Positions 1-64,000 of a DNA stretch of 64,000 nt are shown one piece after another. Both the position numbers and the translations under genes were made by a program. The DNA is from Halobaculum marinum. GTDB lineage: Archaea > Halobacteriota > Halobacteria > Halobacteriales > Haloferacaceae. Within the stretch, counting starts at the first letter, position 1; every line of letters begins with the position of its first letter. The DNA is taken from positions 248,001 through 312,000 of the forward strand of contig NZ_CP119991.1 of assembly GCF_029338555.1 (NCBI RefSeq). The letters are read 5' to 3'. Below the pieces are notes generated by a model. It was not told the DNA's origin, did not search any database, and saw only the letters and a list, made by a program, of their open reading frames with translations.

Positions 1-353
1 TTTGTCTCTCCAAAGTAGCCAACGAACGTCCGCCATGACCGCACCATGGCTAGCTCGAGTTCGACCGAAACCTCGCCATCTCCAGTCCATGAAGGGACTG
101 ATATCGGTGTTTTGTATTCCATATCGATATGTTACCTCCGATTGCTTACGGTGGTGTGCGTTTGCCGCACTGAACGCGGACGAGAGGCGCCGGACAGGGT
201 ACCCGGCGTATGAACGCCCTTCGTTGAGTGCGACGACATTTTGACCCGATTGGTTGGGACATTAACAATTATAGCGTCGGTATTGACAGTGACAACTATG
301 CCGCCACAGTTAGAATTAGTGTCATAACTAGGGTCTATTATATGTCCGAACAC
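1..353. other. AT-richer stretch without a recognisable gene
   Basis: No convincing coding region is seen on either strand; the short open frames have neither haloarchaeal amino-acid composition nor recognisable motifs. The stretch is clearly less GC-rich than the genes to its right and lies directly behind the early stop of a metallophosphatase that seems to lack its C-terminus. A deletion or insertion scar is possible, but no transposase end or target duplication was recognised. Confidence 0.5.
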
Positions 354-959
354 TCACCACGCGAAATGGACGTGGTCGAACGGGTCCACATTGTTCCCCT
401 CGGATACGAGTAGGACCGAATCCTCCTCCCGGAGTTGGTCGTTCGCCGCGCTGACGTCGAACGCGCTCGGTTGGCCGGCGTGGCTGTATCGGTACTCGTA
501 GCCATCGAACGCCGCCGTGAGGAGGCCCTCGCGGACCCGTTCGTAGAACTCGAGGCGTCGCTCGGAATCGAGCTGGCCGCAGTACCAGTGGGACCAGTCG
601 AGGACCGAGGGAAACAGCGCGGCCATCTCGTGGTTCCCGAGGTGGTACCGAATCCGACCGGGCGGCGCCTCCGAGGCCAACCGGTCGATCAGTCGAACGA
701 CGCCGGCACTGTCGGGGCCGCGGTCGATGGCGTCGCCGTTGACGACGAGCACGTAGTCGTTGCCGGCCCAGTGGAGCAGTCCGTCGGCCTCTGTGGTAAC
801 GACCGGGTCGAACACCGACGACTCGCCGACGGCGCGCAACGCGCTGCGGGCGTCGTTTAGGTAGCCGTGGATGTCGCTGATCGAGACGATAGCGGGGGTC
901 GTGTCGCCCGGGAGATCCGCGACGGAGTCCGGTGCGGAGCGAGTCCGGTCGGCGTCCAT
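354..959 (-). CDS. Calcineurin-like metallophosphatase, probably C-terminally truncated
   Basis: Predicted cytoplasmic metal-dependent phosphoesterase of the PPP/calcineurin fold, 201 aa. Metal-site motifs are visible in order: DIH (residues 29-31), GDAIDRG (75-81), GNHE (108-111) and SHAG (159-162). The last family motif, a GH(T) near the C-terminus, is absent, and the protein ends about 40 residues after SHAG in sequence without family character, so the tail is probably lost. The start is the ATG at 959; a GTG one codon upstream is also possible. It overlaps the stop of a 46-codon ORF (TGATG), suggesting translational coupling. Substrate is not deducible. Confidence 0.8.
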   Translation of the reverse strand: MDADRTRSAPDSVADLPGDTTPAIVSISDIHGYLNDARSALRAVGESSVFDPVVTTEADGLLHWAGNDYVLVVNGDAIDRGPDSAGVVRLIDRLASEAPPGRIRYHLGNHEMAALFPSVLDWSHWYCGQLDSERRLEFYERVREGLLTAAFDGYEYRYSHAGQPSAFDVSAANDQLREEDSVLLVSEGNNVDPFDHVHFAW

Positions 960-1099
960 CACACCAACACCTCGACGGTCAGGGTCGAGTAGCGCCGGAG
1001 GAGGGTCTCGACCTCGTCGTCGGTGAACCCGGTCTCGCCGATGGGCGCCGCGCTGTCGACGGTGTCGTTGGGTACGACGCCGACCCGGGTCGCGTCCAT
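959..1099 (-). CDS. 46-aa hypothetical micro-ORF coupled to the metallophosphatase
   Basis: A short ORF of 46 codons whose TGA overlaps the ATG of the metallophosphatase, the usual haloarchaeal sign of translational coupling. The product is acidic (for example FTDDEVETLLRRY) and predicted soluble. A weak T-rich promoter-like patch lies about 25 nt upstream. I recognise no family. It could be a small partner protein or only the leader of a two-gene transcript; the coupling is seen, the function is unknown. Confidence 0.4.
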   Translation of the reverse strand: MDATRVGVVPNDTVDSAAPIGETGFTDDEVETLLRRYSTLTVEVLV

Positions 1100-1282
1100 G
1101 TGGAACCCGACTGACGAGACCGGCAAAAGGCCTTCGAGGGTCGTGGCGCGCGGGCGCGACCGGGGACAGTCGGCGGACGCCGTGTTCACACCGTCTCCCG
1201 GCGGAGTTCGTGGACAGCGAACCTCGTGCGTGACGGAGCGAAGGCCGACGACGACACCGAACACTGACGGCTCTAGCCGAAG

Positions 1283-1292
1283 GGTTCTTTTT
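1283..1292 (+). promoter_or_regulatory. TATA-like box of the Tat lipoprotein gene
   Basis: A T-rich element about 25 nt before the ATG at 1314, the spacing expected for a leaderless haloarchaeal transcript. Confidence 0.45.
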
Positions 1293-1313
1293 ACCACATT
1301 ATCTGTCGAACGT

Positions 1314-2333
1314 ATGGCTTCACCCACGAGGCGAGCTCTGCTCGCGGGCGCCGCGAGTGGTGCGCTCGTCGGGAACGCAGGCTGTCTCGGCGGGAGTGGG
1401 CTCTCGTGTGGCGAGACGGGCGCAGTCCTCGTGCGTCGGTCGCGTGTGGTCCGGGTCACCGTCCCGTTCGACGAACCCGACGCCACTGCCGCCGTCGCGG
1501 CTGCTATCGAGTCGCAGGGCTACACCGTCACCGTCGGCGTCGACCACGCGTACGGGTCGCCCGACACGCGGACGATCCGGGTGCTCGGCGACCTGCCGAG
1601 AGCCGAGGTCGAGCGCATCGCGGCCGCCGAGGGACTCACCGTCGAGTCGGTCGGGGCCTCGACCACCGGCGACGGGCCGTTCGCCGACGTCGACGGATCG
1701 TTCCTCTCGCCGTGGGCCACGCCCCTCCTCGTCGCTCGGGCGGACGCGTACCGCTCGGCGGCCACCGAACTCGGGGTGTCTGTCCCAGACGTCCGCGTCA
1801 CGAAGACCGAGATCGGCGTCGAAGCGCCGCCCGATGGGTCGGTCGACCGCGCAGTCGACGCGATTCGCACCGCCTTCGGTCCGAGCGGGCGCGTGTCCGT
1901 GCACGTCGAGTTCCCGGATCGCGACCCGTCGACGCCGCCGCGGTACCACTTCGAGAGCGGGATCGGCGACGACGACGTCCTCGACGCGGTGGCGTATTAC
2001 CGACGAGGGGACACGGCAGAGATCGTCGTATCCGCTCGCGGCAACAAGTTCATCCGGTCGCTGTTCGGGCCGACGTACCACACGCGGCTCCCCGAGTCCA
2101 TCGACGACGCGACGGTCGTGATCCGGGCAGACGGTGACGTCATCCAGCGACGCCCGCCGACCGACCTCGAACGGGCCTACTTCGAGTGGTATTCCGAGCA
2201 CGCCACGCAGCCACCGGACCTCCCGTACGTCCACTTAGAGATCGGCGGGCTCTCACCGAGTGACGCGGCGCGGATCGGCGCGGGGATCGCGGTGCCGACG
2301 GGGTCGGTCAACGTGTTTCGCCGGCGCTGTTGA
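1314..2333 (+). CDS. Tat-exported lipoprotein of unknown function
   Basis: 339-aa protein with an N-terminal Tat-like signal (TRRALLAGAASG) ending in a lipobox-like NAGC, so predicted to be exported folded and lipid-anchored at the outer membrane face. The mature part is soluble and acidic with no motif I recognise. The ATG at 1314 is chosen because a T-rich TATA-like box (TTCTTTTTA) lies about 25 nt upstream, which fits a leaderless mRNA; longer in-frame extensions to 1023 would remove the signal from the N-terminus. It converges with the next gene, leaving 5 nt between the stops. Confidence 0.7.
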   Translation: MASPTRRALLAGAASGALVGNAGCLGGSGLSCGETGAVLVRRSRVVRVTVPFDEPDATAAVAAAIESQGYTVTVGVDHAYGSPDTRTIRVLGDLPRAEVERIAAAEGLTVESVGASTTGDGPFADVDGSFLSPWATPLLVARADAYRSAATELGVSVPDVRVTKTEIGVEAPPDGSVDRAVDAIRTAFGPSGRVSVHVEFPDRDPSTPPRYHFESGIGDDDVLDAVAYYRRGDTAEIVVSARGNKFIRSLFGPTYHTRLPESIDDATVVIRADGDVIQRRPPTDLERAYFEWYSEHATQPPDLPYVHLEIGGLSPSDAARIGAGIAVPTGSVNVFRRRC

Positions 2334-2338
2334 GCGGA

Positions 2339-2845
2339 TCAGCCCCACTCGAACGTCCGGCGCTCCGCTGAGGACTGCCCAGTGAGGAGTTCCAACGTCG
2401 CGACGAACGTGACGACGCCGTCGGTCGCGGTCTGTGCCGCCGGACTGTCCGGTACCGTCACCGCGTACGGGTCGACGGCGCGCCCGGCGGCGTCGGTGAG
2501 GTCCTCGTAGAGCGTCCCGTGTGCCGCCGACAGTTGGATGAACGGCGTCGGCGGGGCCCCCTGAGCGACCAGCGACGATGCGTCCCCCTCGACCGAGGGG
2601 ACCGTGACCGGCCCGGGGAGGTCCGACTCGCGGTAGGCGATGTGCACCTCGATCCGTTCGTGCTCGGCGAGAGCGAACGTGACCGAACAGCCCGGGAACG
2701 TCGACCACGTACTCGTCTCGACCCCCGGGGCACCGTACCGGACCGCGCGGTCGAGTTCCCGGATCATCGCGCGCTTCTCGTCGACCGACAGGGGCGACCC
2801 CTCTCGCACCCTGACCGGCGAGTCGTCGTCGTCGGACGGCGCCAT
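2339..2845 (-). CDS. Conserved-type haloarchaeal hypothetical protein
   Basis: 168-aa soluble acidic protein with no signal peptide and no membrane segment. The middle part (about residues 50-115) reads like alternating beta strands, as in small ligand-binding or beta-sandwich domains, but no family is recognised. The ATG at 2845 is supported by a clear TATA-like CGATTTTACG about 25 nt upstream on the same strand. It is convergent with the lipoprotein gene and preceded on the same strand by the nuclease-like gene ending at 2890, from which its own promoter separates it. Confidence 0.6.
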   Translation of the reverse strand: MAPSDDDDSPVRVREGSPLSVDEKRAMIRELDRAVRYGAPGVETSTWSTFPGCSVTFALAEHERIEVHIAYRESDLPGPVTVPSVEGDASSLVAQGAPPTPFIQLSAAHGTLYEDLTDAAGRAVDPYAVTVPDSPAAQTATDGVVTFVATLELLTGQSSAERRTFEWG

Positions 2846-2866
2846 ACTGGCGGGTCGAGATGGTGG

Positions 2867-2876
2867 CGTAAAATCG
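2867..2876 (-). promoter_or_regulatory. TATA box of the 168-aa hypothetical gene
   Basis: CGATTTTACG read on the minus strand, about 25 nt before the ATG at 2845; typical of a leaderless transcript. Confidence 0.5.
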
Positions 2877-2889
2877 TTGCTCCGAGCGC

Positions 2890-4140
2890 CTAGCGGTCGA
2901 ACGACAGCGGCTCACGCAACGCCCACACGTCCGCCTCCGGGTCGAGGCGGTGTGGTTCGGCGCCGCGCTCGGTCACGATCCCGGCGTGGAACAGCATCGC
3001 CTTCAGCTGGAACACCGTCGGGGAGTGGTAGACGCGCCCGTCGGCCAGTTCCGCCGGTCGGAGGTCGCCGTCGCCGTCGAGCGTGCGGGCGCGGACGCCC
3101 TCGGTTCCACGGAGGAACAGCTCGACCGTGAACGTGGGGTGATTTGTGTGGAGCCACTCGACCAACTGGACGAGCGTCGGCTCCGGGTAGCCGTCGTCGG
3201 CCATGGTCTGGAGTTCCTCGACGATCACCTGTGTCGCTGGGTATGCCCAGACGACCCGCCGGGTGAGCAGCCCCCATTCGGGGGCGAGATCACAGAATCG
3301 AGCGCGAGACCGCTTCCAGTCGTCGAACGCCCCGAGCGCGTCGTCGACGGTTCCGTACCGGGTGAGCGCGAAGCGAACCACTTCCTCGCCCAACGGCGTG
3401 AGCCGGAGCCGGTCAGGGCGTTCCTCGACCAGTCCGAGGAACGTCGCGCCCTGACGGGCAGCCGTCGTCGCGGCGACGACCCGCTCGGCGAGCACGGCAC
3501 CTGTCTCGCCGGAGTGGTACAGCGCCAACGGCACTGCGAGGTAGTTCTTCGGGTGGTTCAGGCCGAAGGAGGCGTCCGCGACGCCCTGCGAGGTCGCCTG
3601 GAAGCGGATCGCCGCCGCGTCGTCGGACGTTCGATTCCCGACCACACGAGGAACTTCCAGCGCCGTCGTCTCACCGCCGGCGTCGACGGCTAACACGCCG
3701 ACATTGAGTTCGCGCGCGAGCGTCCGTGCAGTCGCCGAGATGGTCCCCGTCGGTGCGGCGACGTAGGCGGCGTTCGCTTCTCCCAATCGGTCGTAGGCTT
3801 GGACCACGCCGCGCTCGACGTCGACCGCCCGCCCGCCCGTGTGGCCCTTCGCCTCGACGGCGATGAGTGGCGGTTGGTCGCCGAAGCGGTCGACGGCCAG
3901 GAGGTCCGCCTCCAGGTCGCGAACGCCGACGAGGTCCGGGTACCCGGAGCCGAGCCGGACGTGGTTGAACGGCGCGAGGCGTTCACGGACCGCCGGTGGG
4001 ATGGGTCGCCCCGGCAGCCACTCGTCCATCGCGAACTGCGTGTCACAGACCGCGTACGCTTCGGACTCGGTCGCCGGAAACAGGCGATCCTTGGCGTGGG
4101 CGAGCACCTGCGGTTCCGGGAGCGACGCCGCTGTTGCCAT
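2890..4140 (-). CDS. PD-(D/E)XK nuclease-like protein, hypothetical
   Basis: 416-aa cytoplasmic protein. Residues about 55-160 contain a pattern recalling restriction-endonuclease-fold enzymes: PDLVGV, then a hydrophobic strand with LLAVDRFG, then LIAVEAKGHTGG (the E-A-K triad), followed by the helix VERGVVQAYDRLG and a strand/helix AAYVAAPTG typical of this fold. The C-terminal 200 residues look helical, possibly winged-helix (TPLGEEVVRFAL). The ATG at 4140 is preferred over the longer start at 4194 because a TATA-like TTCTTGCA lies about 25 nt upstream. Function as a nuclease is inference from the motif; no methylase or helicase partner is adjacent. Confidence 0.6.
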   Translation of the reverse strand: MATAASLPEPQVLAHAKDRLFPATESEAYAVCDTQFAMDEWLPGRPIPPAVRERLAPFNHVRLGSGYPDLVGVRDLEADLLAVDRFGDQPPLIAVEAKGHTGGRAVDVERGVVQAYDRLGEANAAYVAAPTGTISATARTLARELNVGVLAVDAGGETTALEVPRVVGNRTSDDAAAIRFQATSQGVADASFGLNHPKNYLAVPLALYHSGETGAVLAERVVAATTAARQGATFLGLVEERPDRLRLTPLGEEVVRFALTRYGTVDDALGAFDDWKRSRARFCDLAPEWGLLTRRVVWAYPATQVIVEELQTMADDGYPEPTLVQLVEWLHTNHPTFTVELFLRGTEGVRARTLDGDGDLRPAELADGRVYHSPTVFQLKAMLFHAGIVTERGAEPHRLDPEADVWALREPLSFDR

Positions 4141-4212
4141 GGTTGGCACACCACAGGCGGGTGCAAGAACCTTCTGTCGCGACCTGGCGTCCACACCGGC
4201 CGACCGTCTGGG

Positions 4213-4992
4213 TCAGTTCGACTCGGTTTTCGGGTCCGCGCGCCGGAACGCCGTGAGCGTGTCGACGTCGTCGCCGCCACGCGAAAGCACGGTGACGATG
4301 TCGTCCGCCTCGACGACCGTGTCGCCGTGGGGCGTCAACTCGCGGTCGTCGCGCTCGATGCCGATGACGAGCGTCTCTGGGTCGAGCACCCCATCTCGGA
4401 CGGCGGACTCCAGTGTGCGACCGGCGATTGGTGCATCGGGCTGGACGCTCACCTCGACGACGCTGGCGTCGCCGGTGAGGCTGATGAACGCGTTCGGCTC
4501 CGGCACGCGGTCGTCGTCCTGCGGGTCGAACGGCGCGAACGGCGCGAACAGTTCCTCCTCCAGGAGGTCTTCGTCCTCGATGTGGATGCCGAGGTCGGTG
4601 AGTCGCCGGGCGATCTGCCGGAGGTCGGCGGTCGTTCCACCGACGGCGAGGACGTGGAGGTTGCGCCGGCCGGTCATCAGCGTGCGCACGTTGATCACTC
4701 CCGGGACGGCGCGCGCCTCGTGGGCGAGCGCCTCGCGCTCGGTGATCGGGACGTCACAGAGGTAGAGGTTGGTGAGTTTCCCGTCTGCCGCCTCGAAGTC
4801 TACCTGAGCGGTGTACCCGCGGACGATCCCCGCGTTCTCGAGTTTCCGGATACGGTTGCGGATCGTCGCCCCCGAGACGCCGGCGCGCTCGGCGAGTGCG
4901 CTGGCGGACGTGTTGCGCGCGTCGTCCATCAGCGCGTGCAGTATCTGCCGATCGATCTCGTCGAGCCGGTAGTCCGTGTTCGGGTACGTCAT
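4213..4992 (-). CDS. Lrp/AsnC family regulator with C-terminal TrkA_C domain
   Basis: 259 aa. Residues about 9-60 form an Lrp/AsnC winged helix-turn-helix (LDEIDRQILHALMDDARN, then RAGVSGATIRNRIRKLENAG). Residues about 70-140 match the RAM/effector region. Residues about 165-240 form an RCK-C/TrkA_C domain (VVEVSVQPDAPIAGRTLES), which usually binds a small ligand next to transporters. It is divergent from the UspA-APC permease operon 225 nt away, so it is a good candidate regulator of that operon. A GTCGCG-N8-CGCGAC dyad lies 19-38 nt before its own start, which may mean autoregulation. Confidence 0.85.
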   Translation of the reverse strand: MTYPNTDYRLDEIDRQILHALMDDARNTSASALAERAGVSGATIRNRIRKLENAGIVRGYTAQVDFEAADGKLTNLYLCDVPITEREALAHEARAVPGVINVRTLMTGRRNLHVLAVGGTTADLRQIARRLTDLGIHIEDEDLLEEELFAPFAPFDPQDDDRVPEPNAFISLTGDASVVEVSVQPDAPIAGRTLESAVRDGVLDPETLVIGIERDDRELTPHGDTVVEADDIVTVLSRGGDDVDTLTAFRRADPKTESN

Positions 4993-5010
4993 TTGGCGGG
5001 GAAGGTCGAT

Positions 5011-5030
5011 GTCGCGAGTCGGTACGCGAC
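5011..5030. promoter_or_regulatory. Perfect inverted repeat in the leader of the Lrp-TrkA_C gene
   Basis: GTCGCG, 8-nt spacer, CGCGAC, located 19-38 nt upstream of the regulator's ATG. Seen directly in the sequence. A role as autoregulatory operator is inference from its position. Confidence 0.4.
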
Positions 5031-5182
5031 ACCGCGGTTTAGTAGTTCCTCACGGGCGCCTTCCGGTCCGTCGGCTGGGCACCCCGGCAGTCGAGCGCGC
5101 GGCGCGGAGGACTGCCAGCCACGACGACATTCGGATATGAAAATCTATGACAGTATAAACTGCGATTCTGAAAATTAAATGC

Positions 5183-5193
5183 GCGAATTTATG
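5183..5193 (+). promoter_or_regulatory. TATA box of the UspA-permease operon
   Basis: GCGAATTTATG lies about 27 nt before the ATG at 5217, within a distinctly AT-rich divergent promoter region (5135-5193). Its spacing points to leaderless translation of the small ORF at 5217 rather than of the UspA gene. Confidence 0.5.
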
Positions 5194-5216
5194 TCGACTC
5201 GCGTCGTTAGCCGGGT

Positions 5217-5378
5217 ATGGACCACGAGACAGTCGACCGAGATCGGACTGGATCACCACTGCGACCCGCGACGCGCCGACAACTGACAGCCGTCGCCGGC
5301 GCCGCCGAGCGCGTGACCGCGGCTGTCGACGCCTCCCTGCCCGCCCGACGTTCGGTCCGTTCCCCGGGGGGTGGCTGA
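5217..5378 (+). CDS. 53-aa small ORF heading the UspA-permease operon
   Basis: ATG at 5217 is about 27 nt behind a TATA box, and the TGA ends 4 nt before the ATG of the UspA gene, so ribosomes could hand over. The product is 53 aa, with acidic and basic stretches and one amphipathic segment (LTAVAGAAERVTAAVDASL) and a Pro/Gly-rich tail. No family is recognised. It may be a regulatory leader peptide or a small protein in its own right. The promoter geometry supports its translation; the function is unknown. Confidence 0.4.
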   Translation: MDHETVDRDRTGSPLRPATRRQLTAVAGAAERVTAAVDASLPARRSVRSPGGG

Positions 5379-5382
5379 CGAG

Positions 5383-5853
5383 ATGCCCGCGTTCAGCCAC
5401 CTTGCGGTCCCCGTCGCGGACGCGAACGACGCCGTCGCGACCGCCACCGCGCTGGAGCCGTACCTCGAACACGTCGAGCGCGTCACCTTCGTCCACGTCG
5501 TCGAGAAGGGCGGGGGCGTCGTGGACAAGGCGCCGATGGCGAAGCGACGGACGGACGCGGAGGCGTTCCTCTCGGTCGCGGCTGCGCGCGTCGACGACGC
5601 GGTCGCCACCGACACCCGCATCGTCTTCGGGACGGACATCGCCGAGACGATTGTCGAAACTGCGCTCGACGCGGAGGCGACGGCAGTGGCGTTCCGTCCC
5701 CGCGGCGGTCGGCGGCTCCTCCGATTGCTGACCGGCGACACCGCCGAGCGGCTCGTCTCCGACCCCGCCCTCCCCATCGTCTCGCTGCCCTCCTCGGAGG
5801 GGAGCGTGACCGCGAGTGTCTCGGGCGACGAACAGCGCGAGGCAGACACGTGA
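5383..5853 (+). CDS. UspA-domain protein
   Basis: 156-aa single universal-stress-protein fold: N-terminal strand HLAVPVADANDA, the VTFVHVVEKG strand and the C-terminal LPIVSLPSSEG strand. The classical ATP-binding G-2x-G-9x-G(S/T) motif is weak, so nucleotide binding is uncertain. Start ATG 5383; a GTG at 5371 is less likely because it overlaps the 53-aa ORF. The stop overlaps the GTG of the permease gene by 4 nt (GTGA), so the two proteins are probably made together, and this subunit may modulate the permease. Confidence 0.75.
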   Translation: MPAFSHLAVPVADANDAVATATALEPYLEHVERVTFVHVVEKGGGVVDKAPMAKRRTDAEAFLSVAAARVDDAVATDTRIVFGTDIAETIVETALDAEATAVAFRPRGGRRLLRLLTGDTAERLVSDPALPIVSLPSSEGSVTASVSGDEQREADT

Positions 5854-8090
5854 GCGACGAGGAACTCGCGAAGGACCTGGGGCTCCTGTCGGCGCTCACC
5901 ATCGGCATCGGGACGATGGTCGGCGCCGGCATCTTCGTGCTCCCAGGCGTCGCCGCCAGCACCGCCGGCCCCGTCGTGGTGGTGTCGTTCGTCGTCGGCG
6001 GCCTGATCGCGCTCGTGAACGCCCTCGCGGTGTCGGAGTTGGGGACAGCGATGCCGAAAGCCGGCGGTGGCTACTACTACGTCAACCGAGCACTCGGGCC
6101 GCTGTTCGGCTCGATCGCGGGGCTCGGCGACTGGATCGGCTTAGCCTTCGCCTCGGCGTTCTACAGCATCGGCTTCGGCCAGTACCTCGCGACGCTGGTA
6201 CCCCTGCCGGAGGTGCTGTTCCTCTCGGAGGTGCAGGTGGGCGCGCTCGTCGCCGGCGCCGTGTTCGTCGGCGTCAACTACGTCGGCGCGAAGGAGACCG
6301 GCGGCGTCCAGACGGTGATCGTCACGCTCCTGCTGGGTATCCTCACCCTGTTCGCGGTGCAGGGGTGGCTCTCGTTCGACCTCGCGACGCTGCTGAGCGA
6401 GGGCGGCGCCGCGCCGTTCGGCTACGGCGCGATCCTCCCCGGGACGGCGCTCGTGTTCGTCTCGTTCCTCGGCTACGCGAAGATCGCGACCGTCGCCGAG
6501 GAGCTGAAGAACCCGGGTCGGAACCTGCCGCTCGCGATCGTCGGGAGCGTCGTGATCGTCACCGTCCTCTACGCGATCCTGGTGAGCATCATGCTCGGCG
6601 TCGTCCCCTGGACGGATCTGAGCCAATCCGCGCCGCTGACGCAGGCCACGCAGGTTGCGTTCCCCGGCGGGTACGCCGGTCTGGCTGTGACGGTGGTGAC
6701 GCTCGGCGCGCTGTTGGCGACCGCCTCGAGCGCGAACGCGTCGATCCTCGCGTCCGCGCGGATCAACTTCGCGATGGGTCGCGACCGGATCGTCTCCGAC
6801 TGGCTCAACGAGATCCACCCGTCGTACGCGACCCCCTACCGCTCGATCCTCGTCACCGGCGCGGTGATCGTCGTGTTCATCGCGGCGCTGGGGACCGACA
6901 TCGAGGTGCTCGCGAAGGCGGCGAGCGTGCTCCACCTCGTGGTGTACGCGCTGATGAACGTCGCGCTCGTCGTCTTCCGCGAGACGGACCCGGAGTACGA
7001 CCCCGCGTTCCGGGTGCCGCTGTACCCGCTCACCCCGGCACTGGGATTCGTGCTGTCGCTCGGGCTGCTCGCGTTCGTCGGCCAGACAGAGCTGTTGCTG
7101 TCGGGCGCGTTCGTCCTCGTCGCGGTCCTGTGGTACGCGCTGTACGCGCGCAAGGAGACGACTCACCAGGGGCTGTTGGGACAGTACGTCCTCGACCGCG
7201 GCGACGACCTCCCGCCGTCGGTCGTGAGCGCGGCCGCGACGGTCGCACCCGACGGCTCCGGTGGCGACGACACCCCGACCACGATGGTGGCGCTGTCGAA
7301 CCCGCGCACGGAGCGCGCGCTGATGACGCTCGGCGCGGCCCTCGCCGGGCGCGACGGCGGGCGGGTCCTCGCGACCCACGTCATCCAGGTGCCCGACCAG
7401 ACCTCGCTGGAGGCGGCCGCCGCACAGCGCGACCGCATCTCCCGGACGTCGGAGGGACTGCTCGAAGACGCGCGCGCCGACGCCGACCGCCTCGGCGTGC
7501 CGGTGGAGACGCGGACGGTGCTGTCCCACCAGGGACTCGCGGAGGTGTTCGATCTCGCACGCCAACACGACGTCGACCGCCTCGTGATGGGCCACGGCGG
7601 TACCAGACTCGCCGGGGGCCGCGTCGAGGGCCGACTCGACGAGTTGACCCACGACCTGCCGTGTGACGTGCTCGTCCTCGACGACGGGGCGTTCGACCCC
7701 AGCGAGGTGCTCGTCCCGACCGCCGGGGGGCACTCATCGGACCTCTCGGCGGAGGTGGCACGAGCACTCCAGGAAACGGTCGGCGCGAACGTCTCCGTGC
7801 TCCACGTCGCTGACGACGCCGAGGAGGGACACGCGTTCCTCGACAAGTGGGCCGCAGACCACGACCTGGCGGACGCCGAGTTGCTGGTCGAGACCGGCGA
7901 CGTGGAGGCGGCTATCGGCGCCGCCGCGGCGTCGCGGTCGCTCGTGCTCGTCGGCGCAACCGAGCGCGGCCTCCTGTCGCGGATCGTCCGCGGGTCGCTG
8001 CAGCTGTCCGTGCTCGACGACCTCGACTCGAACGTGCTGTTGGCCGAGCGCCCGCGCAAGCGGACGCTCCGCGAGCGCCTGTTCGCGTGA
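5850..8090 (+). CDS. APC-family amino-acid permease with two C-terminal UspA domains
   Basis: 746 aa. Residues about 10-440 are an amino acid-polyamine-organocation permease with about 12 membrane segments, opening with the family motif GIGTMVGAGIFVLPG. Residues about 470-610 and 615-745 are two UspA domains (first with VDRLVMGHGG, second with RSLVLVGATERG), a layout known in archaeal and bacterial permeases. It starts at a GTG overlapping the UspA stop. The Lrp/TrkA_C gene next door suggests amino-acid-responsive control. The substrate is not predictable from sequence alone. Confidence 0.9.
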   Translation: MSDEELAKDLGLLSALTIGIGTMVGAGIFVLPGVAASTAGPVVVVSFVVGGLIALVNALAVSELGTAMPKAGGGYYYVNRALGPLFGSIAGLGDWIGLAFASAFYSIGFGQYLATLVPLPEVLFLSEVQVGALVAGAVFVGVNYVGAKETGGVQTVIVTLLLGILTLFAVQGWLSFDLATLLSEGGAAPFGYGAILPGTALVFVSFLGYAKIATVAEELKNPGRNLPLAIVGSVVIVTVLYAILVSIMLGVVPWTDLSQSAPLTQATQVAFPGGYAGLAVTVVTLGALLATASSANASILASARINFAMGRDRIVSDWLNEIHPSYATPYRSILVTGAVIVVFIAALGTDIEVLAKAASVLHLVVYALMNVALVVFRETDPEYDPAFRVPLYPLTPALGFVLSLGLLAFVGQTELLLSGAFVLVAVLWYALYARKETTHQGLLGQYVLDRGDDLPPSVVSAAATVAPDGSGGDDTPTTMVALSNPRTERALMTLGAALAGRDGGRVLATHVIQVPDQTSLEAAAAQRDRISRTSEGLLEDARADADRLGVPVETRTVLSHQGLAEVFDLARQHDVDRLVMGHGGTRLAGGRVEGRLDELTHDLPCDVLVLDDGAFDPSEVLVPTAGGHSSDLSAEVARALQETVGANVSVLHVADDAEEGHAFLDKWAADHDLADAELLVETGDVEAAIGAAAASRSLVLVGATERGLLSRIVRGSLQLSVLDDLDSNVLLAERPRKRTLRERLFA

Positions 8091-8178
8091 ACGTGAGCAA
8101 GGAACAGCGCGGTGGAAGGGGCGCGTCATGATCTCTCGGTGACCCGCTGACCGGGTCGCCGACAGGTCGTATCGGGGC

Positions 8179-8658
8179 CTACCGCAGGACGTCGAACACC
8201 GCGCGGACCGCTTCCTCGTCGACGTCGACGCCGCGACGCTCCAGCACCTCGACGGCGACGGCGATGTCCCAGTCCTCGAACGACTGCAACACCGACAGCT
8301 CCGCGTCGTGCAGTTCGCGTTTCGAGAGGTCGCCCTCGTCGAGGCCGTGCTTGGAGGCGACGGCGCGGATGCGACTTCGGTTGGCCGCGAGGGGGTCGAA
8401 CGTCTCGTCGCGCACGTAGTACGACTGCTGGTTGGTCTCGTCGAACCCGAACGGCTCCGGGAACTCCTCGACGTCGTCAACGGCGTCCACGGTGTCGGCG
8501 GGCTCGGACTCGTCAGCCGACTCCGATGGTGCCTCAGGAACTGCCGGGCTCGCGGTCGTGGTCTCCGTGGACGATGCATCGGCATCGGACGGGTCCTCGT
8601 CCGAACCGCTCTGGAGTGCGTCCCCGAGTCCACCGAATCGGTCCGCCTCGTCAGGCAT
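8179..8658 (-). CDS. Acidic small protein coupled to ParA; candidate partition partner
   Basis: 159 aa. The first 90 residues are low-complexity and very acidic (Asp, Glu, Ser, Thr, Ala), probably disordered. Residues about 95-159 form a compact, mostly helical domain with basic positions (ANRSRIRAVASKHG, SKRELHDAELSVLQSF). The gene starts inside the end of parA (8-nt overlap), as second genes of ParA operons do. No ParB, CopG or other named family is recognised. By position it is the best candidate for the DNA-binding or adaptor partner of ParA, acting on the 8-bp repeat arrays nearby; that role is inference. Confidence 0.65.
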   Translation of the reverse strand: MPDEADRFGGLGDALQSGSDEDPSDADASSTETTTASPAVPEAPSESADESEPADTVDAVDDVEEFPEPFGFDETNQQSYYVRDETFDPLAANRSRIRAVASKHGLDEGDLSKRELHDAELSVLQSFEDWDIAVAVEVLERRGVDVDEEAVRAVFDVLR

Positions 8659-9616
8659 CGGCCACCTCCGCGCGCTTGCGCTCGGGTTCGGGGCTTGCCA
8701 GTTCGACGCGCTCGGCGAGGGCGTCGAACGCTGCGATCTGATCGCTTGAGGGCTGCCACTCCGCCAGGGGGAGACCGTGCCGGGTCGCATCGTTGATCGC
8801 CTTCCGGTAGCGGATGCCAGGCTTCGGGATATCTGGATATTCGGATGTGACGCTGCGTGCGTCGTCTGCGACGGCGTCGAAGAAGTCGGGGTCGACACGC
8901 GCGTACTCTGGGAGGTAGTGGTCGAACCCCTCGTAGGTAAGGTCCATCGCGGTCTGCCCGAACTCCTCATTCGTGTTGAGTTCGCGCGCGAGCATCTGTT
9001 CGCCGCTCTCCTGTGCGAGGCTCTCGCGCATCATGTTCGGCGTGATGGCGACGATGTCGAGCGGCACCTCCTTGCGGAGGGGGACGAGCGAGCGGCGGAG
9101 CAGGTTCTCGAGTCCCGAGACCGACCCGGCGCTCGGGATCAGCGGGACGATGACGCGCTGGACCGCCACGAGGGCGGCGTCGTGGAGCATCCCGCGGCCG
9201 CCCGGTGGGTCGATGAGTACGTAGTCCACGTCGCCGGCGACGAGCGGTTCGACGATCTCACTGCGGATCAGTTTGACGCCGAAGCTCTGGTCTTTCATCT
9301 TCCCCTCCACCGTCTCGAGGTCCTCGGTCGCCGGGAGCAGGTGCAGGCCGAACTCCGTCTCCACGAGCAGGTCGCTCGGGGCGGTGTCACCGAAGATGGC
9401 GTCGCCGATGTCCTCGCCGTCTGCGAGTTGGCGTTCGTACCCGAGCAGACTCGTGAGGTGACCGTCCTTGTCGAGGTCGACGATCGCGACCTCGTGCCCG
9501 CGCTCGGACAGTTGGTGGGCGACGTTCAGTGAGGTCGAGGTCTTCGTGACCCCGCCTTTGAACAGCGAGACGACCGCGCCAGGGTACCCCTCCAACCCGA
9601 CGCTCATCGCGGACAT
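8651..9616 (-). CDS. parA: ParA-family partition ATPase
   Basis: 321 aa, deviant Walker A ATPase of the ParA/Soj family. Visible motifs: deviant Walker A KGGVTKTST (residues 20-28, with the signature lysine), IVDLDKDG (45-52) and DYVLIDPPGG (131-140, Walker A-prime/B). It lacks an N-terminal HTH, so it belongs to the short ParA type that needs a separate DNA-binding partner. Start ATG 9616, alternative 9607. Upstream lie the 8-bp repeat arrays at 9629-9660, 9683-9730 and 9766-9805. It probably drives segregation or positioning of the DNA carrying those arrays. Confidence 0.9.
   Translation of the reverse strand: MSAMSVGLEGYPGAVVSLFKGGVTKTSTSLNVAHQLSERGHEVAIVDLDKDGHLTSLLGYERQLADGEDIGDAIFGDTAPSDLLVETEFGLHLLPATEDLETVEGKMKDQSFGVKLIRSEIVEPLVAGDVDYVLIDPPGGRGMLHDAALVAVQRVIVPLIPSAGSVSGLENLLRRSLVPLRKEVPLDIVAITPNMMRESLAQESGEQMLARELNTNEEFGQTAMDLTYEGFDHYLPEYARVDPDFFDAVADDARSVTSEYPDIPKPGIRYRKAINDATRHGLPLAEWQPSSDQIAAFDALAERVELASPEPERKRAEVADA
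8829..8852. repeat. 8-bp phased repeat array inside parA (3 units)
   Basis: Units ATATCTGG, ATATTCGG and ATGTGACG follow each other at exact 8-bp spacing inside the coding sequence of parA (encoding part of SEYPDIPK). They match the consensus of the intergenic arrays. With three units and coding constraint, chance cannot be excluded. Confidence 0.45.
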
Positions 9617-9628
9617 CCCCCCGTCCGC

Positions 9629-9660
9629 ACATCGACGTACGTGGATGTGAGCATATCCAC
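9629..9660. repeat. 8-bp phased repeat array, parA promoter-proximal (4 units)
   Basis: Four adjacent octamers: ACATCGAC, GTACGTGG, ATGTGAGC, ATATCCAC. The array begins 13 nt upstream of the parA start, so a protein bound here would cover the parA promoter. GTACGTGG and ATGTGAGC recur in the array at 11133-11164. Confidence 0.6.
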
Positions 9661-9682
9661 CGGTCCGAGTGTGGCTACTTAG

Positions 9683-9730
9683 ATATTACCCCATTCGGAG
9701 ACTCAGATATCCGAATATGTAGATATCCTC
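9683..9730. repeat. 8-bp phased repeat array (6 units)
   Basis: Six octamers in phase from 9683: ATATTACC, CCATTCGG, AGACTCAG, ATATCCGA, ATATGTAG, ATATCCTC. The last three match the ATATCCGA consensus most closely. Located between parA and the methyltransferase gene. Confidence 0.65.
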
Positions 9731-9765
9731 TTGTAATGACGCTCTCGTGCGGCGATCGCTGGTGG

Positions 9766-9805
9766 CTATTCGAATATCCACATCGTTGCATATGTCGATA
9801 TTTGC
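9766..9805. repeat. 8-bp phased repeat array (5 units)
   Basis: Five octamers in phase: CTATTCGA, ATATCCAC, ATCGTTGC, ATATGTCG, ATATTTGC. Third of the arrays in the parA-methyltransferase intergenic region. Confidence 0.6.
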
Positions 9806-9868
9806 AGATTCAGTAGTGTACCGAGGCAGGAAGGCGTCTCGATTCTAGGGGCGCGCAAGTTGGAGTGC

Positions 9869-10462
9869 TTATCGTGTGGCAACGATGACTCCGACCGACT
9901 CTGTGATGATTCCGATGTCCGTGATGGTGAACCCCGCATCCATGAGGAGATCTGCGAGGGTCCCCATCGGTGGCAACGTCTCGTAGTCGCTCGGGGACTG
10001 CTCCGGACCGAATCGCATCTTGTCGGCGACGACGATACAGCGCGGGGTCAGCGACGCGAGACCCTCGATAGCGGCTCGTAGTTCGTCCTCTCCCCCGTCG
10101 TCGTAGGCCATGTAGAGGGCGTAACTGGCGATCACGACGTCCACCGGTTCGTCGGCTTCGGGGTCACGGAACGACCCGTGTCCGAACGAGACGTTCTCGA
10201 TGCCGCGGCGTTGCGCCTTCTCACGGGCGTACTGGAGCCACTCGTCGTAGACATCGCGTCCGAGGACGCGGTGACAGGTCGATGCGAGTTCGAGAGCGAC
10301 GATGCCCGTCCCTGTACCGACGTCAAGTACCACGTCGTCAGCCGTGACGGGTGCGTGCGAGAGCAGGTACGACAGGCACTGCTGGTACACCTCGTCCGTC
10401 TCGCAGTCGGTATCGTAGTCCATCGCGGTGTAGCCGTCGCCGCCGCCTTCCGTATTGGTCAT
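9869..10462 (-). CDS. Class I SAM-dependent methyltransferase
   Basis: 197-aa cytoplasmic Rossmann-fold methyltransferase. Motif I is VVLDVGTGTG (residues 44-53), followed by LGRDVYDEW for the ribose-binding acidic position and DVVIASYALY for motif IV. The order and length match the Methyltransf_11/25 type; the acceptor is unknown. It sits between blocks of the 8-bp repeat arrays in the ParA region, but has no overlap with parA and may be unrelated. Start ATG 10462. Confidence 0.8.
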   Translation of the reverse strand: MTNTEGGGDGYTAMDYDTDCETDEVYQQCLSYLLSHAPVTADDVVLDVGTGTGIVALELASTCHRVLGRDVYDEWLQYAREKAQRRGIENVSFGHGSFRDPEADEPVDVVIASYALYMAYDDGGEDELRAAIEGLASLTPRCIVVADKMRFGPEQSPSDYETLPPMGTLADLLMDAGFTITDIGIITESVGVIVATR

Positions 10463-10585
10463 CCGGTCGGGGGTAGGACGTGCGTGTCGATAAGCCTCTC
10501 AAGAGTTATCGCTGACACTTCCTGTCGACCCCCGCGCGATACGTAAGATACCCACAGAACCGTGTCGACTCCAGAGCACACCTGC

Positions 10586-10649
10586 AAGTCCACATATCCG
10601 AATATCCGACTGTCCGAATATCCGAATGGGCGGAGCTTCGAATACTCGA
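10586..10649. repeat. 8-bp phased repeat array (8 units)
   Basis: Eight octamers in register: AAGTCCAC, ATATCCGA, ATATCCGA, CTGTCCGA, ATATCCGA, ATGGGCGG, AGCTTCGA, ATACTCGA. Three units are identical ATATCCGA, giving the clearest consensus in the window. Confidence 0.75.
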
Positions 10650-10683
10650 CCACCATCCGCCGATACACGACGCAATATGCCAA

Positions 10684-10739
10684 ATATTCAGATATCCAGA
10701 TATCTATAGGTCCGCAGATTTGGATTTCACAGTATCTGC
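10684..10739. repeat. 8-bp phased repeat array (7 units)
   Basis: Units from 10684: ATATTCAG, ATATCCAG, ATATCTAT, AGGTCCGC, AGATTTGG, ATTTCACA, GTATCTGC. The first three are strong, the rest degenerate but still in 8-bp phase. Confidence 0.65.
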
Positions 10740-11091
10740 GCCAACTCGATATCCACTCCGTCATTGGAACCGAAGCCGGAACAATGAGAACACCGTCCAC
10801 TGATCGTCGAACAAGCGATCGCGACTGTGGATCCCCTGACGAGGGACACGAGTGCAGCAATTGCAGCCGTGAGGGACAATCCAACTGCACACGACGGCGA
10901 CACCCAGTGTTGAGTCTCCCGGGGAACTGTCGTCGGTGACACCACGTAGATCGACATCAGAGCCACGAACACTTCGAAAACCCACTCGTTGAGTGAGCCA
11001 GAGAGCACACTACGAGGTGACCAACCTCGTAAGGATACGCGGCTGACCGATCAGGCCGAATGGCTACAGATGTGAACATTTAGAGAACCAC

Positions 11092-11123
11092 ATATCTGCA
11101 TATCCAAGTATGTGAATGTGTGT
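11092..11123. repeat. 8-bp phased repeat array (4 units)
   Basis: Units ATATCTGC, ATATCCAA, GTATGTGA, ATGTGTGT at 8-bp spacing. Confidence 0.6.
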
Positions 11124-11132
11124 AGCCGTTGC

Positions 11133-11164
11133 GTACGTGGATATGGAGATGTGAGCACATGCGC
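11133..11164. repeat. 8-bp phased repeat array (4 units)
   Basis: Units GTACGTGG, ATATGGAG, ATGTGAGC, ACATGCGC. Shares GTACGTGG and ATGTGAGC exactly with the array next to the parA start, which argues against chance. Confidence 0.6.
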
Positions 11165-11326
11165 ACAACGACACACCGATAGGCGAGAGCTGATGGGAGA
11201 TACGCAAGAGTCGCGAATCCCGTCGACACGAGGGCACGGGAGAATTCGAAAGAGCCGACGACCGAGTTACACGGTAGCTGGTGCGTGGCTCACGTCTTAT
11301 CCACTCCTAACGCGAGTGGTCAGTGG

Positions 11327-13078
11327 ATGACTACCGCGGGCGTCGAAGATCAGCTCTTCGTCCTCCTGTACCTGTTCTCGATAGCCGCCGTCGTCGGCGT
11401 CCTGTCGACCCGCTACGCACGGATACAGTACACTACCGGGCTCCTGATCGCGGGGCTGTTGGTGTCGCTCGTCGGCTCACCAGTTGCGGTCGAGTTCTCC
11501 TCGGACGTGATCTTGCTCGCTATCTTGCCCGCGCTGATCTTCAACGACGCGGTGACCATCGACGTGGAGGCGTTGCGGTCGAACCTCGGACCGATCCTCG
11601 CGCTCGCAGTCGGAGGGTTGCTGCTGTCGGTCGCCATCGTGGCGATAGCGGGGCAAGTCCTGTTCGGCTTCACGCTCGCGGTCGCCGTCCTGTTCGGCGC
11701 CATCGTGATGCCGACCGACCCCGTCTCCGTGCTGGCGACGTTCGACGACCTCGGCGTGCCAGAACGACTGAAGATCCTCGTCGAGGGGGAGAGCCTCCTG
11801 AACGACGGCGTGTCTATCGTCGTCTACTCGACCGTCCTCGCGGTGTTCATCGAAGCGGAAGCCCGTTCGATGGCGGTCGCCGATCTCGTGACGCCCGGCG
11901 CGCTCCTCGCGGACATCGCCGTCGGCATCGTCGTCGCCGTGGCCGGTGGTGCGGCAGTCGGCGGGGTAGTCGGCTACCTGGCGTACGAACTCATCGCACG
12001 CGTCGACGACGACCTCACCGCGGTCGTGATCACGCTCATCGTCGCCTACGGCGTCTACCTCCTCCTCGACGTAGCCGGGAGCAGCGGCGTGATTGGGACG
12101 CTCACAGCCGGCCTGTTCATGGCCGCTCGGCCGAGCAGGGGAGCGATCTCACGCTCGACCCAGTTTTCCGTGGGGGTCGTGTGGGGATACGCGGCCTTCA
12201 TCGGGAACACCATCCTCTTCGTCGCTATCGGCGTCCTCATCCCGATCGACCTCCTCCTCCGATACGCTCCCGAGATCCTCGTCGCGGTCGTGGTCGTCTT
12301 TCTCGCACGCGCTGTCGTCGTCTACCCGCTGGTCGCGGTGGTCAACCGACGGCTGGTCACGCCGATCCCGCGACGGTACCAACACGTCCTGACGTGGAGC
12401 GGCATCCACGCGTCCGTCTCGATCGCGCTCGTGTTGGGGGTAGCCGAGTCAATCACCAACCCGACAACCGAACTCCTGTCGGCGCTCGTCTTCGGCGTCG
12501 CCGCGGTCTCGCTGCTCGTCAACGGGCCAACGATGGGGAGGGTCGTCAGCGCCGTGGGCATCCAGAGCCAGCGACCCGCACAGAAGCTGTACCAGACGCT
12601 CGTCGGCAGACTCCACGGAGTCGACGCCGCGCTCGAATCAGCCCAGCGGGGCTTCGAGGCGGACGACATCCCAGAGAGCGTCTTCGAGGAGGTGATCGAA
12701 GCCTACCGAGATGAGCGCGACGACCTCGAGGCGGCTATCGAGACGTTGTTGCGCACGCACCCGGACGTTCGAGACCACGAGGAGCGTCTGGCCCGGCGTC
12801 GCGTCCTCCGGGCAGAGTACCAGGCGATCAACGAGGCGACGCAGCGTGGCGATGTCGACGGTGACGTGGCCGAGGAACTCCTCGAAAACGTCGAGGCACG
12901 GATCGACGCAGTTGAGACCGATTCGTGGTCGGTGGGCGACCCGATGCAGAGTGACGATCACTCGTCGTGGCGAACACGGGTTGAGGCGTTCGGACTCGAC
13001 GTCGTGTCGACCGACTCTCGAACGGCCATGTCACAGTCGAGTGTGGACTCGGACTCCGACCGAGAACAAACGCGGTGA
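11327..13078 (+). CDS. Na+/H+ antiporter, CPA1 (NhaP-like) family
   Basis: 583 aa, integral membrane protein. About the first 420 residues hold 12-13 membrane segments with CPA1 signatures: MPTDPVSV (128-135) and the ion-binding GESLLNDG (154-161). The last 150 residues are a hydrophilic, helix-rich cytoplasmic tail (EEVIEAYRDERDDLEAAIE) of the kind seen in NhaP/SynNhaP proteins. Probable role is sodium extrusion and pH control in high salt. Start ATG 11327; a GTG at 11285 would add 14 residues. Not in an operon. Confidence 0.9.
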   Translation: MTTAGVEDQLFVLLYLFSIAAVVGVLSTRYARIQYTTGLLIAGLLVSLVGSPVAVEFSSDVILLAILPALIFNDAVTIDVEALRSNLGPILALAVGGLLLSVAIVAIAGQVLFGFTLAVAVLFGAIVMPTDPVSVLATFDDLGVPERLKILVEGESLLNDGVSIVVYSTVLAVFIEAEARSMAVADLVTPGALLADIAVGIVVAVAGGAAVGGVVGYLAYELIARVDDDLTAVVITLIVAYGVYLLLDVAGSSGVIGTLTAGLFMAARPSRGAISRSTQFSVGVVWGYAAFIGNTILFVAIGVLIPIDLLLRYAPEILVAVVVVFLARAVVVYPLVAVVNRRLVTPIPRRYQHVLTWSGIHASVSIALVLGVAESITNPTTELLSALVFGVAAVSLLVNGPTMGRVVSAVGIQSQRPAQKLYQTLVGRLHGVDAALESAQRGFEADDIPESVFEEVIEAYRDERDDLEAAIETLLRTHPDVRDHEERLARRRVLRAEYQAINEATQRGDVDGDVAEELLENVEARIDAVETDSWSVGDPMQSDDHSSWRTRVEAFGLDVVSTDSRTAMSQSSVDSDSDREQTR

Positions 13079-13122
13079 GCGAGTTCAGCGGCTGGCCCGC
13101 CGGTGAACGCGTCGACCACCGC

Positions 13123-13701
13123 TCATCGAGTCGGGTGCACTATCATGTCGATCGCAATCGTGCACGCGACGACGAGCCCCGCGTCGAGGTCGGGCGAGAC
13201 CTGGATGCCGTAGCTGTCGCGAACGCGGAACCACTTCTTTGAGACCTCCGCGACTCGGTCGCCGTCGCGCATCAGTTTGTACTCGTGGTTCAGGACGTTC
13301 CCCTTCACCGCCAGGTCAGTCCCACCCTGTATCGAGACGGTGAATCGGTTGCGGATGGGGCTGACGACAGCCTTGTGAACGCTCGCAGCGGGGTGACCGT
13401 TCCGCTGGATAGTCATCGAGTTTCTGACGCGGAGGAGTTTCTCCTGGATCGTGTACGTGTCGCCGGTCCGGAGATCAGTCATTCTCAGCGTGTCCCTGAC
13501 GCGGAGCGCCTTCCCGTCGATCTTGAATACACGCTCGCCGGCGCTGTTCTCGACGAAGAAGTCGTCGCCGATCGAGATGAGTTTCTGCGTCATCTTGTAG
13601 CGATCCCACTCGCCACCACCACCGTGACTGCGACCGCCACGTTTGTCTCGTCGTCCCTGACGCTGCTCGGTTCGACCGGGTTGAGGTCGTTTTCGTCCCA
13701 T
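13123..13701 (-). CDS. LURP-one-related (LOR/tubby-C-like) protein
   Basis: 192 aa. From residue 37 (MTQKLISIGDDFFVEN) onward the sequence reads as the LURP-one-related domain, a 12-strand barrel related to the tubby C-terminal domain and phospholipid scramblase: repeated strand pairs such as ERVFKIDGKALRVRDTL and YTIQEKLLRVRNSMTI. The first 36 residues are basic and Gly-rich. Start ATG 13701 is chosen because a CATATCTTG element lies about 30 nt upstream; ATG 13593 would give the bare domain. Cellular role in archaea is unknown. Confidence 0.8.
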   Translation of the reverse strand: MGRKRPQPGRTEQRQGRRDKRGGRSHGGGGEWDRYKMTQKLISIGDDFFVENSAGERVFKIDGKALRVRDTLRMTDLRTGDTYTIQEKLLRVRNSMTIQRNGHPAASVHKAVVSPIRNRFTVSIQGGTDLAVKGNVLNHEYKLMRDGDRVAEVSKKWFRVRDSYGIQVSPDLDAGLVVACTIAIDMIVHPTR

Positions 13702-14084
13702 GAGACAGCTACGACACGACGGCGGGTCAAGATATGTTCACCATGGCACGTCGATACCGACCGCGCACAGAACACCCACCAAGCCTGTTGGGGGCGAGCG
13801 CTGTCGATATCAGACAGTATCTGGAGTCTGAGTCGGTTACGCAGCGAAGTGGTCTCCGCTCGGCCTGCGCGGTCAAGTGAGGTCGGCGGTGGTGCGAGTG
13901 GTTGGGAGCGCAATGCTGGTGCTGCTCGACCGGACAATACCACGATGGCTGAACAGCACCGTCGCGCACGCGGGAGCTGCTACGAGGAGGATCGGCGTGT
14001 CTACTTGGACGTCTCAGCGACCACGTACTGCAACCCGGCTGGCGCTAATCCTATACCAGTTGCTTCGAACTGGGAGGTACGCGA
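13702..14084. other. Intergenic region without a supported gene
   Basis: Holds the divergent promoters of the LURP-one and transglutaminase-like genes. A TATA-like TCCTATACC at 14050-14058 and a strong Shine-Dalgarno (GGAGGT, 14073-14078) belong to the gene on the right. The open frames in between have no recognisable content. Confidence 0.5.
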
Positions 14085-15566
14085 GTGACTATGGACCCCA
14101 CCGAACGCTCCCGGCGACGGATTCTCCACCTAAGTGCCGCTGGAGTTACCACGAGTCTCGCAGGCTGTGCCTCCGCGTGGCAAGACGCGAAAGATGCAGG
14201 CGCGGAGAACAGCGACGAGGATGAGCCAACGGGTGACAACTGGAACCCAACCGAAACGACGACAGCGACCAGCAGTGGAAAACCGGACCAGCCGCCAGCG
14301 TATTTCGACTCTCCTGACTACGGCGAATTCTCCTACTGGTACCTCGCGGAACGGACTGAACCTCCAACTGGTCCTAAGGCCGAGTACACCTCTCCCGGAC
14401 ACTTCGACAGCACCCTCTTCCAAATCAACGTGGAAGGAGATACTGCACGAGTCACTATCGAGAACGCCAACGTCGTCCGTGACATCGACGTTACGCTCAC
14501 GATCCGTGATGTGAATTACGAACTCCAAACCGTTGACGGACAACTCACCGCCACGGATGCCGACCAGTTCGAGACCCGGACGCTAGAGTTCGACATCTCG
14601 GGCATCGACCTCCCGACTGGTGCAGGGAGCATTTGTGAACTCACTGGAACTGACACCGACTCTCGCGACGACCGCACGGTCATCATCAAGCGTCACCAGT
14701 TCGTCGGTATCGAGTACAAAGACGGCATCAACTGGATTAACGACGACGAACTCAACGTTCGGCGCTGGCGAGAAGGAAACCGACAAAAATGGGACAAGCC
14801 ACGGGGCGTTACTGGCAATACCGAGTACACCGGACTGAATAAACGAGCAGAGCCAGCAGGCCACGTTGAATACATCGACACAGATACGGAGCGAGTCATG
14901 TTCTTCGTCACTCGCAGTCCTGATAGCGAAGAACTGTTCGGCGTCTCTTGTCACATCGACCACGAGCCAGCCCAGAAGTACAAAACAGGAACCAGCCGCT
15001 ACCAGTACCGATACGGAGTCAAGTACGAAGGAGAGTTCGCAACACAAATCAGCCACCTTCAAGAAATCGCTCAGGTCACTCACGAGACTATCACAAAACT
15101 TGGGATCACTGACCCTCGGAGAAAACTTGAATACCTTGGTGACTTCGTTCAGATGATTCCATACATCCCACAGGGTGACGACCCGCCACCGACAGTTGTC
15201 CTATACGATGGTGTGGGGGACTGTTCATCAAAAGCGATTATGATGGGTGCCCTCCTCCAGAATGACCCGTGGAATCTAATGCCCGGATTCATCGACTGTG
15301 AAATCAGCGGGACTGGGCACTGGACAATCGGACTCGATGTTAACGACCTTGGAGACACCTCTATCGATTCAATGTTTACAATCGCTCCAAGTGACCACCA
15401 AATCGAAAACGAGGGCTACACCGATACCGAGTATGCGTTCTTCGACCTGACATACGACTCCCATATCGGAGAAAAAACCCAGAACGTCACCGGTTCTAAC
15501 TACTATGACGACGCAGACTTCTCTCACTCCGCAGACAGAGCTTCTGACACGCCGCCAGATTACTGA
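14085..15566 (+). CDS. Tat lipoprotein with transglutaminase-like domain
   Basis: 493 aa. N-terminus has a Tat signal (RSRRRILHLSAAG) and lipobox LAGC, then an acidic Thr-rich linker. The C-terminal part carries a transglutaminase/papain-like arrangement: VGDCSSKA with Cys380, GTGHWTIGLD with His412 and FFDLTYD with Asp454. The Cys-His-Asp order and local motifs match, but the His-Asp spacing is longer than usual, so catalysis is likely, not certain. GTG 14085 is preferred because GGAGGT ends 6-7 nt before it; ATG 14091 is an alternative. The gene is clearly AT-richer than its neighbours (codons such as ATT, TAT, AAA are frequent), suggesting recent transfer. Confidence 0.65.
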   Translation: MTMDPTERSRRRILHLSAAGVTTSLAGCASAWQDAKDAGAENSDEDEPTGDNWNPTETTTATSSGKPDQPPAYFDSPDYGEFSYWYLAERTEPPTGPKAEYTSPGHFDSTLFQINVEGDTARVTIENANVVRDIDVTLTIRDVNYELQTVDGQLTATDADQFETRTLEFDISGIDLPTGAGSICELTGTDTDSRDDRTVIIKRHQFVGIEYKDGINWINDDELNVRRWREGNRQKWDKPRGVTGNTEYTGLNKRAEPAGHVEYIDTDTERVMFFVTRSPDSEELFGVSCHIDHEPAQKYKTGTSRYQYRYGVKYEGEFATQISHLQEIAQVTHETITKLGITDPRRKLEYLGDFVQMIPYIPQGDDPPPTVVLYDGVGDCSSKAIMMGALLQNDPWNLMPGFIDCEISGTGHWTIGLDVNDLGDTSIDSMFTIAPSDHQIENEGYTDTEYAFFDLTYDSHIGEKTQNVTGSNYYDDADFSHSADRASDTPPDY

Positions 15567-15952
15567 GATAGTTCCCCTACATCATCCGCTTCTAGGTACG
15601 ACTGAAACGACACACCCAGTATATTATCTGCCTCACGGAGACCGCGAGCCTCAGTTAATAAAAGGCGGCGGCGCTCTCCAACCTTGCGGGCGCTGCTGAG
15701 ATCCCCCGTCGCGACCCTATCAGGTCTACGAGTTAGATACGAGCCAAGGACTAATCCAAGCGATTCAAATGTACGTGCCTATCCTCAGAGCGGTGGACTG
15801 AGTATCGCAGCATACGGTGTATCAATTTGCGACGTGGTAGGGTGGGACTGGCTCTCTCAATGCAAACAGCCTTGGGTCGCTTCTTGCTGAAAAATCTCCT
15901 TAGGTTCCCATTGAACGAGACACCCGTGGGAACACGAACCTCGGTCGGGGTC
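15567..15952. other. AT-richer intergenic region without a supported gene
   Basis: About 390 nt sharing the lower GC of the transglutaminase-like gene. A TATA-like AGTATATTATC is at about 15618-15628 but no credible ORF follows. No tRNA, attachment-site duplication or transposon end was recognised, so the right border of the presumed foreign segment cannot be fixed. Confidence 0.45.
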
Positions 15953-18763
15953 TTATGCCTCAGTGAGCAGGCCGCGCAGCACGTAGTGCAAGATGCCGCC
16001 ATTCTCGACGTATCGGACCGCTGCGGGGGTCCCGACCTGCGCGGTCACGGGGAACTCGACGGTGGACCCGTCCTCGCGTTCTGCGACGACGGTTAGTTCG
16101 TCCATCACGTCGAGACCGTCGTCGAGGCCGCGAATGTCGTAGTACTCCGATCCATCGAGACCGAGCGACTCCCAGGAGTCACCCTCGTCGAACTGGAGTG
16201 GAAGCACGCCCATCCCGACGAGGTTGTCCCGGAAGATGCGCTCGTAGCTCTCCGCGATGGTCGCCCGCACGCCGAGGAGGTCAGTGCCCTTTGCTGCCCA
16301 GTCGCGACTGGAGCCGGTCCCGAACTCCTCGCCCGCCAGTACCACGAGCGGCGTGTCTTCCTCGCGATACCGCTGGCTGGCCTCGAAGACGGTCGTCTCG
16401 TCACCCGTCGGCTGGTGAATCGTGTAGCCGCCCTCGACGTCGTCGAGCATCTCGTTTTCGATGCGGACGTTCGCGAAGGTGCCACGCATCATCACCTCGT
16501 GGTTGCCCCGGCGAGACCCGTACGTATTGAACTCGTGGGGCTCGACGTCGCGTTCGAGCAGCCACTCACCTGCCGGGAGATCGGGACCGAAGGGCCCGGC
16601 GGGGCTGATGTGGTCGGTAGTCACGGTGTCACCGAGCAGCAGCAACGCTCGGGCGTCGTCGACGTCGCTGACCCCGGGCTCCGCTCTCGGGAACTCCTCG
16701 AAGAACGGCGGCTCGCGGATGTAGGTGGACTCGTCGTCCCACTCGTAGACGTCACCGGTCGGGGCGTCGAGGGCCTCCCAACGTTCGTCGCCCTCGAAGA
16801 CGGAGGCGTACTTCTCCTCGAACATCTCCGGGGAGACGTTGTCGTGGATCGCGTCCCGGACCTCGTCGGCGTCCGGCCACAGGTCTGCGAGGTAGATCGG
16901 CTCCCCATCGTCGTCGGTTCCGAGCGGCTCGGCTTGGAGGTCGATGTCCATCCGACCGGCCAGTCCGTACGCGACCACGAGCGGTGGGCTTGCCAGGTAG
17001 TTCGCGCGGATCTTCGGGTGGATGCGAGCCTCGAAGTTCCGGTTGCCGCTGAGCACGCTCGTCGTCCAGAGGTCGTGTTCGTCGATCGCCGTCTCGATTG
17101 CCTCGGGGAGCGGCCCGGCGTTCCCGATACAGGTCGTACAGCCGTAGCCGACGACGTTGTAGCCCAACTCTTCGAGGTATGGGAGCAGTCCGGCGTTCTC
17201 CAGATACTCGGTGACGACCCGACTGCCGGGTGCGAGACTCGTCTTCACGTACGGCGGGACGTCCAGCCCGTGCTCGACGGCGTTTTTCGCGAGCAGCCCC
17301 GCCGCGATCATCACCGACGGGTTCGACGTGTTCGTACAGCTCGTGATGGCGCTCACGACGACGCTCCCGTGGCCGATTTCGGTCGTCTGGCCGTCGCCGA
17401 GGTCGACCTCGACGCGTTTCGTCAACTCGCCCAGGTCTGGCTCCTCGGGCGCTTCTGCCGGCGTCTCGGTGAGCGATCCGCCGTCACCCGTGAGTTCGGG
17501 GTCGCGGCCTCCCTCTCCGAGCCATCTGGCGATGGCGTCCTCGTCGAGGTCGTCGACGGCGTCCTCGAACTCGCCGTAGATGAGGTCCCGGAAGTGGGTC
17601 TTCATGTCGCCCATCGGAACGCGATCCTGGGGTCGCTTCGGGCCGGCGAGACTCGGCTCGACCGTCGAGAGATCCATCTCGACGACCTCGGTGTACTCGG
17701 GTTCCTGCTCGCCGAAGAGGCCCTGGGCATCGAGGTACTCGCGCACGAGTTCGATGTGTTCCGGGTCTCTGCCGGTGAGTTCGAGGTAGTCGAGGGTCGA
17801 CTCGTCGACCGGGAAGACGCTGATGGTCGACCCCTGTTCGGGCGCCATATTCGAGAGGGTCGCCCGGTCGGGCACGGTCAGGTTCGCCACGCCCGGGCCG
17901 AAGAACTCGACGAAGCGGTCGACCACACCGACACCGCGGAGCTTCTGCGTGACGTGGAGGACGAGGTCGGTCGCGGTCGCACCCTCGGGAAGTTCGCCGG
18001 TGAGTCGGACGCCCACGACCTCGGGGAGCTTCATCGTAATCGGCTGGCCGAGCATCGCGGCCTCCGCTTCGATGCCGCCGACGCCCCAGCCGACGACACC
18101 GATGCCGCCGATCATCGGCGTGTGACTGTCCGTTCCGACGAGCGTGTCCGGCAGGAGCCAGTTCTCACCGTCGCGCTCGCGGGCGTGGACGACTTGCCCG
18201 AGATACTCCAGGTTGACCTGGTGGACGATACCCGTCCCCGGCGGCACGACCTGGAAGTCCTCGAAGGCGTTTTGGGCCCACTTCAGCGCCCGGTACCGTT
18301 CGGCGTTGCGTTCGTACTCTAGTTCGACGTTCTTCTCGTAGGCGTCTTCGGTTCCGAAGAAATCGACCTGGACGCTGTGGTCGATGACGAGGTCGATCGG
18401 AATCTCTGGTTCGACGAGCGTCGGGTCTTCTCCGTTGCGGTCCGCAGCCGACCGCAGCGCAGCCAGGTCGACTACCGCCGGGACGCCTGTGAGGTCCTGT
18501 AGGACGACGCGAGACGGCGAAAACGGGAGTTCTACATCGGGGACGTCTGGCTGCCAGGATGCCACGTTCTCGACGTCCGTCTCGTCGATGGCGTCGCCGT
18601 CGGCATTCCGGAGCACCGACTCGAGGAGGATCCTGATGCTCACAGGCAGCCGTGAGAGTTCACAGAGGCCCGCTTCCTCGAGCGCTGTGAGGTCTGCCAT
18701 CTTGTACGTCTCCCCGTCGTGCTCGAACTCGCGGATCGCCCCGAACGGGTTTGCTGTAGCCAT
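15953..18763 (-). CDS. acnA: Aconitate hydratase (AcnA/IRP1 type)
   Basis: 936 aa, cytoplasmic TCA-cycle enzyme converting citrate to isocitrate via cis-aconitate. The [4Fe-4S] cluster cysteines are visible: Cys476 in SCTNTSNP, Cys542 and Cys545 in GCTTCIGN, with the 66 and 3 residue spacing of AcnA/IRP1. The C-terminal swivel domain contains the substrate-binding GSSRDWAAKG. Length is standard for the IRP1/AcnA subfamily, slightly extended by an acidic insertion near residues 430-450, common in haloarchaea. Monocistronic; the start ATG is at 18763. Confidence 0.97.
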   Translation of the reverse strand: MATANPFGAIREFEHDGETYKMADLTALEEAGLCELSRLPVSIRILLESVLRNADGDAIDETDVENVASWQPDVPDVELPFSPSRVVLQDLTGVPAVVDLAALRSAADRNGEDPTLVEPEIPIDLVIDHSVQVDFFGTEDAYEKNVELEYERNAERYRALKWAQNAFEDFQVVPPGTGIVHQVNLEYLGQVVHARERDGENWLLPDTLVGTDSHTPMIGGIGVVGWGVGGIEAEAAMLGQPITMKLPEVVGVRLTGELPEGATATDLVLHVTQKLRGVGVVDRFVEFFGPGVANLTVPDRATLSNMAPEQGSTISVFPVDESTLDYLELTGRDPEHIELVREYLDAQGLFGEQEPEYTEVVEMDLSTVEPSLAGPKRPQDRVPMGDMKTHFRDLIYGEFEDAVDDLDEDAIARWLGEGGRDPELTGDGGSLTETPAEAPEEPDLGELTKRVEVDLGDGQTTEIGHGSVVVSAITSCTNTSNPSVMIAAGLLAKNAVEHGLDVPPYVKTSLAPGSRVVTEYLENAGLLPYLEELGYNVVGYGCTTCIGNAGPLPEAIETAIDEHDLWTTSVLSGNRNFEARIHPKIRANYLASPPLVVAYGLAGRMDIDLQAEPLGTDDDGEPIYLADLWPDADEVRDAIHDNVSPEMFEEKYASVFEGDERWEALDAPTGDVYEWDDESTYIREPPFFEEFPRAEPGVSDVDDARALLLLGDTVTTDHISPAGPFGPDLPAGEWLLERDVEPHEFNTYGSRRGNHEVMMRGTFANVRIENEMLDDVEGGYTIHQPTGDETTVFEASQRYREEDTPLVVLAGEEFGTGSSRDWAAKGTDLLGVRATIAESYERIFRDNLVGMGVLPLQFDEGDSWESLGLDGSEYYDIRGLDDGLDVMDELTVVAEREDGSTVEFPVTAQVGTPAAVRYVENGGILHYVLRGLLTEA

Positions 18764-18923
18764 TGGTCAACCTACACTATCAACGGGTATGAGTGATTCG
18801 TCCAGCGGGACCGTTCAGCCTATCACAATCCCCGTCTCGTTGGATCGGCAAACGTGACAGAACAGGTATGTTTTGATGCGCGTCAGTGGACTCTAGGCGC
18901 CCCTAACCGTTCGGCAAACCAAA

Positions 18924-18939
18924 TTTAGGCTATCCGAAA
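18924..18939. promoter_or_regulatory. Imperfect dyad resembling a DtxR-family (metal regulator) operator
   Basis: TTTAGGCTATCCGAAA is an imperfect palindrome (6 of 8 positions per arm) resembling the TTAGGC-type half sites of DtxR/IdeR and haloarchaeal Idr operators. It lies just upstream of the TATA region of the metal ATPase gene. Binding by an iron- or manganese-responsive regulator is inference. Confidence 0.35.
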
Positions 18940-18956
18940 ATTGTATTCAGATTGGC

Positions 18957-18968
18957 AAATCTTATTTC
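18957..18968 (+). promoter_or_regulatory. TATA box of the P1B-4 ATPase gene
   Basis: AAATCTTATTTC, centred about 28 nt before the ATG at 18991; consistent with a leaderless mRNA. Confidence 0.5.
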
Positions 18969-18990
18969 CCACTGAAGATACTAGTCTCCA

Positions 18991-21018
18991 ATGGACGTCT
19001 CTTCGAGTTTGACATCGAACACATCTAGCCGTCTCGCGGGGTTAACGGACCGGCCAGAGATTCTGCGTCAGGTCGTGTTCGTCGCGATTACGCTTCTCGG
19101 GATGATCGGCGGACTGGTGGGCAGTTGGGTCGGCGCACCATCGTGGGTCGTCTGGGGCTGTTACGGTGCCGCGTACGTGTTCGGTGGCTGGTACGGAATC
19201 AAAGAGAGCATCAAGGCGTTTCGGGAGCCCGCGATAGAAATCGACTTCCTGATGATCGTCGCAGCGCTGGGTGCGCTCTACATCGATGCACCGTTCGAGG
19301 GCGCGATGCTCCTCTTTTTGTTCTCGCTGTCGGGCGTCCTCGAAGAGTACGCGATCGGGCGCTCACGGTCGGCGATCAAGTCCCTGGTCGAGATGCGACC
19401 GGAGTCCGCACAGGTCCTCGACGACGGGGAAGAGACGGAGACACACATCGACGAGGTCGCCGTCGGCGACGTGTTCGTCGTGCGGCCCGGCGACCGAATA
19501 CCGCTGGACGGGGTTGTCGAGGCCGGCGAGAGTACTGTCGATCAATCGTCGCTCACCGGGGAGTCGGTCCCCGTCCCGAAAGAGCCCGGCGACGACATCT
19601 TCAGCGGCACGATCAACGAGTCGGGCAGCCTCGAAGTGCGCGTAACCCGGGAGCCAGATGAGTCCGCGCTCTCTCGCCTCATCCGCATGGTCGAGGAGGC
19701 CCAAGAGAAGCGAGCGCCGACGCAGCAACTCCTCGACCGCTTAGAACAGCCCTACGTACTGGGCGTGTTCGCGATGACCATCCTCGCCATCGCGGTCCCG
19801 ATGGTCCTCCTGAATCACACGTTCGAGCCGACGTTCTATCGCGCGATGACGCTCATGGTCGCGGCGTCGCCGTGTGCGATCATCATCTCGACGCCAGCGG
19901 CGGTGCTCTCGGCCATCTCCGCGGGCGGGCGACAGGGGCTGCTGTTCAAGGGCGGCGAACACATCGAGACCGCTGGCAACACCGACGCCGTCGCCTTCGA
20001 CAAGACGGGGACGCTCACGGAAGGCAACACGCGCTTGACCGAACTCCACACACGTGACGGCGCACACGTGTCGACTGACGGAGGTATCCAAAGCGACGCG
20101 ACCGAGGACAGCACCCGCGCTACTGAGTCGTTGACAGCGGATCGGCTGCTCGCGCTCGCGGCAGCGGTTCAGTCTCGCTCGGAACACCACCTCGCCGAGG
20201 CGACTGTCGAGGCCGCCAACGAACGTTCGCTCGACATTCCGGGTGCCAGTGGCTTCGAGGCCGTCGTCGGTAAGGGCGTCCGGGCGACCGTTGGGGGGCA
20301 GACCCTCCACATCGGCAACCCGCGCTATGTCGCGACCGTCCTGGCCGACCGCGATATCGACGGCCGTGAGACCGGGCTCGACGCCGTCCGTGACCTCGAA
20401 CAGAACGGAGAAACGAGTGTCCTCGTGATCGGTGAGGTGGACGGCCGCCTGAGCGTCCTGGGGTGGCTTGCGTTCACCGACACGATCCGATCCGACGCGA
20501 AAGAGACCATCGACCAACTCCGGGACCAGGGCATCGAAAAGATCGTCATGCTCACGGGCGACAACGAACGCGTCGCCCAACACACGGCGGAGGAACTTGG
20601 TATCGACGAAGTGTACGCCGAGTTACTGCCCGAGGAGAAGATCGACCACATCGAGGCGCTCCAGGAACGTCACGAGGCCGTCGCGATGGTCGGGGACGGG
20701 GTGAACGACGCCCCGGCGCTCGCCACGGCGGACATCAGCATCGGCATGGGCGGCGCCGGAACTGACGTGGCACTCGAAACAGCGGACATTGTCCTGATGT
20801 CGGACAAGCTCAGTCGACTCCCCTACGCATTCGCGCTCAGTCGGAAGGCCCGCCGTACGCTGCACGTCAACTTCGCAATCGCCTTCGGAGCAATCGCAAT
20901 TATGCTGACTGCGATACTCGCTACAGGGCTTCCACTCCCGCTCGCGGTCGTCGGCCACGAGGGTTCGACTGTCCTCGTGAGTTTGAACGGATTGCGTCTG
21001 CTGCGATTCGGCGACTGA
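18991..21018 (+). CDS. P1B-4-type heavy-metal-exporting P-type ATPase
   Basis: 675 aa. P-type ATPase motifs: TGES (189-192, actuator), SPC (293-295, membrane metal site), DKTGT (337-341, phosphorylated Asp337) and GDGVND (568-573). The terminal membrane helix carries HEGST (656-660). SPC together with HEGxT is the signature of the P1B-4 subgroup, which exports Co2+, Fe2+ or Zn2+; there is no N-terminal HMA domain, also typical of it. A DtxR-like dyad upstream favours iron or manganese/cobalt homeostasis. Earlier generic naming as Cd/Zn ATPase would be less precise. Confidence 0.92.
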   Translation: MDVSSSLTSNTSSRLAGLTDRPEILRQVVFVAITLLGMIGGLVGSWVGAPSWVVWGCYGAAYVFGGWYGIKESIKAFREPAIEIDFLMIVAALGALYIDAPFEGAMLLFLFSLSGVLEEYAIGRSRSAIKSLVEMRPESAQVLDDGEETETHIDEVAVGDVFVVRPGDRIPLDGVVEAGESTVDQSSLTGESVPVPKEPGDDIFSGTINESGSLEVRVTREPDESALSRLIRMVEEAQEKRAPTQQLLDRLEQPYVLGVFAMTILAIAVPMVLLNHTFEPTFYRAMTLMVAASPCAIIISTPAAVLSAISAGGRQGLLFKGGEHIETAGNTDAVAFDKTGTLTEGNTRLTELHTRDGAHVSTDGGIQSDATEDSTRATESLTADRLLALAAAVQSRSEHHLAEATVEAANERSLDIPGASGFEAVVGKGVRATVGGQTLHIGNPRYVATVLADRDIDGRETGLDAVRDLEQNGETSVLVIGEVDGRLSVLGWLAFTDTIRSDAKETIDQLRDQGIEKIVMLTGDNERVAQHTAEELGIDEVYAELLPEEKIDHIEALQERHEAVAMVGDGVNDAPALATADISIGMGGAGTDVALETADIVLMSDKLSRLPYAFALSRKARRTLHVNFAIAFGAIAIMLTAILATGLPLPLAVVGHEGSTVLVSLNGLRLLRFGD

Positions 21019-21069
21019 CCGGGTGACGGGTCACCGAGAGAAATGGAGAACGTCCGCTCTTGATGACGG

Positions 21070-21396
21070 CTACTCCGCCCGCTCGCGTCTGCGCCGGCGG
21101 TCGTCGAGGTACGCGATCACACCGAAGAGGTTGATGAACGGCATCGCGGCGGCGTGGACCCACGTGTGTGCAGATCGGTCGGGGTCGCCTCGCACGTCGA
21201 GGTAGACGAACAGCGGGATGAGCAGTTCGACCACGAGGAACACGAGTGCGGCGACGCGGACGCCGACCGACACGTCCGAGAGGAACGAACCGCCGCCGAA
21301 GAGACTGTTGGCGACGAGCACGAGGAGGGCGACGACGAACGCGAGTTCGGAGAGGGTCCACACCCACAACCCGCGTTCCAGGGCGGGATCGGACAT
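21070..21396 (-). CDS. Small haloarchaeal membrane protein
   Basis: 108 aa with three predicted membrane segments (about residues 12-32, 45-65 and 80-97) and a basic C-terminus (DDRRRRRER) placing the tail inside. No enzymatic motif. It reads like small conserved haloarchaeal membrane proteins of unknown role. Convergent with the P1B-4 ATPase gene (52 nt between stops), so not part of that unit. Confidence 0.65.
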   Translation of the reverse strand: MSDPALERGLWVWTLSELAFVVALLVLVANSLFGGGSFLSDVSVGVRVAALVFLVVELLIPLFVYLDVRGDPDRSAHTWVHAAAMPFINLFGVIAYLDDRRRRRERAE

Positions 21397-21461
21397 CTGG
21401 ACGAGCGTTCGCGTGGGATTACATTAAACCGGGGTGCCGTTCGAGGTGGCGGAGCGTGGGG

Positions 21462-24158
21462 TCACTCCGGTCGCTCGATTGGCGACTCGAACACTGCGTC
21501 GTACACTTTGCGCTGCGCCTTCCGGAGGTGCTGGTGGAACGTCGGCGGCGCCACGTCCATGGCGGCGGCCACCTCCTCGCCGGACGTGTCGCGGGGCCAC
21601 TCGAAGAATCCGGCGTGGTAGGCGGCCTCGAGTGCCGTCCGCTGGCGGTCGGTGAGATCGGTGACCATCCTGCGGTGAACGCGGACGGTGTCCTCGAACG
21701 AGCGAGTGAACTGCCGGCGCCGACGCAACACCGTCTGCGGGTAGTTCCGGCGGAGCGTCTCGATGGCGCCCGGGATGTCGACCGACGGCGCGAAGTACAG
21801 CGTCATCCGGAGGTCGCCCTCGTCGACGACGGCGCGTTCGAGGTGCCCGCCCCGCGAGGCGATGGCGGAGAACACCGGGAGGTCGACGCCACGGAGTTCG
21901 AACGTGACCGGGGGGCCGTGTGAGCGCACGGTGACCGAGTCCCACTCGGGGTTGTGCTCCTCGACGTCCCGCAAGAACGACATCGCGTCGGGCGTCGCCG
22001 TCCCGTACACGAGGAAGTCGCCGCCCGACAGCGGGACCATGTAGTCGAAGGTGAACGTGCCGGCAGGGGGGACGGACGTGGCGACGCCCTCAAACACGTC
22101 GTCGATACGGACGGTGAGTTCGACGAGTTCGTCGCTCAACAGCGCCTGCTTGCGCTCGGCGGCGGCGATGGCGTGGCCGACGACCTCCCCCAACTGCGCG
22201 ATCACGTCTCGTTCGCGCTCCCCGAAGGCGTTCGGCCTCGCCGCGTAGACGTTCAACACGCCGTAGATCGTCCCCTCGTGAGTGATCGGGATGGCCGCCG
22301 AGGAGCGGAAGCCGAACTGTCGCACACGGTCGCGGACCGGCGCATGGCGGGGGTCTGTACGGGCGTCGTTCGTGAACTGCGCCGTCCTCGTTCGTACGGC
22401 ATCGGCCGTCGGCCCACCGTCCGGGTCGGCGTCGGGGTCGACCGAGAGCGTCACCTCGTCGAGGTAGCCCTCGACGCCCGCCTCCGCGCGCAGCGACACC
22501 GTGTCGGCTGTTTCGTCGACCGCGCCGATCCACGCGAACTCGTAGGATTCGGAGTCGGCGAGTCGGTCACAGACGGTCTGCTCGATCTCCTCTCGAGTGG
22601 ACCGATCGATGACCGCCGCCGTCACGTCGCGGACGACGTCGTGGAGGTTGTTGACCGCGACCTCGAAGTCGCGTCGCGCCTCGGCTTCGATCTCCCGGTA
22701 GTGACGAGCGAGCGCGACCGCCAACAGCGTCGCCACCGACTCGACGAACACGACGTCCCGGTCGGCGACCGACCCATCGACGGCCCCCTCGACGGCGACG
22801 ACCCCCCACGAGTCGTCACGGGGTGCAATCGGCGCCCAGATACCCGATGTGGCGCCGTCGGAGACGACGACCGTCTCACCCGAGGCGAGTGCACGGTGGG
22901 CGTCGCCACCGTCCAGGGGCAAGGGAGCGTCGGCGTCACTCCAGCCGACACCAGCCCGACGGCTGAGTTCCCCGTCGACCGCGGTGGCGTCGAACACCCC
23001 ACACCGGGAGACGTCGAGGGTCGAAGCGAGGAGGTCGACCGCCTCGTCGAACAACGCGTCCGGCCGCCCGCCGCCGAGTGCGTGGCGAGCGAGTTCGGTG
23101 ACGCCCGCCTGGCGCTGGAGTTGCCGACGGAGAGCGCCGGCGATTTCCTCACGTTCGGTGACGTCCTGGGCGATGCCGAACGCCGCGTACACCTCGCCGT
23201 CCCCGTCGCGGACGGGCACGTGGTGACACTCGTACGTTCGGTCCCCGACCGTCACGTCGGACTCGTAGTGTGCTCCCGCCAGCGCCGCCTCGTAGGCCGG
23301 CACGAGCTGGTCGGCGACCTCCTCGGGCAGGACGTCCGCGATTCGCTTCCCCTCGAGGTCCGCCGCGGAGACGTCGAGTGAGTCGCTCGTCGTCCCGAAC
23401 GCCGTGACGTACCGGAGGTCGTCGTCGACGAGCGTGACAGTCCCGTTGGGGATGGTGTCGACGAGCGTCTGGAGTTGCGTGTTCGCCTCGACCAGCGCCC
23501 GTTCGCGCTCGTCGCGCTCGGTCGTGTCCGTGACGACGCCGAAGCGGTCGAGGCCGTCGTCGGTCGCGACCGCCGTGACCGTCACCGCGACCGCCCGCGA
23601 CTGCCCACCGGACACAGCCACCTGTGTGTCTCGACGCGCACTCTCGCGCTCGCCACGGTGGAGTTCTCGCCCGCACGTCTCGATAGCGTCGAGCACGTCT
23701 GGATCGTCGAACACCGTCGAGACGTGCGTACCGACGAGGTCCTCCCCGTCACGGCCGACCAGGGAGGTGTACGTCTCGTTCACCCAGGTGTACCGCCCCG
23801 CCGCGTCCAGGGTGAACACGCCGTCGTCGAGGATGTCGAGGAGCGGATCGAGCCGATCCGCGTCGATGGCATCAGCGAGTTGCTCGGGGGCGTCCCCGTC
23901 CGGTGTCGACGTGGTCGCCGCTCCGTCGGCCCCCGCGGTCGCCGTCGACGGCGACGAGCGCCACCAGATGCGGGCGTTCGCGCCGACCTTCTTCGTTCGC
24001 AGACGGTCTCGGTCGACGAGGTCTTGGAGTCGGTTGTAGGTGCTTCGACGCCCGACGTCGAGGTGTGCGGCCACCTCCGGCGTCGTGAGCGGCGTCGAGG
24101 CCCCGTCGAACACCGCCTCCGTCTCCGCGAGCGGTGGCGGCAGTGGCCCTGGGGTCAT
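21462..24158 (-). CDS. Bat-like multi-domain regulator (HTH, PAS, GAF, HTH_10)
   Basis: 898 aa, cytoplasmic sensor-regulator of the bacterio-opsin activator (Bat) group. An N-terminal winged HTH (TPEVAAHLDVGRRSTYNRL) is followed by two PAS domains (about residues 100-225 and 230-345), two GAF domains (about 350-500 and 520-665), the Bat-type linker, and a C-terminal HTH_10 domain (LTDRQRTALEAAYHAGFFEWP). ATG 24158 is preferred over GTG 24182 because CTAGATATGTG sits about 25 nt upstream of it. It probably senses light, oxygen or redox and controls genes elsewhere; no target is evident nearby. Confidence 0.85.
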   Translation of the reverse strand: MTPGPLPPPLAETEAVFDGASTPLTTPEVAAHLDVGRRSTYNRLQDLVDRDRLRTKKVGANARIWWRSSPSTATAGADGAATTSTPDGDAPEQLADAIDADRLDPLLDILDDGVFTLDAAGRYTWVNETYTSLVGRDGEDLVGTHVSTVFDDPDVLDAIETCGRELHRGERESARRDTQVAVSGGQSRAVAVTVTAVATDDGLDRFGVVTDTTERDERERALVEANTQLQTLVDTIPNGTVTLVDDDLRYVTAFGTTSDSLDVSAADLEGKRIADVLPEEVADQLVPAYEAALAGAHYESDVTVGDRTYECHHVPVRDGDGEVYAAFGIAQDVTEREEIAGALRRQLQRQAGVTELARHALGGGRPDALFDEAVDLLASTLDVSRCGVFDATAVDGELSRRAGVGWSDADAPLPLDGGDAHRALASGETVVVSDGATSGIWAPIAPRDDSWGVVAVEGAVDGSVADRDVVFVESVATLLAVALARHYREIEAEARRDFEVAVNNLHDVVRDVTAAVIDRSTREEIEQTVCDRLADSESYEFAWIGAVDETADTVSLRAEAGVEGYLDEVTLSVDPDADPDGGPTADAVRTRTAQFTNDARTDPRHAPVRDRVRQFGFRSSAAIPITHEGTIYGVLNVYAARPNAFGERERDVIAQLGEVVGHAIAAAERKQALLSDELVELTVRIDDVFEGVATSVPPAGTFTFDYMVPLSGGDFLVYGTATPDAMSFLRDVEEHNPEWDSVTVRSHGPPVTFELRGVDLPVFSAIASRGGHLERAVVDEGDLRMTLYFAPSVDIPGAIETLRRNYPQTVLRRRRQFTRSFEDTVRVHRRMVTDLTDRQRTALEAAYHAGFFEWPRDTSGEEVAAAMDVAPPTFHQHLRKAQRKVYDAVFESPIERPE

Positions 24159-24398
24159 CACGTCCCGTAGGAGGTTCGACACATATCTAGCTTCCGTCGA
24201 TGGAACTCGAACCGAAATCCGTCCCGAGTGAATCCGTACCTACTGTGGCGGTATCCTGCATCCAGACGTGACGGTGGGGCGACAGCTCGGGTGCAAGATG
24301 CCTTCCGTCGTACCTAATCACCGTTAGTACACGCTTAGGGCGCCAGACACGATAGGAACAATCACGCCGGGTTCGACGTAACCCACCCGGTTTCACCG

Positions 24399-24710
24399 AT
24401 GGTGTATTCACGAACCGAATCGGCGACGAAGAACAGGCACGCGAACGATCTGACCGAAAGCGAGTGGCACGACCTACTGGCTTCGGCCCGCCGTCGTGCC
24501 GTCCTCAGTGTCGTCGAAGAGTCCCGCGAAACGATCGAGTTGGAGGCCCTCGCCGCACGCGTCGCCGAGACGCTCGACGACGCTACCGTAGACGACGAGC
24601 GCGACCTCGTCATCTCTCTCCACCACGTCCACCTGCCGAAGCTGTCCGACTTCGGCGTGATCACCTACGACCCGGTGTCGGGCTGGGTCGACCCGACCCC
24701 GAGCAAGTAG
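24399..24710 (+). CDS. Small winged-helix-like protein (DUF7344 type)
   Basis: 103-aa protein of the widespread haloarchaeal DUF7344-like type: SEWHDLLASARRRAVLSVV, a helical segment ending in ARVAETL, then LHHVHLPKLSDFGVITYD, a winged-helix wing-like hairpin. Such proteins are probable DNA-binding regulators. Divergent from the Bat-like regulator, with about 240 nt of shared promoter region. Start ATG 24399. Confidence 0.7.
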   Translation: MVYSRTESATKNRHANDLTESEWHDLLASARRRAVLSVVEESRETIELEALAARVAETLDDATVDDERDLVISLHHVHLPKLSDFGVITYDPVSGWVDPTPSK

Positions 24711-24743
24711 GCGAACGGGAGGTGGCGCGCCGGTGCGCGTCCA

Positions 24744-24748
24744 TTTTT
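24744..24748 (+). terminator. T-tract terminator candidate behind the DUF7344 gene
   Basis: A run of five T, 34 nt after the stop codon and preceded by a GC-rich segment, as at many archaeal transcript ends. Weak evidence. Confidence 0.3.
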
Positions 24749-24757
24749 CAGATGCGA

Positions 24758-24781
24758 ATCGGTAGATATCGACATATCCAC
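24758..24781. repeat. Isolated 8-bp phased repeat array (3 units), 14 kb from parA
   Basis: ATCGGTAG, ATATCGAC, ATATCCAC at exact 8-bp spacing between the converging DUF7344 and coxB genes. Same consensus as the ParA-locus arrays, so it may be a secondary binding site. Confidence 0.5.
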
Positions 24782-24870
24782 ACAGCCACTGTTGGTCGGT
24801 CGCTGGATACGTCCCCGACAGACCGACCACGAGCGGCGTCATCGTTCCGCGTCTGCAGCACCTGACGGTG

Positions 24871-25668
24871 TCAGAACGCGATCCCGGCCTGCCGAACGGC
24901 GGTGGCGTTCTCCGAGGCGGTGGTCGATTCGTCGGCAGGGAGTTCTCCGGTCGCGAGCCACTCGTCGTACGCTGACGGGGAGACGACCGTGACGGTGCCG
25001 TGCATCCGCGCGTGCCCGACCCCGCACAACTCGGCGCAGTACAGTCGGTACTCGCCGGTCTCGGTCGCACGGGTTCGGATCGGCGTCGTCTGGCCGGGGA
25101 CCGCGTCCTGTTTGAGGCCGAGGTCGGGGACGTAGAACGAGTGGATCACGTCCCGGGTGTGCAACGAGAGGACGACGTCGCGGCCCCGTGGGAGCACGAG
25201 ACGCGTGTCGGTCGTCACGTTGGCGTCGGGGTAGCGGAACTCCCACCCCCACTGGTAGGCGACGACGTCCACCTCGACGGGGTCGCCGTCGGTCTCGACC
25301 GTTGGGCCGCTCGCGGCGGCGGGTGTGATGTAGGGGTTCGCGAGCACGAAGTACGCCGAGACGCCGACGAACAGAAGGATCACCCCCGTCGCCGCCGTCC
25401 AGGTGATCTCAAGCGGCGAGTCCTTCGTCGTTGGCGTCGGGTCGTCGTTGTCACGGAAGCGGTAGACGGCGTACACGAGCGTGATCTCGACGAACAGCAC
25501 GAGGGGCAACGCGACGTACAGCAGTTGCTCGTTGAGGTTGTCGATGGCGTCCCGATTGACCGACTGGGCGGCCGCGGGCGACGCCGACAGCGCCACGACT
25601 CCGGCGACGCCCACGACGACCAGTCCGACGACCGCGAGCACCTCCGCGAGTCCGCGGTGTCTGCGCAT
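24871..25668 (-). CDS. coxB: Cytochrome c oxidase subunit II
   Basis: 265 aa. Signal peptide or first membrane helix at residues 8-34, two membrane helices (about 48-70 and 90-110), then the external cupredoxin domain. CuA ligands are all present: His176, Cys211, Glu213 (backbone), Cys215, His219 and Met222 (CAELCGVGHARM). It accepts electrons from a membrane-bound copper protein (haloarchaea use halocyanin) and passes them to subunit I. Divergent from coxA across a 300-nt promoter region. Confidence 0.95.
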   Translation of the reverse strand: MRRHRGLAEVLAVVGLVVVGVAGVVALSASPAAAQSVNRDAIDNLNEQLLYVALPLVLFVEITLVYAVYRFRDNDDPTPTTKDSPLEITWTAATGVILLFVGVSAYFVLANPYITPAAASGPTVETDGDPVEVDVVAYQWGWEFRYPDANVTTDTRLVLPRGRDVVLSLHTRDVIHSFYVPDLGLKQDAVPGQTTPIRTRATETGEYRLYCAELCGVGHARMHGTVTVVSPSAYDEWLATGELPADESTTASENATAVRQAGIAF

Positions 25669-25964
25669 ATCGGTTCGTAGTGTGACATCTCCACAGCGTC
25701 GGTTAAGTGTTGGTGCGCCTACCAGACCCCGAGAGACTGGTGTCGCCGCTCGGGTCGACAGCCACCCTCGTTCGGCCGACGCGGTGGTTGCCTGGCGGTG
25801 GTCGGTAGCCGGTCGCCGGCGCGTCCACCGCCGTCGTATATGCGTGCTTCGACCGTCACGGGCGACCGGAACCCTCCCCGGACTTTATGTCAATTCGAAT
25901 GGCATCACGTGACAATGCGACACGACGGGCCTCCGACCGAAGACCGGCGGCGGCGCGCGGGCGG

Positions 25965-28256
25965 ATGAACCGCGCAGTCGTCGAGGTGACGGTGTTGGCG
26001 ACGCTGTTCGTCGCCTGCGTCGGCTTGTGGTGGCGTGCCCGGGGCGACCGGCTGACGAGCGACGGGGGCTACGTCGAACGCGACGCGCTCCTCGACGAGA
26101 TCGAACGGCTCCAGCAGGAGGCGCTGCGATGGCTCACGACGACGAACCACCGTGAGATCGGCCTGCTGTACATCGCGTTCGGCACCGTCGCGGGGCTGTG
26201 GGGCGGCGTCGACGCGATGATGCTCCGGACGGAGTTGCTCACGCCCGCGGCGGACATCTGGACGCCGGAGACGTACAACGCGCTGTTCACCACCCACGGG
26301 CTGACGATGCTCATCTTCTTCGTCGCGCCCGTGTTCTTCGGCATCGGCAACTACGTCCTCCCGCTGATGATCGACGCAGACGACATGGCGTTCCCGCGGG
26401 TGAACGCGATTGGCTTCTGGCTGCTCCCGCCGGCGCTCCTGCTCGCGCGAGCGGGACTGTTCTTCCAGGTCGCGGGGCAGGGACTCACGCTGTTCGTCGA
26501 CCCAGACTCCATCCCGTTCATCCTCACGGTCAGAGAGGTGGCGGTCGGGTGGACGCTGTACGCGCCGCTGTCGATCCAGTCGCCGAACCCACAAGTGGAC
26601 CTCCTACTGGTCGGCCTGCACCTCAGCGGCGTCGCGACGACGGTGGGCGCGATCAACTTCATCGCGACCGTCGCCTTCGAGCGCGGCGAGGGGGTCACGT
26701 GGGCGAATCTGGACATCTTCTCGTGGAACATGCTCGTCACCAGCGGCATCGCGCTGTTCGCGTTCCCGCTGCTGGGGTCGGCGCTGGTGATGCTGCTCAT
26801 GGACCGCAACTTCGCGACGACGTTCTTCGCCGTCGAGGGCGGCGGCCCCATCCTCTGGCAGCACCTGTTCTGGTTCTGGGGCCACCCCGAGGTGTACATC
26901 CTGTTCCTCCCGGCGACGGGGCTGATGAGCCTCATCCTTCCGAAGTTCGTCGGCCGGTCGTTGTTCGGCTTCCGCGCGGTCGTCTACTCGACACTGGGGC
27001 TGTCGGTGCTCTCCTTCGGCGTCTGGGCGCACCACATGTTCGCGACGGGCATCGACCCGCGGCTGAAGGCGTCGTTCATGGCGGTGTCCATCGCCATCGC
27101 CGTCCCGAGCGCGATCAAGGTGTTCAACTGGCTCACGACGATGTGGGACGGCGACGTCCGCCTGACCGCGCCGATGATCCTCTGTGTCGGCGGCATCGGG
27201 ACGTTCATCATCGGTGGGGTGACCGGCGTGTTCCTCGCGGTCATCCCCATCGACATCCTCTACCACGGCACCTACTACGTCGTCGGCCACTTCCACCTCA
27301 TCGTCGTTGGCATCATCCCCTTCCTGATGATCGCCGCCAGCTACTACTGGTACCCGCTCATCACCGGGCGCTGGTACGATCGGCGACTCGCCCGGTTCCA
27401 GTCCGTGCTCCTCGTGTTCGGCTCGACGGTCACGTTCATGACCCTGCTCGTCATCGGCGGCCTCGGCCTCCCGCGGCGACAGGCGATCTACCCCGCAGAG
27501 TACCAACTGGCCCAGCAGATCGCGACCGTCGGCGCGTACGTCGTCGGCCTCTCGGCGCTGCTGTGGCTGTACAACATGCTCGTGTCGTACTGGCAGGGCG
27601 CCCGCGTCGAGACGACCGACCCGTGGGACCTCAAGCGGACGAACCAGTTCACCAACGAGTGGCAGTGGTTCGAACGACGGCTCGTCGACCGGTACGATAT
27701 GGACCCGTACGAACCCGACCCCGACGAGGTGCGCCCCGCGTTCGACGCCGAGGCGGCGTCGGCGAGTTCGCTCACCGCCGGCGCGGTGGGGTCGACGTGG
27801 CGGACGGTCGTCGAGAACGCCTCGGTCGCCGCCGCGGGCGGTGTCGTCGGGACAGTGTTGATGGCGGGCGGCCTCGGCACCGCCGCACTCGTCGGCGTGT
27901 TCGATCCGATCGCGCTCACCGAGTTGGCCGAACTCGTCGGCCTCCCGGGGACGCCGCTGGTCGGCGCGCTGTTGTTCCTCGTGGGCGGCGCGGTAACGTG
28001 GCCGCTGCTGTTCCTCGCGTTCGCGGAGTACCTCCCGGGGCGACTGCTGTTCGAGACGGGGCTGGTGTTCGCGACGATCATCTCCTCGGGGTTCCTCATC
28101 GCCTTCTACACCGGGCAGACGGGGCTCGCGTTCGTCGGCTACGTCGCGTTCGTCCTCGTCGCTCACTGGGCGTACGGCGTCGGCCTCGCGGTCACGTTCC
28201 GCTACCTCCAGGCAAAGCGGCGCGAGCGCCACGACCACGCGGGGACGGAGGCGTGA
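25965..28256 (+). CDS. coxA: Heme-copper oxidase subunit I, with extra terminal helices
   Basis: 763 aa. Catalytic subunit reducing O2 to water. Ligands: His111 (TTHGLTM, low-spin heme), His307 with Tyr311 and Glu309 (GHPEVY, CuB and proton channel), His356-His357 (CuB), His442 and His444 (VVGHFH, high- and low-spin hemes). An extra N-terminal helix precedes the conserved LTTTNHREIG, and about 180 C-terminal residues add further helices. The start is uncertain: ATG 25887 lies in the TATA-like GACTTTATGTC itself, so ATG 25965 with a short leader is preferred. Confidence 0.93.
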   Translation: MNRAVVEVTVLATLFVACVGLWWRARGDRLTSDGGYVERDALLDEIERLQQEALRWLTTTNHREIGLLYIAFGTVAGLWGGVDAMMLRTELLTPAADIWTPETYNALFTTHGLTMLIFFVAPVFFGIGNYVLPLMIDADDMAFPRVNAIGFWLLPPALLLARAGLFFQVAGQGLTLFVDPDSIPFILTVREVAVGWTLYAPLSIQSPNPQVDLLLVGLHLSGVATTVGAINFIATVAFERGEGVTWANLDIFSWNMLVTSGIALFAFPLLGSALVMLLMDRNFATTFFAVEGGGPILWQHLFWFWGHPEVYILFLPATGLMSLILPKFVGRSLFGFRAVVYSTLGLSVLSFGVWAHHMFATGIDPRLKASFMAVSIAIAVPSAIKVFNWLTTMWDGDVRLTAPMILCVGGIGTFIIGGVTGVFLAVIPIDILYHGTYYVVGHFHLIVVGIIPFLMIAASYYWYPLITGRWYDRRLARFQSVLLVFGSTVTFMTLLVIGGLGLPRRQAIYPAEYQLAQQIATVGAYVVGLSALLWLYNMLVSYWQGARVETTDPWDLKRTNQFTNEWQWFERRLVDRYDMDPYEPDPDEVRPAFDAEAASASSLTAGAVGSTWRTVVENASVAAAGGVVGTVLMAGGLGTAALVGVFDPIALTELAELVGLPGTPLVGALLFLVGGAVTWPLLFLAFAEYLPGRLLFETGLVFATIISSGFLIAFYTGQTGLAFVGYVAFVLVAHWAYGVGLAVTFRYLQAKRRERHDHAGTEA

Positions 28257-28263
28257 GCGAGCG

Positions 28264-28854
28264 ATGAGCGACGACGAGGCGACCTCGACGCTGTTCACCT
28301 ACGTCGCACCGTTCGTCGGCGTCCTCCTGATCGCAGTCGGCATCGCGGGCGCCGTGCCGGGCGGCTACGCGCTCGTCCAAGACGAGTTGCGCGACTGCGG
28401 ATCGCCTACCATCGCCGTCGAGTCCCCCGAACGGACTGCCGACATCGTCGGCGACGGAGCGCCACAGTTCGACCGCCTCGACGTCGAGGCACTGAGCGCC
28501 GCCGAGCGCGAGGCGTTCGAGGAGGCGCTCACGGCGCCGCGTGGAGAGGCCCACGTCGACGGTGCGTTTCCCAACCGCGCAGCCTTCGAGCGCGGCGCCG
28601 TAATCACCTACGAGGGGGAGCGGTACTACGCGACGATCGTCGCCGAGAACACCTGCTTCACCGCACCCTCGCTCGGCTTCCCGCTCGGCGTGTTCGCGAT
28701 CGGCCTCGGGACGGTGTGCGTGTTAATGCCGCCGCTGTATCGACGACTGGTTCGGTTGGAGCGTGAGAGCCGCGTCGACCTCACGGCGACCGAAACCGGC
28801 GCCGACGCCGACAGCGACGAGTCGTCGCGCGGCCGGGCAGAGGAGAATCGGTGA
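28264..28854 (+). CDS. Membrane protein following coxA
   Basis: 196 aa, two membrane helices (about residues 12-34 and 138-160) enclosing an external acidic domain with two Cys (DCGSP and NTCFT) that could pair, and the motif LSAAEREAFEEAL found in several haloarchaeal membrane proteins. The start is 7 nt behind the coxA stop, so it is co-transcribed and may be an accessory or assembly factor of this oxidase. That role is inference from position. Confidence 0.7.
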   Translation: MSDDEATSTLFTYVAPFVGVLLIAVGIAGAVPGGYALVQDELRDCGSPTIAVESPERTADIVGDGAPQFDRLDVEALSAAEREAFEEALTAPRGEAHVDGAFPNRAAFERGAVITYEGERYYATIVAENTCFTAPSLGFPLGVFAIGLGTVCVLMPPLYRRLVRLERESRVDLTATETGADADSDESSRGRAEENR

Positions 28855-28880
28855 CCGGGACACGGGTGTGAGCGGTGGGG

Positions 28881-30251
28881 TCAGCGGTCGGCGCCGATGG
28901 CCGACATCTCCGCCTCCAACTCGGCGATCGACTCGTCGATCTCTTTGACCAGTCGCGTCTGGTCGCCGTTCGCGTCCGCGATCGTCTCGATCTCACCCGC
29001 CAACTCCTGTGCGCGCTCGGCCACCTCCTCGACGGTCGTCGCGACCTGTTCGGTGCCCGCCGCCTGGTCGTCGGTCACACGGGCGACGTCGGCGATCCCT
29101 TCTGCCGTCCGGCTCACGGCCTCGACAATGTCCGTCAACGCCGCCATGACCGCCTCTGCCTGCTCGATTCCGTCTGACAGTTCCTCGTTGGTCTCGCGGA
29201 TCCCGTCGACGGTCCGGGCGGTCGTCTCCTGAACGTCCTCGATGGTTGCCTCGATCTCGCTGGCCTGCTGGCGCGACTCGTTCGCGAGTTCTTTGATCTC
29301 CTCGGCGACGACGGCGAACCCCTCGCCGGCTTCGCCCGCCCGCGCCGCCTCGATGGAGGCGTTGAGTGCGAGCATGTTGGTCTGCTCGGCGACGCCGTCG
29401 ATCACTTCGACGATCCCGTCGATCTCGGCGATCCGCTCACGCAGGTCGGTCACGTCGGTCGCCATCTCGTCGGCGGCGGCGTCGACCGACTCCATCGCGT
29501 CGATCGCCTCCTTCGCGGACGACTGCCCGTCGCGAGCCACCTCCTCTGCACGCATACTCGTGGTCTCGACTTCGCCCGCCGTCGCAGCGATCTCTTCGAC
29601 GCTCGCGCTCAAGTCGGCGATGTCGCCGACAACCGCCTCCAGATTCTCGTGTTGGTCAGCCGCGATGTCGGCGCTCCGAACGGAGCTGTCCGCGACGTTC
29701 TCGGCGGAGTCTCGTAGTCGGTCCAGCACCGCGCGTATCTCCTCGGAGACGGTCCGCTGTGCGGCGGCCATCCGCTCGCGCTGTCTGACGAGGTCGGTGA
29801 CGACCGGCGTCATCTCGACCGACCCGATCACCTCGCCGTCGAGCGTCTCCATCGGCACCGCGATCGCGCGGACCCACATGTCGCCGTCCGGCGTCGGGAC
29901 CTTCCGGAACTCCTCCTCGCGAACCGCATCGCCAGTCCGTGCGACCGTCTCGGCGAGGATCTCGGATTTCCCCTCGGTTCCGAAGAACTCGTACCCCATC
30001 GTGCCGATCGCCTCGGACTCCGGGCGACCGTAGTTGGCGACCGCGGAGGCGTTGAAGTGGCGCAACACCCGCTCGTCGTCGACCGCGAGGATCGGCTCAG
30101 GGAACTCCTCGACGAGTTGGTCGAACAGGTGTCGCCACTCGTCGCGCTCGCGTCGCAGTTGCTCGCGGTCCTTCTCCTCGTCGGGGGTGGTCCCCTCGAC
30201 GGATCGTCTGTACGTCCGTTGGGCGTCGTGGTCAGGGTGGTCGAGTTCCAT
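28881..30251 (-). CDS. Soluble Htr transducer (methyl-accepting, PAS-containing)
   Basis: 456 aa, no membrane segment. Residues about 45-150 are a PAS domain ([16 protein letters not shown]) and residues about 180-456 a methyl-accepting signalling domain, with the conserved hairpin tip around [19 protein letters not shown] and flanking heptad coiled coils. It should sense a cytoplasmic cue and drive CheA. Start ATG 30251 because the 83 upstream in-frame codons have no haloarchaeal protein character. The promoter is probably near 30376-30388 (TTATCAATATC), giving a leader of about 100 nt. Confidence 0.88.
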
Positions 30252-30636
30252 CGTGTTCACATCCGGTGTCCGCACAGACGGCGGGTGACGAAGCCGTCTG
30301 CCTCCCGTCGCTTCCCCACTCGGGAACGGGATCAGTCGTGCGTGCCGCAGCGCAGTGTCACTCGACGGGTTCGGACTGATATTGATAAGCGTTCGCACGC
30401 AAATTGCAGAATTGCGACTTGGGCCCACTGTGCGTGTCGATTTGCCGACGAGTCCGTCGAGCGACTGGTCGGGCGGTCCGATTCGCGGACGCGACGTCAC
30501 ATCGCCGTGGCGCGAGCCGGGTCGTCCGCGAGACAGTCACCTATTCGGCGTGAAACCGATGAACTGCCGCGGACACTGGCGTTCAGCGACAAGAAACGCG
30601 GTGCCGGGAGTCGTCAGCGTTCACCAAAACTGAACA
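30252..30636. other. Intergenic region upstream of the Htr gene
   Basis: Contains the likely Htr promoter (30376-30388, minus strand) and, at its right edge, one GTTCA-N7-TGAAC dyad. No gene is supported. Confidence 0.5.
30619..30635. promoter_or_regulatory. GTTCA-N7-TGAAC dyad (site 1, behind iclR)
   Basis: Perfect 5-bp inverted repeat with 7-nt spacer, ending 1 nt before the last base of the iclR gene. Identical arms and spacing to the dyads at 31413 and 31546, and the spacer CCAAAAC differs from site 2 by one base. Confidence 0.55.
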
Positions 30637-31380
30637 CTACTGATCGAGTGCGAGCCCGGCCTGCTTCGCCGTGCTCAACACCAACCCGGGGAGGTCCTCG
30701 TCGAGCCGCTTCCCCGAGAATCGTTCGTTTGGTCCCTGGACGCCGAGGGCGCCGACGGCAGTCCCACCGGCGGTGATGGGCGCCGCGACGCCGCGCATGT
30801 CGGAGCTGAACTCCCCGCGGTCGAATGCGAGTCCGCGGTCCTCGACCGATCGGAGCTCCTTCCGTAGGGCGCGGCTGCCGTCGAACGTGCGGTCGGTGGG
30901 CGTCGCGTCCACCGCGGTCGCGTACCGATCGATCTCGTCGGCCGATCGGTGCGCGAGTAACACCTTCCCCGGCGCGGTCGTGTGGAGTGGGACGCGACTG
31001 CCGGCCCGGAAGCGGTAGTGGTTGCGCTCGGGTCGGCGGACGTCGACGTACACCGCGTCGTCGCCCTCCGCGACAGCGAGGACGGCGGACTCCCCGGTCG
31101 TCTCGGCGAGTTCGGTGACGAACTCGCGAGCGCTCCGGTACAGCGACCGCCGGTCGCGAACGGTCATGCCGGCGTCAAGCAGTGCCAGTCCGAGCCGATA
31201 GCGACCGTCACTCGCGCGGACGACGCCGAGTCGCTCCAACGTCTGCAGGTGATTGTGGACAGTTCCCTTCGAGAGCCCGAGCTCGCGGGCTAACTCGGAC
31301 ACGCCGGCGTCGTCAACCTCGAGCAGCGCGTCGACGACTCGTGCGGTGGTGTGGCTGGCGCCGACTGGGTACTCGCCCAT
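30637..31380 (-). CDS. IclR-family transcriptional regulator
   Basis: 247 aa. Residues about 8-60 form the IclR winged HTH (DAGVSELARELGLSKGTVHN), residues about 75-245 the GAF-like effector domain (RVPLHTTAPGKVLLA, then DMRGVAAPITAGGTAVGALG). Divergent from the galactoside operon; its promoter TATA (31401-31410) abuts a GTTCA dyad, and another dyad lies toward the operon. This is the classic arrangement for a local sugar-responsive regulator that also controls itself; the effector (galactose, galactonate or derivative) is inference. Confidence 0.92.
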   Translation of the reverse strand: MGEYPVGASHTTARVVDALLEVDDAGVSELARELGLSKGTVHNHLQTLERLGVVRASDGRYRLGLALLDAGMTVRDRRSLYRSAREFVTELAETTGESAVLAVAEGDDAVYVDVRRPERNHYRFRAGSRVPLHTTAPGKVLLAHRSADEIDRYATAVDATPTDRTFDGSRALRKELRSVEDRGLAFDRGEFSSDMRGVAAPITAGGTAVGALGVQGPNERFSGKRLDEDLPGLVLSTAKQAGLALDQ

Positions 31381-31400
31381 GGCCTAGTTCCGTGAGGCAA

Positions 31401-31410
31401 GGTATATAAA
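31401..31410 (-). promoter_or_regulatory. TATA box of iclR
   Basis: TTTATATACC on the minus strand, about 25 nt before the ATG at 31380. Confidence 0.6.
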
Positions 31411-31412
31411 TC

Positions 31413-31429
31413 GTTCACCAAAGCTGAAC
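31413..31429. promoter_or_regulatory. GTTCA-N7-TGAAC dyad (site 2, iclR promoter)
   Basis: Located immediately upstream of the iclR TATA box, where the BRE would be, so a bound dimer would block TFB/TBP. Likely autoregulatory operator. Confidence 0.65.
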
Positions 31430-31545
31430 GCTGACTCTCCATCGTGATTGTTCATTAGGGACACGCCTGATCAGCCCAATCACTCGAATCCGCCATCTAG
31501 AACCCCCACAAGACCATATTTCGCCTAATCCCCACCGACTATTCC

Positions 31546-31562
31546 GTTCAGCGATGATGAAC
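31546..31562. promoter_or_regulatory. GTTCA-N7-TGAAC dyad (site 3, galactoside operon promoter region)
   Basis: Extended to CGTTCA-N7-TGAACG here. It lies about 90 nt upstream of the operon TATA box. Likely binding site of the IclR regulator; upstream position fits an activator role. Confidence 0.6.
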
Positions 31563-31648
31563 GGCTTGCTTATGAATACGGTTGTTCGGGGAGGGGAAAG
31601 TGGTGCTAGAAGCCGTTTACCCGCCGAATGGGATGGCAGACCCCGTAC

Positions 31649-31658
31649 AATTATATAG
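31649..31658 (+). promoter_or_regulatory. TATA box of the galactoside operon
   Basis: AATTATATAG, 29-38 nt before the ATG at 31687, giving a leader of only a few nucleotides. Confidence 0.6.
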
Positions 31659-31686
31659 GAATAGTTGGTAGACGATGAGGACGGCT

Positions 31687-33063
31687 ATGTCAAAGCGTAC
31701 CAACACAACTGGGCGGCGACGTGTGCTGAAGGGAGCGGGCCTGGCGGGCCTGGCGGGCCTGGCCGGGTGTATCGGGACGGGCGACCCTGCACCGTCGGAC
31801 GGTGGCACCGAGACGAGTGGCAACGGCGGGAGCGACGGCGGCGGCAGTTCGACCACGTCGAGCGGACCGGCGATGGCGCAGTCCGCAGAGGTGTGGGGCT
31901 GGGACGTCGCTGCGAAGTCGCTGGACCTGATCGACGACCCCTACGAATCCGAACACGGTGGCGACATCACGATCACCCAGATCGGTCGCGCCGACATGAA
32001 GGACAAGTTCAAATCGACGCTCCTGTCGGGCTCGGGGGCACCGGGCGCGGCGATGATGGAGAGCGTCGACGCCGCCTCGTGGGTCGACACGGGCGGCCTG
32101 CGCGACATCTCTGACTGGCTCGCGGAGGCCGGCATCAAAGAGGAGTTCGTCCCCGGCAAGTGGGGCCCCCTCGAGAAGGACGGCGGCACCTACGCGCTCC
32201 CGTGGGACATCGGCCCCGTCGGGACGTTCTACCGCCGCGACGTGATGGAAGAGCACGGCATCGACCCCACGAGCGTCGAGACGTGGGACCAGTACATCGA
32301 GGAGGGGAAGAAGCTCCCCGACGGACAGTACCTCCTCAACCTCCCGTCCAACGACTACGACGGTCTGTGGCGGATGATGTTCCGCCAGCTCGGCGGCCAG
32401 CCGTTCACCAGCAACGGCGCGGTGAACATCAACTCCGACAAGAGTCTGCAGGTGGCGCGCATCCTCAAGCGCCTGCGTGACTCGGGCGTGGCGAACGACC
32501 TCGCCTCGTGGTCGTCGGCGTGGTTCACCGCCTTCGGCGAGGGAACCACTGCCAGCCTGACCGCGGGTGCGTGGATCGAGGGCACCCTCAAGGCCGAGCT
32601 CGGTGACACGGCCGGCCAGTGGGGCGCCATCAAGCCGCCGGCGATCGAGTCTGGCGGCTCGCGCGCGACGAACTGGGGCGGCTCGAACGTCACCATCGCG
32701 AAGCAGGTCGACGACGAGACGGCCCGTCGCGCGTGGGACTACATGGCCTACACGTTGGGCAGCAAGGAGCACCAGCTTACCATGTACAAGGAGTACGGGA
32801 TCTTCCCGGCGCTGGAGTCCGCCTACGAGTCTGAGGCGTTCGACCAGGGGAGCGAGTTCCTCGACGGCCAGGAGGCCGGTCGGATGTTCGCCGAGATCGC
32901 CCCCGAGATCGCACCGTACCGCTACACGGTCGACACGCCGGAGGTCACGAAGGCGATCAACACCCACTTCCGCGACATGATGACGGGCAACAAGACCCCC
33001 AAGGAAGCGATCGACGCGGCGGCCACGCAGGTCGCCGACCGGACGGGTCGCGACCTCGCCTGA
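31687..33063 (+). CDS. Sugar-binding lipoprotein of a CUT1-type ABC transporter
   Basis: 458 aa, family 1 extracellular solute-binding protein. Tat signal (TGRRRVLKGAGLAG) and lipobox LAGC, then a Gly/Ser/Thr linker, then the bilobed binding domain with typical segments (WDQYIEEGKKLPDG, LTAGAWIEGTLKAE). It should capture an oligosaccharide or galactoside outside the cell. ATG 31687 is preferred to ATG 31675 by spacing from the TATA box. First gene of the operon that runs to 42233. Confidence 0.92.
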   Translation: MSKRTNTTGRRRVLKGAGLAGLAGLAGCIGTGDPAPSDGGTETSGNGGSDGGGSSTTSSGPAMAQSAEVWGWDVAAKSLDLIDDPYESEHGGDITITQIGRADMKDKFKSTLLSGSGAPGAAMMESVDAASWVDTGGLRDISDWLAEAGIKEEFVPGKWGPLEKDGGTYALPWDIGPVGTFYRRDVMEEHGIDPTSVETWDQYIEEGKKLPDGQYLLNLPSNDYDGLWRMMFRQLGGQPFTSNGAVNINSDKSLQVARILKRLRDSGVANDLASWSSAWFTAFGEGTTASLTAGAWIEGTLKAELGDTAGQWGAIKPPAIESGGSRATNWGGSNVTIAKQVDDETARRAWDYMAYTLGSKEHQLTMYKEYGIFPALESAYESEAFDQGSEFLDGQEAGRMFAEIAPEIAPYRYTVDTPEVTKAINTHFRDMMTGNKTPKEAIDAAATQVADRTGRDLA

Positions 33064-33075
33064 TTGCTCACCAGC

Positions 33076-34092
33076 ATGGCCGCACCAACTTCCAACGAGC
33101 CGCTGTCGGACGCCACTGTCCGCGACCGGGCTCGGTTCTTTCGACAGGCGCTGAGCCGTCGGCTTCCGAGCCTCGGCGAGAGCGGCGTCGGCTACCTGTT
33201 CCTCCTGCCGACGTTCCTGTTGTTCTCGCTGTTCCTCGGGTTCCCGATCCTGTACACGTTCTACCTCTCGTTCTTCCGGTTCCAGGGCGTGAGCGACGAG
33301 ACGCTGCTGTGGATCGATCTGCCGGGCTTCGAGTTCCAGTTGACCCGCATCGCGGAGCTCCAGTTCGTCGGGCTCCAAAACTACACGGCGATGTTCACCG
33401 ACACGCTGTTCCTGCAGGCGTCGTTCAACACGCTGTTCATCCTGCTGGTGCAGGTGCCGCTGATGGTGGGGTTGGCGCTGCTGTTCGCGGTGGCGCTCAA
33501 CGCCTCGTTCGTCAAGTTCCGCGGCGTGTTCCGTACCGTGCTCGCGCTGCCGGTGTCGGCGAACCTCGTCGCCTACTCGACGGTGTTCCTCCTGTTGATG
33601 CAGGAGACGGGCCTGGTGAACTACGTGCTCACGGGCGTCGGCCTGCCGGCGATCCCGTGGCTCAGTAGTTCGTTCTGGTCACGGATGACCATCGTCGGCG
33701 CCGTCACCTGGCGGTGGACCGGCTACAACATGATCATCCTGCTGGCGGGGCTGCAGAACATCCCCCAACAGCTGTACGAGGCCGCCGAGATCGACGGCGC
33801 CAGCCGGATCGACAAGTTCCGGTACGTGACGGTGCCGCAGCTGCGGCCCGTCCTGCTGTTCGTGTTCGTCACCTCGACGATCGGGACGTTCAAACTGTTC
33901 AGCGAGCCCGTGATCATCAACAGCGGTGGCGCACCGCTGGACTCGACGATCACCATCGTGCAGTACATCTACCAGACGGCGTTCATCGACTTCCGGCTGG
34001 GCTACGCGAGCGCGTTGACGTACGTGCTCATCTTCGTGGTCAGCCTGCTGTCGGCGGCGCAACTGCGCGTCGGAGGGTCCGACGATGCGTGA
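33076..34092 (+). CDS. Sugar ABC transporter permease (UgpA/MalF type)
   Basis: 338 aa with about six membrane segments and the cytoplasmic EAA-type loop (EAAEIDGASRIDKFRYVTVP) that contacts the ATPase. Partner of the next permease. It starts at ATG 33076, 12 nt after the binding-protein stop (a TTG at 33064 is a weaker start), and its 3' end overlaps the next gene by 8 nt. Confidence 0.92.
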   Translation: MAAPTSNEPLSDATVRDRARFFRQALSRRLPSLGESGVGYLFLLPTFLLFSLFLGFPILYTFYLSFFRFQGVSDETLLWIDLPGFEFQLTRIAELQFVGLQNYTAMFTDTLFLQASFNTLFILLVQVPLMVGLALLFAVALNASFVKFRGVFRTVLALPVSANLVAYSTVFLLLMQETGLVNYVLTGVGLPAIPWLSSSFWSRMTIVGAVTWRWTGYNMIILLAGLQNIPQQLYEAAEIDGASRIDKFRYVTVPQLRPVLLFVFVTSTIGTFKLFSEPVIINSGGAPLDSTITIVQYIYQTAFIDFRLGYASALTYVLIFVVSLLSAAQLRVGGSDDA

Positions 34093-35008
34093 GGAGACGC
34101 GCCGCGAGGCGGTGTGGCAGTTCCTCACCTACGCGTTCATCCTCATGGGCGCCACCGTGACGATGGTGCCGCTGTACTGGATCGCGGTCGCGTCGACGCT
34201 GAAGGAGTCGGAGTTCCTCTCGTCGACGGCGCCGCGCCTGCTGCCGGGCGACAGTTTCCTCGCGAACTTCGAGTCGCTGCAAGCCCGCCAGAACGTCCAG
34301 TTCGTCGGCCACCCCGGCGAGATGACCCAGTACATCGACGTGGGTCCGTTCTACTTCGCGTACGACTTCTGGCACCTGTGGGACATGGGGGCGATGGAGA
34401 GCAGTATCTTCGTCGCGGTCGTGTACACGGCGCTGTCGCTGCTGCTGTGTTCGATGGCCGGCTTCGCGTTCGCGAAGTACGAGTTCCGGTTCAAGAAGCC
34501 CATCTTCTACGCCATCCTCGCGACGCTGATCTTGCCGATCCAACTGCTCGTCATCCCGCTGTTCCTCCTCATGAGCCAGCTCGGGATGACGAACAACTAC
34601 TGGGCGATCATCCTCCCGTGGGCGGCGAACCCGCTCGGTATCTTCCTGATGCGCCAGAACATGCGGTCGATCCCCGACGCGCTGTTGGAGTCGGCCCGGA
34701 TGGACGGCGCCACGGAGTTCCAACTGTACTACAAGATCGCGCTGCCGACGATGAAGTCGTCGTTGGCGGCGCTGGCGATCATCCTGTTCCTCTTCCAGTG
34801 GAACCTGTTCTTGTTCCCGCTGGTCATCCTCGACCAGGGCAAGTACACGATCCCGGTCGCCATCAACCAACTCGTCGGCGCACAGCGCGTCTACTACGAC
34901 CAGATCATGGTCGCAGCGGCCCTCTCGGTGATCCCGGTGTTCCTGCTGTTCCTGTTCTTACAGAAGCAGTTCGTCAGCGGGATCCTCGCAGGGGCCGTCA
35001 AGGAGTGA
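34085..35008 (+). CDS. Sugar ABC transporter permease (UgpE/MalG type)
   Basis: 307 aa, about six membrane segments, EAA loop LESARMDGATEFQLYYKIAL. The large external loop after the first helix (about residues 30-100) is longer than in many MalG proteins. Forms the translocation heterodimer with the preceding permease, with which it overlaps. Confidence 0.92.
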   Translation: MREETRREAVWQFLTYAFILMGATVTMVPLYWIAVASTLKESEFLSSTAPRLLPGDSFLANFESLQARQNVQFVGHPGEMTQYIDVGPFYFAYDFWHLWDMGAMESSIFVAVVYTALSLLLCSMAGFAFAKYEFRFKKPIFYAILATLILPIQLLVIPLFLLMSQLGMTNNYWAIILPWAANPLGIFLMRQNMRSIPDALLESARMDGATEFQLYYKIALPTMKSSLAALAIILFLFQWNLFLFPLVILDQGKYTIPVAINQLVGAQRVYYDQIMVAAALSVIPVFLLFLFLQKQFVSGILAGAVKE

Positions 35009-35015
35009 GTTAAGC

Positions 35016-36137
35016 ATGTCAGGTATCACATTACAGACTGTTCGAAAAGAGTTCGAGACCGGCGAGGAGCACATCGTCGCGGTCGACGACGTCGACCTAG
35101 AGATTCGCGACGGGGAGTTCCTCGTCCTCGTCGGTCCCTCGGGGTGCGGCAAGACGACCACCCTGCGGTGTATCGCGGGGCTCGAAGACGTGACGGACGG
35201 CACGATCGCCTTCGGTGACGACGACGTCACCGACCTGCGAGCGCGCGAGCGGGACGTGGCGATGGTGTTCCAGAACTACGCCCTCTATCCGCACATGAAC
35301 GTGCGGGAGAACATCGGTATGGGGCTGAAGCTGTCCTCGTCGATGACCAGTGCCGAGATCGACGCCAAGGTGGAAGACGTCGCCGAGTTGCTGGGGATCG
35401 AGCCCCTACTGGCGAAGAAGCCCAAAGAGCTGTCGGGCGGCCAGCAACAACGCGTCGCGCTGGGACGGGCGATCGTCCGCGACCCAGAGGCGTTCCTCAT
35501 GGACGAACCGCTGTCGAACCTCGACGCGAAGCTGCGCGCCCAGATGCGCACGGAACTGCAGACACTCCAGCACGACCTGGACGTGACGACGGTGTACGTC
35601 ACGCACGACCAGACCGAGGCGATGGCGATGGGCGACCGCATCGCGATCATGGACGGTGGTGAACTCCAGCAGGTGGGGACCGCCGAAGAGGTGTATCGCA
35701 CGCCCGTCAACGAGTTCGTCGCCGACTTCATCGGCTCGCCGAGCATCAACACCTTCGACGCGACCGTCGAGGGCGCGACGCTCCACGGGCCCGGTGGGTT
35801 CGAGTACACGCTCGACGATCCCTCGCCAGTCGAGGGACACGACACCGTCCGCGTGGGGATTCGCCCGGAGGACATGACGCTCGTCGACGATGGCGTCGCC
35901 ATCGAGACGACCGTCCTCGAGCCGATGGGCAACGAGAACTTCCTGTACGCGACGATGGGCGAGGAGGAACTGACGCTGCGGGTCGTCCCGAGCGCCCGAC
36001 CGTCGCCCGGCGACACCGTCGACTTCGCCTTCGACGAGGACTCGCTGTACCTGTTCGACGCGTTGACGAGCGAAGCGTTGAAGACGAAGACCGACGCCGG
36101 CGCACCGCTCATCGAGGAGCCGGAGGTGGCCGAATGA
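35016..36137 (+). CDS. Sugar ABC transporter ATPase (MsmK/UgpC type)
   Basis: 373 aa. Walker A GPSGCGKTT (40-48), Q-loop near residue 86 (VFQNYALYPHMNV), signature LSGGQQQR (139-146), Walker B LMDEP (161-165), H-loop VTHDQTEAMA. The C-terminal about 130 residues are the TOBE/OB-fold regulatory domain of the MalK group. Drives the two permeases. The stop overlaps the dgoD start by 4 nt. Confidence 0.95.
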   Translation: MSGITLQTVRKEFETGEEHIVAVDDVDLEIRDGEFLVLVGPSGCGKTTTLRCIAGLEDVTDGTIAFGDDDVTDLRARERDVAMVFQNYALYPHMNVRENIGMGLKLSSSMTSAEIDAKVEDVAELLGIEPLLAKKPKELSGGQQQRVALGRAIVRDPEAFLMDEPLSNLDAKLRAQMRTELQTLQHDLDVTTVYVTHDQTEAMAMGDRIAIMDGGELQQVGTAEEVYRTPVNEFVADFIGSPSINTFDATVEGATLHGPGGFEYTLDDPSPVEGHDTVRVGIRPEDMTLVDDGVAIETTVLEPMGNENFLYATMGEEELTLRVVPSARPSPGDTVDFAFDEDSLYLFDALTSEALKTKTDAGAPLIEEPEVAE

Positions 36138-37282
36138 CCCGGATCGTCGACTACGAACTGTACCAGGTGCCGCCGCGCTGGCTGTTCCTCCGCATCGAGA
36201 CGAGCGACGGCCGCGTCGGCTGGGGAGCCCGTCGTCGAGGGCGCGCGCGGACCGTCCGCACCGCCGTCGAGGAACTGCTCGACACGTACCTCCTCGGCGA
36301 GGACCCGATGCCGATCGAAGACCACTGGCAGACGATGTACCGCGGCGGATTCTACCGCGGTGGTCCGGTCCTCATGTCGGCGATTGCCGGCATCGACCAG
36401 GCGCTGTGGGACCTCAAGGGCAAACACTTCGGCGCCCCTATCTACGAACTGCTGGGTGGGCGAGCGCGCGACCGCGTCCGCGTCTACCAGTGGGTCGGCG
36501 GCGACCGGCCCGAGGGCGTCGCACAGGCGGCCGCCGAGAAGGTCGATCAAGGGTTCTCCGCGCTCAAGATGAACGCGACGCCGGAGATGCGTCGGGTAGA
36601 CTCGCCGGCGTCGATCGACGCCGCCCGCGAGCGGCTGGCGGCCGTTCGCGAGACGGTCGGGCCGGAGGTCGACATCGGCGTCGACTTCCACGGTCGCGTG
36701 TCGAAGCCGATGGCCAAGCGGCTGGCGAAGGCGTTGGAGCCGTACGAGCCGATGTTCGTCGAGGAGCCGGTGCTCCCCGAGCACAACGACGCACTCCCGG
36801 AGATCGCAGGCCACACCACCGTCCCGATCGCGACGGGCGAGCGGATGTTCTCGCGGTGGGATTTCAAAGAGGTGTTCGAGAACGGTGCCGTCGACGTGAT
36901 CCAGCCCGACCTCTCGCACGCCGGCGGGATCACCGAGGTGAAGAAGATCGCAGCGATGGCGGAGGCGTACGACGTCGCGATGGCCCCCCACTGCCCGCTG
37001 GGGCCGATCGCGTTGGCCTCCTGTGTCCAGGTCGACGCCTGCTCGCCGAACGTCCTCATCCAAGAGCAGAGCCTCGACATCCACTACAACGAGACGAGCG
37101 ACGTGCTCGACTACCTCGCCGACCCCTCGGTGTTCGAGTTCGACGACGGCTTCATCGAACTCCCCGACGGCCCGGGTCTCGGGATCGAGATCGACGAGGA
37201 CCACGTCCGCGACATGACGGGCGACGTCGACTGGCACAATCCCGTGTGGCGCCACGAGGACGGGAGCGTGGCCGAATGGTGA
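36134..37282 (+). CDS. dgoD: D-galactonate dehydratase (enolase superfamily), locally scrambled N-terminal segment
   Basis: 382 aa. Mg2+ ligands Asp184, Glu210 and Glu236 and the catalytic His186 and His286 match the D-galactonate dehydratase pattern (VDFHGRV, EEP, ATGERM, APHCPLGP), and the C-terminus NPVWRHEDGSVAEW is a DgoD hallmark. Converts galactonate to 2-keto-3-deoxygalactonate. Residues 31-36 read GARRRG where the family has a GEPVVEG-like segment; adding two G at 36221-36224 and one G at 36238-36240 restores it. So the local sequence is suspected to be a base-calling artefact whose frame happens to be restored. Confidence 0.88.
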   Translation: MTRIVDYELYQVPPRWLFLRIETSDGRVGWGARRRGRARTVRTAVEELLDTYLLGEDPMPIEDHWQTMYRGGFYRGGPVLMSAIAGIDQALWDLKGKHFGAPIYELLGGRARDRVRVYQWVGGDRPEGVAQAAAEKVDQGFSALKMNATPEMRRVDSPASIDAARERLAAVRETVGPEVDIGVDFHGRVSKPMAKRLAKALEPYEPMFVEEPVLPEHNDALPEIAGHTTVPIATGERMFSRWDFKEVFENGAVDVIQPDLSHAGGITEVKKIAAMAEAYDVAMAPHCPLGPIALASCVQVDACSPNVLIQEQSLDIHYNETSDVLDYLADPSVFEFDDGFIELPDGPGLGIEIDEDHVRDMTGDVDWHNPVWRHEDGSVAEW

Positions 37283-38118
37283 GCGGGAGCGCAGACGAGG
37301 GTACAGACGCACACGCCACGGGCGACCGGTTCGTGGACACAGTGGCGGTCGTCACTGGGTCGACCCGCGGCATCGGAGCCGGCGTCGCACGACGGCTCGC
37401 CGCCGAAGGCGCACGTGTGATCGTGACCGGACGCAGCAGGGACGCCGGCGAGGCGACCGTCGCCGACATCGAGGCCGACGGCGGCGACGCGACGTTCGTC
37501 CGTGCGGACATGCGCGACCCCGACGACATCGCGGCGCTGTTCGACGCCGCCGTCGAGACGTTCGGCGGCGTCGACGTCCTCGTCAACAACGCGGGCGTGG
37601 AGACGAACACGGCCGTCGACGAGGCGACGATGGACGACTGGGCGTTCGTCCTCGAGACGGACTTCCGCTCGTTCTGGCTGTGCGCGCGCGAAGCCGCCGA
37701 GCGCATGGACGGCGGAGCCATCGTCAACATGTCGTCGAACCACGCGATCTGCACGATGCCCGCGATGTTCCCCTACAACGCGGTGAAGGCGGGGATCAAC
37801 GGCATGACGCGCGCGATGGCGCTCGACCTGGGGCCCGACATCCGAGTGAACACGGTCAACCCCGGCTGGGTGGCGATCGACCGAACGACGACTGACATGG
37901 ACGAGGAGTATCGCGCCCACCTAGAGTCGATTCACCCCGTCGGCCGACTCGGGACGCCCGCGGACGTCGCCGCGGCGGTGGCGTTCCTCGCCAGCGACGA
38001 GGCGGGCTTCGTCACGGGGGCGAACCTGCTCGTCGACGGCGGGCGAACTGCCGTCATGCAGGACGACACGCTCCCGGACTACCGCGCCCGCAGGCAGGAG
38101 GAGACAGAGCGTGACTGA
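37276..38118 (+). CDS. SDR-family oxidoreductase, candidate sugar dehydrogenase
   Basis: 280 aa, classical short-chain dehydrogenase. NAD(P)-binding VTGSTRGIG (about residues 26-34), NNAG motif (LVNNAGVE), catalytic Ser in NMSSNH and Tyr-x3-Lys in PYNAVKAG. Placed between galactonate dehydratase and the galactosidases, it may oxidise galactose to galactonolactone, the step the cluster otherwise lacks; this is inference. Start ATG 37276 overlaps the dgoD stop. Its stop overlaps the GH36 start. Confidence 0.88.
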   Translation: MVSGSADEGTDAHATGDRFVDTVAVVTGSTRGIGAGVARRLAAEGARVIVTGRSRDAGEATVADIEADGGDATFVRADMRDPDDIAALFDAAVETFGGVDVLVNNAGVETNTAVDEATMDDWAFVLETDFRSFWLCAREAAERMDGGAIVNMSSNHAICTMPAMFPYNAVKAGINGMTRAMALDLGPDIRVNTVNPGWVAIDRTTTDMDEEYRAHLESIHPVGRLGTPADVAAAVAFLASDEAGFVTGANLLVDGGRTAVMQDDTLPDYRARRQEETERD

Positions 38119-40179
38119 GCGCGCGAGCGCCGGCGACACGACGGTCGCGTTCGATCCCCAGTCGGGCGACATCGACGTTGTCGCCGGCGACACGACGCTC
38201 CTGTCGGGGCGCGTGTCGGCGACGAGCACCGACGGGACGCCGCTCTCGACGAGTGTGTCGCTGTCGGCGGCCCACGGAGCGGTCGACATCACAGTCACCG
38301 CGACGAACGACACCGACGAGCAACGAGCGCTCGGCGACATCTGCGTGATCTCGGACGCGGAGACGGCGTTCTCCTCTGACGACCGGATCTTCGAGCACGG
38401 CTACCAGTCGTGGACGCCCACGGCGACGACGCCGCTCGACGACCCGTTCCCGCCGGAGTCGGTCGAGTCGGTGCCGCAGATGACCGACGTGGCGGCGCCC
38501 GACGAAGGACGAACGAGTCATGCCGTGACGGCGCTGTCCGGAGACGCCGGGTCGGTGACGCTTGGCTTCCTCGACCACGAAGCGTATCTGAGCCGCTTCG
38601 ACGTCGCTACCGCGCCCGTGCGGCTCACCGCCTTGTGCCCTGGCGACGGCGTGTCGGTGTCACCTGGCGAGTGTCGAACCGCTGCGACACTGCGCGTCGA
38701 TGCGACCCGAACGGTCGACGCGGCGTTGGCGTCCATCGCCGACGCCGTCGCCGACCGGATGGATGCACGTGTACCGGCGGCGGCCCCCACCGGCTGGTGC
38801 AGTTGGTACCACTACTTCACCGAGGTGACGGCGGACGACGTGCGCGACAACGTCGGCGCACTCGACGACTGGGGCGTCCCACTCGACGTGATCCAGATCG
38901 ACGACGGCTACGAACAAGCGTTCGGCGACTGGCGAACTCTCGCCGACGGGTTCGACGACATGCGTGCCCTGCGCGACGACATCGTCGACGCTGGCCACAC
39001 AGCCGGCATCTGGCTCGCACCGTTCTACGTCCAAGCCGACTCTCAGTTGGCTGCAGACCACCCGGAGTGGCTGATCACGGACGGCGCGGGTGCGCCGGTC
39101 GACGCCGGCGCCCGCCACGGTCCGATGTACGGGCTCGACGTCACCCACCCCGGTGCAACCGAGTGGCTCCGGGAGACGTTCCGCACGGTCGTCGAGGAGT
39201 GGGGATTGAGTACCTCAAACTCGACTTCTTGTACGCCGCCGCGCTCCCGGGTGAGCGGCACGGGGACGTCACCCGCGCGCAGGCGTACCGGCACGGGCTG
39301 GCGACGATCCGAGAGGCCGTCGGCGACGCGTTCGTCCTCGGCTGCGGCGCACCGGGATTCCCCAGCGTGGGGTTGGTCGACGCGATGCGCGTCGGCCCCG
39401 ACACGGCGCCGTACTGGCGTCGCGAGGGCGACGCCGCGAGCGAACCCGCCCACGAGAACGCGATTCGCAACGTGCTCAACCGTCAGTTCTGTCACCGCCG
39501 ACTGTGGCTGAACGACCCCGACTGTCAACTCGTGCGGACGACGACCGACCTGACCGACCCCGAGCGGCGGTCGTTCGCCGCACTCGTCGCTCTCACCGGT
39601 GGGACGAACGTCCTCAGCGACGCCGTCGACGAGATTGACGCGGCTGGTCGCGATCTGTTCGAACGGACACTGCCGCCGGTCGACACCGGTTCGGTCGTCG
39701 GCGTGGGCGACACGGAACTCCCGGCGCGCGTCGTCTGCCGACGGTCTGCCGACGACGCCGTCGCCGTCGCTGCGTTCAACTGGGACGACGAAGCCGCGAC
39801 TGTGCGGGTCGACCCGGCCGAGTACCTCGACGCCGACGCGGTCGTCGCCGTGGACGCCTTCGGCGACGACGGCCTCCACGACGGACCGATCGAACGCGAG
39901 GTCCCGCCCCACGGCGTGTTGCTGGTGCACGCGGCGCCGGCGTCGGACGAGCCGCGAGTCGTCGCTGCACATCACCTCGCGAACGCGGCCACACAACTAA
40001 CCCACGTGGAGTGTGTCGGCGGGTCGCTCGTGATGACATCGGCCGCCGAGCAGCCGATGAACGTGACACTCGCGGTTCCGCCGAGCGTGACGACGAGTGT
40101 GGGCGAACAGCTGACCGACCGCACGGTTCGCGTGACCGTGCACCCCGGAGAGACGACGATCCCCTTCACCGAACGATGA
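38111..40179 (+). pseudogene. GH36-type alpha-galactosidase, interrupted by one frameshift
   Basis: About 689 aa if read through. The first frame (from 38111) gives the N-terminal beta-sandwich and most of the barrel (PTGWCSWYHYFTEV, LDVIQIDDGYEQAFGDW). After EEWG near 39200 the frame is lost; the continuation (IEYLKLDFLYAAAL, with nucleophile Asp in KLDF, then RVGPDTAPYW with the acid/base Asp) is one frame back and ends at 40179. Adding one G to the GGGG at 39201-39204 restores the whole enzyme. Neighbouring gene junctions are intact (overlaps at both ends), so a sequencing error is more likely than decay. Role: release of alpha-linked galactose. Confidence 0.85.
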
Positions 40180-42233
40180 CCGACGACGACACCGACGACG
40201 GCCGCATCGCACACGAACCGCACGACCCAACGACGCCGCGGATCGGCGTCTGCTACTTCCCCGAGCACTGGCCACGAGACCGGTGGGAGCGTGACGTCGA
40301 ACTGATGGTCGAGGCGGGCATCGAGGTCGTCCGGATGGCCGAGTTCTCGTGGGGGCGCATCGAGCCGACTCGCGGCGAGTTCGACTTCGAGTGGCTCGAC
40401 GAGGCCGTCGCGTTGCTCGGAGAGGCGGGGATCGATGTCGTCCTCTGCACCCCGACGGCGACGCCGCCGAAGTGGCTCGTCGACGAGCGCCCAGAGATCC
40501 TCCAGGAGGAGCCCGACGGGACGACGCGCGCGTTCGGGAGCCGGCGCCACTACTGCTTCAACTCCGACGCCTATCGCGAGGAGACCGAGCGTGTGGTCAC
40601 GCGGATGGCCGATCACTACGCCGACAATCCGCACGTCGTCGGCTGGCAGACCGACAACGAGTACGGCTGTCACCAAACGATCCGCTGTTACTGTGACGAC
40701 TGCGGCGCTGCGTTCCGCGACTGGTGTCGCGAGCGCTACGGCGACGTCGAGACGCTCAACGAGACGTGGGGGACGACGTTCTGGAGCCAACAGCACGCCG
40801 ACTTTTCGGAAGTCGACCCGCCGCGCCACACGGCGACGGAGCACCATCCGTCGCGACTGCTCGACTTCGGTCGCTTCGCCAGCGACAGCGCCGTCGACTA
40901 CAACCGCCTCCAGACGGGCATCCTGCGGGAGGCGAACGCCGACTGGTTCGTCACCCACAACTTCATGGGCAACTTCCCGACGCTGGACGCGTACGACGTC
41001 ACGGAGTCGCTGGAGTTCGCCACGTGGGACTCGTACCCCACCGGCTTCGCCCAGGACCGCCGACTCGGCGAGTCGACACCGGAGCGACTCCGCGCGGGCG
41101 ACCCAGACCAGGTGAGTCTGAACCACGACCTGTACCGCACGCCCGCCGGCTTCTGGGTGATGGAGCAGCAGCCGGGCGACATCAACTGGCCGCCGTACGC
41201 CCCCCAACCGGGCGAGGGCGCGATGCGGCTGTGGGCTCACCAGGCGGTGGCGCACGGCGCGAACACGGTGTCGTACTTCCGCTGGCGCCGCTGTCGACAG
41301 GGCCAAGAGCAGTACCACGCGGGGCTGCTCCGCCACGACGGCACCCCCGACCGCGGGTTCGAGGACGCGCGCGAGGCGGCCGCCGAGCTGGCCGAGCTGG
41401 ATCTGGCTGGCGTCGACGCACCCGTCGCGCTGTTGTTCAGCTACGACGACCTCTGGGCGCTGTCCGAACAGCCACACTCACCCGAGTTCGACTACTGGCA
41501 GCTTGTCGGCCGGTTCTACCGAGCGCTGCGCGGCCGTGGCGTACAGGTCGACGTCGTGCAACCGGAGGCGGACCTCTCCGGGTACGCGGCGGTCGTCGCA
41601 CCGACGCTCCACCTCGCCGACGGGGCGTTGGCCGATCACCTCGAGTCGTACCTGCACGAGGGCGGACAGCTTCTGTTCGGCCCACGGTCGGGGTATAAGC
41701 TCCCCGGCAACCGACTCCAGCCCGACCTGGCCCCCGGCCCGTTCACGTCGCTCGTGGGCGGTCACGTCGACCAACACGAGTCCCCACCGGAGACGTTGGC
41801 GACGAAGCTCAGCTATCGCGGCGACGAGTACGAGTTCGACACCTGGGGCGAGTGGCTCGTTGCCGACGACGCGACCGTCGTCGGTCGCCACGAGAGTGGG
41901 ACGGCCGAAGGCAACCCGGCGCTGTTACACCACGACGTCGGCGACGGGGCCGTGACCTACTGCGGTGTCCAGCCGGGCACGGCGCTGGCAGACGCACTCG
42001 TGTCCGACCTGTTGGGCCGAGCTGGCGTCGGCCACACAGAGCGCCTCCCGGAGACAGTTCGACTCGCGGAACGCGATGGAGTGACGTGGGTGTTGAACTT
42101 CGGCTCGGAGTCGGTGACGGTCGACGGTCCTGCCGACGCCGAGTGGATCGTCGGTGCCGAAACGGTGTCGCCGTTCGGCGTCGGCGTCGTCGAGGCGCCC
42201 GCTTCGAGTCTCGGTCTCGTCGACACCGAGTGA
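40176..42233 (+). CDS. bgaH: GH42 beta-galactosidase
   Basis: 685 aa, glycoside hydrolase family 42, the family of the Haloferax BgaH enzyme. Acid/base Glu162 in QTDNEYGCH and nucleophile Glu330 in WVMEQQPG. A zinc-binding cysteine cluster typical of GH42 is present (Cys171, Cys173, Cys176, Cys184). The N-terminal barrel is followed by the trimerisation domain (about 395-610) and a C-terminal beta domain. No signal peptide: intracellular, acting on imported beta-galactosides. Start ATG 40176 overlaps the GH36 stop (ATGA). Last gene of the operon. Confidence 0.95.
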   Translation: MTDDDTDDGRIAHEPHDPTTPRIGVCYFPEHWPRDRWERDVELMVEAGIEVVRMAEFSWGRIEPTRGEFDFEWLDEAVALLGEAGIDVVLCTPTATPPKWLVDERPEILQEEPDGTTRAFGSRRHYCFNSDAYREETERVVTRMADHYADNPHVVGWQTDNEYGCHQTIRCYCDDCGAAFRDWCRERYGDVETLNETWGTTFWSQQHADFSEVDPPRHTATEHHPSRLLDFGRFASDSAVDYNRLQTGILREANADWFVTHNFMGNFPTLDAYDVTESLEFATWDSYPTGFAQDRRLGESTPERLRAGDPDQVSLNHDLYRTPAGFWVMEQQPGDINWPPYAPQPGEGAMRLWAHQAVAHGANTVSYFRWRRCRQGQEQYHAGLLRHDGTPDRGFEDAREAAAELAELDLAGVDAPVALLFSYDDLWALSEQPHSPEFDYWQLVGRFYRALRGRGVQVDVVQPEADLSGYAAVVAPTLHLADGALADHLESYLHEGGQLLFGPRSGYKLPGNRLQPDLAPGPFTSLVGGHVDQHESPPETLATKLSYRGDEYEFDTWGEWLVADDATVVGRHESGTAEGNPALLHHDVGDGAVTYCGVQPGTALADALVSDLLGRAGVGHTERLPETVRLAERDGVTWVLNFGSESVTVDGPADAEWIVGAETVSPFGVGVVEAPASSLGLVDTE

Positions 42234-42575
42234 CAGTCACGCCGGCGTGAGCGCCGGGGGAGTCGGAGACTGCTGCGGGCAGGACCGACGTCACGGTCGA
42301 TCCCGGGTGGATCGACCCACCCGGAGTTGTTCGGGGACGCCTGCGGCGTAGTCGCGCTGTCCACGACTCTTGTGTCGCGGCTTTCGCGACCCCGATCCTC
42401 ACGACTCGCCCACGAGACAGCCATTCTCAGGGCTCTCATCGAGTACCGACGACGAGACGAGAGACACGGCCGAGTGTGTGGCGGCTCGCCCCGAAGAAGC
42501 GACCGCCTGGGTGGCCTCTATTTGCCACCTTCCGGTGTGAATAGCCATATGCCCGTTCAGTCCGTTCTGTGGTAA
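42234..42575. other. Intergenic region without a supported gene
   Basis: About 340 nt between the galactoside operon and a membrane-protein gene. A TATA-like CCATATGC at 42545-42552 fits the GTG start at 42576. No repeats or RNA genes recognised. Confidence 0.5.
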
Positions 42576-43598
42576 GTGACTCGGCGACGAATTGCGTTGG
42601 TCCTGCTCGTGCTCGTGCTCGTCGTGACACCGGTGGCCGGGCACGTCCCGAGCGACCCTGGCGACAACGACAGCCCGACCTTCGCAGTCACGGTGACCGA
42701 CGCCGCGAAGTCGTGGTCGTACTACGACGAAATCGACGACGGCGGCGCACAGTACTATCGGATCACCGTCGACGAGGGCGAACGCCTCAAAGTGAGCGCG
42801 TTCACCCCCGACGACGGACCGTTCACCCCATCGTTGGTCGTGATGGCCCCTGAGATCGACGGGGACGACGCTCCGCCGGGAGTCTCCGTCCCAGACGGCA
42901 TGGGCGCAGTCGTGGTGGAGGGAGAACGCCCCGCGACGCCCGGGTACGAGCCGTTCGCACCGTCGGCGAACTACGAGACGGCGGCCTTCGAGCGAGCGAG
43001 CGACGGTCGGACGACGTACCTCGTCGCGCTCTACGAACCGGCGAATCGGAGCGGTCGAGCCGGCGTCGCCATCGGCTACCAGGAGTCGTTCACCCCCGCC
43101 GAGTACGCCACCGTACCGTTCAGCCTCGTGGACAATCGCCTGTGGGAGGGGCAGCCGCTCGCCCTCGCCCTCGGACCGTTCGTCCTCGCGGTCGTCGGTG
43201 GCGTCGGCGTGTTCGCTCGGCGCCGTCGGCACACGAGCGGGAAGCCGGTCGCCGAGTCCCTCCTGCTCGGTGGCGGCCTCCTCGTGCTCGCCAGCGGCGT
43301 GAACACGCTGGTCCAGACCGGGCTGACGCTGGCGGCGACGGGACCGACCGCCGGGGCGCTCGTGACGGCGGCGTACATCGTCGTGCCCGCGATCTGTGGT
43401 GGCTGGGCGATCCGTGTCGCCGGACGGTCGCAGGGGCGGTTCGACGCCCGGACGCGGGTCGGACTCGCCGTGGCCGGTCTCGCGGCGCTGGTCACCTGGG
43501 CCGGGTTCCTCGTCGGCCCGGTGCTCCTCATCGCCGCCGCCGTCGCACCGGCTCGGTTCCTCGAAGCGTCGCCGACGGAATGGCTCGCTGACCGCTAG
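42576..43598 (+). CDS. Haloarchaeal membrane protein with external beta domain
   Basis: 340 aa. Sec-type signal peptide (residues 1-22, cleavage after VAG), an external, probably beta-sandwich domain (about 25-180, acidic, resembling pre-peptidase or PPC-like domains: YYRITVDEGERLKVSA), then about five membrane helices (about 190-335). The GTG start is used because the upstream ATG at 42549 runs into a stop after eight codons. Function unknown; no operon partner. Confidence 0.65.
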   Translation: MTRRRIALVLLVLVLVVTPVAGHVPSDPGDNDSPTFAVTVTDAAKSWSYYDEIDDGGAQYYRITVDEGERLKVSAFTPDDGPFTPSLVVMAPEIDGDDAPPGVSVPDGMGAVVVEGERPATPGYEPFAPSANYETAAFERASDGRTTYLVALYEPANRSGRAGVAIGYQESFTPAEYATVPFSLVDNRLWEGQPLALALGPFVLAVVGGVGVFARRRRHTSGKPVAESLLLGGGLLVLASGVNTLVQTGLTLAATGPTAGALVTAAYIVVPAICGGWAIRVAGRSQGRFDARTRVGLAVAGLAALVTWAGFLVGPVLLIAAAVAPARFLEASPTEWLADR

Positions 43599-43715
43599 CT
43601 CAGCGTTCAGCTGGACGGCGAACGTCTGACCGGACGAGCGACATGACACGTCGTGACGATGACAGACAACCGACGTGACAGTACGGTTAGTTCGTCGCGT
43701 CGACTGGGATCAGGC

Positions 43716-43850
43716 ATGGCCCACCGCGACGCGGACGTCGACGACCGACCGTTCGAGTGCGACCTCTGCGAGGACGAGTTCGAGACGCGCGAGGAACTGC
43801 AGGACCACGTCTGGGAGGTGCACGAGATGGACGGCGACATCACGACGTAG
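43716..43850 (+). CDS. C2H2 zinc-finger micro-protein
   Basis: 44-aa protein made of one classical zinc finger: FECDLCEDEFETREELQDH, with C-x2-C-x12-H-x4-H ligands. Such tiny C2H2 proteins are frequent in haloarchaea, where some act as regulators. ATG 43716 leaves almost only the finger; GTG 43653 or ATG 43659 would add about 20 residues of unlikely character. Convergent with rtcA. Confidence 0.75.
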   Translation: MAHRDADVDDRPFECDLCEDEFETREELQDHVWEVHEMDGDITT

Positions 43851-43907
43851 CGGTCGTGCTCCACCGATCGGTCTCGACGGAGAGTGATTCGCAGGCGCCG
43901 AAGCGAG

Positions 43908-44957
43908 TCACAGCGCTGGATGCGCGGCCGCGGAGAGCACGTGTGTTCCGTCGTCGCGACTGTCGAGGTGCACGTCGCTCCCGAACGCCTCCAGGACCGC
44001 GCGGTTCGTTCGGACGTGGTCGGTCACGGCTGGAATCCGAACGCGCCCGCCGGCGAGCGCGAGGAACAGCATCAGTTGGTCGGCCATGAACCGGTCGACC
44101 GGTGCCGTCGCGTCCCGAAACTCGAAGACCTGTTCGACGGCGTCGTCGGCCACCTGTTCGGACGACCGACCGCGCTCGCCGAGGGCACTGAACCCGGCGA
44201 CGGCGTCGCGAGTACCCACACGGAGGAGGAGCGACGATCCGGTCGACCGGCTGCGGACGTACTCCACCGCACCGGTCGTCGTTCGGAGGCCCGCCTCCGT
44301 CAACTGCGCTCGCGCGCGGTCCGCCTGTCGCTGTGCGACCCGCGCGTCGCGCAGTGACTCGGTGGCCTTCGAGTAGATGTCGACGCGGTCGATCGCGCCC
44401 CGGTGTTCGAGCGTGAGCGGCGACACCGACGACGGGCGCGTCTGAAGGACGGCCTTGCCGTCGCCGGCGGGGTAGAAGCCGGTCCGCTTGACCTCCACGT
44501 CTGCCTCCACCCCCCACGTCGCCAACAGCGGGAGTTTGACCAGTTGCTGGTAGGCGACGGTCGGCGACCACTTCACGTCCGTCCCGCCTGTAGCCGTCAC
44601 TCGAAGCGGGACGGCCGAGAACGCGCCTATCGGGAGGACGGTGTCGAACAGCAGCGGGATGCTTCCGGCAGTGCCGATAGCCGCGTCGAGCGGCGTCTCG
44701 CGGGCGTCTCCGGGCTCGAAGCGCAGGGTATCGGACTCGAGTTCCGCACCCGACACCGTCCCGTCACACAACTCCGTGACGACCTCGACCGCCGTGAGGT
44801 GTTGCGGTTTGAGGCCGGGAGTCGGCCGGTTCCCCCGGATGTGCTCGATCCGGAACGGTCGTTCGAGGATGACCGAAAGGCTCAACGCCGTTCTGAGCAC
44901 TTGGCCGCCCCCGTCGCGCCCGTCGATGGTAATCACGGCCGACACGTCGCTGGACAC
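43908..44957 (-). CDS. rtcA: RNA 3'-terminal phosphate cyclase
   Basis: 349 aa, the usual length. Converts RNA 3'-phosphate to 2',3'-cyclic phosphate with ATP through an enzyme-AMP intermediate. Family signatures: IDGRDGGGQVLRTALSLS near the N-terminus, RGNRPTPGLKPQHL, and the C-terminal MADQLMLFLALAGG followed by TDHVRTN, whose His matches the adenylated His of RtcA. Start taken as GTG 44957 (alternative GTG 44945); longer in-frame starts to 45038 add residues with no family match. No RtcB or archease next to it. Confidence 0.92.
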   Translation of the reverse strand: MSSDVSAVITIDGRDGGGQVLRTALSLSVILERPFRIEHIRGNRPTPGLKPQHLTAVEVVTELCDGTVSGAELESDTLRFEPGDARETPLDAAIGTAGSIPLLFDTVLPIGAFSAVPLRVTATGGTDVKWSPTVAYQQLVKLPLLATWGVEADVEVKRTGFYPAGDGKAVLQTRPSSVSPLTLEHRGAIDRVDIYSKATESLRDARVAQRQADRARAQLTEAGLRTTTGAVEYVRSRSTGSSLLLRVGTRDAVAGFSALGERGRSSEQVADDAVEQVFEFRDATAPVDRFMADQLMLFLALAGGRVRIPAVTDHVRTNRAVLEAFGSDVHLDSRDDGTHVLSAAAHPAL

Positions 44958-45403
44958 CCGCTTCGTCTTGGTGGTCGGCGATGCGACTCGTCGTCGAGGC
45001 AAAGCGCCGCCGCCAGCTCGATGGCACCGCGAACGCACGAGCCAGTGGACCGCACGCGCAAGCCCGTACCGGGGCGAACCGACTCCGAGTACCTCGTTTT
45101 AGTCGACCGACACCCCACCCGCTCTGCCGGCTTTCGCTGAGCAACGGACCACCAAGTCGAAGCCATCTCTGAGCGCGTTCGGAGGAACCGGCCAGTGTCA
45201 CGCCGAATCGTGGCCGTAGCTGAGACCGACTACGAAGCAACAGTCAACTCGGCACTCGGCGAGCGTGCTAGATATTGTCATGATCTACTGTCAGGATCTG
45301 CCGGTGCGAGCCGACTCCGGCGGCGGGCGGGTGGGCAGGAACCGAGAGCGCGGACCCGAGATGGACGACCGGGTCGTTCGGTGGACACACGTGGGATCCG
45401 ACG
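44958..45403. other. Intergenic region without a supported gene
   Basis: About 450 nt between rtcA and the divergent surface-protein gene. A CTAAAAC element at about 45099-45105 (minus strand) may be the rtcA promoter; AGATATTGTCATGATCT at about 45271-45287 may be the plus-strand promoter. Both would give leaders of 100 nt or more. Short open frames here look like noise. Confidence 0.45.
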
Positions 45404-45734
45404 ATGGTGACGGAACCGCGTGAACGACGGGGACGGCGTGAACGGCGTGGACGGCGTAGCGGGCGCTGGGTGGTGCGGCGGGTGTCCATCGTCGTCGTCG
45501 CAGCCCTCGTCGTCACGAGTACGATGGTGGTCGCAAGTGCCGCGGCGACCCAAGGCGACAGCGTCGGTGTCGGCGGTCCAGCGACCTCCGCCGTGCAGGA
45601 GTCCGGATCCTGGGCGTGCTCGGGCCGGCGCCCGACGTCGGGACGGACACGAGTCGCCTCCAGCAGTCGCACCGTGACGCCGCCGAACGAGGGGTCGAGG
45701 AGGGTGCTCAGTTGGCCCAACAGCAGGGAGCGTC

Positions 45735-46475
45735 GGTGACGCAAGCACAGATCCAAGCGGCTACGGACGCCGTCACTGCGCGCGTGGACCGGCACCCGCG
45801 AGCGAGCGCCGAGCAGGTCAGGCGCGCCGCGCGAGGGCGGCACACGGCGCGCTCGTACAGGCCCAGTCCGCGAACGTGACGCAGATTCAGGTGGCGGTCG
45901 CGGGCGCGTTCGACGGCACACTCAGCCAGTCACAGTCGGCGACCGCCACACAGCTTCAGGGTGCGGCGTACGGCGCGGCCCACGGCGCACTCGCGCAGGC
46001 CCAGCGCGTCTCGACGACGCAGGTGCAGTTCGCCGCGGCGGGTGCCGCCGCCGGCGCGGCGAGGGGCGCGGCCAAGCGCGACGTCACCGACGTCTCAAAG
46101 GTGCAGGAAGCCGCCCAGGGTGGTGCGTACGGGGCACTCGAACGACCCGGGGCGTCCGAGAAGGTCCGCGGCGCCGCCCGTGGCGGCGCCGAGGGATCGC
46201 TCGAACAGCGCCAACAGGCGACCGTGAAACAGATCCAGGTGGCGGCGCTCGGCGGTGCGAAGGGCGCCGTCTCGCAGAGCCAGCGCGCGACGGTGACGCA
46301 GGTCCAAGCCGCCGCTCACGGGGGCGCCGCGGGTGCCATCTCGCAGAGTCAGACGGTTAGCATCGAGCAGATCCAGATCGCTGCGGCGGGCGCGGCGGCG
46401 GGCGCGCTCTCACAGAGTCAGTCGGCGAGCGTGACGCAGATCCAGTCGGCGGCGAGGGTGCCTGCGAGGGCGTCC
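45735..46475 (+). repeat. Tandem 69-bp (23-aa) repeats in the surface-protein gene
   Basis: About eleven units with protein pattern (S/T)(V/A)TQ(I/V)Q-x-A-A-x-G-(A/G)-A-x-G-A-(L/V/I)-S-Q-S-Q-x-A. Six are exactly 23 residues, others 22-25. The regular VTQIQ then AAxGAAxGA pattern suggests a solenoid or amyloid-like fibre segment. Not a repeat family I recognise. Confidence 0.8.
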
Positions 46476-46648
46476 TCGGCGAGGTGACACAGGTACAGGT
46501 CGTCAACGTCGTCCAGATCCAAGTGATCGTCCAGGTCGCGGCGGCAGAGACGACGAAGAAGGCGGTGCGGGACAACGAGAAGCGCCCGACGAAGATCGTC
46601 AACGACGGGCGCAAGAAGGGCAAGGACAAATACAAGTCGTCCGGTGAT

Positions 46649-47585
46649 CGCGACCGCGACGGCCTCTCGGACGATCAAGAGCGCCTCATTAGCACTGACC
46701 CGCGCGACGTCGACACCGACGGCGACGACCTCAACGACGGCACCGAGGTGCTCGTCGAGGGGACCGACCCGCTCGACCGGGACACCGACGACGACGGCCT
46801 CGACGACGGCGACGAGGTCGAACTCGGCACCGACCCGACGCGGGCGGACACCGACCGCGACGGTATCGACGACGGCGACGAGGTTGACGACGGGAGCGAC
46901 CCGCTGGACCCCAACGACCCGGACGAGACCGACGCCGACCGCGACGGCCTGACGCTGGCCCAAGAGCGCGCGCTCGGCACCGACCCGGAGGACGAGGACA
47001 CCGACGGCGACGGCCTCGACGATGGCACCGAAGTCGACGCCTACGACTCGAACCCGCTCGCCGTCGACACCGACCGCGACGGCCTCGACGACGGTGAGGA
47101 GGTCGACCTCGGCACCGACCCGACCCTCGCGGACACCGACGGCGACGGCCTCACCGACGCCGCCGAGGTCGAACGCGGCACCGACCCGACAGATCCGGAC
47201 GACCCCGCGCCACCGGACCCCGACGGTGACGGACTCGGGACCGCCCAAGAGGAACTAATCGAGACCGACCCCGAGAACGCCGACACGGACGGCGACGAGT
47301 TGGACGACGGTGACGAGGTGACCGTCTGGTTCACCGACCCGCTCGACCCCGACACGGACGGTGACTCGATCCCGGACGGTGTCGAGGTGCAAGAGGGGTC
47401 CGACCCGCTCGACATCAACGACCCGACACCGATCGACACCGACGGCGACGGCCTCTCCGACGACACGGAGGAGACGCTCGGCACGAACGTGACCGACCCC
47501 GACACCGACCGCGACGGCTTCCTCGACGGGACGGAGGTCGACGACGGGACCGACCCGCTCGACCCGGACGACCCGCCGCGAGTCG
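46649..47585 (+). repeat. Thirteen thrombospondin type 3-like calcium-binding repeats
   Basis: Units of the form D-x-D-x-D-G-(L/I)-x-D-G-x-E followed by LGTDPxxxD. These acidic loops bind Ca2+ and give a stiff, extended segment in known TSP3 proteins. Confidence 0.85.
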
Positions 47586-48849
47586 AGTCGCTCGGGGTCG
47601 CCAGCGCCTGCGAGAACCTCACGGTCACCAACCCGAACAACGTGCCCGTGACGGTGACCGTCGACGGCCCGAACGGCACCGACCAGTTCGGTGTCGCGGC
47701 GGGCGAGACGAGACGACTCGCGCAGGGCCCGGGCGACTACGTGCTGACGGCGAGTACGGGCGACGGGACGGCAGTCCCGCTCGGTACGGAGAACGAGTCC
47801 GAGGTCGCCGTGACGGTCGAGTCGTGTCCGACGGTCAGCGAGAGCCTCACGGCGGTCGTGGGCGAGGACAACGTCTCCGTGACGAACCCGAACGACGCGC
47901 CAGTCGTCGTGGCCGCGACCAACGAGACCGGCGTCGTCCAGAACGAGACCGTAGCGGCGGGCGACACGACGACGCTCCAGTTCGCCCCCGGCACCTACAC
48001 GCTCACGGCACAGACCGACGCTGGTGATCCGGTTCCGATCAACGGCGAGCCGTCGCTGTCCGTCTCCGTCGCGGCACCGGTCGGACAGGCGTCGCTCACC
48101 GCGACTGTGGACAACGCCACGCTGACGGTGTCGAACCCGTCGACGGCGAACGCGACGGTGAGCCTCGCCAACGAGTCAGGCGTACTCGAATCGTTCGAGG
48201 TGGCCGCGGGCGGAACTGCGACACGAGACGCTCTGGTGCCCGGCAACTACACGCTGACCGCGACCGGCGAGGGGGGCGAGACGGCGCTCATCGACGGTGC
48301 GGAGTCCGTCTCGTTCACCGTCGAGGCCCCCGAGTCGCCCACGACGGCGGAGTTGGCGTCGCTCGTCGGGACCGTCGAGGGTCAGTCGCTGCTGGTCGAG
48401 AACCCCAATTCGGTCGACGTGACGGTCGAGGCGACCAACGAGACGGGAGCCTCCCGTGTGCTGACCGTGCCGGCAACGTCGACCGAGTCGCTGGTCGACC
48501 TCGAACCGGGCGACTGGAATGCGACGGCGACGACGGAGAACGGGCAACCCGTCCCGATCAACGACAGCGACGTGTACGCGTTCACCGTCGAGCCCCCCGA
48601 GCCACCGCTGACGTCGCTCCTCGTCGTCGTCGACACCGCCGAGTTCAGCGTGGAGAACCCCAACCCGGTCGGCGTCTCGGTGACCGTGACCAACGACTCT
48701 GGACCAGTCGTGCTCGCGGCAGTGGGTCCCGACGAGAACGTCACCGTCGACGGCCTCACACCGGGCAACTACAGCCTGAACGCGACGACCGACGACGGAC
48801 GGGATGTCGCGCTCAACGGCAACGACACGCTCGTGATTACCCTCGAAGC

Positions 48850-49260
48850 GGCCGCCACATCGACGGCCACGTCGACCACGACGCCCACGGCAACCCCGAC
48901 AGGTACCCCAACGGGCACCGCTTCTCCGACGGCCACCGCGACTCCGACAGCCACAACCACTCCGACGGCCACCGCTACTGCCACGACGACGCCGACACCA
49001 ACGCCCACGGCCACCGTGACGCCGACGGCGACCCCGACGCAAACGCCGACCGCAACCCTGCCACCCACCGCGACTCAAACTGCAACGGCTACCCAGCCGC
49101 CCACGACCACGGCGACGCCGGCACCGTTCGTGATCCCGCCAGCCAGGCCGGGGTCACCCACGGCGACGCCGACGGGGCCGACGACCACCGCGTTCCCGAC
49201 CGTGACGGCGACCGCCTCCCCGACGTCCACGGCGGACGTGACTCAGATGACGTTCACGAC
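48850..49260 (+). repeat. Thr/Pro-rich low-complexity stalk coding region
   Basis: Codes for tandem TATPT- and TPTATA-type repeats, typically heavily O-glycosylated in haloarchaeal surface proteins; places the repeat domains away from the membrane. Confidence 0.75.
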
Positions 49261-49475
49261 AACCACTCCTAACGTCACCGCGACCGGGAACAGGTCACTC
49301 ACACCGGTCGCGTCGCTCGCTGCGCCAGTCGACGACGGAGGGCGGCTGTTCGTCTGGGGGGCGAACCTCTCGCTGATCGGGCTGTTGGGGCTGCTACTGG
49401 TTCGAACCCATCACCGGTAGCGCCTCCGAACGAGGGTCGACGCCGTCCAGCGACCCGCCGACGGTCGGCGAGCGG

Positions 49476-50273
49476 TCACCCGACGACGGCACCGACGTAC
49501 AACACCGCGACCAGGAAGATCCAAACGCCGTCGACGAAGTGCCAGTACAGCGAAACCGTCCGGACGGCGGTGTCGTTCCCCTCGGAGTACGCGCCGCGAA
49601 GCGACCGCACGAACACGAGTGCGAGCATGACGACGCCCAGCGTCACGTGCAACCCGTGCAGTCCAGTCAGTCCGTAGAAGGCGCTCGCGAACACGCCGTC
49701 AGAGAGCGTGAACGACTCCGCGGTGACGAACTCGAAGTACTCGTACGCCTGTCCCGCGACGAAGACGGCCCCGAGAGCTACCGTCGTTCCCAACAGCCCG
49801 AGGAACCGGCTACGGTTCCCGGACTCCAGCGCGTCGTGCGCGAAGTGGACCGTCACACTGCTCGCGACGAGGACGACCGTGTTCACGAGCACGAGCGACC
49901 CGAGCAACGGGGGCAACTCCGACGGCGGCCACGTCCCCGAGCGGACGAACGCGTAGTAGACGAACCCCGCGGCGAACGTCGCCAGGTCCGAGAGGAGAAA
50001 CAGCCACATCCCGCCGACGTACAACTGCGAGCGACTCCCCGCCTCGCCGGCGAAGAACGCCTCCCGTGCCCACCCGGCGAGACCGCCCACGACCACGACG
50101 ACGCCGATACCGGCGACGACCAGTAGCGGCGTCCGGGGAAGCGCGTCACCCACGGCCATCGCACCGCCGGCGCCGAGATACAGCGCCGCCGCGCCGACCG
50201 CTGCGACGATGGGCCACCTGCTCGTGTGCTCCGCCGCGTCGTGGTCCGCGGCGGCGGCGTCGGTCCCGTCCAT
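49476..50273 (-). CDS. coxC: Cytochrome c oxidase subunit III-like protein
   Basis: 265 aa with seven predicted membrane segments and subunit III motifs (MWLFLLSDLATFAAGF, and the C-terminal LYWHFVDGVWIFLVAVLY, where the His-Phe-Val-Asp block is diagnostic). Stabilises heme-copper oxidases and may guide O2. It stands alone, about 21 kb from coxBA, with its own TATA-like CCTATTTGGG about 30 nt upstream, so it could serve the oxidase at 25-28 kb or another one outside the window. Confidence 0.93.
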   Translation of the reverse strand: MDGTDAAAADHDAAEHTSRWPIVAAVGAAALYLGAGGAMAVGDALPRTPLLVVAGIGVVVVVGGLAGWAREAFFAGEAGSRSQLYVGGMWLFLLSDLATFAAGFVYYAFVRSGTWPPSELPPLLGSLVLVNTVVLVASSVTVHFAHDALESGNRSRFLGLLGTTVALGAVFVAGQAYEYFEFVTAESFTLSDGVFASAFYGLTGLHGLHVTLGVVMLALVFVRSLRGAYSEGNDTAVRTVSLYWHFVDGVWIFLVAVLYVGAVVG

Positions 50274-50430
50274 ACGTTCGTGTCACGGCGCTGTCCCAAA
50301 TAGGCACCGCGGGGTCCAGCGTCGCTGTCGCGGTCCCACACCGACGGGAGACGCCGCGTCGCAGTCGCGCTGTACGCGCTCGCGGGCAGTCACCAGACCA
50401 CGGTGTGCGGCGCTGTCCCCCGAACACCCA

Positions 50431-50452
50431 CCCCCGGGGTCGTCCGCAATTC
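50431..50452 (+). repeat. 22-bp direct repeat, copy A1
   Basis: CCCCCGGGGT followed by CGTCCGCAATTC. Identical to copy B2 (63857-63878) over all 22 bases; same orientation as the other three copies. Confidence 0.7.
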
Positions 50453-50561
50453 GTGTCTGCGCCTGGATCTGTGTCGTCGGGTCGCTCGTCTCTCGTCGAC
50501 AGTCGGTCAGCCACACACGTTCCGAGCGGCGGCGAGTGGAGCGGCGACGGGAGCGATCGAC

Positions 50562-50588
50562 ATACCCCACTTCTAGAACGTGGGATAT
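50562..50588. repeat. Hairpin of module A
   Basis: Stem ATACCCCAC / GTGGGATAT (8 of 9 pairs) with a 9-nt loop ending in GAAC. Matches the hairpin of module B in stem, loop length and the GAAC. Confidence 0.65.
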
Positions 50589-50647
50589 CGATCCACCGTA
50601 CTCGAGTGATAGGTCGTTCCACTCAGGGAGCGATATTCGGCAGAACA

Positions 50648-50669
50648 CCCCCGGTGTCGTCCGCAATTC
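50648..50669 (+). repeat. 22-bp direct repeat, copy A2
   Basis: Differs from A1 only by GTGT in place of GGGT. It begins 59 nt after the module A hairpin. Confidence 0.7.
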
Positions 50670-50756
50670 GCTGTTCCGCGTTCGGGGAGGTCCGGTCAGT
50701 CGACAACGGTAGAGAATCGCGGCCTCCGAGCGCAAATCCCGGGATCAGCTGACGGC

Positions 50757-51839
50757 CTACGAGGGCACCGACGACGACGATGCAGGTCGGTCGTCGGTCC
50801 ACTCCAAGACCGTCGCCGCCCACGTGTAGCCGGTGCCGGCGGCCAGGAACAGCACGACGTCACCGGCGGCGACTCGGTCGCGGTCGAGCCCCTCACAGAG
50901 CGCGAGCACCTGGTCGGCGCTCTGGACGTGGCCGTAGTCGTCGAGGTAGTAGCTCTCCGACTGATCGACTCCCAGCTCGGCACAGAGGTACTCGTGGAAG
51001 GAGCGCTTCATGTGCGTGAGCGCGAGGAAGTCCACGTCGCCGCGCTCGTACCCCGACGCGGCGAGCGCGTCGTCGGCGACGCCGAGGAACGCCGGCGCGG
51101 ACACGTCGGCGAGGCGCTCCTTCATGTCGTTGGGGTCGGGGACAGTGAGCGAGTGGGCGCCCGCCTCCACCGTGTCGTGGGTGGGTGGGTCTCGTGATCC
51201 GCCGGCGGGCATCACCACGTCGCGCGAGAAACTCCCGTCCGTGACCGCCGCCGACTCGCGGACGACGGCGCTCGTCCGCTCGGTCGCGGGGTCGGCCTCC
51301 AGCACGGTCGCCGACGCGCCGGATCCGAAGTTGAACATGAAACTGGCGTCGTCGTCCTCGTAGTCGACGAGGTCCTCCTCACGGCTCGCGGTGACGAGCA
51401 GCGCGCGGTCGATATCGCCGACGCGGAGTTGGGCGGCGGTGTGACGGATCGCAATCGGCGCTCCAGCACACAGCGTGTACGACTCGTGGGCGTACGCCCC
51501 GTCGGCGCCGAGCCGTTCGCAGACGTCCGCCGCCGCCGACCACACGACGTGGTCCTTGTACTCGCTCCCGTGGAACAGGACAAGGTCTAGGGCCGACGCC
51601 TCGATTCTGGCGTCGGCGAGCGCTTCGCGCCCAGCCGCGACGCACATGTCGCTGACGTGGTCGTCGTCCGGCGGGCAGACGCGCTTCTCGCGCATCCCCA
51701 TCTTCTCGACGACGACCGACTCCGGAATGCCACTGGTGTCGGCTATCTCGGCGCCGGTCAGTACTTCGTCGGGGACGTACGTCCCGAGCCCGGTCAGGCC
51801 GACGGGGCGGTCAGTCGCCGCGTCGCCGCCGTCACTCAT
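50757..51839 (-). CDS. 3-oxoacyl-ACP synthase III (FabH)-like condensing enzyme
   Basis: 360 aa, thiolase-fold KAS III-type protein. Catalytic Cys124 in YTLCAGAP and His276 in ALTHMK are present. Where FabH has its catalytic Asn (GN[ST]), this protein has YGHVQSAD with His304, so the triad would be Cys-His-His. Haloarchaea do not make fatty-acid membrane lipids by the bacterial route, so an acyl-CoA condensation or thioester reaction outside FASII is more likely. It overlaps the end of livM by 8 nt, making it the last gene of the branched-chain amino-acid transporter operon, which hints at a substrate derived from Leu, Ile or Val. Confidence 0.82.
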   Translation of the reverse strand: MSDGGDAATDRPVGLTGLGTYVPDEVLTGAEIADTSGIPESVVVEKMGMREKRVCPPDDDHVSDMCVAAGREALADARIEASALDLVLFHGSEYKDHVVWSAAADVCERLGADGAYAHESYTLCAGAPIAIRHTAAQLRVGDIDRALLVTASREEDLVDYEDDDASFMFNFGSGASATVLEADPATERTSAVVRESAAVTDGSFSRDVVMPAGGSRDPPTHDTVEAGAHSLTVPDPNDMKERLADVSAPAFLGVADDALAASGYERGDVDFLALTHMKRSFHEYLCAELGVDQSESYYLDDYGHVQSADQVLALCEGLDRDRVAAGDVVLFLAAGTGYTWAATVLEWTDDRPASSSSVPS

Positions 51840-53031
51840 CGAACCACCGACGAATGCGGGTGGGGACGGCCTTCGCGAGCGTCCCGCCCATCCGGTCGCG
51901 CGCGGTTCCGAGCAGGCCGTTCGGCACGTACAGCACGAACAGGACGAACAACAGCCCGACGTACAGCGCGGCGTGGCCGTTGAGGAACGTGTTGATCGCC
52001 TCGGCGACCGTGAGGCCATTGTACAGTTCCGTCGCGAGGGTTCCCTCGCCCACGTTCGCCCGGAGGTACGGGAGGAGACCGCCGCCGCCGCCCTCCTTCG
52101 AGAGGAACTCCCGCACGCCCTCGTCGAACAGCGTGCCGTACAGCGGTCCGGCGAGCGTGCCGAACCCGCCGATGATCGACACCAGCAGTGCGTCGCCGGC
52201 GACGAGGAAGTAGAAGCCGTTCTCTGGCGTCACCGACCGACGGAAGCCGACGAACAGCGCGCCGGCGATCCCGGCGAAGAAGCCGGAGATGACGAACGCC
52301 GACAGCTTGTACACGTACGTGTTATAGCCGATGGCGCGGGCGCGCTCCTCGTTCTCCCGGATCGCGATCAGCGTGCGGCCGAACGGCGAGTGGACGATCC
52401 GCTGGAGCAGGAAGTAGCACACGAGGACGACGGCCCCGATGGCGTAGAACGACACCTCCGTCGGCGACAGGTCGATGAAGCCGAGCAGCCCCTCGATGGA
52501 GTCGCCCGTCAACTGCCCGATGGCGACGTTGAGCGCGTCGACGCCGGGGACGCCGATCTCGAACCCCTCGGTCGTCCCGGTCACGGCGACGCCGTCCCGC
52601 GGCGCCGAGGAGACGAAGTCCCAGTCGCGGACGAACACGTACAGGACCTGCGAGAAACCGAGCGTGATCATCGCGAAGTACACACCCGACAGCCGGAACG
52701 AGACGGTCCCGATGGCGAGCGCGACGACCGCGGCCGCGACCCCAGCCAACACGAGCAGGAGCATGAACGGCGTCTCCGGCCCCACCAGCGGGAGCGTGTC
52801 GTTGGCCGCGAGCGCGACGAGGTATGCGCCGGTTCCGTAGAACGCCGCGTGGCCGAACGACAGGTAGCCCGTGTAGCCGCTGATGAAGTCGAACGACATC
52901 GCGAACAGCGCGAAGAACAACACGACGACAAGCGTCTCGATCCGCGGCAACAGCGCCGTGACCTCGGCGGACAGCCCCGAGTTCACGAGCAGAGTGTACA
53001 CGCCGGGGTAGGCGGCGAACGCGAGCACCAC
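51832..53031 (-). CDS. livM: Branched-chain amino-acid ABC transporter permease LivM
   Basis: 399 aa from GTG 53031, eight to ten membrane segments, with LivM motifs (SFDFISGYTGYLSFGHAAFY, VSIIGGFGTLAGPLYG). The true protein is probably longer: the frame stays open for 66 more codons up to the livH stop, with acidic composition and a conserved-looking WYRQYAEDHLVHLL that completes the first helix, yet contains no ATG, GTG or TTG. The only overlap-type start is an ATT at 53229. Forms the pore with LivH. Confidence 0.9.
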   Translation of the reverse strand: MVLAFAAYPGVYTLLVNSGLSAEVTALLPRIETLVVVLFFALFAMSFDFISGYTGYLSFGHAAFYGTGAYLVALAANDTLPLVGPETPFMLLLVLAGVAAAVVALAIGTVSFRLSGVYFAMITLGFSQVLYVFVRDWDFVSSAPRDGVAVTGTTEGFEIGVPGVDALNVAIGQLTGDSIEGLLGFIDLSPTEVSFYAIGAVVLVCYFLLQRIVHSPFGRTLIAIRENEERARAIGYNTYVYKLSAFVISGFFAGIAGALFVGFRRSVTPENGFYFLVAGDALLVSIIGGFGTLAGPLYGTLFDEGVREFLSKEGGGGGLLPYLRANVGEGTLATELYNGLTVAEAINTFLNGHAALYVGLLFVLFVLYVPNGLLGTARDRMGGTLAKAVPTRIRRWFDE

Positions 53032-53224
53032 GAGCAGGTGGACGAGGTGGTCCTCGGCGTACTGCCGGTACCACGCCGTCTCGGTGGCAGTTGCGTGCTC
53101 GTGTGCTCGCCGTGTCTCGGTCGACGCCGCGACCGACTCGCCGCCGTCGGTCTCCTCGGTGGTTGCCCCGGGCGCGTCAGCGTCGCCGCCGGCCGCGTCA
53201 GTCGGGTCGGCAGGGTCGGGGTCG

Positions 53225-54271
53225 CTAATGGCCCCCCACCTCCGAGACGCCGTACAGGCCCTGCGGCTTCACGATCAGCGTGATGACGAGCACGAGGAAC
53301 ACGACCATCTCCGGCAGGCCGGTGAAGTCGATGACGTTCTGGAACCACCACGTCATTGTGGAGTCGACCAGGCCGACCACCAGCGCCGCGACGACGGTGC
53401 CCCGGAACGTGCCGAGGCCGCCGACGATGACGACGACGAACGCCGGGAGCAGCGTCTCGGCCCCGAGCGGGACGGACGCGCCCCACGCCGGGTCCCACGC
53501 GAGCAGGACGCCCGCGGCGCCGGCGATGCCGGTGCCGAGCGCGAAGACGACGGTGAACACGCGGTTCACGTCGACGCCGAGCGCCGACAGCATCTCGCTG
53601 TCCTCGCCGCCGGCGCGTACGTACAGGCCGTAGCGCGTCCGCGTGAGGAACAGGAACACGCCGACGACCGTCGCGACGCCGAACAGGATCTGGAACAGTT
53701 CCAGCCCGCTCGCGGAGACGCCGGCGACGCCGACCGAGTCCGCGAGGAATGTCGGTTTCGTGCCGAGCACGTCCTGCCAGACGGTGGTGGGCTGGAGCCC
53801 GTAGAACAGTACGACGATGCGTGCGAGTTCGTCAAGCACCAGCGTCACGCCGAACGTCAGGAGGATCTGGTACAGCGGCGGCCGGTCGTAGATGGGGCGA
53901 ACGAGCCCGACTTCGAGGACACCGCCGAGCGCGGCGAGCGCGCCGAAGGCCACGACGACGGCGAGGCCGAACGCGAGCAGTCGAGCGGCGGCGCCGCTCG
54001 ACTGTGCCACCGTCACGACGAGCACGAGGCCGCCGAGGTAGGCACCGAGCATCGTGAGCGAGCCGTGCGCGAAGTTGAGGACGCCCATCAGGCCGAACAC
54101 GAGCGTCAACCCGGCGGCGATCATCACGTAGAGGCTCGCCTCCGCCAGACCACGGACGATCACCTCGCCGAGCGTGGCGGGAGAGAGGAACTCGACGAGC
54201 GCGTCGACGAGTTGCAGCGGGAGCGCCGAGAACGCCGGCAGCGCCGACAGGAGCGGAACGACGGTGCTCAT
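53225..54271 (-). CDS. livH: Branched-chain amino-acid ABC transporter permease LivH
   Basis: 348 aa, about eight membrane segments, LivH motifs (YVMIAAGLTLVFGLMGVLNF, and the C-terminal VIVGGLGTFRGTVVAALVVG). The start ATG overlaps the livF stop (ATGA). The sequence also stays open upstream in this frame through the out-of-frame end of livF, but that is an effect of the livF frame breaks, not a fusion. Confidence 0.92.
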   Translation of the reverse strand: MSTVVPLLSALPAFSALPLQLVDALVEFLSPATLGEVIVRGLAEASLYVMIAAGLTLVFGLMGVLNFAHGSLTMLGAYLGGLVLVVTVAQSSGAAARLLAFGLAVVVAFGALAALGGVLEVGLVRPIYDRPPLYQILLTFGVTLVLDELARIVVLFYGLQPTTVWQDVLGTKPTFLADSVGVAGVSASGLELFQILFGVATVVGVFLFLTRTRYGLYVRAGGEDSEMLSALGVDVNRVFTVVFALGTGIAGAAGVLLAWDPAWGASVPLGAETLLPAFVVVIVGGLGTFRGTVVAALVVGLVDSTMTWWFQNVIDFTGLPEMVVFLVLVITLIVKPQGLYGVSEVGGH

Positions 54272-55066
54272 GCCGAGAGGTACCTCCGGAGGCGTTCGCC
54301 GTCGGCGCTCACGTCGGCGGTGTCGCCCTCGTCGACGACCCGTCCGTGGTCGAGGACGTAGAAGCGGTCGGCAACGTCGAGCGCCAGCGGCAGGTTCTGT
54401 TCGACGAGCAGCATCGTCGTGTCGGTGGCGGCCTCCGTCAGCGCCTCCGCGACGGCCTCGACGATGAGCGGCGCGAGCCCTCACAGGTTCGTCCACCAGC
54501 AGGAGGTCGTTGTCGCCGACGAGGCCGCGAGCGATCGCGAGCATCTGCTGTTGGCCGCCGGAGAGGTCCCCGGCCTTCGCCTCGCGGCGCTCTCGCAGGT
54601 CGGGGAACGTCTCGAACGCCAGGTCGAGGCCGGCGCTCGTGTCGTCGGCGTCGGGCACCGCGACGCGCACGTTCTCCTCGACAGTCAACTGCCCGAACAT
54701 CCGCCGGTCTTCGGGGATCCAGCCGACGCCGCGGGCGGCGACCTCGTGGGTTCCCATCCCGACGAGTTCCTCGCCGCGATACTGGATCGACCCCTCGCGC
54801 GGCGGCGTCAACTGCAACACCGACCGCAGCGTCGTCGTCTTCCCGACGCCATTGCGACCCATCAGCGCGACGACCTCACCCTCGTACACCTCCAGGTCGA
54901 CCCCTTCGAGCACGTGGCTGTCGCCGTAGTACGTCTGGACGCCCGTCAACGAGAGGAGCGGGTCGCCCCGGTCGTCGGTCGTCGTGTCGTCCGCGCGGTC
55001 CGTGTCGGCGCGGTCAGCGGCGGCGCGGTCAGCGGTGTCGGCCCCGTCGGTTGAGTCGGCGCTCAC
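54268..55066 (-). pseudogene. livF: Branched-chain amino-acid ABC transporter ATPase LivF, two frame breaks
   Basis: About 266 aa if repaired. An acidic N-terminal extension precedes Walker A GRNGVGKTT, signature LSGGQQQML and Walker B LLLVDEP. Directly after VDEP the frame fails: the expected CEGLAPLIVEAV appears only if one C is added to the CC and one G to the GGG of the coding strand (plus-strand positions about 54486-54487 and 54478-54480). The tail MLLVEQNLPLALDVADRFYV then reads cleanly to a stop overlapping livH. Two adjacent losses in homopolymers with intact gene junctions suggest base-calling errors. Confidence 0.85.
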
Positions 55067-55944
55067 GCCGCCTCACCTCCAGTGGCGTCACTGCCGTTCG
55101 CGTCGCGTCCAGTCGTCTCGCGGCTGTCCGCGTCCGTTCCAGCACTCCCCGGCTCGTACCCGCCGAGGTACGCCTTCTGGACGTCGGGGTCGTTGCGGAC
55201 GGCACTCGGTTCGTCGTCGGCGATGACGGCCCCCTGGTTGAGGACGACCACGCGGTCGGACACCTCCATCACGATGTCCATGTTGTGCTCGACCAGCAGC
55301 ACGGCGTGGTCGGTGGCGACGTCCTCTATGAGGTCGACCACGCGGTCGACGCTCTCGGAAGAGACGCCGGCGTTCGGTTCGTCGAGCAGCAGGACGTCCG
55401 GGTCGCCCGCGAGGGCGATGCCGACCTCCAGTTGGCGCTTCGCGCCGTGCGACAGCGCGTTAGCCGGTTGCTCGGCGCTGTCGGCGAGGTCGACCCGGTC
55501 GAGGATCGCGTACGCCTCGTCGATGTACCGGTCGAGTTGGCCGGCGTTTCGCCAGAAGTTCGTCCCTGCGCCGTCGGCCGCCTGCGCGGCGACGCGGACG
55601 TTCTCGAGCACGGTCGAGTTCTCGAACACGTTCGTCACCTGGTACGACCGGTGGACCCCCATGTCGGCGATCTCGTGCGGCGACGCGTCGGTGAGGTCGC
55701 GCCAGCCATCGGCATCGCTCGCGCCGGTCGACGGGTCAGCGTCGCCGCCGGCGTCGTCGCGTCGGAGTTCGACGGTCCCCTCGCTCGGGGTCAACACCCC
55801 CGTCAGGAGGTTGAAGAACGTCGTCTTCCCGGCGCCGTTCGGGCCGATGAGCGAGCACAGTTCGTCCTCGGCGAGGTCGAACGTCACGTCGTCGACGGCG
55901 GTGAGTCCGCCGAACCGCTTCGTCAGCCCCCTCGTTCGAAGCAT
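55063..55944 (-). CDS. livG: Branched-chain amino-acid ABC transporter ATPase LivG
   Basis: 293 aa. Walker A GPNGAGKTT (about residues 34-42), a LivG-type His loop (LLVEHNMDIVMEV) and Walker B LLLDEP. The signature motif reads LSHGAKRQLE, as in the LivG group. An acidic insertion (about 62-82) and an acidic tail are haloarchaeal additions. The stop overlaps livF by 4 nt. Works with LivF to power LivHM. Confidence 0.93.
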   Translation of the reverse strand: MLRTRGLTKRFGGLTAVDDVTFDLAEDELCSLIGPNGAGKTTFFNLLTGVLTPSEGTVELRRDDAGGDADPSTGASDADGWRDLTDASPHEIADMGVHRSYQVTNVFENSTVLENVRVAAQAADGAGTNFWRNAGQLDRYIDEAYAILDRVDLADSAEQPANALSHGAKRQLEVGIALAGDPDVLLLDEPNAGVSSESVDRVVDLIEDVATDHAVLLVEHNMDIVMEVSDRVVVLNQGAVIADDEPSAVRNDPDVQKAYLGGYEPGSAGTDADSRETTGRDANGSDATGGEAA

Positions 55945-55947
55945 CGC

Positions 55948-57378
55948 TTACAGCGAGCAGTTCATCCCGTCGGCGTCCGCCGGGATGGTGGTCTCGTCTG
56001 CGGAGATGCGGGCGACGGGGTCGCTCGGCTGGATCGGCGCGCCCCACGCGTCGCTCCACTCGTCGGCCGTCGGCACGACGTTCGCGACGGTCATCTCCGA
56101 GCGGGCCTGGTTGTTGTACTCCTGGAACGTGTACGCGTCCGTCCCCTTCGGGGTGTCCGCGACGGTCATCCCACGCAGTGCCGATGCGATGTCGGCGCCC
56201 TCCGTGGACCCGCTCTCCTCGACCGCCTGCACGATCGAGGAGGCCGCGGTGAACGTCCCCGAGGTGAACAGGTCCGGCACCTTGCCGTAGGCGTTCACGT
56301 ACCCGTCGACGAACGCGTTGTTGATCTCGTTGTCGTACTGGTTCCAGTGGTAGCGCGTGGTGAACGGCCCGACGCCGAGGCCGTCGAGTTTCTCCTGCGT
56401 GAGCGGCTCGCCGAGTTGGTTCTGGAGGAGGCCGCCGACGACGTTGTTGGTGATCTCGGTGGCGAAGCCGCCGAAGATGGTGAAGTCGTAGTCGCCGTTG
56501 AGGTACGACGTGAACAGCGCCGGCAGCGTCGCGACCGTGAAGCCGCCGACGATGCCCTCGGCACCCGCCTCGGCGGCGTTGTCGAGCAGGCCCTCCCACT
56601 CGGAGTACCCCTGCGGGACGAACCGCTTGCCCACGATGTCGACGCCCTCGGCTTCGAGCACCGCCTCGTAGTTGTTGACGACCGCGCGACCGAACGAGTA
56701 GTCGGCGCCGAACAGGTACACCGAGGACACGTCGGACTCCCGGGCGACGTAGCGGCCGCCGGAGCGCGCGTCCATCGCGGTGTTCTCAGAGGCGCGGAAC
56801 ACCAACTCGCTGCACGACTCAGACTCGGAGGTGACGGAGGCGGACGCCGCCGGCCCGATCATCAGCGGGACGCTGGCCTGCTGGGCCACCGTCTGGCTCA
56901 CGCGCGTCGCGGCGCCCGAGGAGGTGAGGCCGAACAGCATGTCGACGTCCTCGTCGGTGACGAGGTTCGTCGCGAGCGACTGCGCCGTGTCCGCTGAGAA
57001 CTGCGTGTCGCGGATCAACAGCTCGTAGTCGACGTCGCCGACCGTGACGGTCTGGGTCCCGGTCTCGGCGGCGAGTTGCGGCTCGCCGCCGGCCTTGTAC
57101 GCGAGTCCGGAGGAGAACCCCCACAGCGCCTGCTGGCCGTAGTACTGGAGGTCGCCCGAGACGGGCTGGAGCACGCCGATCTTTACGGTCCCCGACGCGC
57201 CACCCGAACTTCCTGCTGTCGTGCCTTCCATGTCGCTACTCTCTGTCGTCGTGTCGCCGCCGCCGTTGTTCTCCGTGTCGCTTCCGCTGCCGTCGCCGCC
57301 CGTACACCCGGCCAATCCCGCGATCCCCGAGGCGCCGAGCGCCGCCAGCGTTCGGCGTCGTGTGATACGCTTGCTCAT
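55948..57378 (-). CDS. livJ: Branched-chain amino-acid-binding lipoprotein
   Basis: 476 aa, periplasmic-binding-protein-like fold of the LivJ/LivK/urea-binding group. Tat signal (TRRRTLAALGASG) and lipobox LAGC, a 40-residue Gly/Ser/Asp linker, then VKIGVLQPVSGDLQYYGQQ, the usual start of the mature domain. Residues such as GPAASASVTS and FGADYSFGRA belong to the ligand cleft. A related amide (urea or short amides) cannot be excluded as ligand. First gene of the five-component transporter operon, 3 nt before livG. Confidence 0.9.
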   Translation of the reverse strand: MSKRITRRRTLAALGASGIAGLAGCTGGDGSGSDTENNGGGDTTTESSDMEGTTAGSSGGASGTVKIGVLQPVSGDLQYYGQQALWGFSSGLAYKAGGEPQLAAETGTQTVTVGDVDYELLIRDTQFSADTAQSLATNLVTDEDVDMLFGLTSSGAATRVSQTVAQQASVPLMIGPAASASVTSESESCSELVFRASENTAMDARSGGRYVARESDVSSVYLFGADYSFGRAVVNNYEAVLEAEGVDIVGKRFVPQGYSEWEGLLDNAAEAGAEGIVGGFTVATLPALFTSYLNGDYDFTIFGGFATEITNNVVGGLLQNQLGEPLTQEKLDGLGVGPFTTRYHWNQYDNEINNAFVDGYVNAYGKVPDLFTSGTFTAASSIVQAVEESGSTEGADIASALRGMTVADTPKGTDAYTFQEYNNQARSEMTVANVVPTADEWSDAWGAPIQPSDPVARISADETTIPADADGMNCSL

Positions 57379-57466
57379 ACAGAGCGATACTGCCACGTAT
57401 CCGGCAAGAACTGCGTGGTTAACATGTGAACGCGCGGCGCGAACGCCGAGCGCTCACGGTCGCCGA

Positions 57467-59089
57467 CTACACAGATTCCGTGCGCTGGCCCTCCGTGAGG
57501 TAGTCGCGAGCGGCTTCTCTGATGACGGCTTCGGGGCCTTCGACACACTCGCGTCGGAGGTCGGGGTACTGTCCCTCGAGTTGGCGGGCGACGTAGCCGT
57601 CGAGTTCCGCCACCTCGGCGACCGGCATCCCCTTGAGGTGCTCCGAGAGGAGGCTGGCCACGGCGCGGCTGACCGCACAGCTCCGGCTCTCGAAGGCGAT
57701 GTCGTCGATGCGGTCGTCGGTGATCGTGACGTGGAACTCGCCGTCGTCGCCGCAAGTGGTCTCCTCGGAGGACTTCACGAACGTCGGGTCGGTGAGGCCG
57801 CCCTGGTTCCGGTGGTCGTAGTAGTGTTCGCTGACGAGGTCGTGGTAGCGGTCGGAGGTCAGATAGTCGTCGAGGTCGTCGCGAGCGGTGTCCACGACTT
57901 CGAGGAGGCGGTCGACGTCGGCGCGGGTGTTGTAGACGTAGAACGACGCACGGGCCGACCCGGGGATGTCCAGGCGGTCGTGCAGCGGTTGGGTGCAGTG
58001 GTCGCCGGCGCGGATGGCGATTCCCCGGTCGTTGAGGAGGCTGGAGAGGTCGTGCCCGTGGACGCCCTCGACGTTGAACGAGACGAGCCCGGTGCGCTCC
58101 TCGCCGATGTCCGGGCCGTACGTCCGGACGAACTCCCGGTCGGCGAGTTCCCGCAGGAGGTACTGGGCGAGGTCGTCCTCGTGGTCGCGGACGGCCTCCA
58201 TGCCAAGGTCGTCGAGGTAGTCGACGGCGGCGCCGAGCGCGATCCCCTCGGCGATGGGCGGGGTGCCTGCCTCGAACTTCCACGGGAGTTCGTTCCACGT
58301 GGAGTCGGTGAGGGTGACGTTGCGGATCATCTCCCCGCCGAACAGGAACGGGTCGAGGTCCTCCAGAATCTCGCGCTTCCCGTACAGGCCGCCGATCCCG
58401 GTGGGGCCGGCGAGTTTGTGGCCGCTGAACGCGAAGAAGTCCGCGTCCATCGCCCCGACGTCGACGGGGCGCGTCGGGGCGGACTGAGCGCCGTCGACGA
58501 CCGCGTACGCGTCGTGGTCGTGCGCGAGGTCGACGAGGTCCGCGACGGGGTTGACCGTGCCGAGCACGTTCGACACGTGCGGTGCACACACGACCGCAGT
58601 GTCGTCGGTGATGATCTCGGCGGCCGCGTCCATGTCGAGGTGGCCGTCGGTCGTGACGGGGATGTGCCGGACCGTCGCGCCCGTCCGCTTTGCGATCTGC
58701 TGCCACGTCACGAGCGACGCGTGGTGGTCCATCTCCGTCGCGACAATCTCGTCGTCAGCGTCCAGGTGCTGGCTGACCCCGTACGCGACGAGGTTGATGC
58801 TCTCGGTCGTGTTCTTCGTGAACACCATCTCCTCGCGGCCGTCGGCGCCGACGAACTCGGCGACGCGGTCGTGCGCCTGCTCGTAGGCGACCGAGGCCTC
58901 GTGGCTGAGTTCGTGGATGCCGCGGTGGATGTTCGAGTTGTAGTCGGCGTAGAACTCCTCGAAGACGTCGTACACCTGTTTGGGCGTATGCGTGGTGGCG
59001 GCGTTGTCGAGGTACGTGAGCGGGTGGCCGTTCACCCGGCGTTCGAGAATGGGGAAGTCGTCGCGAATCGCCGCGGCGTCGAAGGGCAT
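57467..59089 (-). CDS. sufS: SufS cysteine desulfurase fused to a SufU/IscU-like scaffold domain
   Basis: 540 aa. Residues 1-410 are a group II cysteine desulfurase: PLP lysine Lys225 (FSGHKLAGP) and catalytic Cys365 (RAGDHCTQP). Residues 412-540 are an IscU/SufU-like domain: YYDHRNQGGL at its start, then Cys446-Gly-Asp448, Cys471 and Cys515, the three scaffold cysteines. Cys471-Cys515 spacing is short, as in IscU, without the SufU insertion; no IscU-type His precedes Cys515. The fusion should pass sulfur within one chain for Fe-S or tRNA-thiolation use. ATG 59089 fits a TATA box at 59111-59119 as a leaderless start; ATG 59101 is an alternative. Confidence 0.93.
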   Translation of the reverse strand: MPFDAAAIRDDFPILERRVNGHPLTYLDNAATTHTPKQVYDVFEEFYADYNSNIHRGIHELSHEASVAYEQAHDRVAEFVGADGREEMVFTKNTTESINLVAYGVSQHLDADDEIVATEMDHHASLVTWQQIAKRTGATVRHIPVTTDGHLDMDAAAEIITDDTAVVCAPHVSNVLGTVNPVADLVDLAHDHDAYAVVDGAQSAPTRPVDVGAMDADFFAFSGHKLAGPTGIGGLYGKREILEDLDPFLFGGEMIRNVTLTDSTWNELPWKFEAGTPPIAEGIALGAAVDYLDDLGMEAVRDHEDDLAQYLLRELADREFVRTYGPDIGEERTGLVSFNVEGVHGHDLSSLLNDRGIAIRAGDHCTQPLHDRLDIPGSARASFYVYNTRADVDRLLEVVDTARDDLDDYLTSDRYHDLVSEHYYDHRNQGGLTDPTFVKSSEETTCGDDGEFHVTITDDRIDDIAFESRSCAVSRAVASLLSEHLKGMPVAEVAELDGYVARQLEGQYPDLRRECVEGPEAVIREAARDYLTEGQRTESV

Positions 59090-59110
59090 ATCTCCGTCCA
59101 TACAGCACCT

Positions 59111-59119
59111 CCATATAAG
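59111..59119 (-). promoter_or_regulatory. TATA box between sufS and the amidotransferase gene
   Basis: CTTATATGG on the minus strand, 22-30 nt before ATG 59089. On the plus strand it is only about 15 nt before the GTG at 59130, so it mainly serves sufS. Confidence 0.5.
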
Positions 59120-59129
59120 TGATGCGTCC

Positions 59130-59774
59130 GTGATTCTGGTACTCGACAACGCGGTCGACGGCGGCTACATGGCCGGCGAGATCGTGCACTTCCTCCCCGA
59201 CGCCCGCGCGTACAACTACCCGAACGAGGACGGCGACCCGAGTCTCGACGGCGTCGACGGCGTCGTCATCGGCGGCAGCGAGGTCGGCGTGTACGACGAA
59301 CCGGACCAGCCGTGGATCACCGAGCAGAAGCGCTTCGTGCGCCGCCTCGTCGAGGAGGGCGTCCCTACGCTCGGCATCTGCTTCGGCCACCAGATCCTCA
59401 ACGCCGCGCTCGGCGGGGAGGTCGTCGACAGCGGGGTCACTCGCCTCCACCTCCACGACGCAGAGTTCGACGACGACCCCCTGTTCGAGGGGGTCGAACC
59501 GACCGTGCCCGTGCTCCACTCCGACGTGGTGACCGAACTCGGCGAGGGGATGGAGGTGATCGCGCGTGCGGACTACTACGAGTACTTCGCCACCCGGCAC
59601 CGCGAGAGCCCAGTGTGGTCCGTCCAGTACCACCCAGAGTTCACGCCGCGGATCGTCGACGAGTACGACGGCTGGGAGGAGCGTGATCGGTCCTTCGAGG
59701 ACTCCACCGCGACCCGAACGCTCGCCAACTTCGCGACCCTCGTAGAGTCGATCGGGAGCGACGCCGGCGACTGA
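59130..59774 (+). CDS. Class I glutamine amidotransferase
   Basis: 214 aa. Nucleophile Cys84 in GICFGHQIL and the His168/Glu170 pair in YHPEFT complete the GATase-1 triad, which releases ammonia from glutamine. It resembles GuaA/TrpG glutaminase subunits and haloarchaeal stand-alone amidotransferases, but the N-terminus (MILVLDNAVDGG) differs from archaeal GuaAa, so I do not name an acceptor. Start GTG 59130 yields the normal first strand. Divergent from sufS with 40 nt between starts. Confidence 0.88.
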   Translation: MILVLDNAVDGGYMAGEIVHFLPDARAYNYPNEDGDPSLDGVDGVVIGGSEVGVYDEPDQPWITEQKRFVRRLVEEGVPTLGICFGHQILNAALGGEVVDSGVTRLHLHDAEFDDDPLFEGVEPTVPVLHSDVVTELGEGMEVIARADYYEYFATRHRESPVWSVQYHPEFTPRIVDEYDGWEERDRSFEDSTATRTLANFATLVESIGSDAGD

Positions 59775-59834
59775 CAACGCCACCGCCAGCGCCACCGCTG
59801 CCACGAGCGTCGCTACCGCCGACCGCCACCTACC

Positions 59835-60539
59835 CTACTCCTCTAACTCGCTCATCGCGTCGACGACGCGTTCGAGCATCTTCCGCTGGCCGCGCCGGAG
59901 GTTCTTCGACACCGCCGGCTTCGACACGTCGAACCGCTCGGCGAGCGTGCCGAGCGTGGCCGACCGCGGACTCTCGAAGTACCCCTCTGATGCGGCTGTC
60001 TCCAGCGTCTCCCGCTCGACCGCCGAGAGGTCCTTGCACCCCTCGATGAGCGTCATCGCCGCGCCCGCGTTCTGGATGAACCCCTGCAACTCCGGCAGGT
60101 CGGGTTCGTCGCGCTCGAGCACCTGGTACTCGTTGTCGCGGTCGAGCCGCGACAGCGTGCCGTCGGCCTCGCCGCGGTCGTCGAAGCCGACGTGCCACAG
60201 CTCCGAGCCGTCGGCGATGTAGAACGGGCCGGTGATGTAGCCGCCGCCGTCGCGGATCGTCGACATCGCGGCCGTCTCGTCGATCACCGTCCGGACGTGG
60301 GCGACGCCGCCCGTCTTCGAGAGGAGTCGGTACTCCCGAAGCCCCTCGTGCTCCCGCAACTCCGAGAGGCCCTGGCCGAGCGCCTCCCGGTCGTCACCCT
60401 CGACGACCATCCGCGTCTCCAGCGTGTCCGACGCCGTGTCGAACTCCCAGTGGACGGCCGAGAACGCGAGGTCGTGCTCCTCGGTCGCGTGGATGAACGG
60501 ACAGTCGTACTGCTCCATGTCCAGGGTGACGTCGATCAT
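59835..60539 (-). CDS. HTH_10 (Bat-type) DNA-binding regulator
   Basis: 234 aa. The N-terminal 150 residues are the bacterioopsin-activator-like sensing region without PAS or GAF; the C-terminus is the HTH_10 domain (LSAVERETLETAASEGYFE, then LAERFDVSKPAVSKNLRRGQ). Such proteins control metabolic or retinal genes in haloarchaea. Start ATG 60539, with GTAGATAATC about 25 nt upstream. It precedes no gene on its strand; targets may include the adjacent acyl-CoA-synthetase operon, which is inference. Confidence 0.88.
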   Translation of the reverse strand: MIDVTLDMEQYDCPFIHATEEHDLAFSAVHWEFDTASDTLETRMVVEGDDREALGQGLSELREHEGLREYRLLSKTGGVAHVRTVIDETAAMSTIRDGGGYITGPFYIADGSELWHVGFDDRGEADGTLSRLDRDNEYQVLERDEPDLPELQGFIQNAGAAMTLIEGCKDLSAVERETLETAASEGYFESPRSATLGTLAERFDVSKPAVSKNLRRGQRKMLERVVDAMSELEE

Positions 60540-60602
60540 GGTGCCCACTCGTCACCAGATATTGGCGATTATCTACATAATTGTTTGTGTAGGCGCCGCC
60601 GG

Positions 60603-62276
60603 TCACTCGTCGTCGCCGAACCGCTCGCGGATCGCCTCGCGGTCGATCTTCGACGGCCCAGAGTACGGCACGCTGTCGACGAACGCCAGGTGTCTCGGGT
60701 GTTTGAACCGCGCCAGCTTCCCGTCGAGGAACGTCTCCAAGTCGGAGAGGGTGAGCGACGTGTCGCCCTCGACGACCGCCTTGCCGACGGTGCCCCACGT
60801 GTCGTCGGCGACGCCGATCACCACCGCCTCGCGGATCCCCGGGTGGTCGGTGAGCACGTCCTCGACCTCGGCGGGGAAGACGTTCTCGCCGCCGCTGACG
60901 TACATGTTCTTCTTGCGCCCTTCGATGTGGTAGTAGCCGTCGGCGTCGACACGCGCGAGGTCGCCAGTCGACACCCACCCGTCGCCGAAGGTGGCCGTCG
61001 TCTCCTCGGGCGCGTTCCAGTAACCGTCCGCGGCCGCGGGACTCGACAGTTCGAGTTCGCCCACGGTGCCGGCGTCCACGGGGTGGCCGTCGGCGTCGAC
61101 GACGCGGGCGGTGACGTGGGGCGCCGGCACGCCGACGGCGTCGGCCTTCTCTCGGGGCCAGTCGTCGGGCATGGCGAAGTTGTTCGGCCCGCACTCGGTG
61201 AGGCCGTACCCCTGCGACAGGTCGACGCCGCGGTCCCACCACGCTTCGAGCACGGAGCGGCGACACGGCCCCCCGCCCGACTTCGCGAACCGGAGCGTCG
61301 ACAGGTCGGTCGCCGCCCAGTCGTCGTGGTCGCGCATCATCCGGAGCACCGCCGGGACGGCGACGAGCACCGTCGCGTCGCGCTCGTCGACGATCCCCAA
61401 CACCTGCCCGGGGTCGAACTCCCGTGCGATCACGACGGTCCCACCCATGTGGAACAGCGGCACCGTCAGGACGTTCCACCCGCCCGTGTGGAACATCGGG
61501 AACGGCATCGGCGTCAGGTCGTCCGCGCGGAGCCCCCACGCCGCGATCGTCGTCATCGAGTTCCAGTAGATTGCTCGGTGAGAGATCACGGTCTGTTTCG
61601 GCGTCCCCGTCGAGCCGCCGGTGTGTAGGAACAGGTGTGAGTCAGAGGGCGACACGACTGGCCGATCCACCCGGTCGACCGACTCCTCGCGGCGGACGGT
61701 CGCGAACGACTCCCCGCCGAGCGCCGCGGTCGTGTCCCCGACCGCGTCGGCGTCGTCGCCGACGACGAGCAGCGTCGGGTCGAGGTCGGTGGGGTCGCCA
61801 GTCGCGTTATTCGCGTCGGTGGCGTTGTTCGCGTCAGTCGCATCCGTCGCAACTGCCGCGTCACTGGTCGCTTCACCGAGTGCGGCCGTCAGCAGGTCGG
61901 CGCTTTCGGCTTCGACGACCACCGCCGTCGGGTCCGAGTCGGCGAGGAGCGTCCCCAGTTCGGGCGGCGCGAGGCGGTGCGACAGCGGCGCGAGCACGGC
62001 ACCGAGCTTCCCGGTCGCGAAGAACAGATCGACGAGCGCCGGTCGGTTCCGCGAGAGCGTCACGACCCGGTCGCCACGGCCCACACCGCGGGCCGCGAGG
62101 GCGCTCGCCGTCCGCTCGGCGCGCTCATCGAGGTCCGCGTACGTGTACTCGACACCCGTCGTCGCGTCGATCAGTCCGACACGGTCGGGTGAGAGCCGCG
62201 CGCGTCGGCCCGACCAGTCGCCCACCCAGTGGGTCCCAGGTGGGATGCCGGTCGTCGCGGTCGCCCGTTCAGACAT
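60603..62276 (-). CDS. AMP-forming acyl-CoA synthetase/ligase-like enzyme
   Basis: 557 aa, ANL superfamily. ATP/AMP-binding LHTGGSTGTPKQ (about residues 220-231), QGYGLTECGP, WVSTGDLARVDADGY and the C-terminal catalytic lysine region PYSGPSKIDRE. Activates an organic acid to an acyl-adenylate and then acyl-CoA. An Asp/Ala/Asn/Thr-rich insertion (about 145-165) comes from an 18-bp tandem duplication. The start ATG 62276 overlaps the end of the hydrolase gene by 8 nt, so the two are one operon. Substrate unknown. Confidence 0.92.
   Translation of the reverse strand: MSERATATTGIPPGTHWVGDWSGRRARLSPDRVGLIDATTGVEYTYADLDERAERTASALAARGVGRGDRVVTLSRNRPALVDLFFATGKLGAVLAPLSHRLAPPELGTLLADSDPTAVVVEAESADLLTAALGEATSDAAVATDATDANNATDANNATGDPTDLDPTLLVVGDDADAVGDTTAALGGESFATVRREESVDRVDRPVVSPSDSHLFLHTGGSTGTPKQTVISHRAIYWNSMTTIAAWGLRADDLTPMPFPMFHTGGWNVLTVPLFHMGGTVVIAREFDPGQVLGIVDERDATVLVAVPAVLRMMRDHDDWAATDLSTLRFAKSGGGPCRRSVLEAWWDRGVDLSQGYGLTECGPNNFAMPDDWPREKADAVGVPAPHVTARVVDADGHPVDAGTVGELELSSPAAADGYWNAPEETTATFGDGWVSTGDLARVDADGYYHIEGRKKNMYVSGGENVFPAEVEDVLTDHPGIREAVVIGVADDTWGTVGKAVVEGDTSLTLSDLETFLDGKLARFKHPRHLAFVDSVPYSGPSKIDREAIRERFGDDE
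61804..61839. repeat. 18-bp tandem duplication in the acyl-CoA synthetase gene
   Basis: Two 18-bp copies (GCGTTATTCGCGTCGGTG and GCGTTGTTCGCGTCAGTC, 3 differences) coding for a repeated ATDANN-type hexapeptide. Lies in a variable surface loop; length variation between strains is expected. Confidence 0.6.
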
Positions 62277-63105
62277 CAGCGAGGAACTCCGCGAGCATGC
62301 TGTTGACACGAGCCGCCTCCTCGATGAAGAACAGGTGCGAGCCGTCCTCGACGAACGTCTCGCGAGCGTTGGGGATCCGCTCGGCGAGCAGTCGACCGTT
62401 CTCGACCGGGAGCACCCGGTCGCCCGTCCCGTGGGCGACGAGCGTCGGAATGGCGATGTCGTCGAGTTCCTCGCTGGCGTCGAACGCCTGGACGGCGGCG
62501 GCCTGCCACTCGCGCGCGCTCGGCGAGGCGTCGGAGTCGAGTCGTTCGTCGACGATGTCCTCGATCAGTTCGGGGTTGGCCTCGGCGAATCCGTCGCTGA
62601 GTGCCGGGGCCATCTTGTACCGGATCGCCTCGCGTTCGTCGGCGTCGTCGGGGACCGAGAACATCCGAGCGAGCGTCTCGTCGGGCGTCGCGACCGCGTC
62701 TGGCCCGCCCGGTGAGGTACACAGCAGCGTGAGCGACGTCGCGCGGTCGTACTCGAGGACGTATCGTTGAGCGACCATCCCGCCCATCGACGCGCCAACG
62801 ACGTGGGCAGCGTCGACGCCGACGGTCGCGAGGACGGCCTCCAAGTCCCCAGCCATCGCGTCGATCGTGTACGGTCCCTCCGGCGTCGCCGACGATCCCG
62901 TCCCCCGGTTGTCCCACAGGACGACGTGGTAGTCGTCGCCCAGGGCGTCGGCCTGTCGGTCCCACATCCACCGACCGTAGCCGAGTCCCTCACAGAGGAC
63001 GACCGTCTCCGCTTCGGTCGCGTCGCGACCGCGCTGTTCGTACGCGATCGCGACGCCGTCGTGATCCGCGGTTGGCACGTGGATCGGGTGGCTACGGGGC
63101 ACCAT
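62269..63105 (-). CDS. Alpha/beta hydrolase
   Basis: 278 aa, alpha/beta-hydrolase fold. Triad: Ser106 in GASMGG, Asp229 in GTGDRV and His257 in DGSHLF; oxyanion region around CEGLGYGRW, and DNRGTGSS before the nucleophile. Resembles 3-oxoadipate enol-lactonase and related esterases. Being coupled to the acyl-CoA synthetase, it probably acts in the same catabolic route, for example opening a lactone or hydrolysing an ester before activation. Divergent from the MaoC-like gene. Confidence 0.88.
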   Translation of the reverse strand: MVPRSHPIHVPTADHDGVAIAYEQRGRDATEAETVVLCEGLGYGRWMWDRQADALGDDYHVVLWDNRGTGSSATPEGPYTIDAMAGDLEAVLATVGVDAAHVVGASMGGMVAQRYVLEYDRATSLTLLCTSPGGPDAVATPDETLARMFSVPDDADEREAIRYKMAPALSDGFAEANPELIEDIVDERLDSDASPSAREWQAAAVQAFDASEELDDIAIPTLVAHGTGDRVLPVENGRLLAERIPNARETFVEDGSHLFFIEEAARVNSMLAEFLADV

Positions 63106-63166
63106 TAACCGGGCGTTTCACATGTTAACCCCCGACGCTTTCGCCCCGGTGGTCCCAGCGGGACAC

Positions 63167-63567
63167 ATGCCAGTCGCGACCGTCGGTGAGACTGCCGATG
63201 CGACGATCGAGGTGACGACAGAAGCGATCGACACGTACGCGAGCGTCACCGGGGACACCAATCCGATCCACCTCGACGACGAGTACGCCGCCGAGACGAT
63301 GTTCGGCGGGCGGATCGCACATGGGATGCTCGGTGCCGGCGTGATCAGCGCCGCACTGGCGTCGCTCCCGGGGACGTGATCTATCTCTCGCAGGACTGCT
63401 CGTTCGAAGCACCCGTCCGTCCCGGAGACACGCTCAACGCATCCGTCGAGGTGCTGGAGGAACTCGGCGGCGACAGACTCCGCGTGGAGACAGTCGCTCG
63501 TGTGGACGGAGAACTCGTCATCGACGGTGAAGCCGTCGTGCTCTCGGTCCCACACGACGACGAGTAA
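63167..63567 (+). pseudogene. MaoC-like (R)-hydratase, one frame break
   Basis: About 133 aa if repaired. The first frame gives a hot-dog-fold hydratase with the active-site block DTNPIHLDDEYA and FGGRIAHGML; the frame ends at 63379 right after SLPGT. The second half (IYLSQDCSFEAPVRPGD onward) continues one frame back to 63567. Adding one G to the GGGG at 63371-63374 gives LPGDVIYLSQ and an intact protein. ATG 63167 matches the usual MaoC start; ATG 63122 is an alternative. Predicted to hydrate enoyl-CoA, fitting the neighbouring acyl-CoA synthetase. Confidence 0.82.
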
Positions 63568-63707
63568 CCGACGAGTCGACGGGTGGCCTACAGGACGACG
63601 GGTACTCCACACGAGCACAGAGCACGCACGAGAGCAAAACACGCGGGGCGTCGCGTCTGTCCCGAACTCGCGAACCGAAGCACGGCGGTCGATCTCGCCC
63701 GGTCCCA

Positions 63708-63728
63708 CCCCGGGGGTGTCCGCAATTT
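63708..63728 (+). repeat. 22-bp direct repeat family, copy B1 (diverged)
   Basis: CCCCGGGGGTG followed by TCCGCAATTT. Most diverged copy of the four; the TCCGCAATT core is kept. Confidence 0.6.
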
Positions 63729-63766
63729 CGATGGAGTCCGTACGCCGACAGGAGCCAGCCATCTGG

Positions 63767-63793
63767 ATACCCCACAGTTTGAACGTGGGGTAT
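63767..63793. repeat. Hairpin of module B
   Basis: Perfect 9-bp stem ATACCCCAC / GTGGGGTAT with a 9-nt loop ending in GAAC, the counterpart of the hairpin at 50562-50588. Confidence 0.7.
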
Positions 63794-63856
63794 CGCGGAC
63801 CCTCGAAGCCGACCTGTCCGCTGCGCCGCCGACGGTGAGTGGCGCCATCCCGGGGG

Positions 63857-63878
63857 CCCCCGGGGTCGTCCGCAATTC
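63857..63878 (+). repeat. 22-bp direct repeat, copy B2
   Basis: Identical to copy A1 over 22 bases, starting 63 nt after the module B hairpin (59 nt in module A). Confidence 0.7.
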
Positions 63879-64000
63879 TGGCGCGATACCGTCCCCCCGA
63901 CGACTGGCCGTGGCCAGTCGAGTCCCACTCGGCGGTTCGAGTCGACTGGTGGGAACTGCCGTCACACTGCTGGAGACTGGCGGTGACGCGCGTCCGACGG

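Follow-up and report, generated by a model that had tools for sequence, protein, structure and literature searches.

How a large haloarchaeal plasmid is segregated, and whether a centromere takes part in this, is the question raised by a parA locus in Halobaculum marinum. A review lists the form of archaeal chromosome and plasmid centromeres as an open question (PMC5120986). It has been argued that haloarchaeal segregation needs no centromere because the cells are polyploid, and that random partitioning is sufficient in Haloferax volcanii (PMC6063281); this counts against reading the present locus as a centromere. The locus was analysed within a stretch of 64,000 nucleotides, here called the window. 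A preliminary description had connected a short ParA, an acidic partner and arrays of 8-bp repeats as one segregation system, and this connection was supported in all tests run. A search of the open-access literature found no description of the locus, and an earlier one in a subscription paper is possible.

The parA Gene and Its Partner

The features of the locus are collected in Table 1. ParA has a deviant Walker A motif, KGGVTKT (SLFKGGVTKTST), at its N-terminus, starting at residue 17, as expected of a type I partition ATPase, and both the translation and the Pfam match confirm the short ParA with this motif proposed earlier. The protein has no N-terminal DNA-binding (helix-turn-helix) domain and in that feature matches the type Ib subgroup (ParF, delta). 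Its start agrees with the starts in Halobaculum relatives. A scan of contigs using the single protein found H. litoreum only among haloarchaea, the other matches being distant bacterial ParA proteins.

Table 1. Genes and repeat arrays of the parA locus, in positions of the window.
Feature	Position	Strand	Description and basis
Partner gene, candidate centromere-binding protein	8179..8658	-	159 aa; homologous to the gene after parA in 100/100 loci
parA	8651..9607	-	318 aa ParA/Soj-type ATPase; translation; Pfam AAA_31, E 9.6e-23
Octamer array 1	9612..9660	+	Directly upstream of the parA start, likely also operator; tandem HMM, lag-8 test
Octamer array 2	9670..9728	-	Tandem HMM decoding, pattern search
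Octamer array 3	9763..9813	-	Tandem HMM decoding
Class I methyltransferase gene	9869..10462	-	Between arrays 3 and 4; Pfam Methyltransf_25
Octamer array 4	10577..10648	+	Most regular (ATATCCGA); tandem HMM, also TRF
Octamer array 5	10680..10738	+	Pattern search, tandem HMM
Octamer array 6	11057..11122	+	Pattern search, tandem HMM
Octamer array 7	11130..11167	-	Tandem HMM decoding
Short octamer array within the parA reading frame	8827..8850	-	Pattern search, tandem HMM
Short, weaker octamer-like stretch	5126..5147	-	Tandem HMM, posterior 0.85
Outlying octamer array, same replicon	24746..24788	+	About 15 kb off; pattern search, tandem HMM

The partner gene overlaps the 3' end of parA by 8 bases, and its product consists of a conserved N-terminal motif (DEADRFGGLGDAL), an acidic disordered linker and a C-terminal domain (residues 68-159). 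The claim that this overlapping acidic protein lies outside the recognised families holds: there was no convincing match in Pfam, NCBIfam, PHROG or PDB. Nor did 21 members of the partner family give any Pfam or PDB sequence match, to omega and ParG included. The ParB CTPase domain was absent in the Pfam search, a profile search of PDB sequences gave no match to SegB, and the ParB or CopG match that the preliminary description had named as evidence against its reading did not appear by sequence.

The C-terminal domain is predicted by AF2 with a pLDDT of 94 (81 sequences) as an extended segment followed by a helix at 84-103, a helix at 113-126 and two further helices. Foldseek searches of the full-length model and the domain against PDB, and of the domain against BFVD, gave nothing significant; TraM, a ribbon-helix-helix (RHH) protein, was listed at rank 10 only (E 8.5). 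Alignment of the C-terminal family with haloarchaeal RHH_1 peptides by hhalign gave no match either; with few and short peptides in the RHH_1 set, this is weak evidence. For the partner, such a fold is plausible.

Octamer Arrays at the Locus

Contiguous degenerate octamers resembling ATATCCGA form seven intergenic arrays between 9612 and 11167, with about 49 units in total. The lag-8 identity reaches z scores of 4.0 (9617-9830), 5.1 (10500-10760) and 4.9 (11060-11170), values that at most one in 500 dinucleotide-shuffled sequences attained. The autocorrelation is mostly high at lags 16 and 24 as well, and not at lags 7 and 9. In a tandem HMM of the window alone, period 8 beats periods 7, 9 and 10 by about 100 nats, and by about 190 when H. 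litoreum is included. Decoding recovered all seven arrays given in the preliminary description and added the three short ones at the end of Table 1; the reversed window, used as control, yielded one weak segment. The short array within parA lies where the ParA proteins of this clade carry four inserted residues, and an array is found in the same place in H. litoreum (L040:4759-4781).

The autocorrelation check proposed earlier thus came out with period 8 above both shuffles and unrelated DNA, and the contiguous 8-bp phase stands. The proposed consensus does so less well: ATATCCGA is a loose one, since the arrays run in either direction and conservation is good at only about half of the octamer positions, roughly ATAT plus YCRN. 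The methyltransferase gene between the arrays is judged to be a bystander; in H. lipolyticum it is not beside parA.

When the whole genome was searched for triple-octamer sites, all six sites with at most one mismatch, and 22 of 23 with at most two, were on C3, the replicon of the locus, which makes up about 9% of the genome; the reversed-pattern control gave 0 and 5 sites, respectively. All ten octamer sites of H. litoreum are on its plasmid. Eight congeners without this parA have 0-3 sites each, 13 in total vs. 12 for the reversed control. A genome-wide scan, as called for in the preliminary description, ties the arrays to the replicon carrying parA, and they are not spread through the genome.

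A Family of Partner Proteins with 9-bp Arrays

The earlier reading has to be widened, as the system extends beyond this locus and is a family found throughout the haloarchaea. The partner profile is present in 142 of 293 genomes of the order, about half of the haloarchaea sampled. The partner adjoins parA in all 100 loci examined, its start lying -51 to +3 bases from the parA 3' end. Contiguous repeats are found upstream of parA with a best period of 9 in 86 of the 100 loci (mean z9 6.8 vs. z8 -0.6). A strict 9-bp test was passed by 85 of 100 loci vs. 12 of 129 null pieces, a count that has a background because coding DNA also yields some period-9 signal. In about 14 of the 100 loci, the 470 bp searched upstream of parA hold no clear array of 9-bp repeats. 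At one locus, L012, the upstream DNA is GC-rich and without period 9.

The repeat sequence varies with the partner clade, while the 9-bp step is constant. The same genome has a second megaplasmid, on which a separate parA and partner are accompanied by a 9-bp array that occurs on that replicon only. The arrangement on pNRC200 and pHME505 is the same as at this locus. In Natrinema zhouii ParA and the N-terminal motif of the partner are kept, the C-terminal domain is different, and there are no 8- or 9-bp arrays.

Proposed Function and Alternatives

Most probably the locus serves to partition a large haloarchaeal plasmid by a type-Ib-like system in which the partner binds the centromere and the arrays are both centromere and operator; we put the probability of this at about 0.82. 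The replicon segregated would be a circular Halobaculum megaplasmid of about 280 kb, and ParA its nucleoid-bound ATPase motor. The C-terminal domain of the partner, as a dimer that may be of the ribbon-helix-helix type, would read one repeat unit, and adjacent dimers would pack side by side on contiguous 8-bp units, coating arrays of about 5-9 units. The conserved N-terminal motif, on its acidic flexible tail, would contact ParA and stimulate ATP hydrolysis, and array 1 would let the partner repress its own operon. In this way the locus would stabilise the plasmid. As in other type I systems, the partner gene is in the parA operon (100/100 loci) and replicon-specific repeats lie near the operon.

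That the arrays are operators only, by which the partner autorepresses the parA operon at a locus without a centromere, is unlikely, even if array 1 touches the parA start and dual binding to centromere and operator is known for small partition proteins, ParG among them (PMC7308502). Seven arrays with about 49 units over 1.5 kb, flanking an unrelated gene, are far beyond the needs of an operator, and so are the further arrays on C3, at a distance of at least 15 kb, which include those at 24.7 kb of the window and at C3:50.4 kb. It also speaks against operators only that array number and layout differ between species, while the period is unchanged.

Some neighbouring genes would favour replication-origin iterons bound by Orc1/Cdc6 or a Rep protein: orc1 is just upstream of parA on pNRC200 and about 2 kb downstream on pHME505, and on C2 cdc6 is about 9 kb from parA. 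On C3, however, the nearest Cdc6_C gene is about 56 kb away. The arrays accompany parA in about 86 of 100 loci, co-vary with the partner clade and are lost where the partner domain is swapped though parA remains; all this argues against iterons, which we regard as highly improbable. It is even less credible that the period simply reflects codon periodicity or the low complexity of AT-rich intergenic DNA. The arrays are AT-rich, and coding DNA at this GC content gives a signal at 6, 9 and 12; eight, however, is no multiple of three, and shuffles that keep the dinucleotide composition do not reproduce the period-8 signal. The 8-bp test was passed by none of 129 and none of 33 null pieces, and the octamer arrays are confined to one replicon, equal arrays being absent from unrelated AT-rich intergenic DNA of the genome.

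Comparison with Known Systems

The partition system proposed here appears to resemble delta-omega of pSM19035 or ParFG of TP228 in mechanism, and judged by sequence it belongs to neither. The delta-omega-parS system of the streptococcal plasmid pSM19035 likewise combines a ParA without N-terminal domain, a small non-CTPase partner and contiguous short repeats in both orientations. Full ATPase stimulation there needs at least four contiguous units (PMC9499535), compared with the about 5-9 units held by the arrays here. The step is 7 bp in pSM19035 but 8 bp here (9 bp in the family), and 7 is rejected by both the lag test and the HMM. The partner has no sequence match to omega and differs from it in that its N-terminal part is long and acidic and additional helices are present towards the C-terminus. 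The analogy with omega drawn in the preliminary description is thus retained for the mechanism, and does not extend to a sequence or fold match with a known ribbon-helix-helix protein.

ParF-ParG-parH of TP228 (Escherichia coli) also has a ParA-type ATPase, and ParG is, like the partner, a small protein whose N-terminal tail is flexible; its C-terminal domain binds DNA, as is predicted for that of the partner. In work by Wu et al. from 2011, parH is said to have 4-bp spacers, that is, an 8-bp step. The AT-rich part is the spacer in TP228, whereas conservation is highest in the ATAT box here, and there is no sequence match to ParG. An 8-bp step has a precedent in MetJ, a ribbon-helix-helix repressor on tandem contiguous 8-bp met boxes; unlike the partner, MetJ is a metabolic repressor without a ParA.

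Among archaeal systems, SegAB (Sulfolobales and some Euryarchaeota) also has a ParA homologue whose gene overlaps a downstream one encoding a small protein, and its sites likewise precede the operon. SegB, however, recognises 13-bp palindromes dispersed along the chromosome (PMC12284271), in contrast to the contiguous 8/9-bp arrays on one plasmid, and no sequence link was found. AspA of the Sulfolobus plasmid pNOB8 is a small protein that coats DNA as a superhelix (PMC9178275). The AspA-ParB-ParA system is archaeal and plasmid-borne, as is the present one, but has three proteins including a chimaeric ParB, vs. two proteins and no ParB here.

A Change of Step in Halobaculum

Most of the family has a 9-bp step, from which one Halobaculum clade of three species departs with a derived 8-bp state; it is the only clade with this step among the loci examined. 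In H. lipolyticum, which was held out, octamers again form arrays ahead of parA (z 5.9). For the H. litoreum plasmid, a pair of par copies was rejected as a likely assembly redundancy. Only in the partner of the 8-bp clade are residues inserted behind the first and the second helix (+2/+3), and the clade appears to have moved from 9 to 8 bp as its binder changed shape.

A bolder reading, to which we give slightly less than even odds, is that these loci represent an unrecognised class of haloarchaeal plasmid centromere with fixed 9-bp contiguous repeats and a new family of acidic-tailed binders, whose fold may be new among centromere-binding proteins. One clade would have rebuilt its whole centromere (about 50 units) to 8 bp together with the insertions in the binder, and the pitch of the protein filament would therefore itself have evolved. 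The change from 9 to 8 bp would be a natural experiment on what determines the step of a DNA-coating protein.

For about half of the sampled haloarchaeal genomes, a candidate centromere and a putative binder can now be read from the sequence, and classic plasmids such as pNRC200 and pHME505 are among the cases. This would allow haloarchaeal plasmids to be sorted into compatibility groups and would provide stable vectors for these organisms. On both pNRC200 and pHME505 the partner gene is still annotated as 'hypothetical protein'.

Octamer arrays and their link to the replicon

The parA gene of the window (G000:C3:248001-312000, C3 being a secondary replicon of the three-contig haloarchaeal genome G000) is followed by the gene of a 159-aa acidic partner protein, for which no convincing family match was found in Pfam, NCBIfam, PHROG or the PDB sequences. 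The nearest named relatives belong to Halobaculum, and sequence searching assigned them to the genus of G000. The preliminary description had listed seven intergenic arrays of degenerate octamers and proposed that period 8 be compared with shuffled sequence. The octamers proved to be real. The three intergenic blocks display a lag-8 self-identity of 0.37-0.48, against 0.25 in dinucleotide shuffles (z 4.0, 5.1, and 4.9), with harmonics at lags 16 and 24 and no signal at lags 7 and 9. When a two-strand tandem-repeat HMM was fitted with periods from 7 to 10, period 8 came out ahead by about 100 nats with the window alone and by about 190 nats once Halobaculum litoreum was included. Decoding recovered the same seven intergenic arrays, 38-72 bp each and together 394 bp or about 49 units, while the reversed window gave one weak segment. 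The ATAT box and the YCRN spacer form the best-conserved core of the octamer. Three further arrays were decoded in the window (see table). The one inside the parA reading frame, like its H. litoreum counterpart, sits within an insertion of four residues in this ParA clade (TSEYPDIP region), where H. lipolyticum has the variant ATYPEIP and no array.

The alternative that such arrays are spread through related genomes without any link to parA, raised together with the original proposal, is contradicted by genome-wide scanning. Allowing up to one mismatch, the 3.5-Mb genome has six sites for ATATN4ATATN4ATAT, and C3 carries all of them (five at the par locus, one at C3:50.4 kb); when two mismatches are allowed, 22 of 23 sites are on C3. 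All ten triple-octamer sites of H. litoreum are on its plasmid. Eight congeners lacking a window-type parA have 0-3 sites each, 13 in total versus 12 for a reversed-pattern control. C2, the second megaplasmid in G000, has a parA, a partner, and a 9-bp array of its own, and the pattern for this array matches the C2 locus only. Similarly, in genome G007 the pattern for its L006-type nonamer is matched nowhere but immediately upstream of that genome's C3 parA. Arrays far from parA are found on two 8-bp replicons, possibly as a second centromere-like site.

Features of the par locus and related replicons (window positions unless prefixed)
Feature	Position	Strand	Remark
parA	8651-9607	minus	Pfam AAA_31 match
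Partner gene, 159 aa	8179-8658	minus	overlaps parA 3' end by 8 bases
Short octamer array inside parA	8827-8850; L040:4759-4781 (H. litoreum)		HMM decoding (window)
Extra octamer array	24746-24788		HMM decoding
Weak octamer array	5126-5147		HMM decoding
Distal octamer arrays	G000:C3:50422-50475 (L034:1491-1544); G008:C2:28457-28484		
Apparently redundant C3 segments	G000:C3:1-47.6 kb and 279-326.7 kb		window 31020-64000
D- and G-rich tandem coding repeats	46692-47359		in large ORF 46484-49420

A haloarchaeal family with a 9-bp step

Most relatives of the window ParA have a short acidic protein gene after parA, and a partner profile search found such proteins in 142 of the order's 293 genomes, spread over 51 of its 87 genera. 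In all of the 100 loci retrieved from this search parA adjoins the partner gene, which starts -51 to +3 bases from the parA stop. Over the 470 bp preceding parA, 86 of these loci have 9 as their best period, and period 8 reaches z 3 in none. A stricter period-9 test discounting codon periodicity was passed by 85 of the 100 loci; among control pieces it was passed by 12 of 129 from the window and by 2 of 33 AT-richer ones from other loci. The nonamer differs from one partner clade to the next, e.g., TGTAGATTA, TGTACAATG, CATGAATAG, and GTACGATTC, and multi-member clades favor period 9 over 8 by 120-740 log units. Two known plasmids carry the family, pNRC200 with period 9 at z 7.1 and pHME505 at z 10.0; the pair is annotated there as "ParA family protein" and "hypothetical protein." L033, a locus of a more distant haloarchaeal ParA family, displays a strong 9-bp array with an AACGA core (z 12.6) and has another kind of small partner (IYIPDDVLDEMEDTYLES...); a 9-bp step may thus extend beyond the partner family.

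Period 8 is confined to the window, H. litoreum, and H. lipolyticum. The arrays of H. lipolyticum, which was left out of HMM training, were decoded correctly, and the octamer HMM found no octamer array in L006, L002 (both relatives' loci) or Natrinema zhouii. The ParA tree unites the three 8-bp members in one clade (100/99) inside a group of 9-bp relatives; N. zhouii is next outward, followed by the 9-bp L006 clade. If one A is taken from ATAATGTAG, the nonamer of the L006 clade, the result resembles the octamer ATATGTAG. In an 81-sequence alignment, extra residues at two points set the 8-bp partners apart from all others, two following helix 1 and three following helix 2; the link between insertion and step is a correlation only, since the 8-bp step is one evolutionary event. 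In the ParA alignment, the 8-bp clade (KGGVTKT) has Thr in place of the Walker A glycine of KGGxGKT, and the C2-type clade (KGGFAKT) has Ala.

The partner protein

In an AF2 model based on 81 sequences, the C-terminal domain is predicted with confidence (pLDDT 94). Its extended segment, with the invariant Tyr81 and the conserved Arg83, is followed by helix 84-103, helix 113-126, which begins with KRELHDA, and two further helices. This order of elements suits a ribbon-helix-helix (RHH) dimer with its strands in the major groove. The protein was modeled as a monomer, from which the shared sheet of such a dimer is absent; Foldseek with the partner models gave no significant match, and hhalign gave none to RHH_1. 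We consider the RHH fold moderately probable.

The partner of N. zhouii (L269, plasmid, 3411-3965), whose ParA is 47% identical to that of the window, retains the N-terminal motif (RNLSGLGESL, cf. RFGGLGDAL) but has a different, Cys/His-containing C-terminal part. No 8- or 9-bp arrays are found upstream of its parA (z9 2.0); two copies of GTGTATCAGAAYACT are seen in their place. This natural control fits a modular partner in which the N-terminal motif would serve ParA and the C-terminal domain the repeats.

Proposed mechanism

In its testable gene-level features the locus agrees with type Ib partition systems, and it would work like them. By sequence the partner belongs to none of the omega, ParG and SegB families, and the repeat step differs from that of omega (7-bp heptads versus 8). 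In pSM19035 at least four contiguous heptads are required for full ParA activation (PMC9499535). By analogy, partner dimers would form a small filament on each run of about 5-9 octamers and would present many N-terminal tails to nucleoid-located ParA. At 10.5 bp per turn, the calculated rotation per dimer is about -86 degrees for an 8-bp step, -51 degrees for 9 bp, and -120 degrees for 7 bp, and an 8-bp step gives some four dimers per superhelical turn. Binding of the repeats, stimulation of ParA, and stabilization of the plasmid by the locus are predicted functions. Array 1 abuts the parA start, and self-repression of the par operon by the partner through this array is therefore likely. No description of the locus was found in the open-access papers searched.

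Other observations

C3 appears to be terminally redundant, with identical Cdc6_C genes 279,019 bases apart and ends that match with small indels. The true circle is therefore probably about 279 kb, the assembly containing two copies of the right half of the window. On the H. litoreum plasmid NZ_CP126157.1 (L040, L041), parA occurs twice, about 218.5 kb apart, in near-identical copies that differ only by small indels; this is probably an assembly redundancy like that of C3 rather than two partition systems. The D- and G-rich tandem coding repeats of the window resemble thrombospondin type 3-like calcium-binding repeats.
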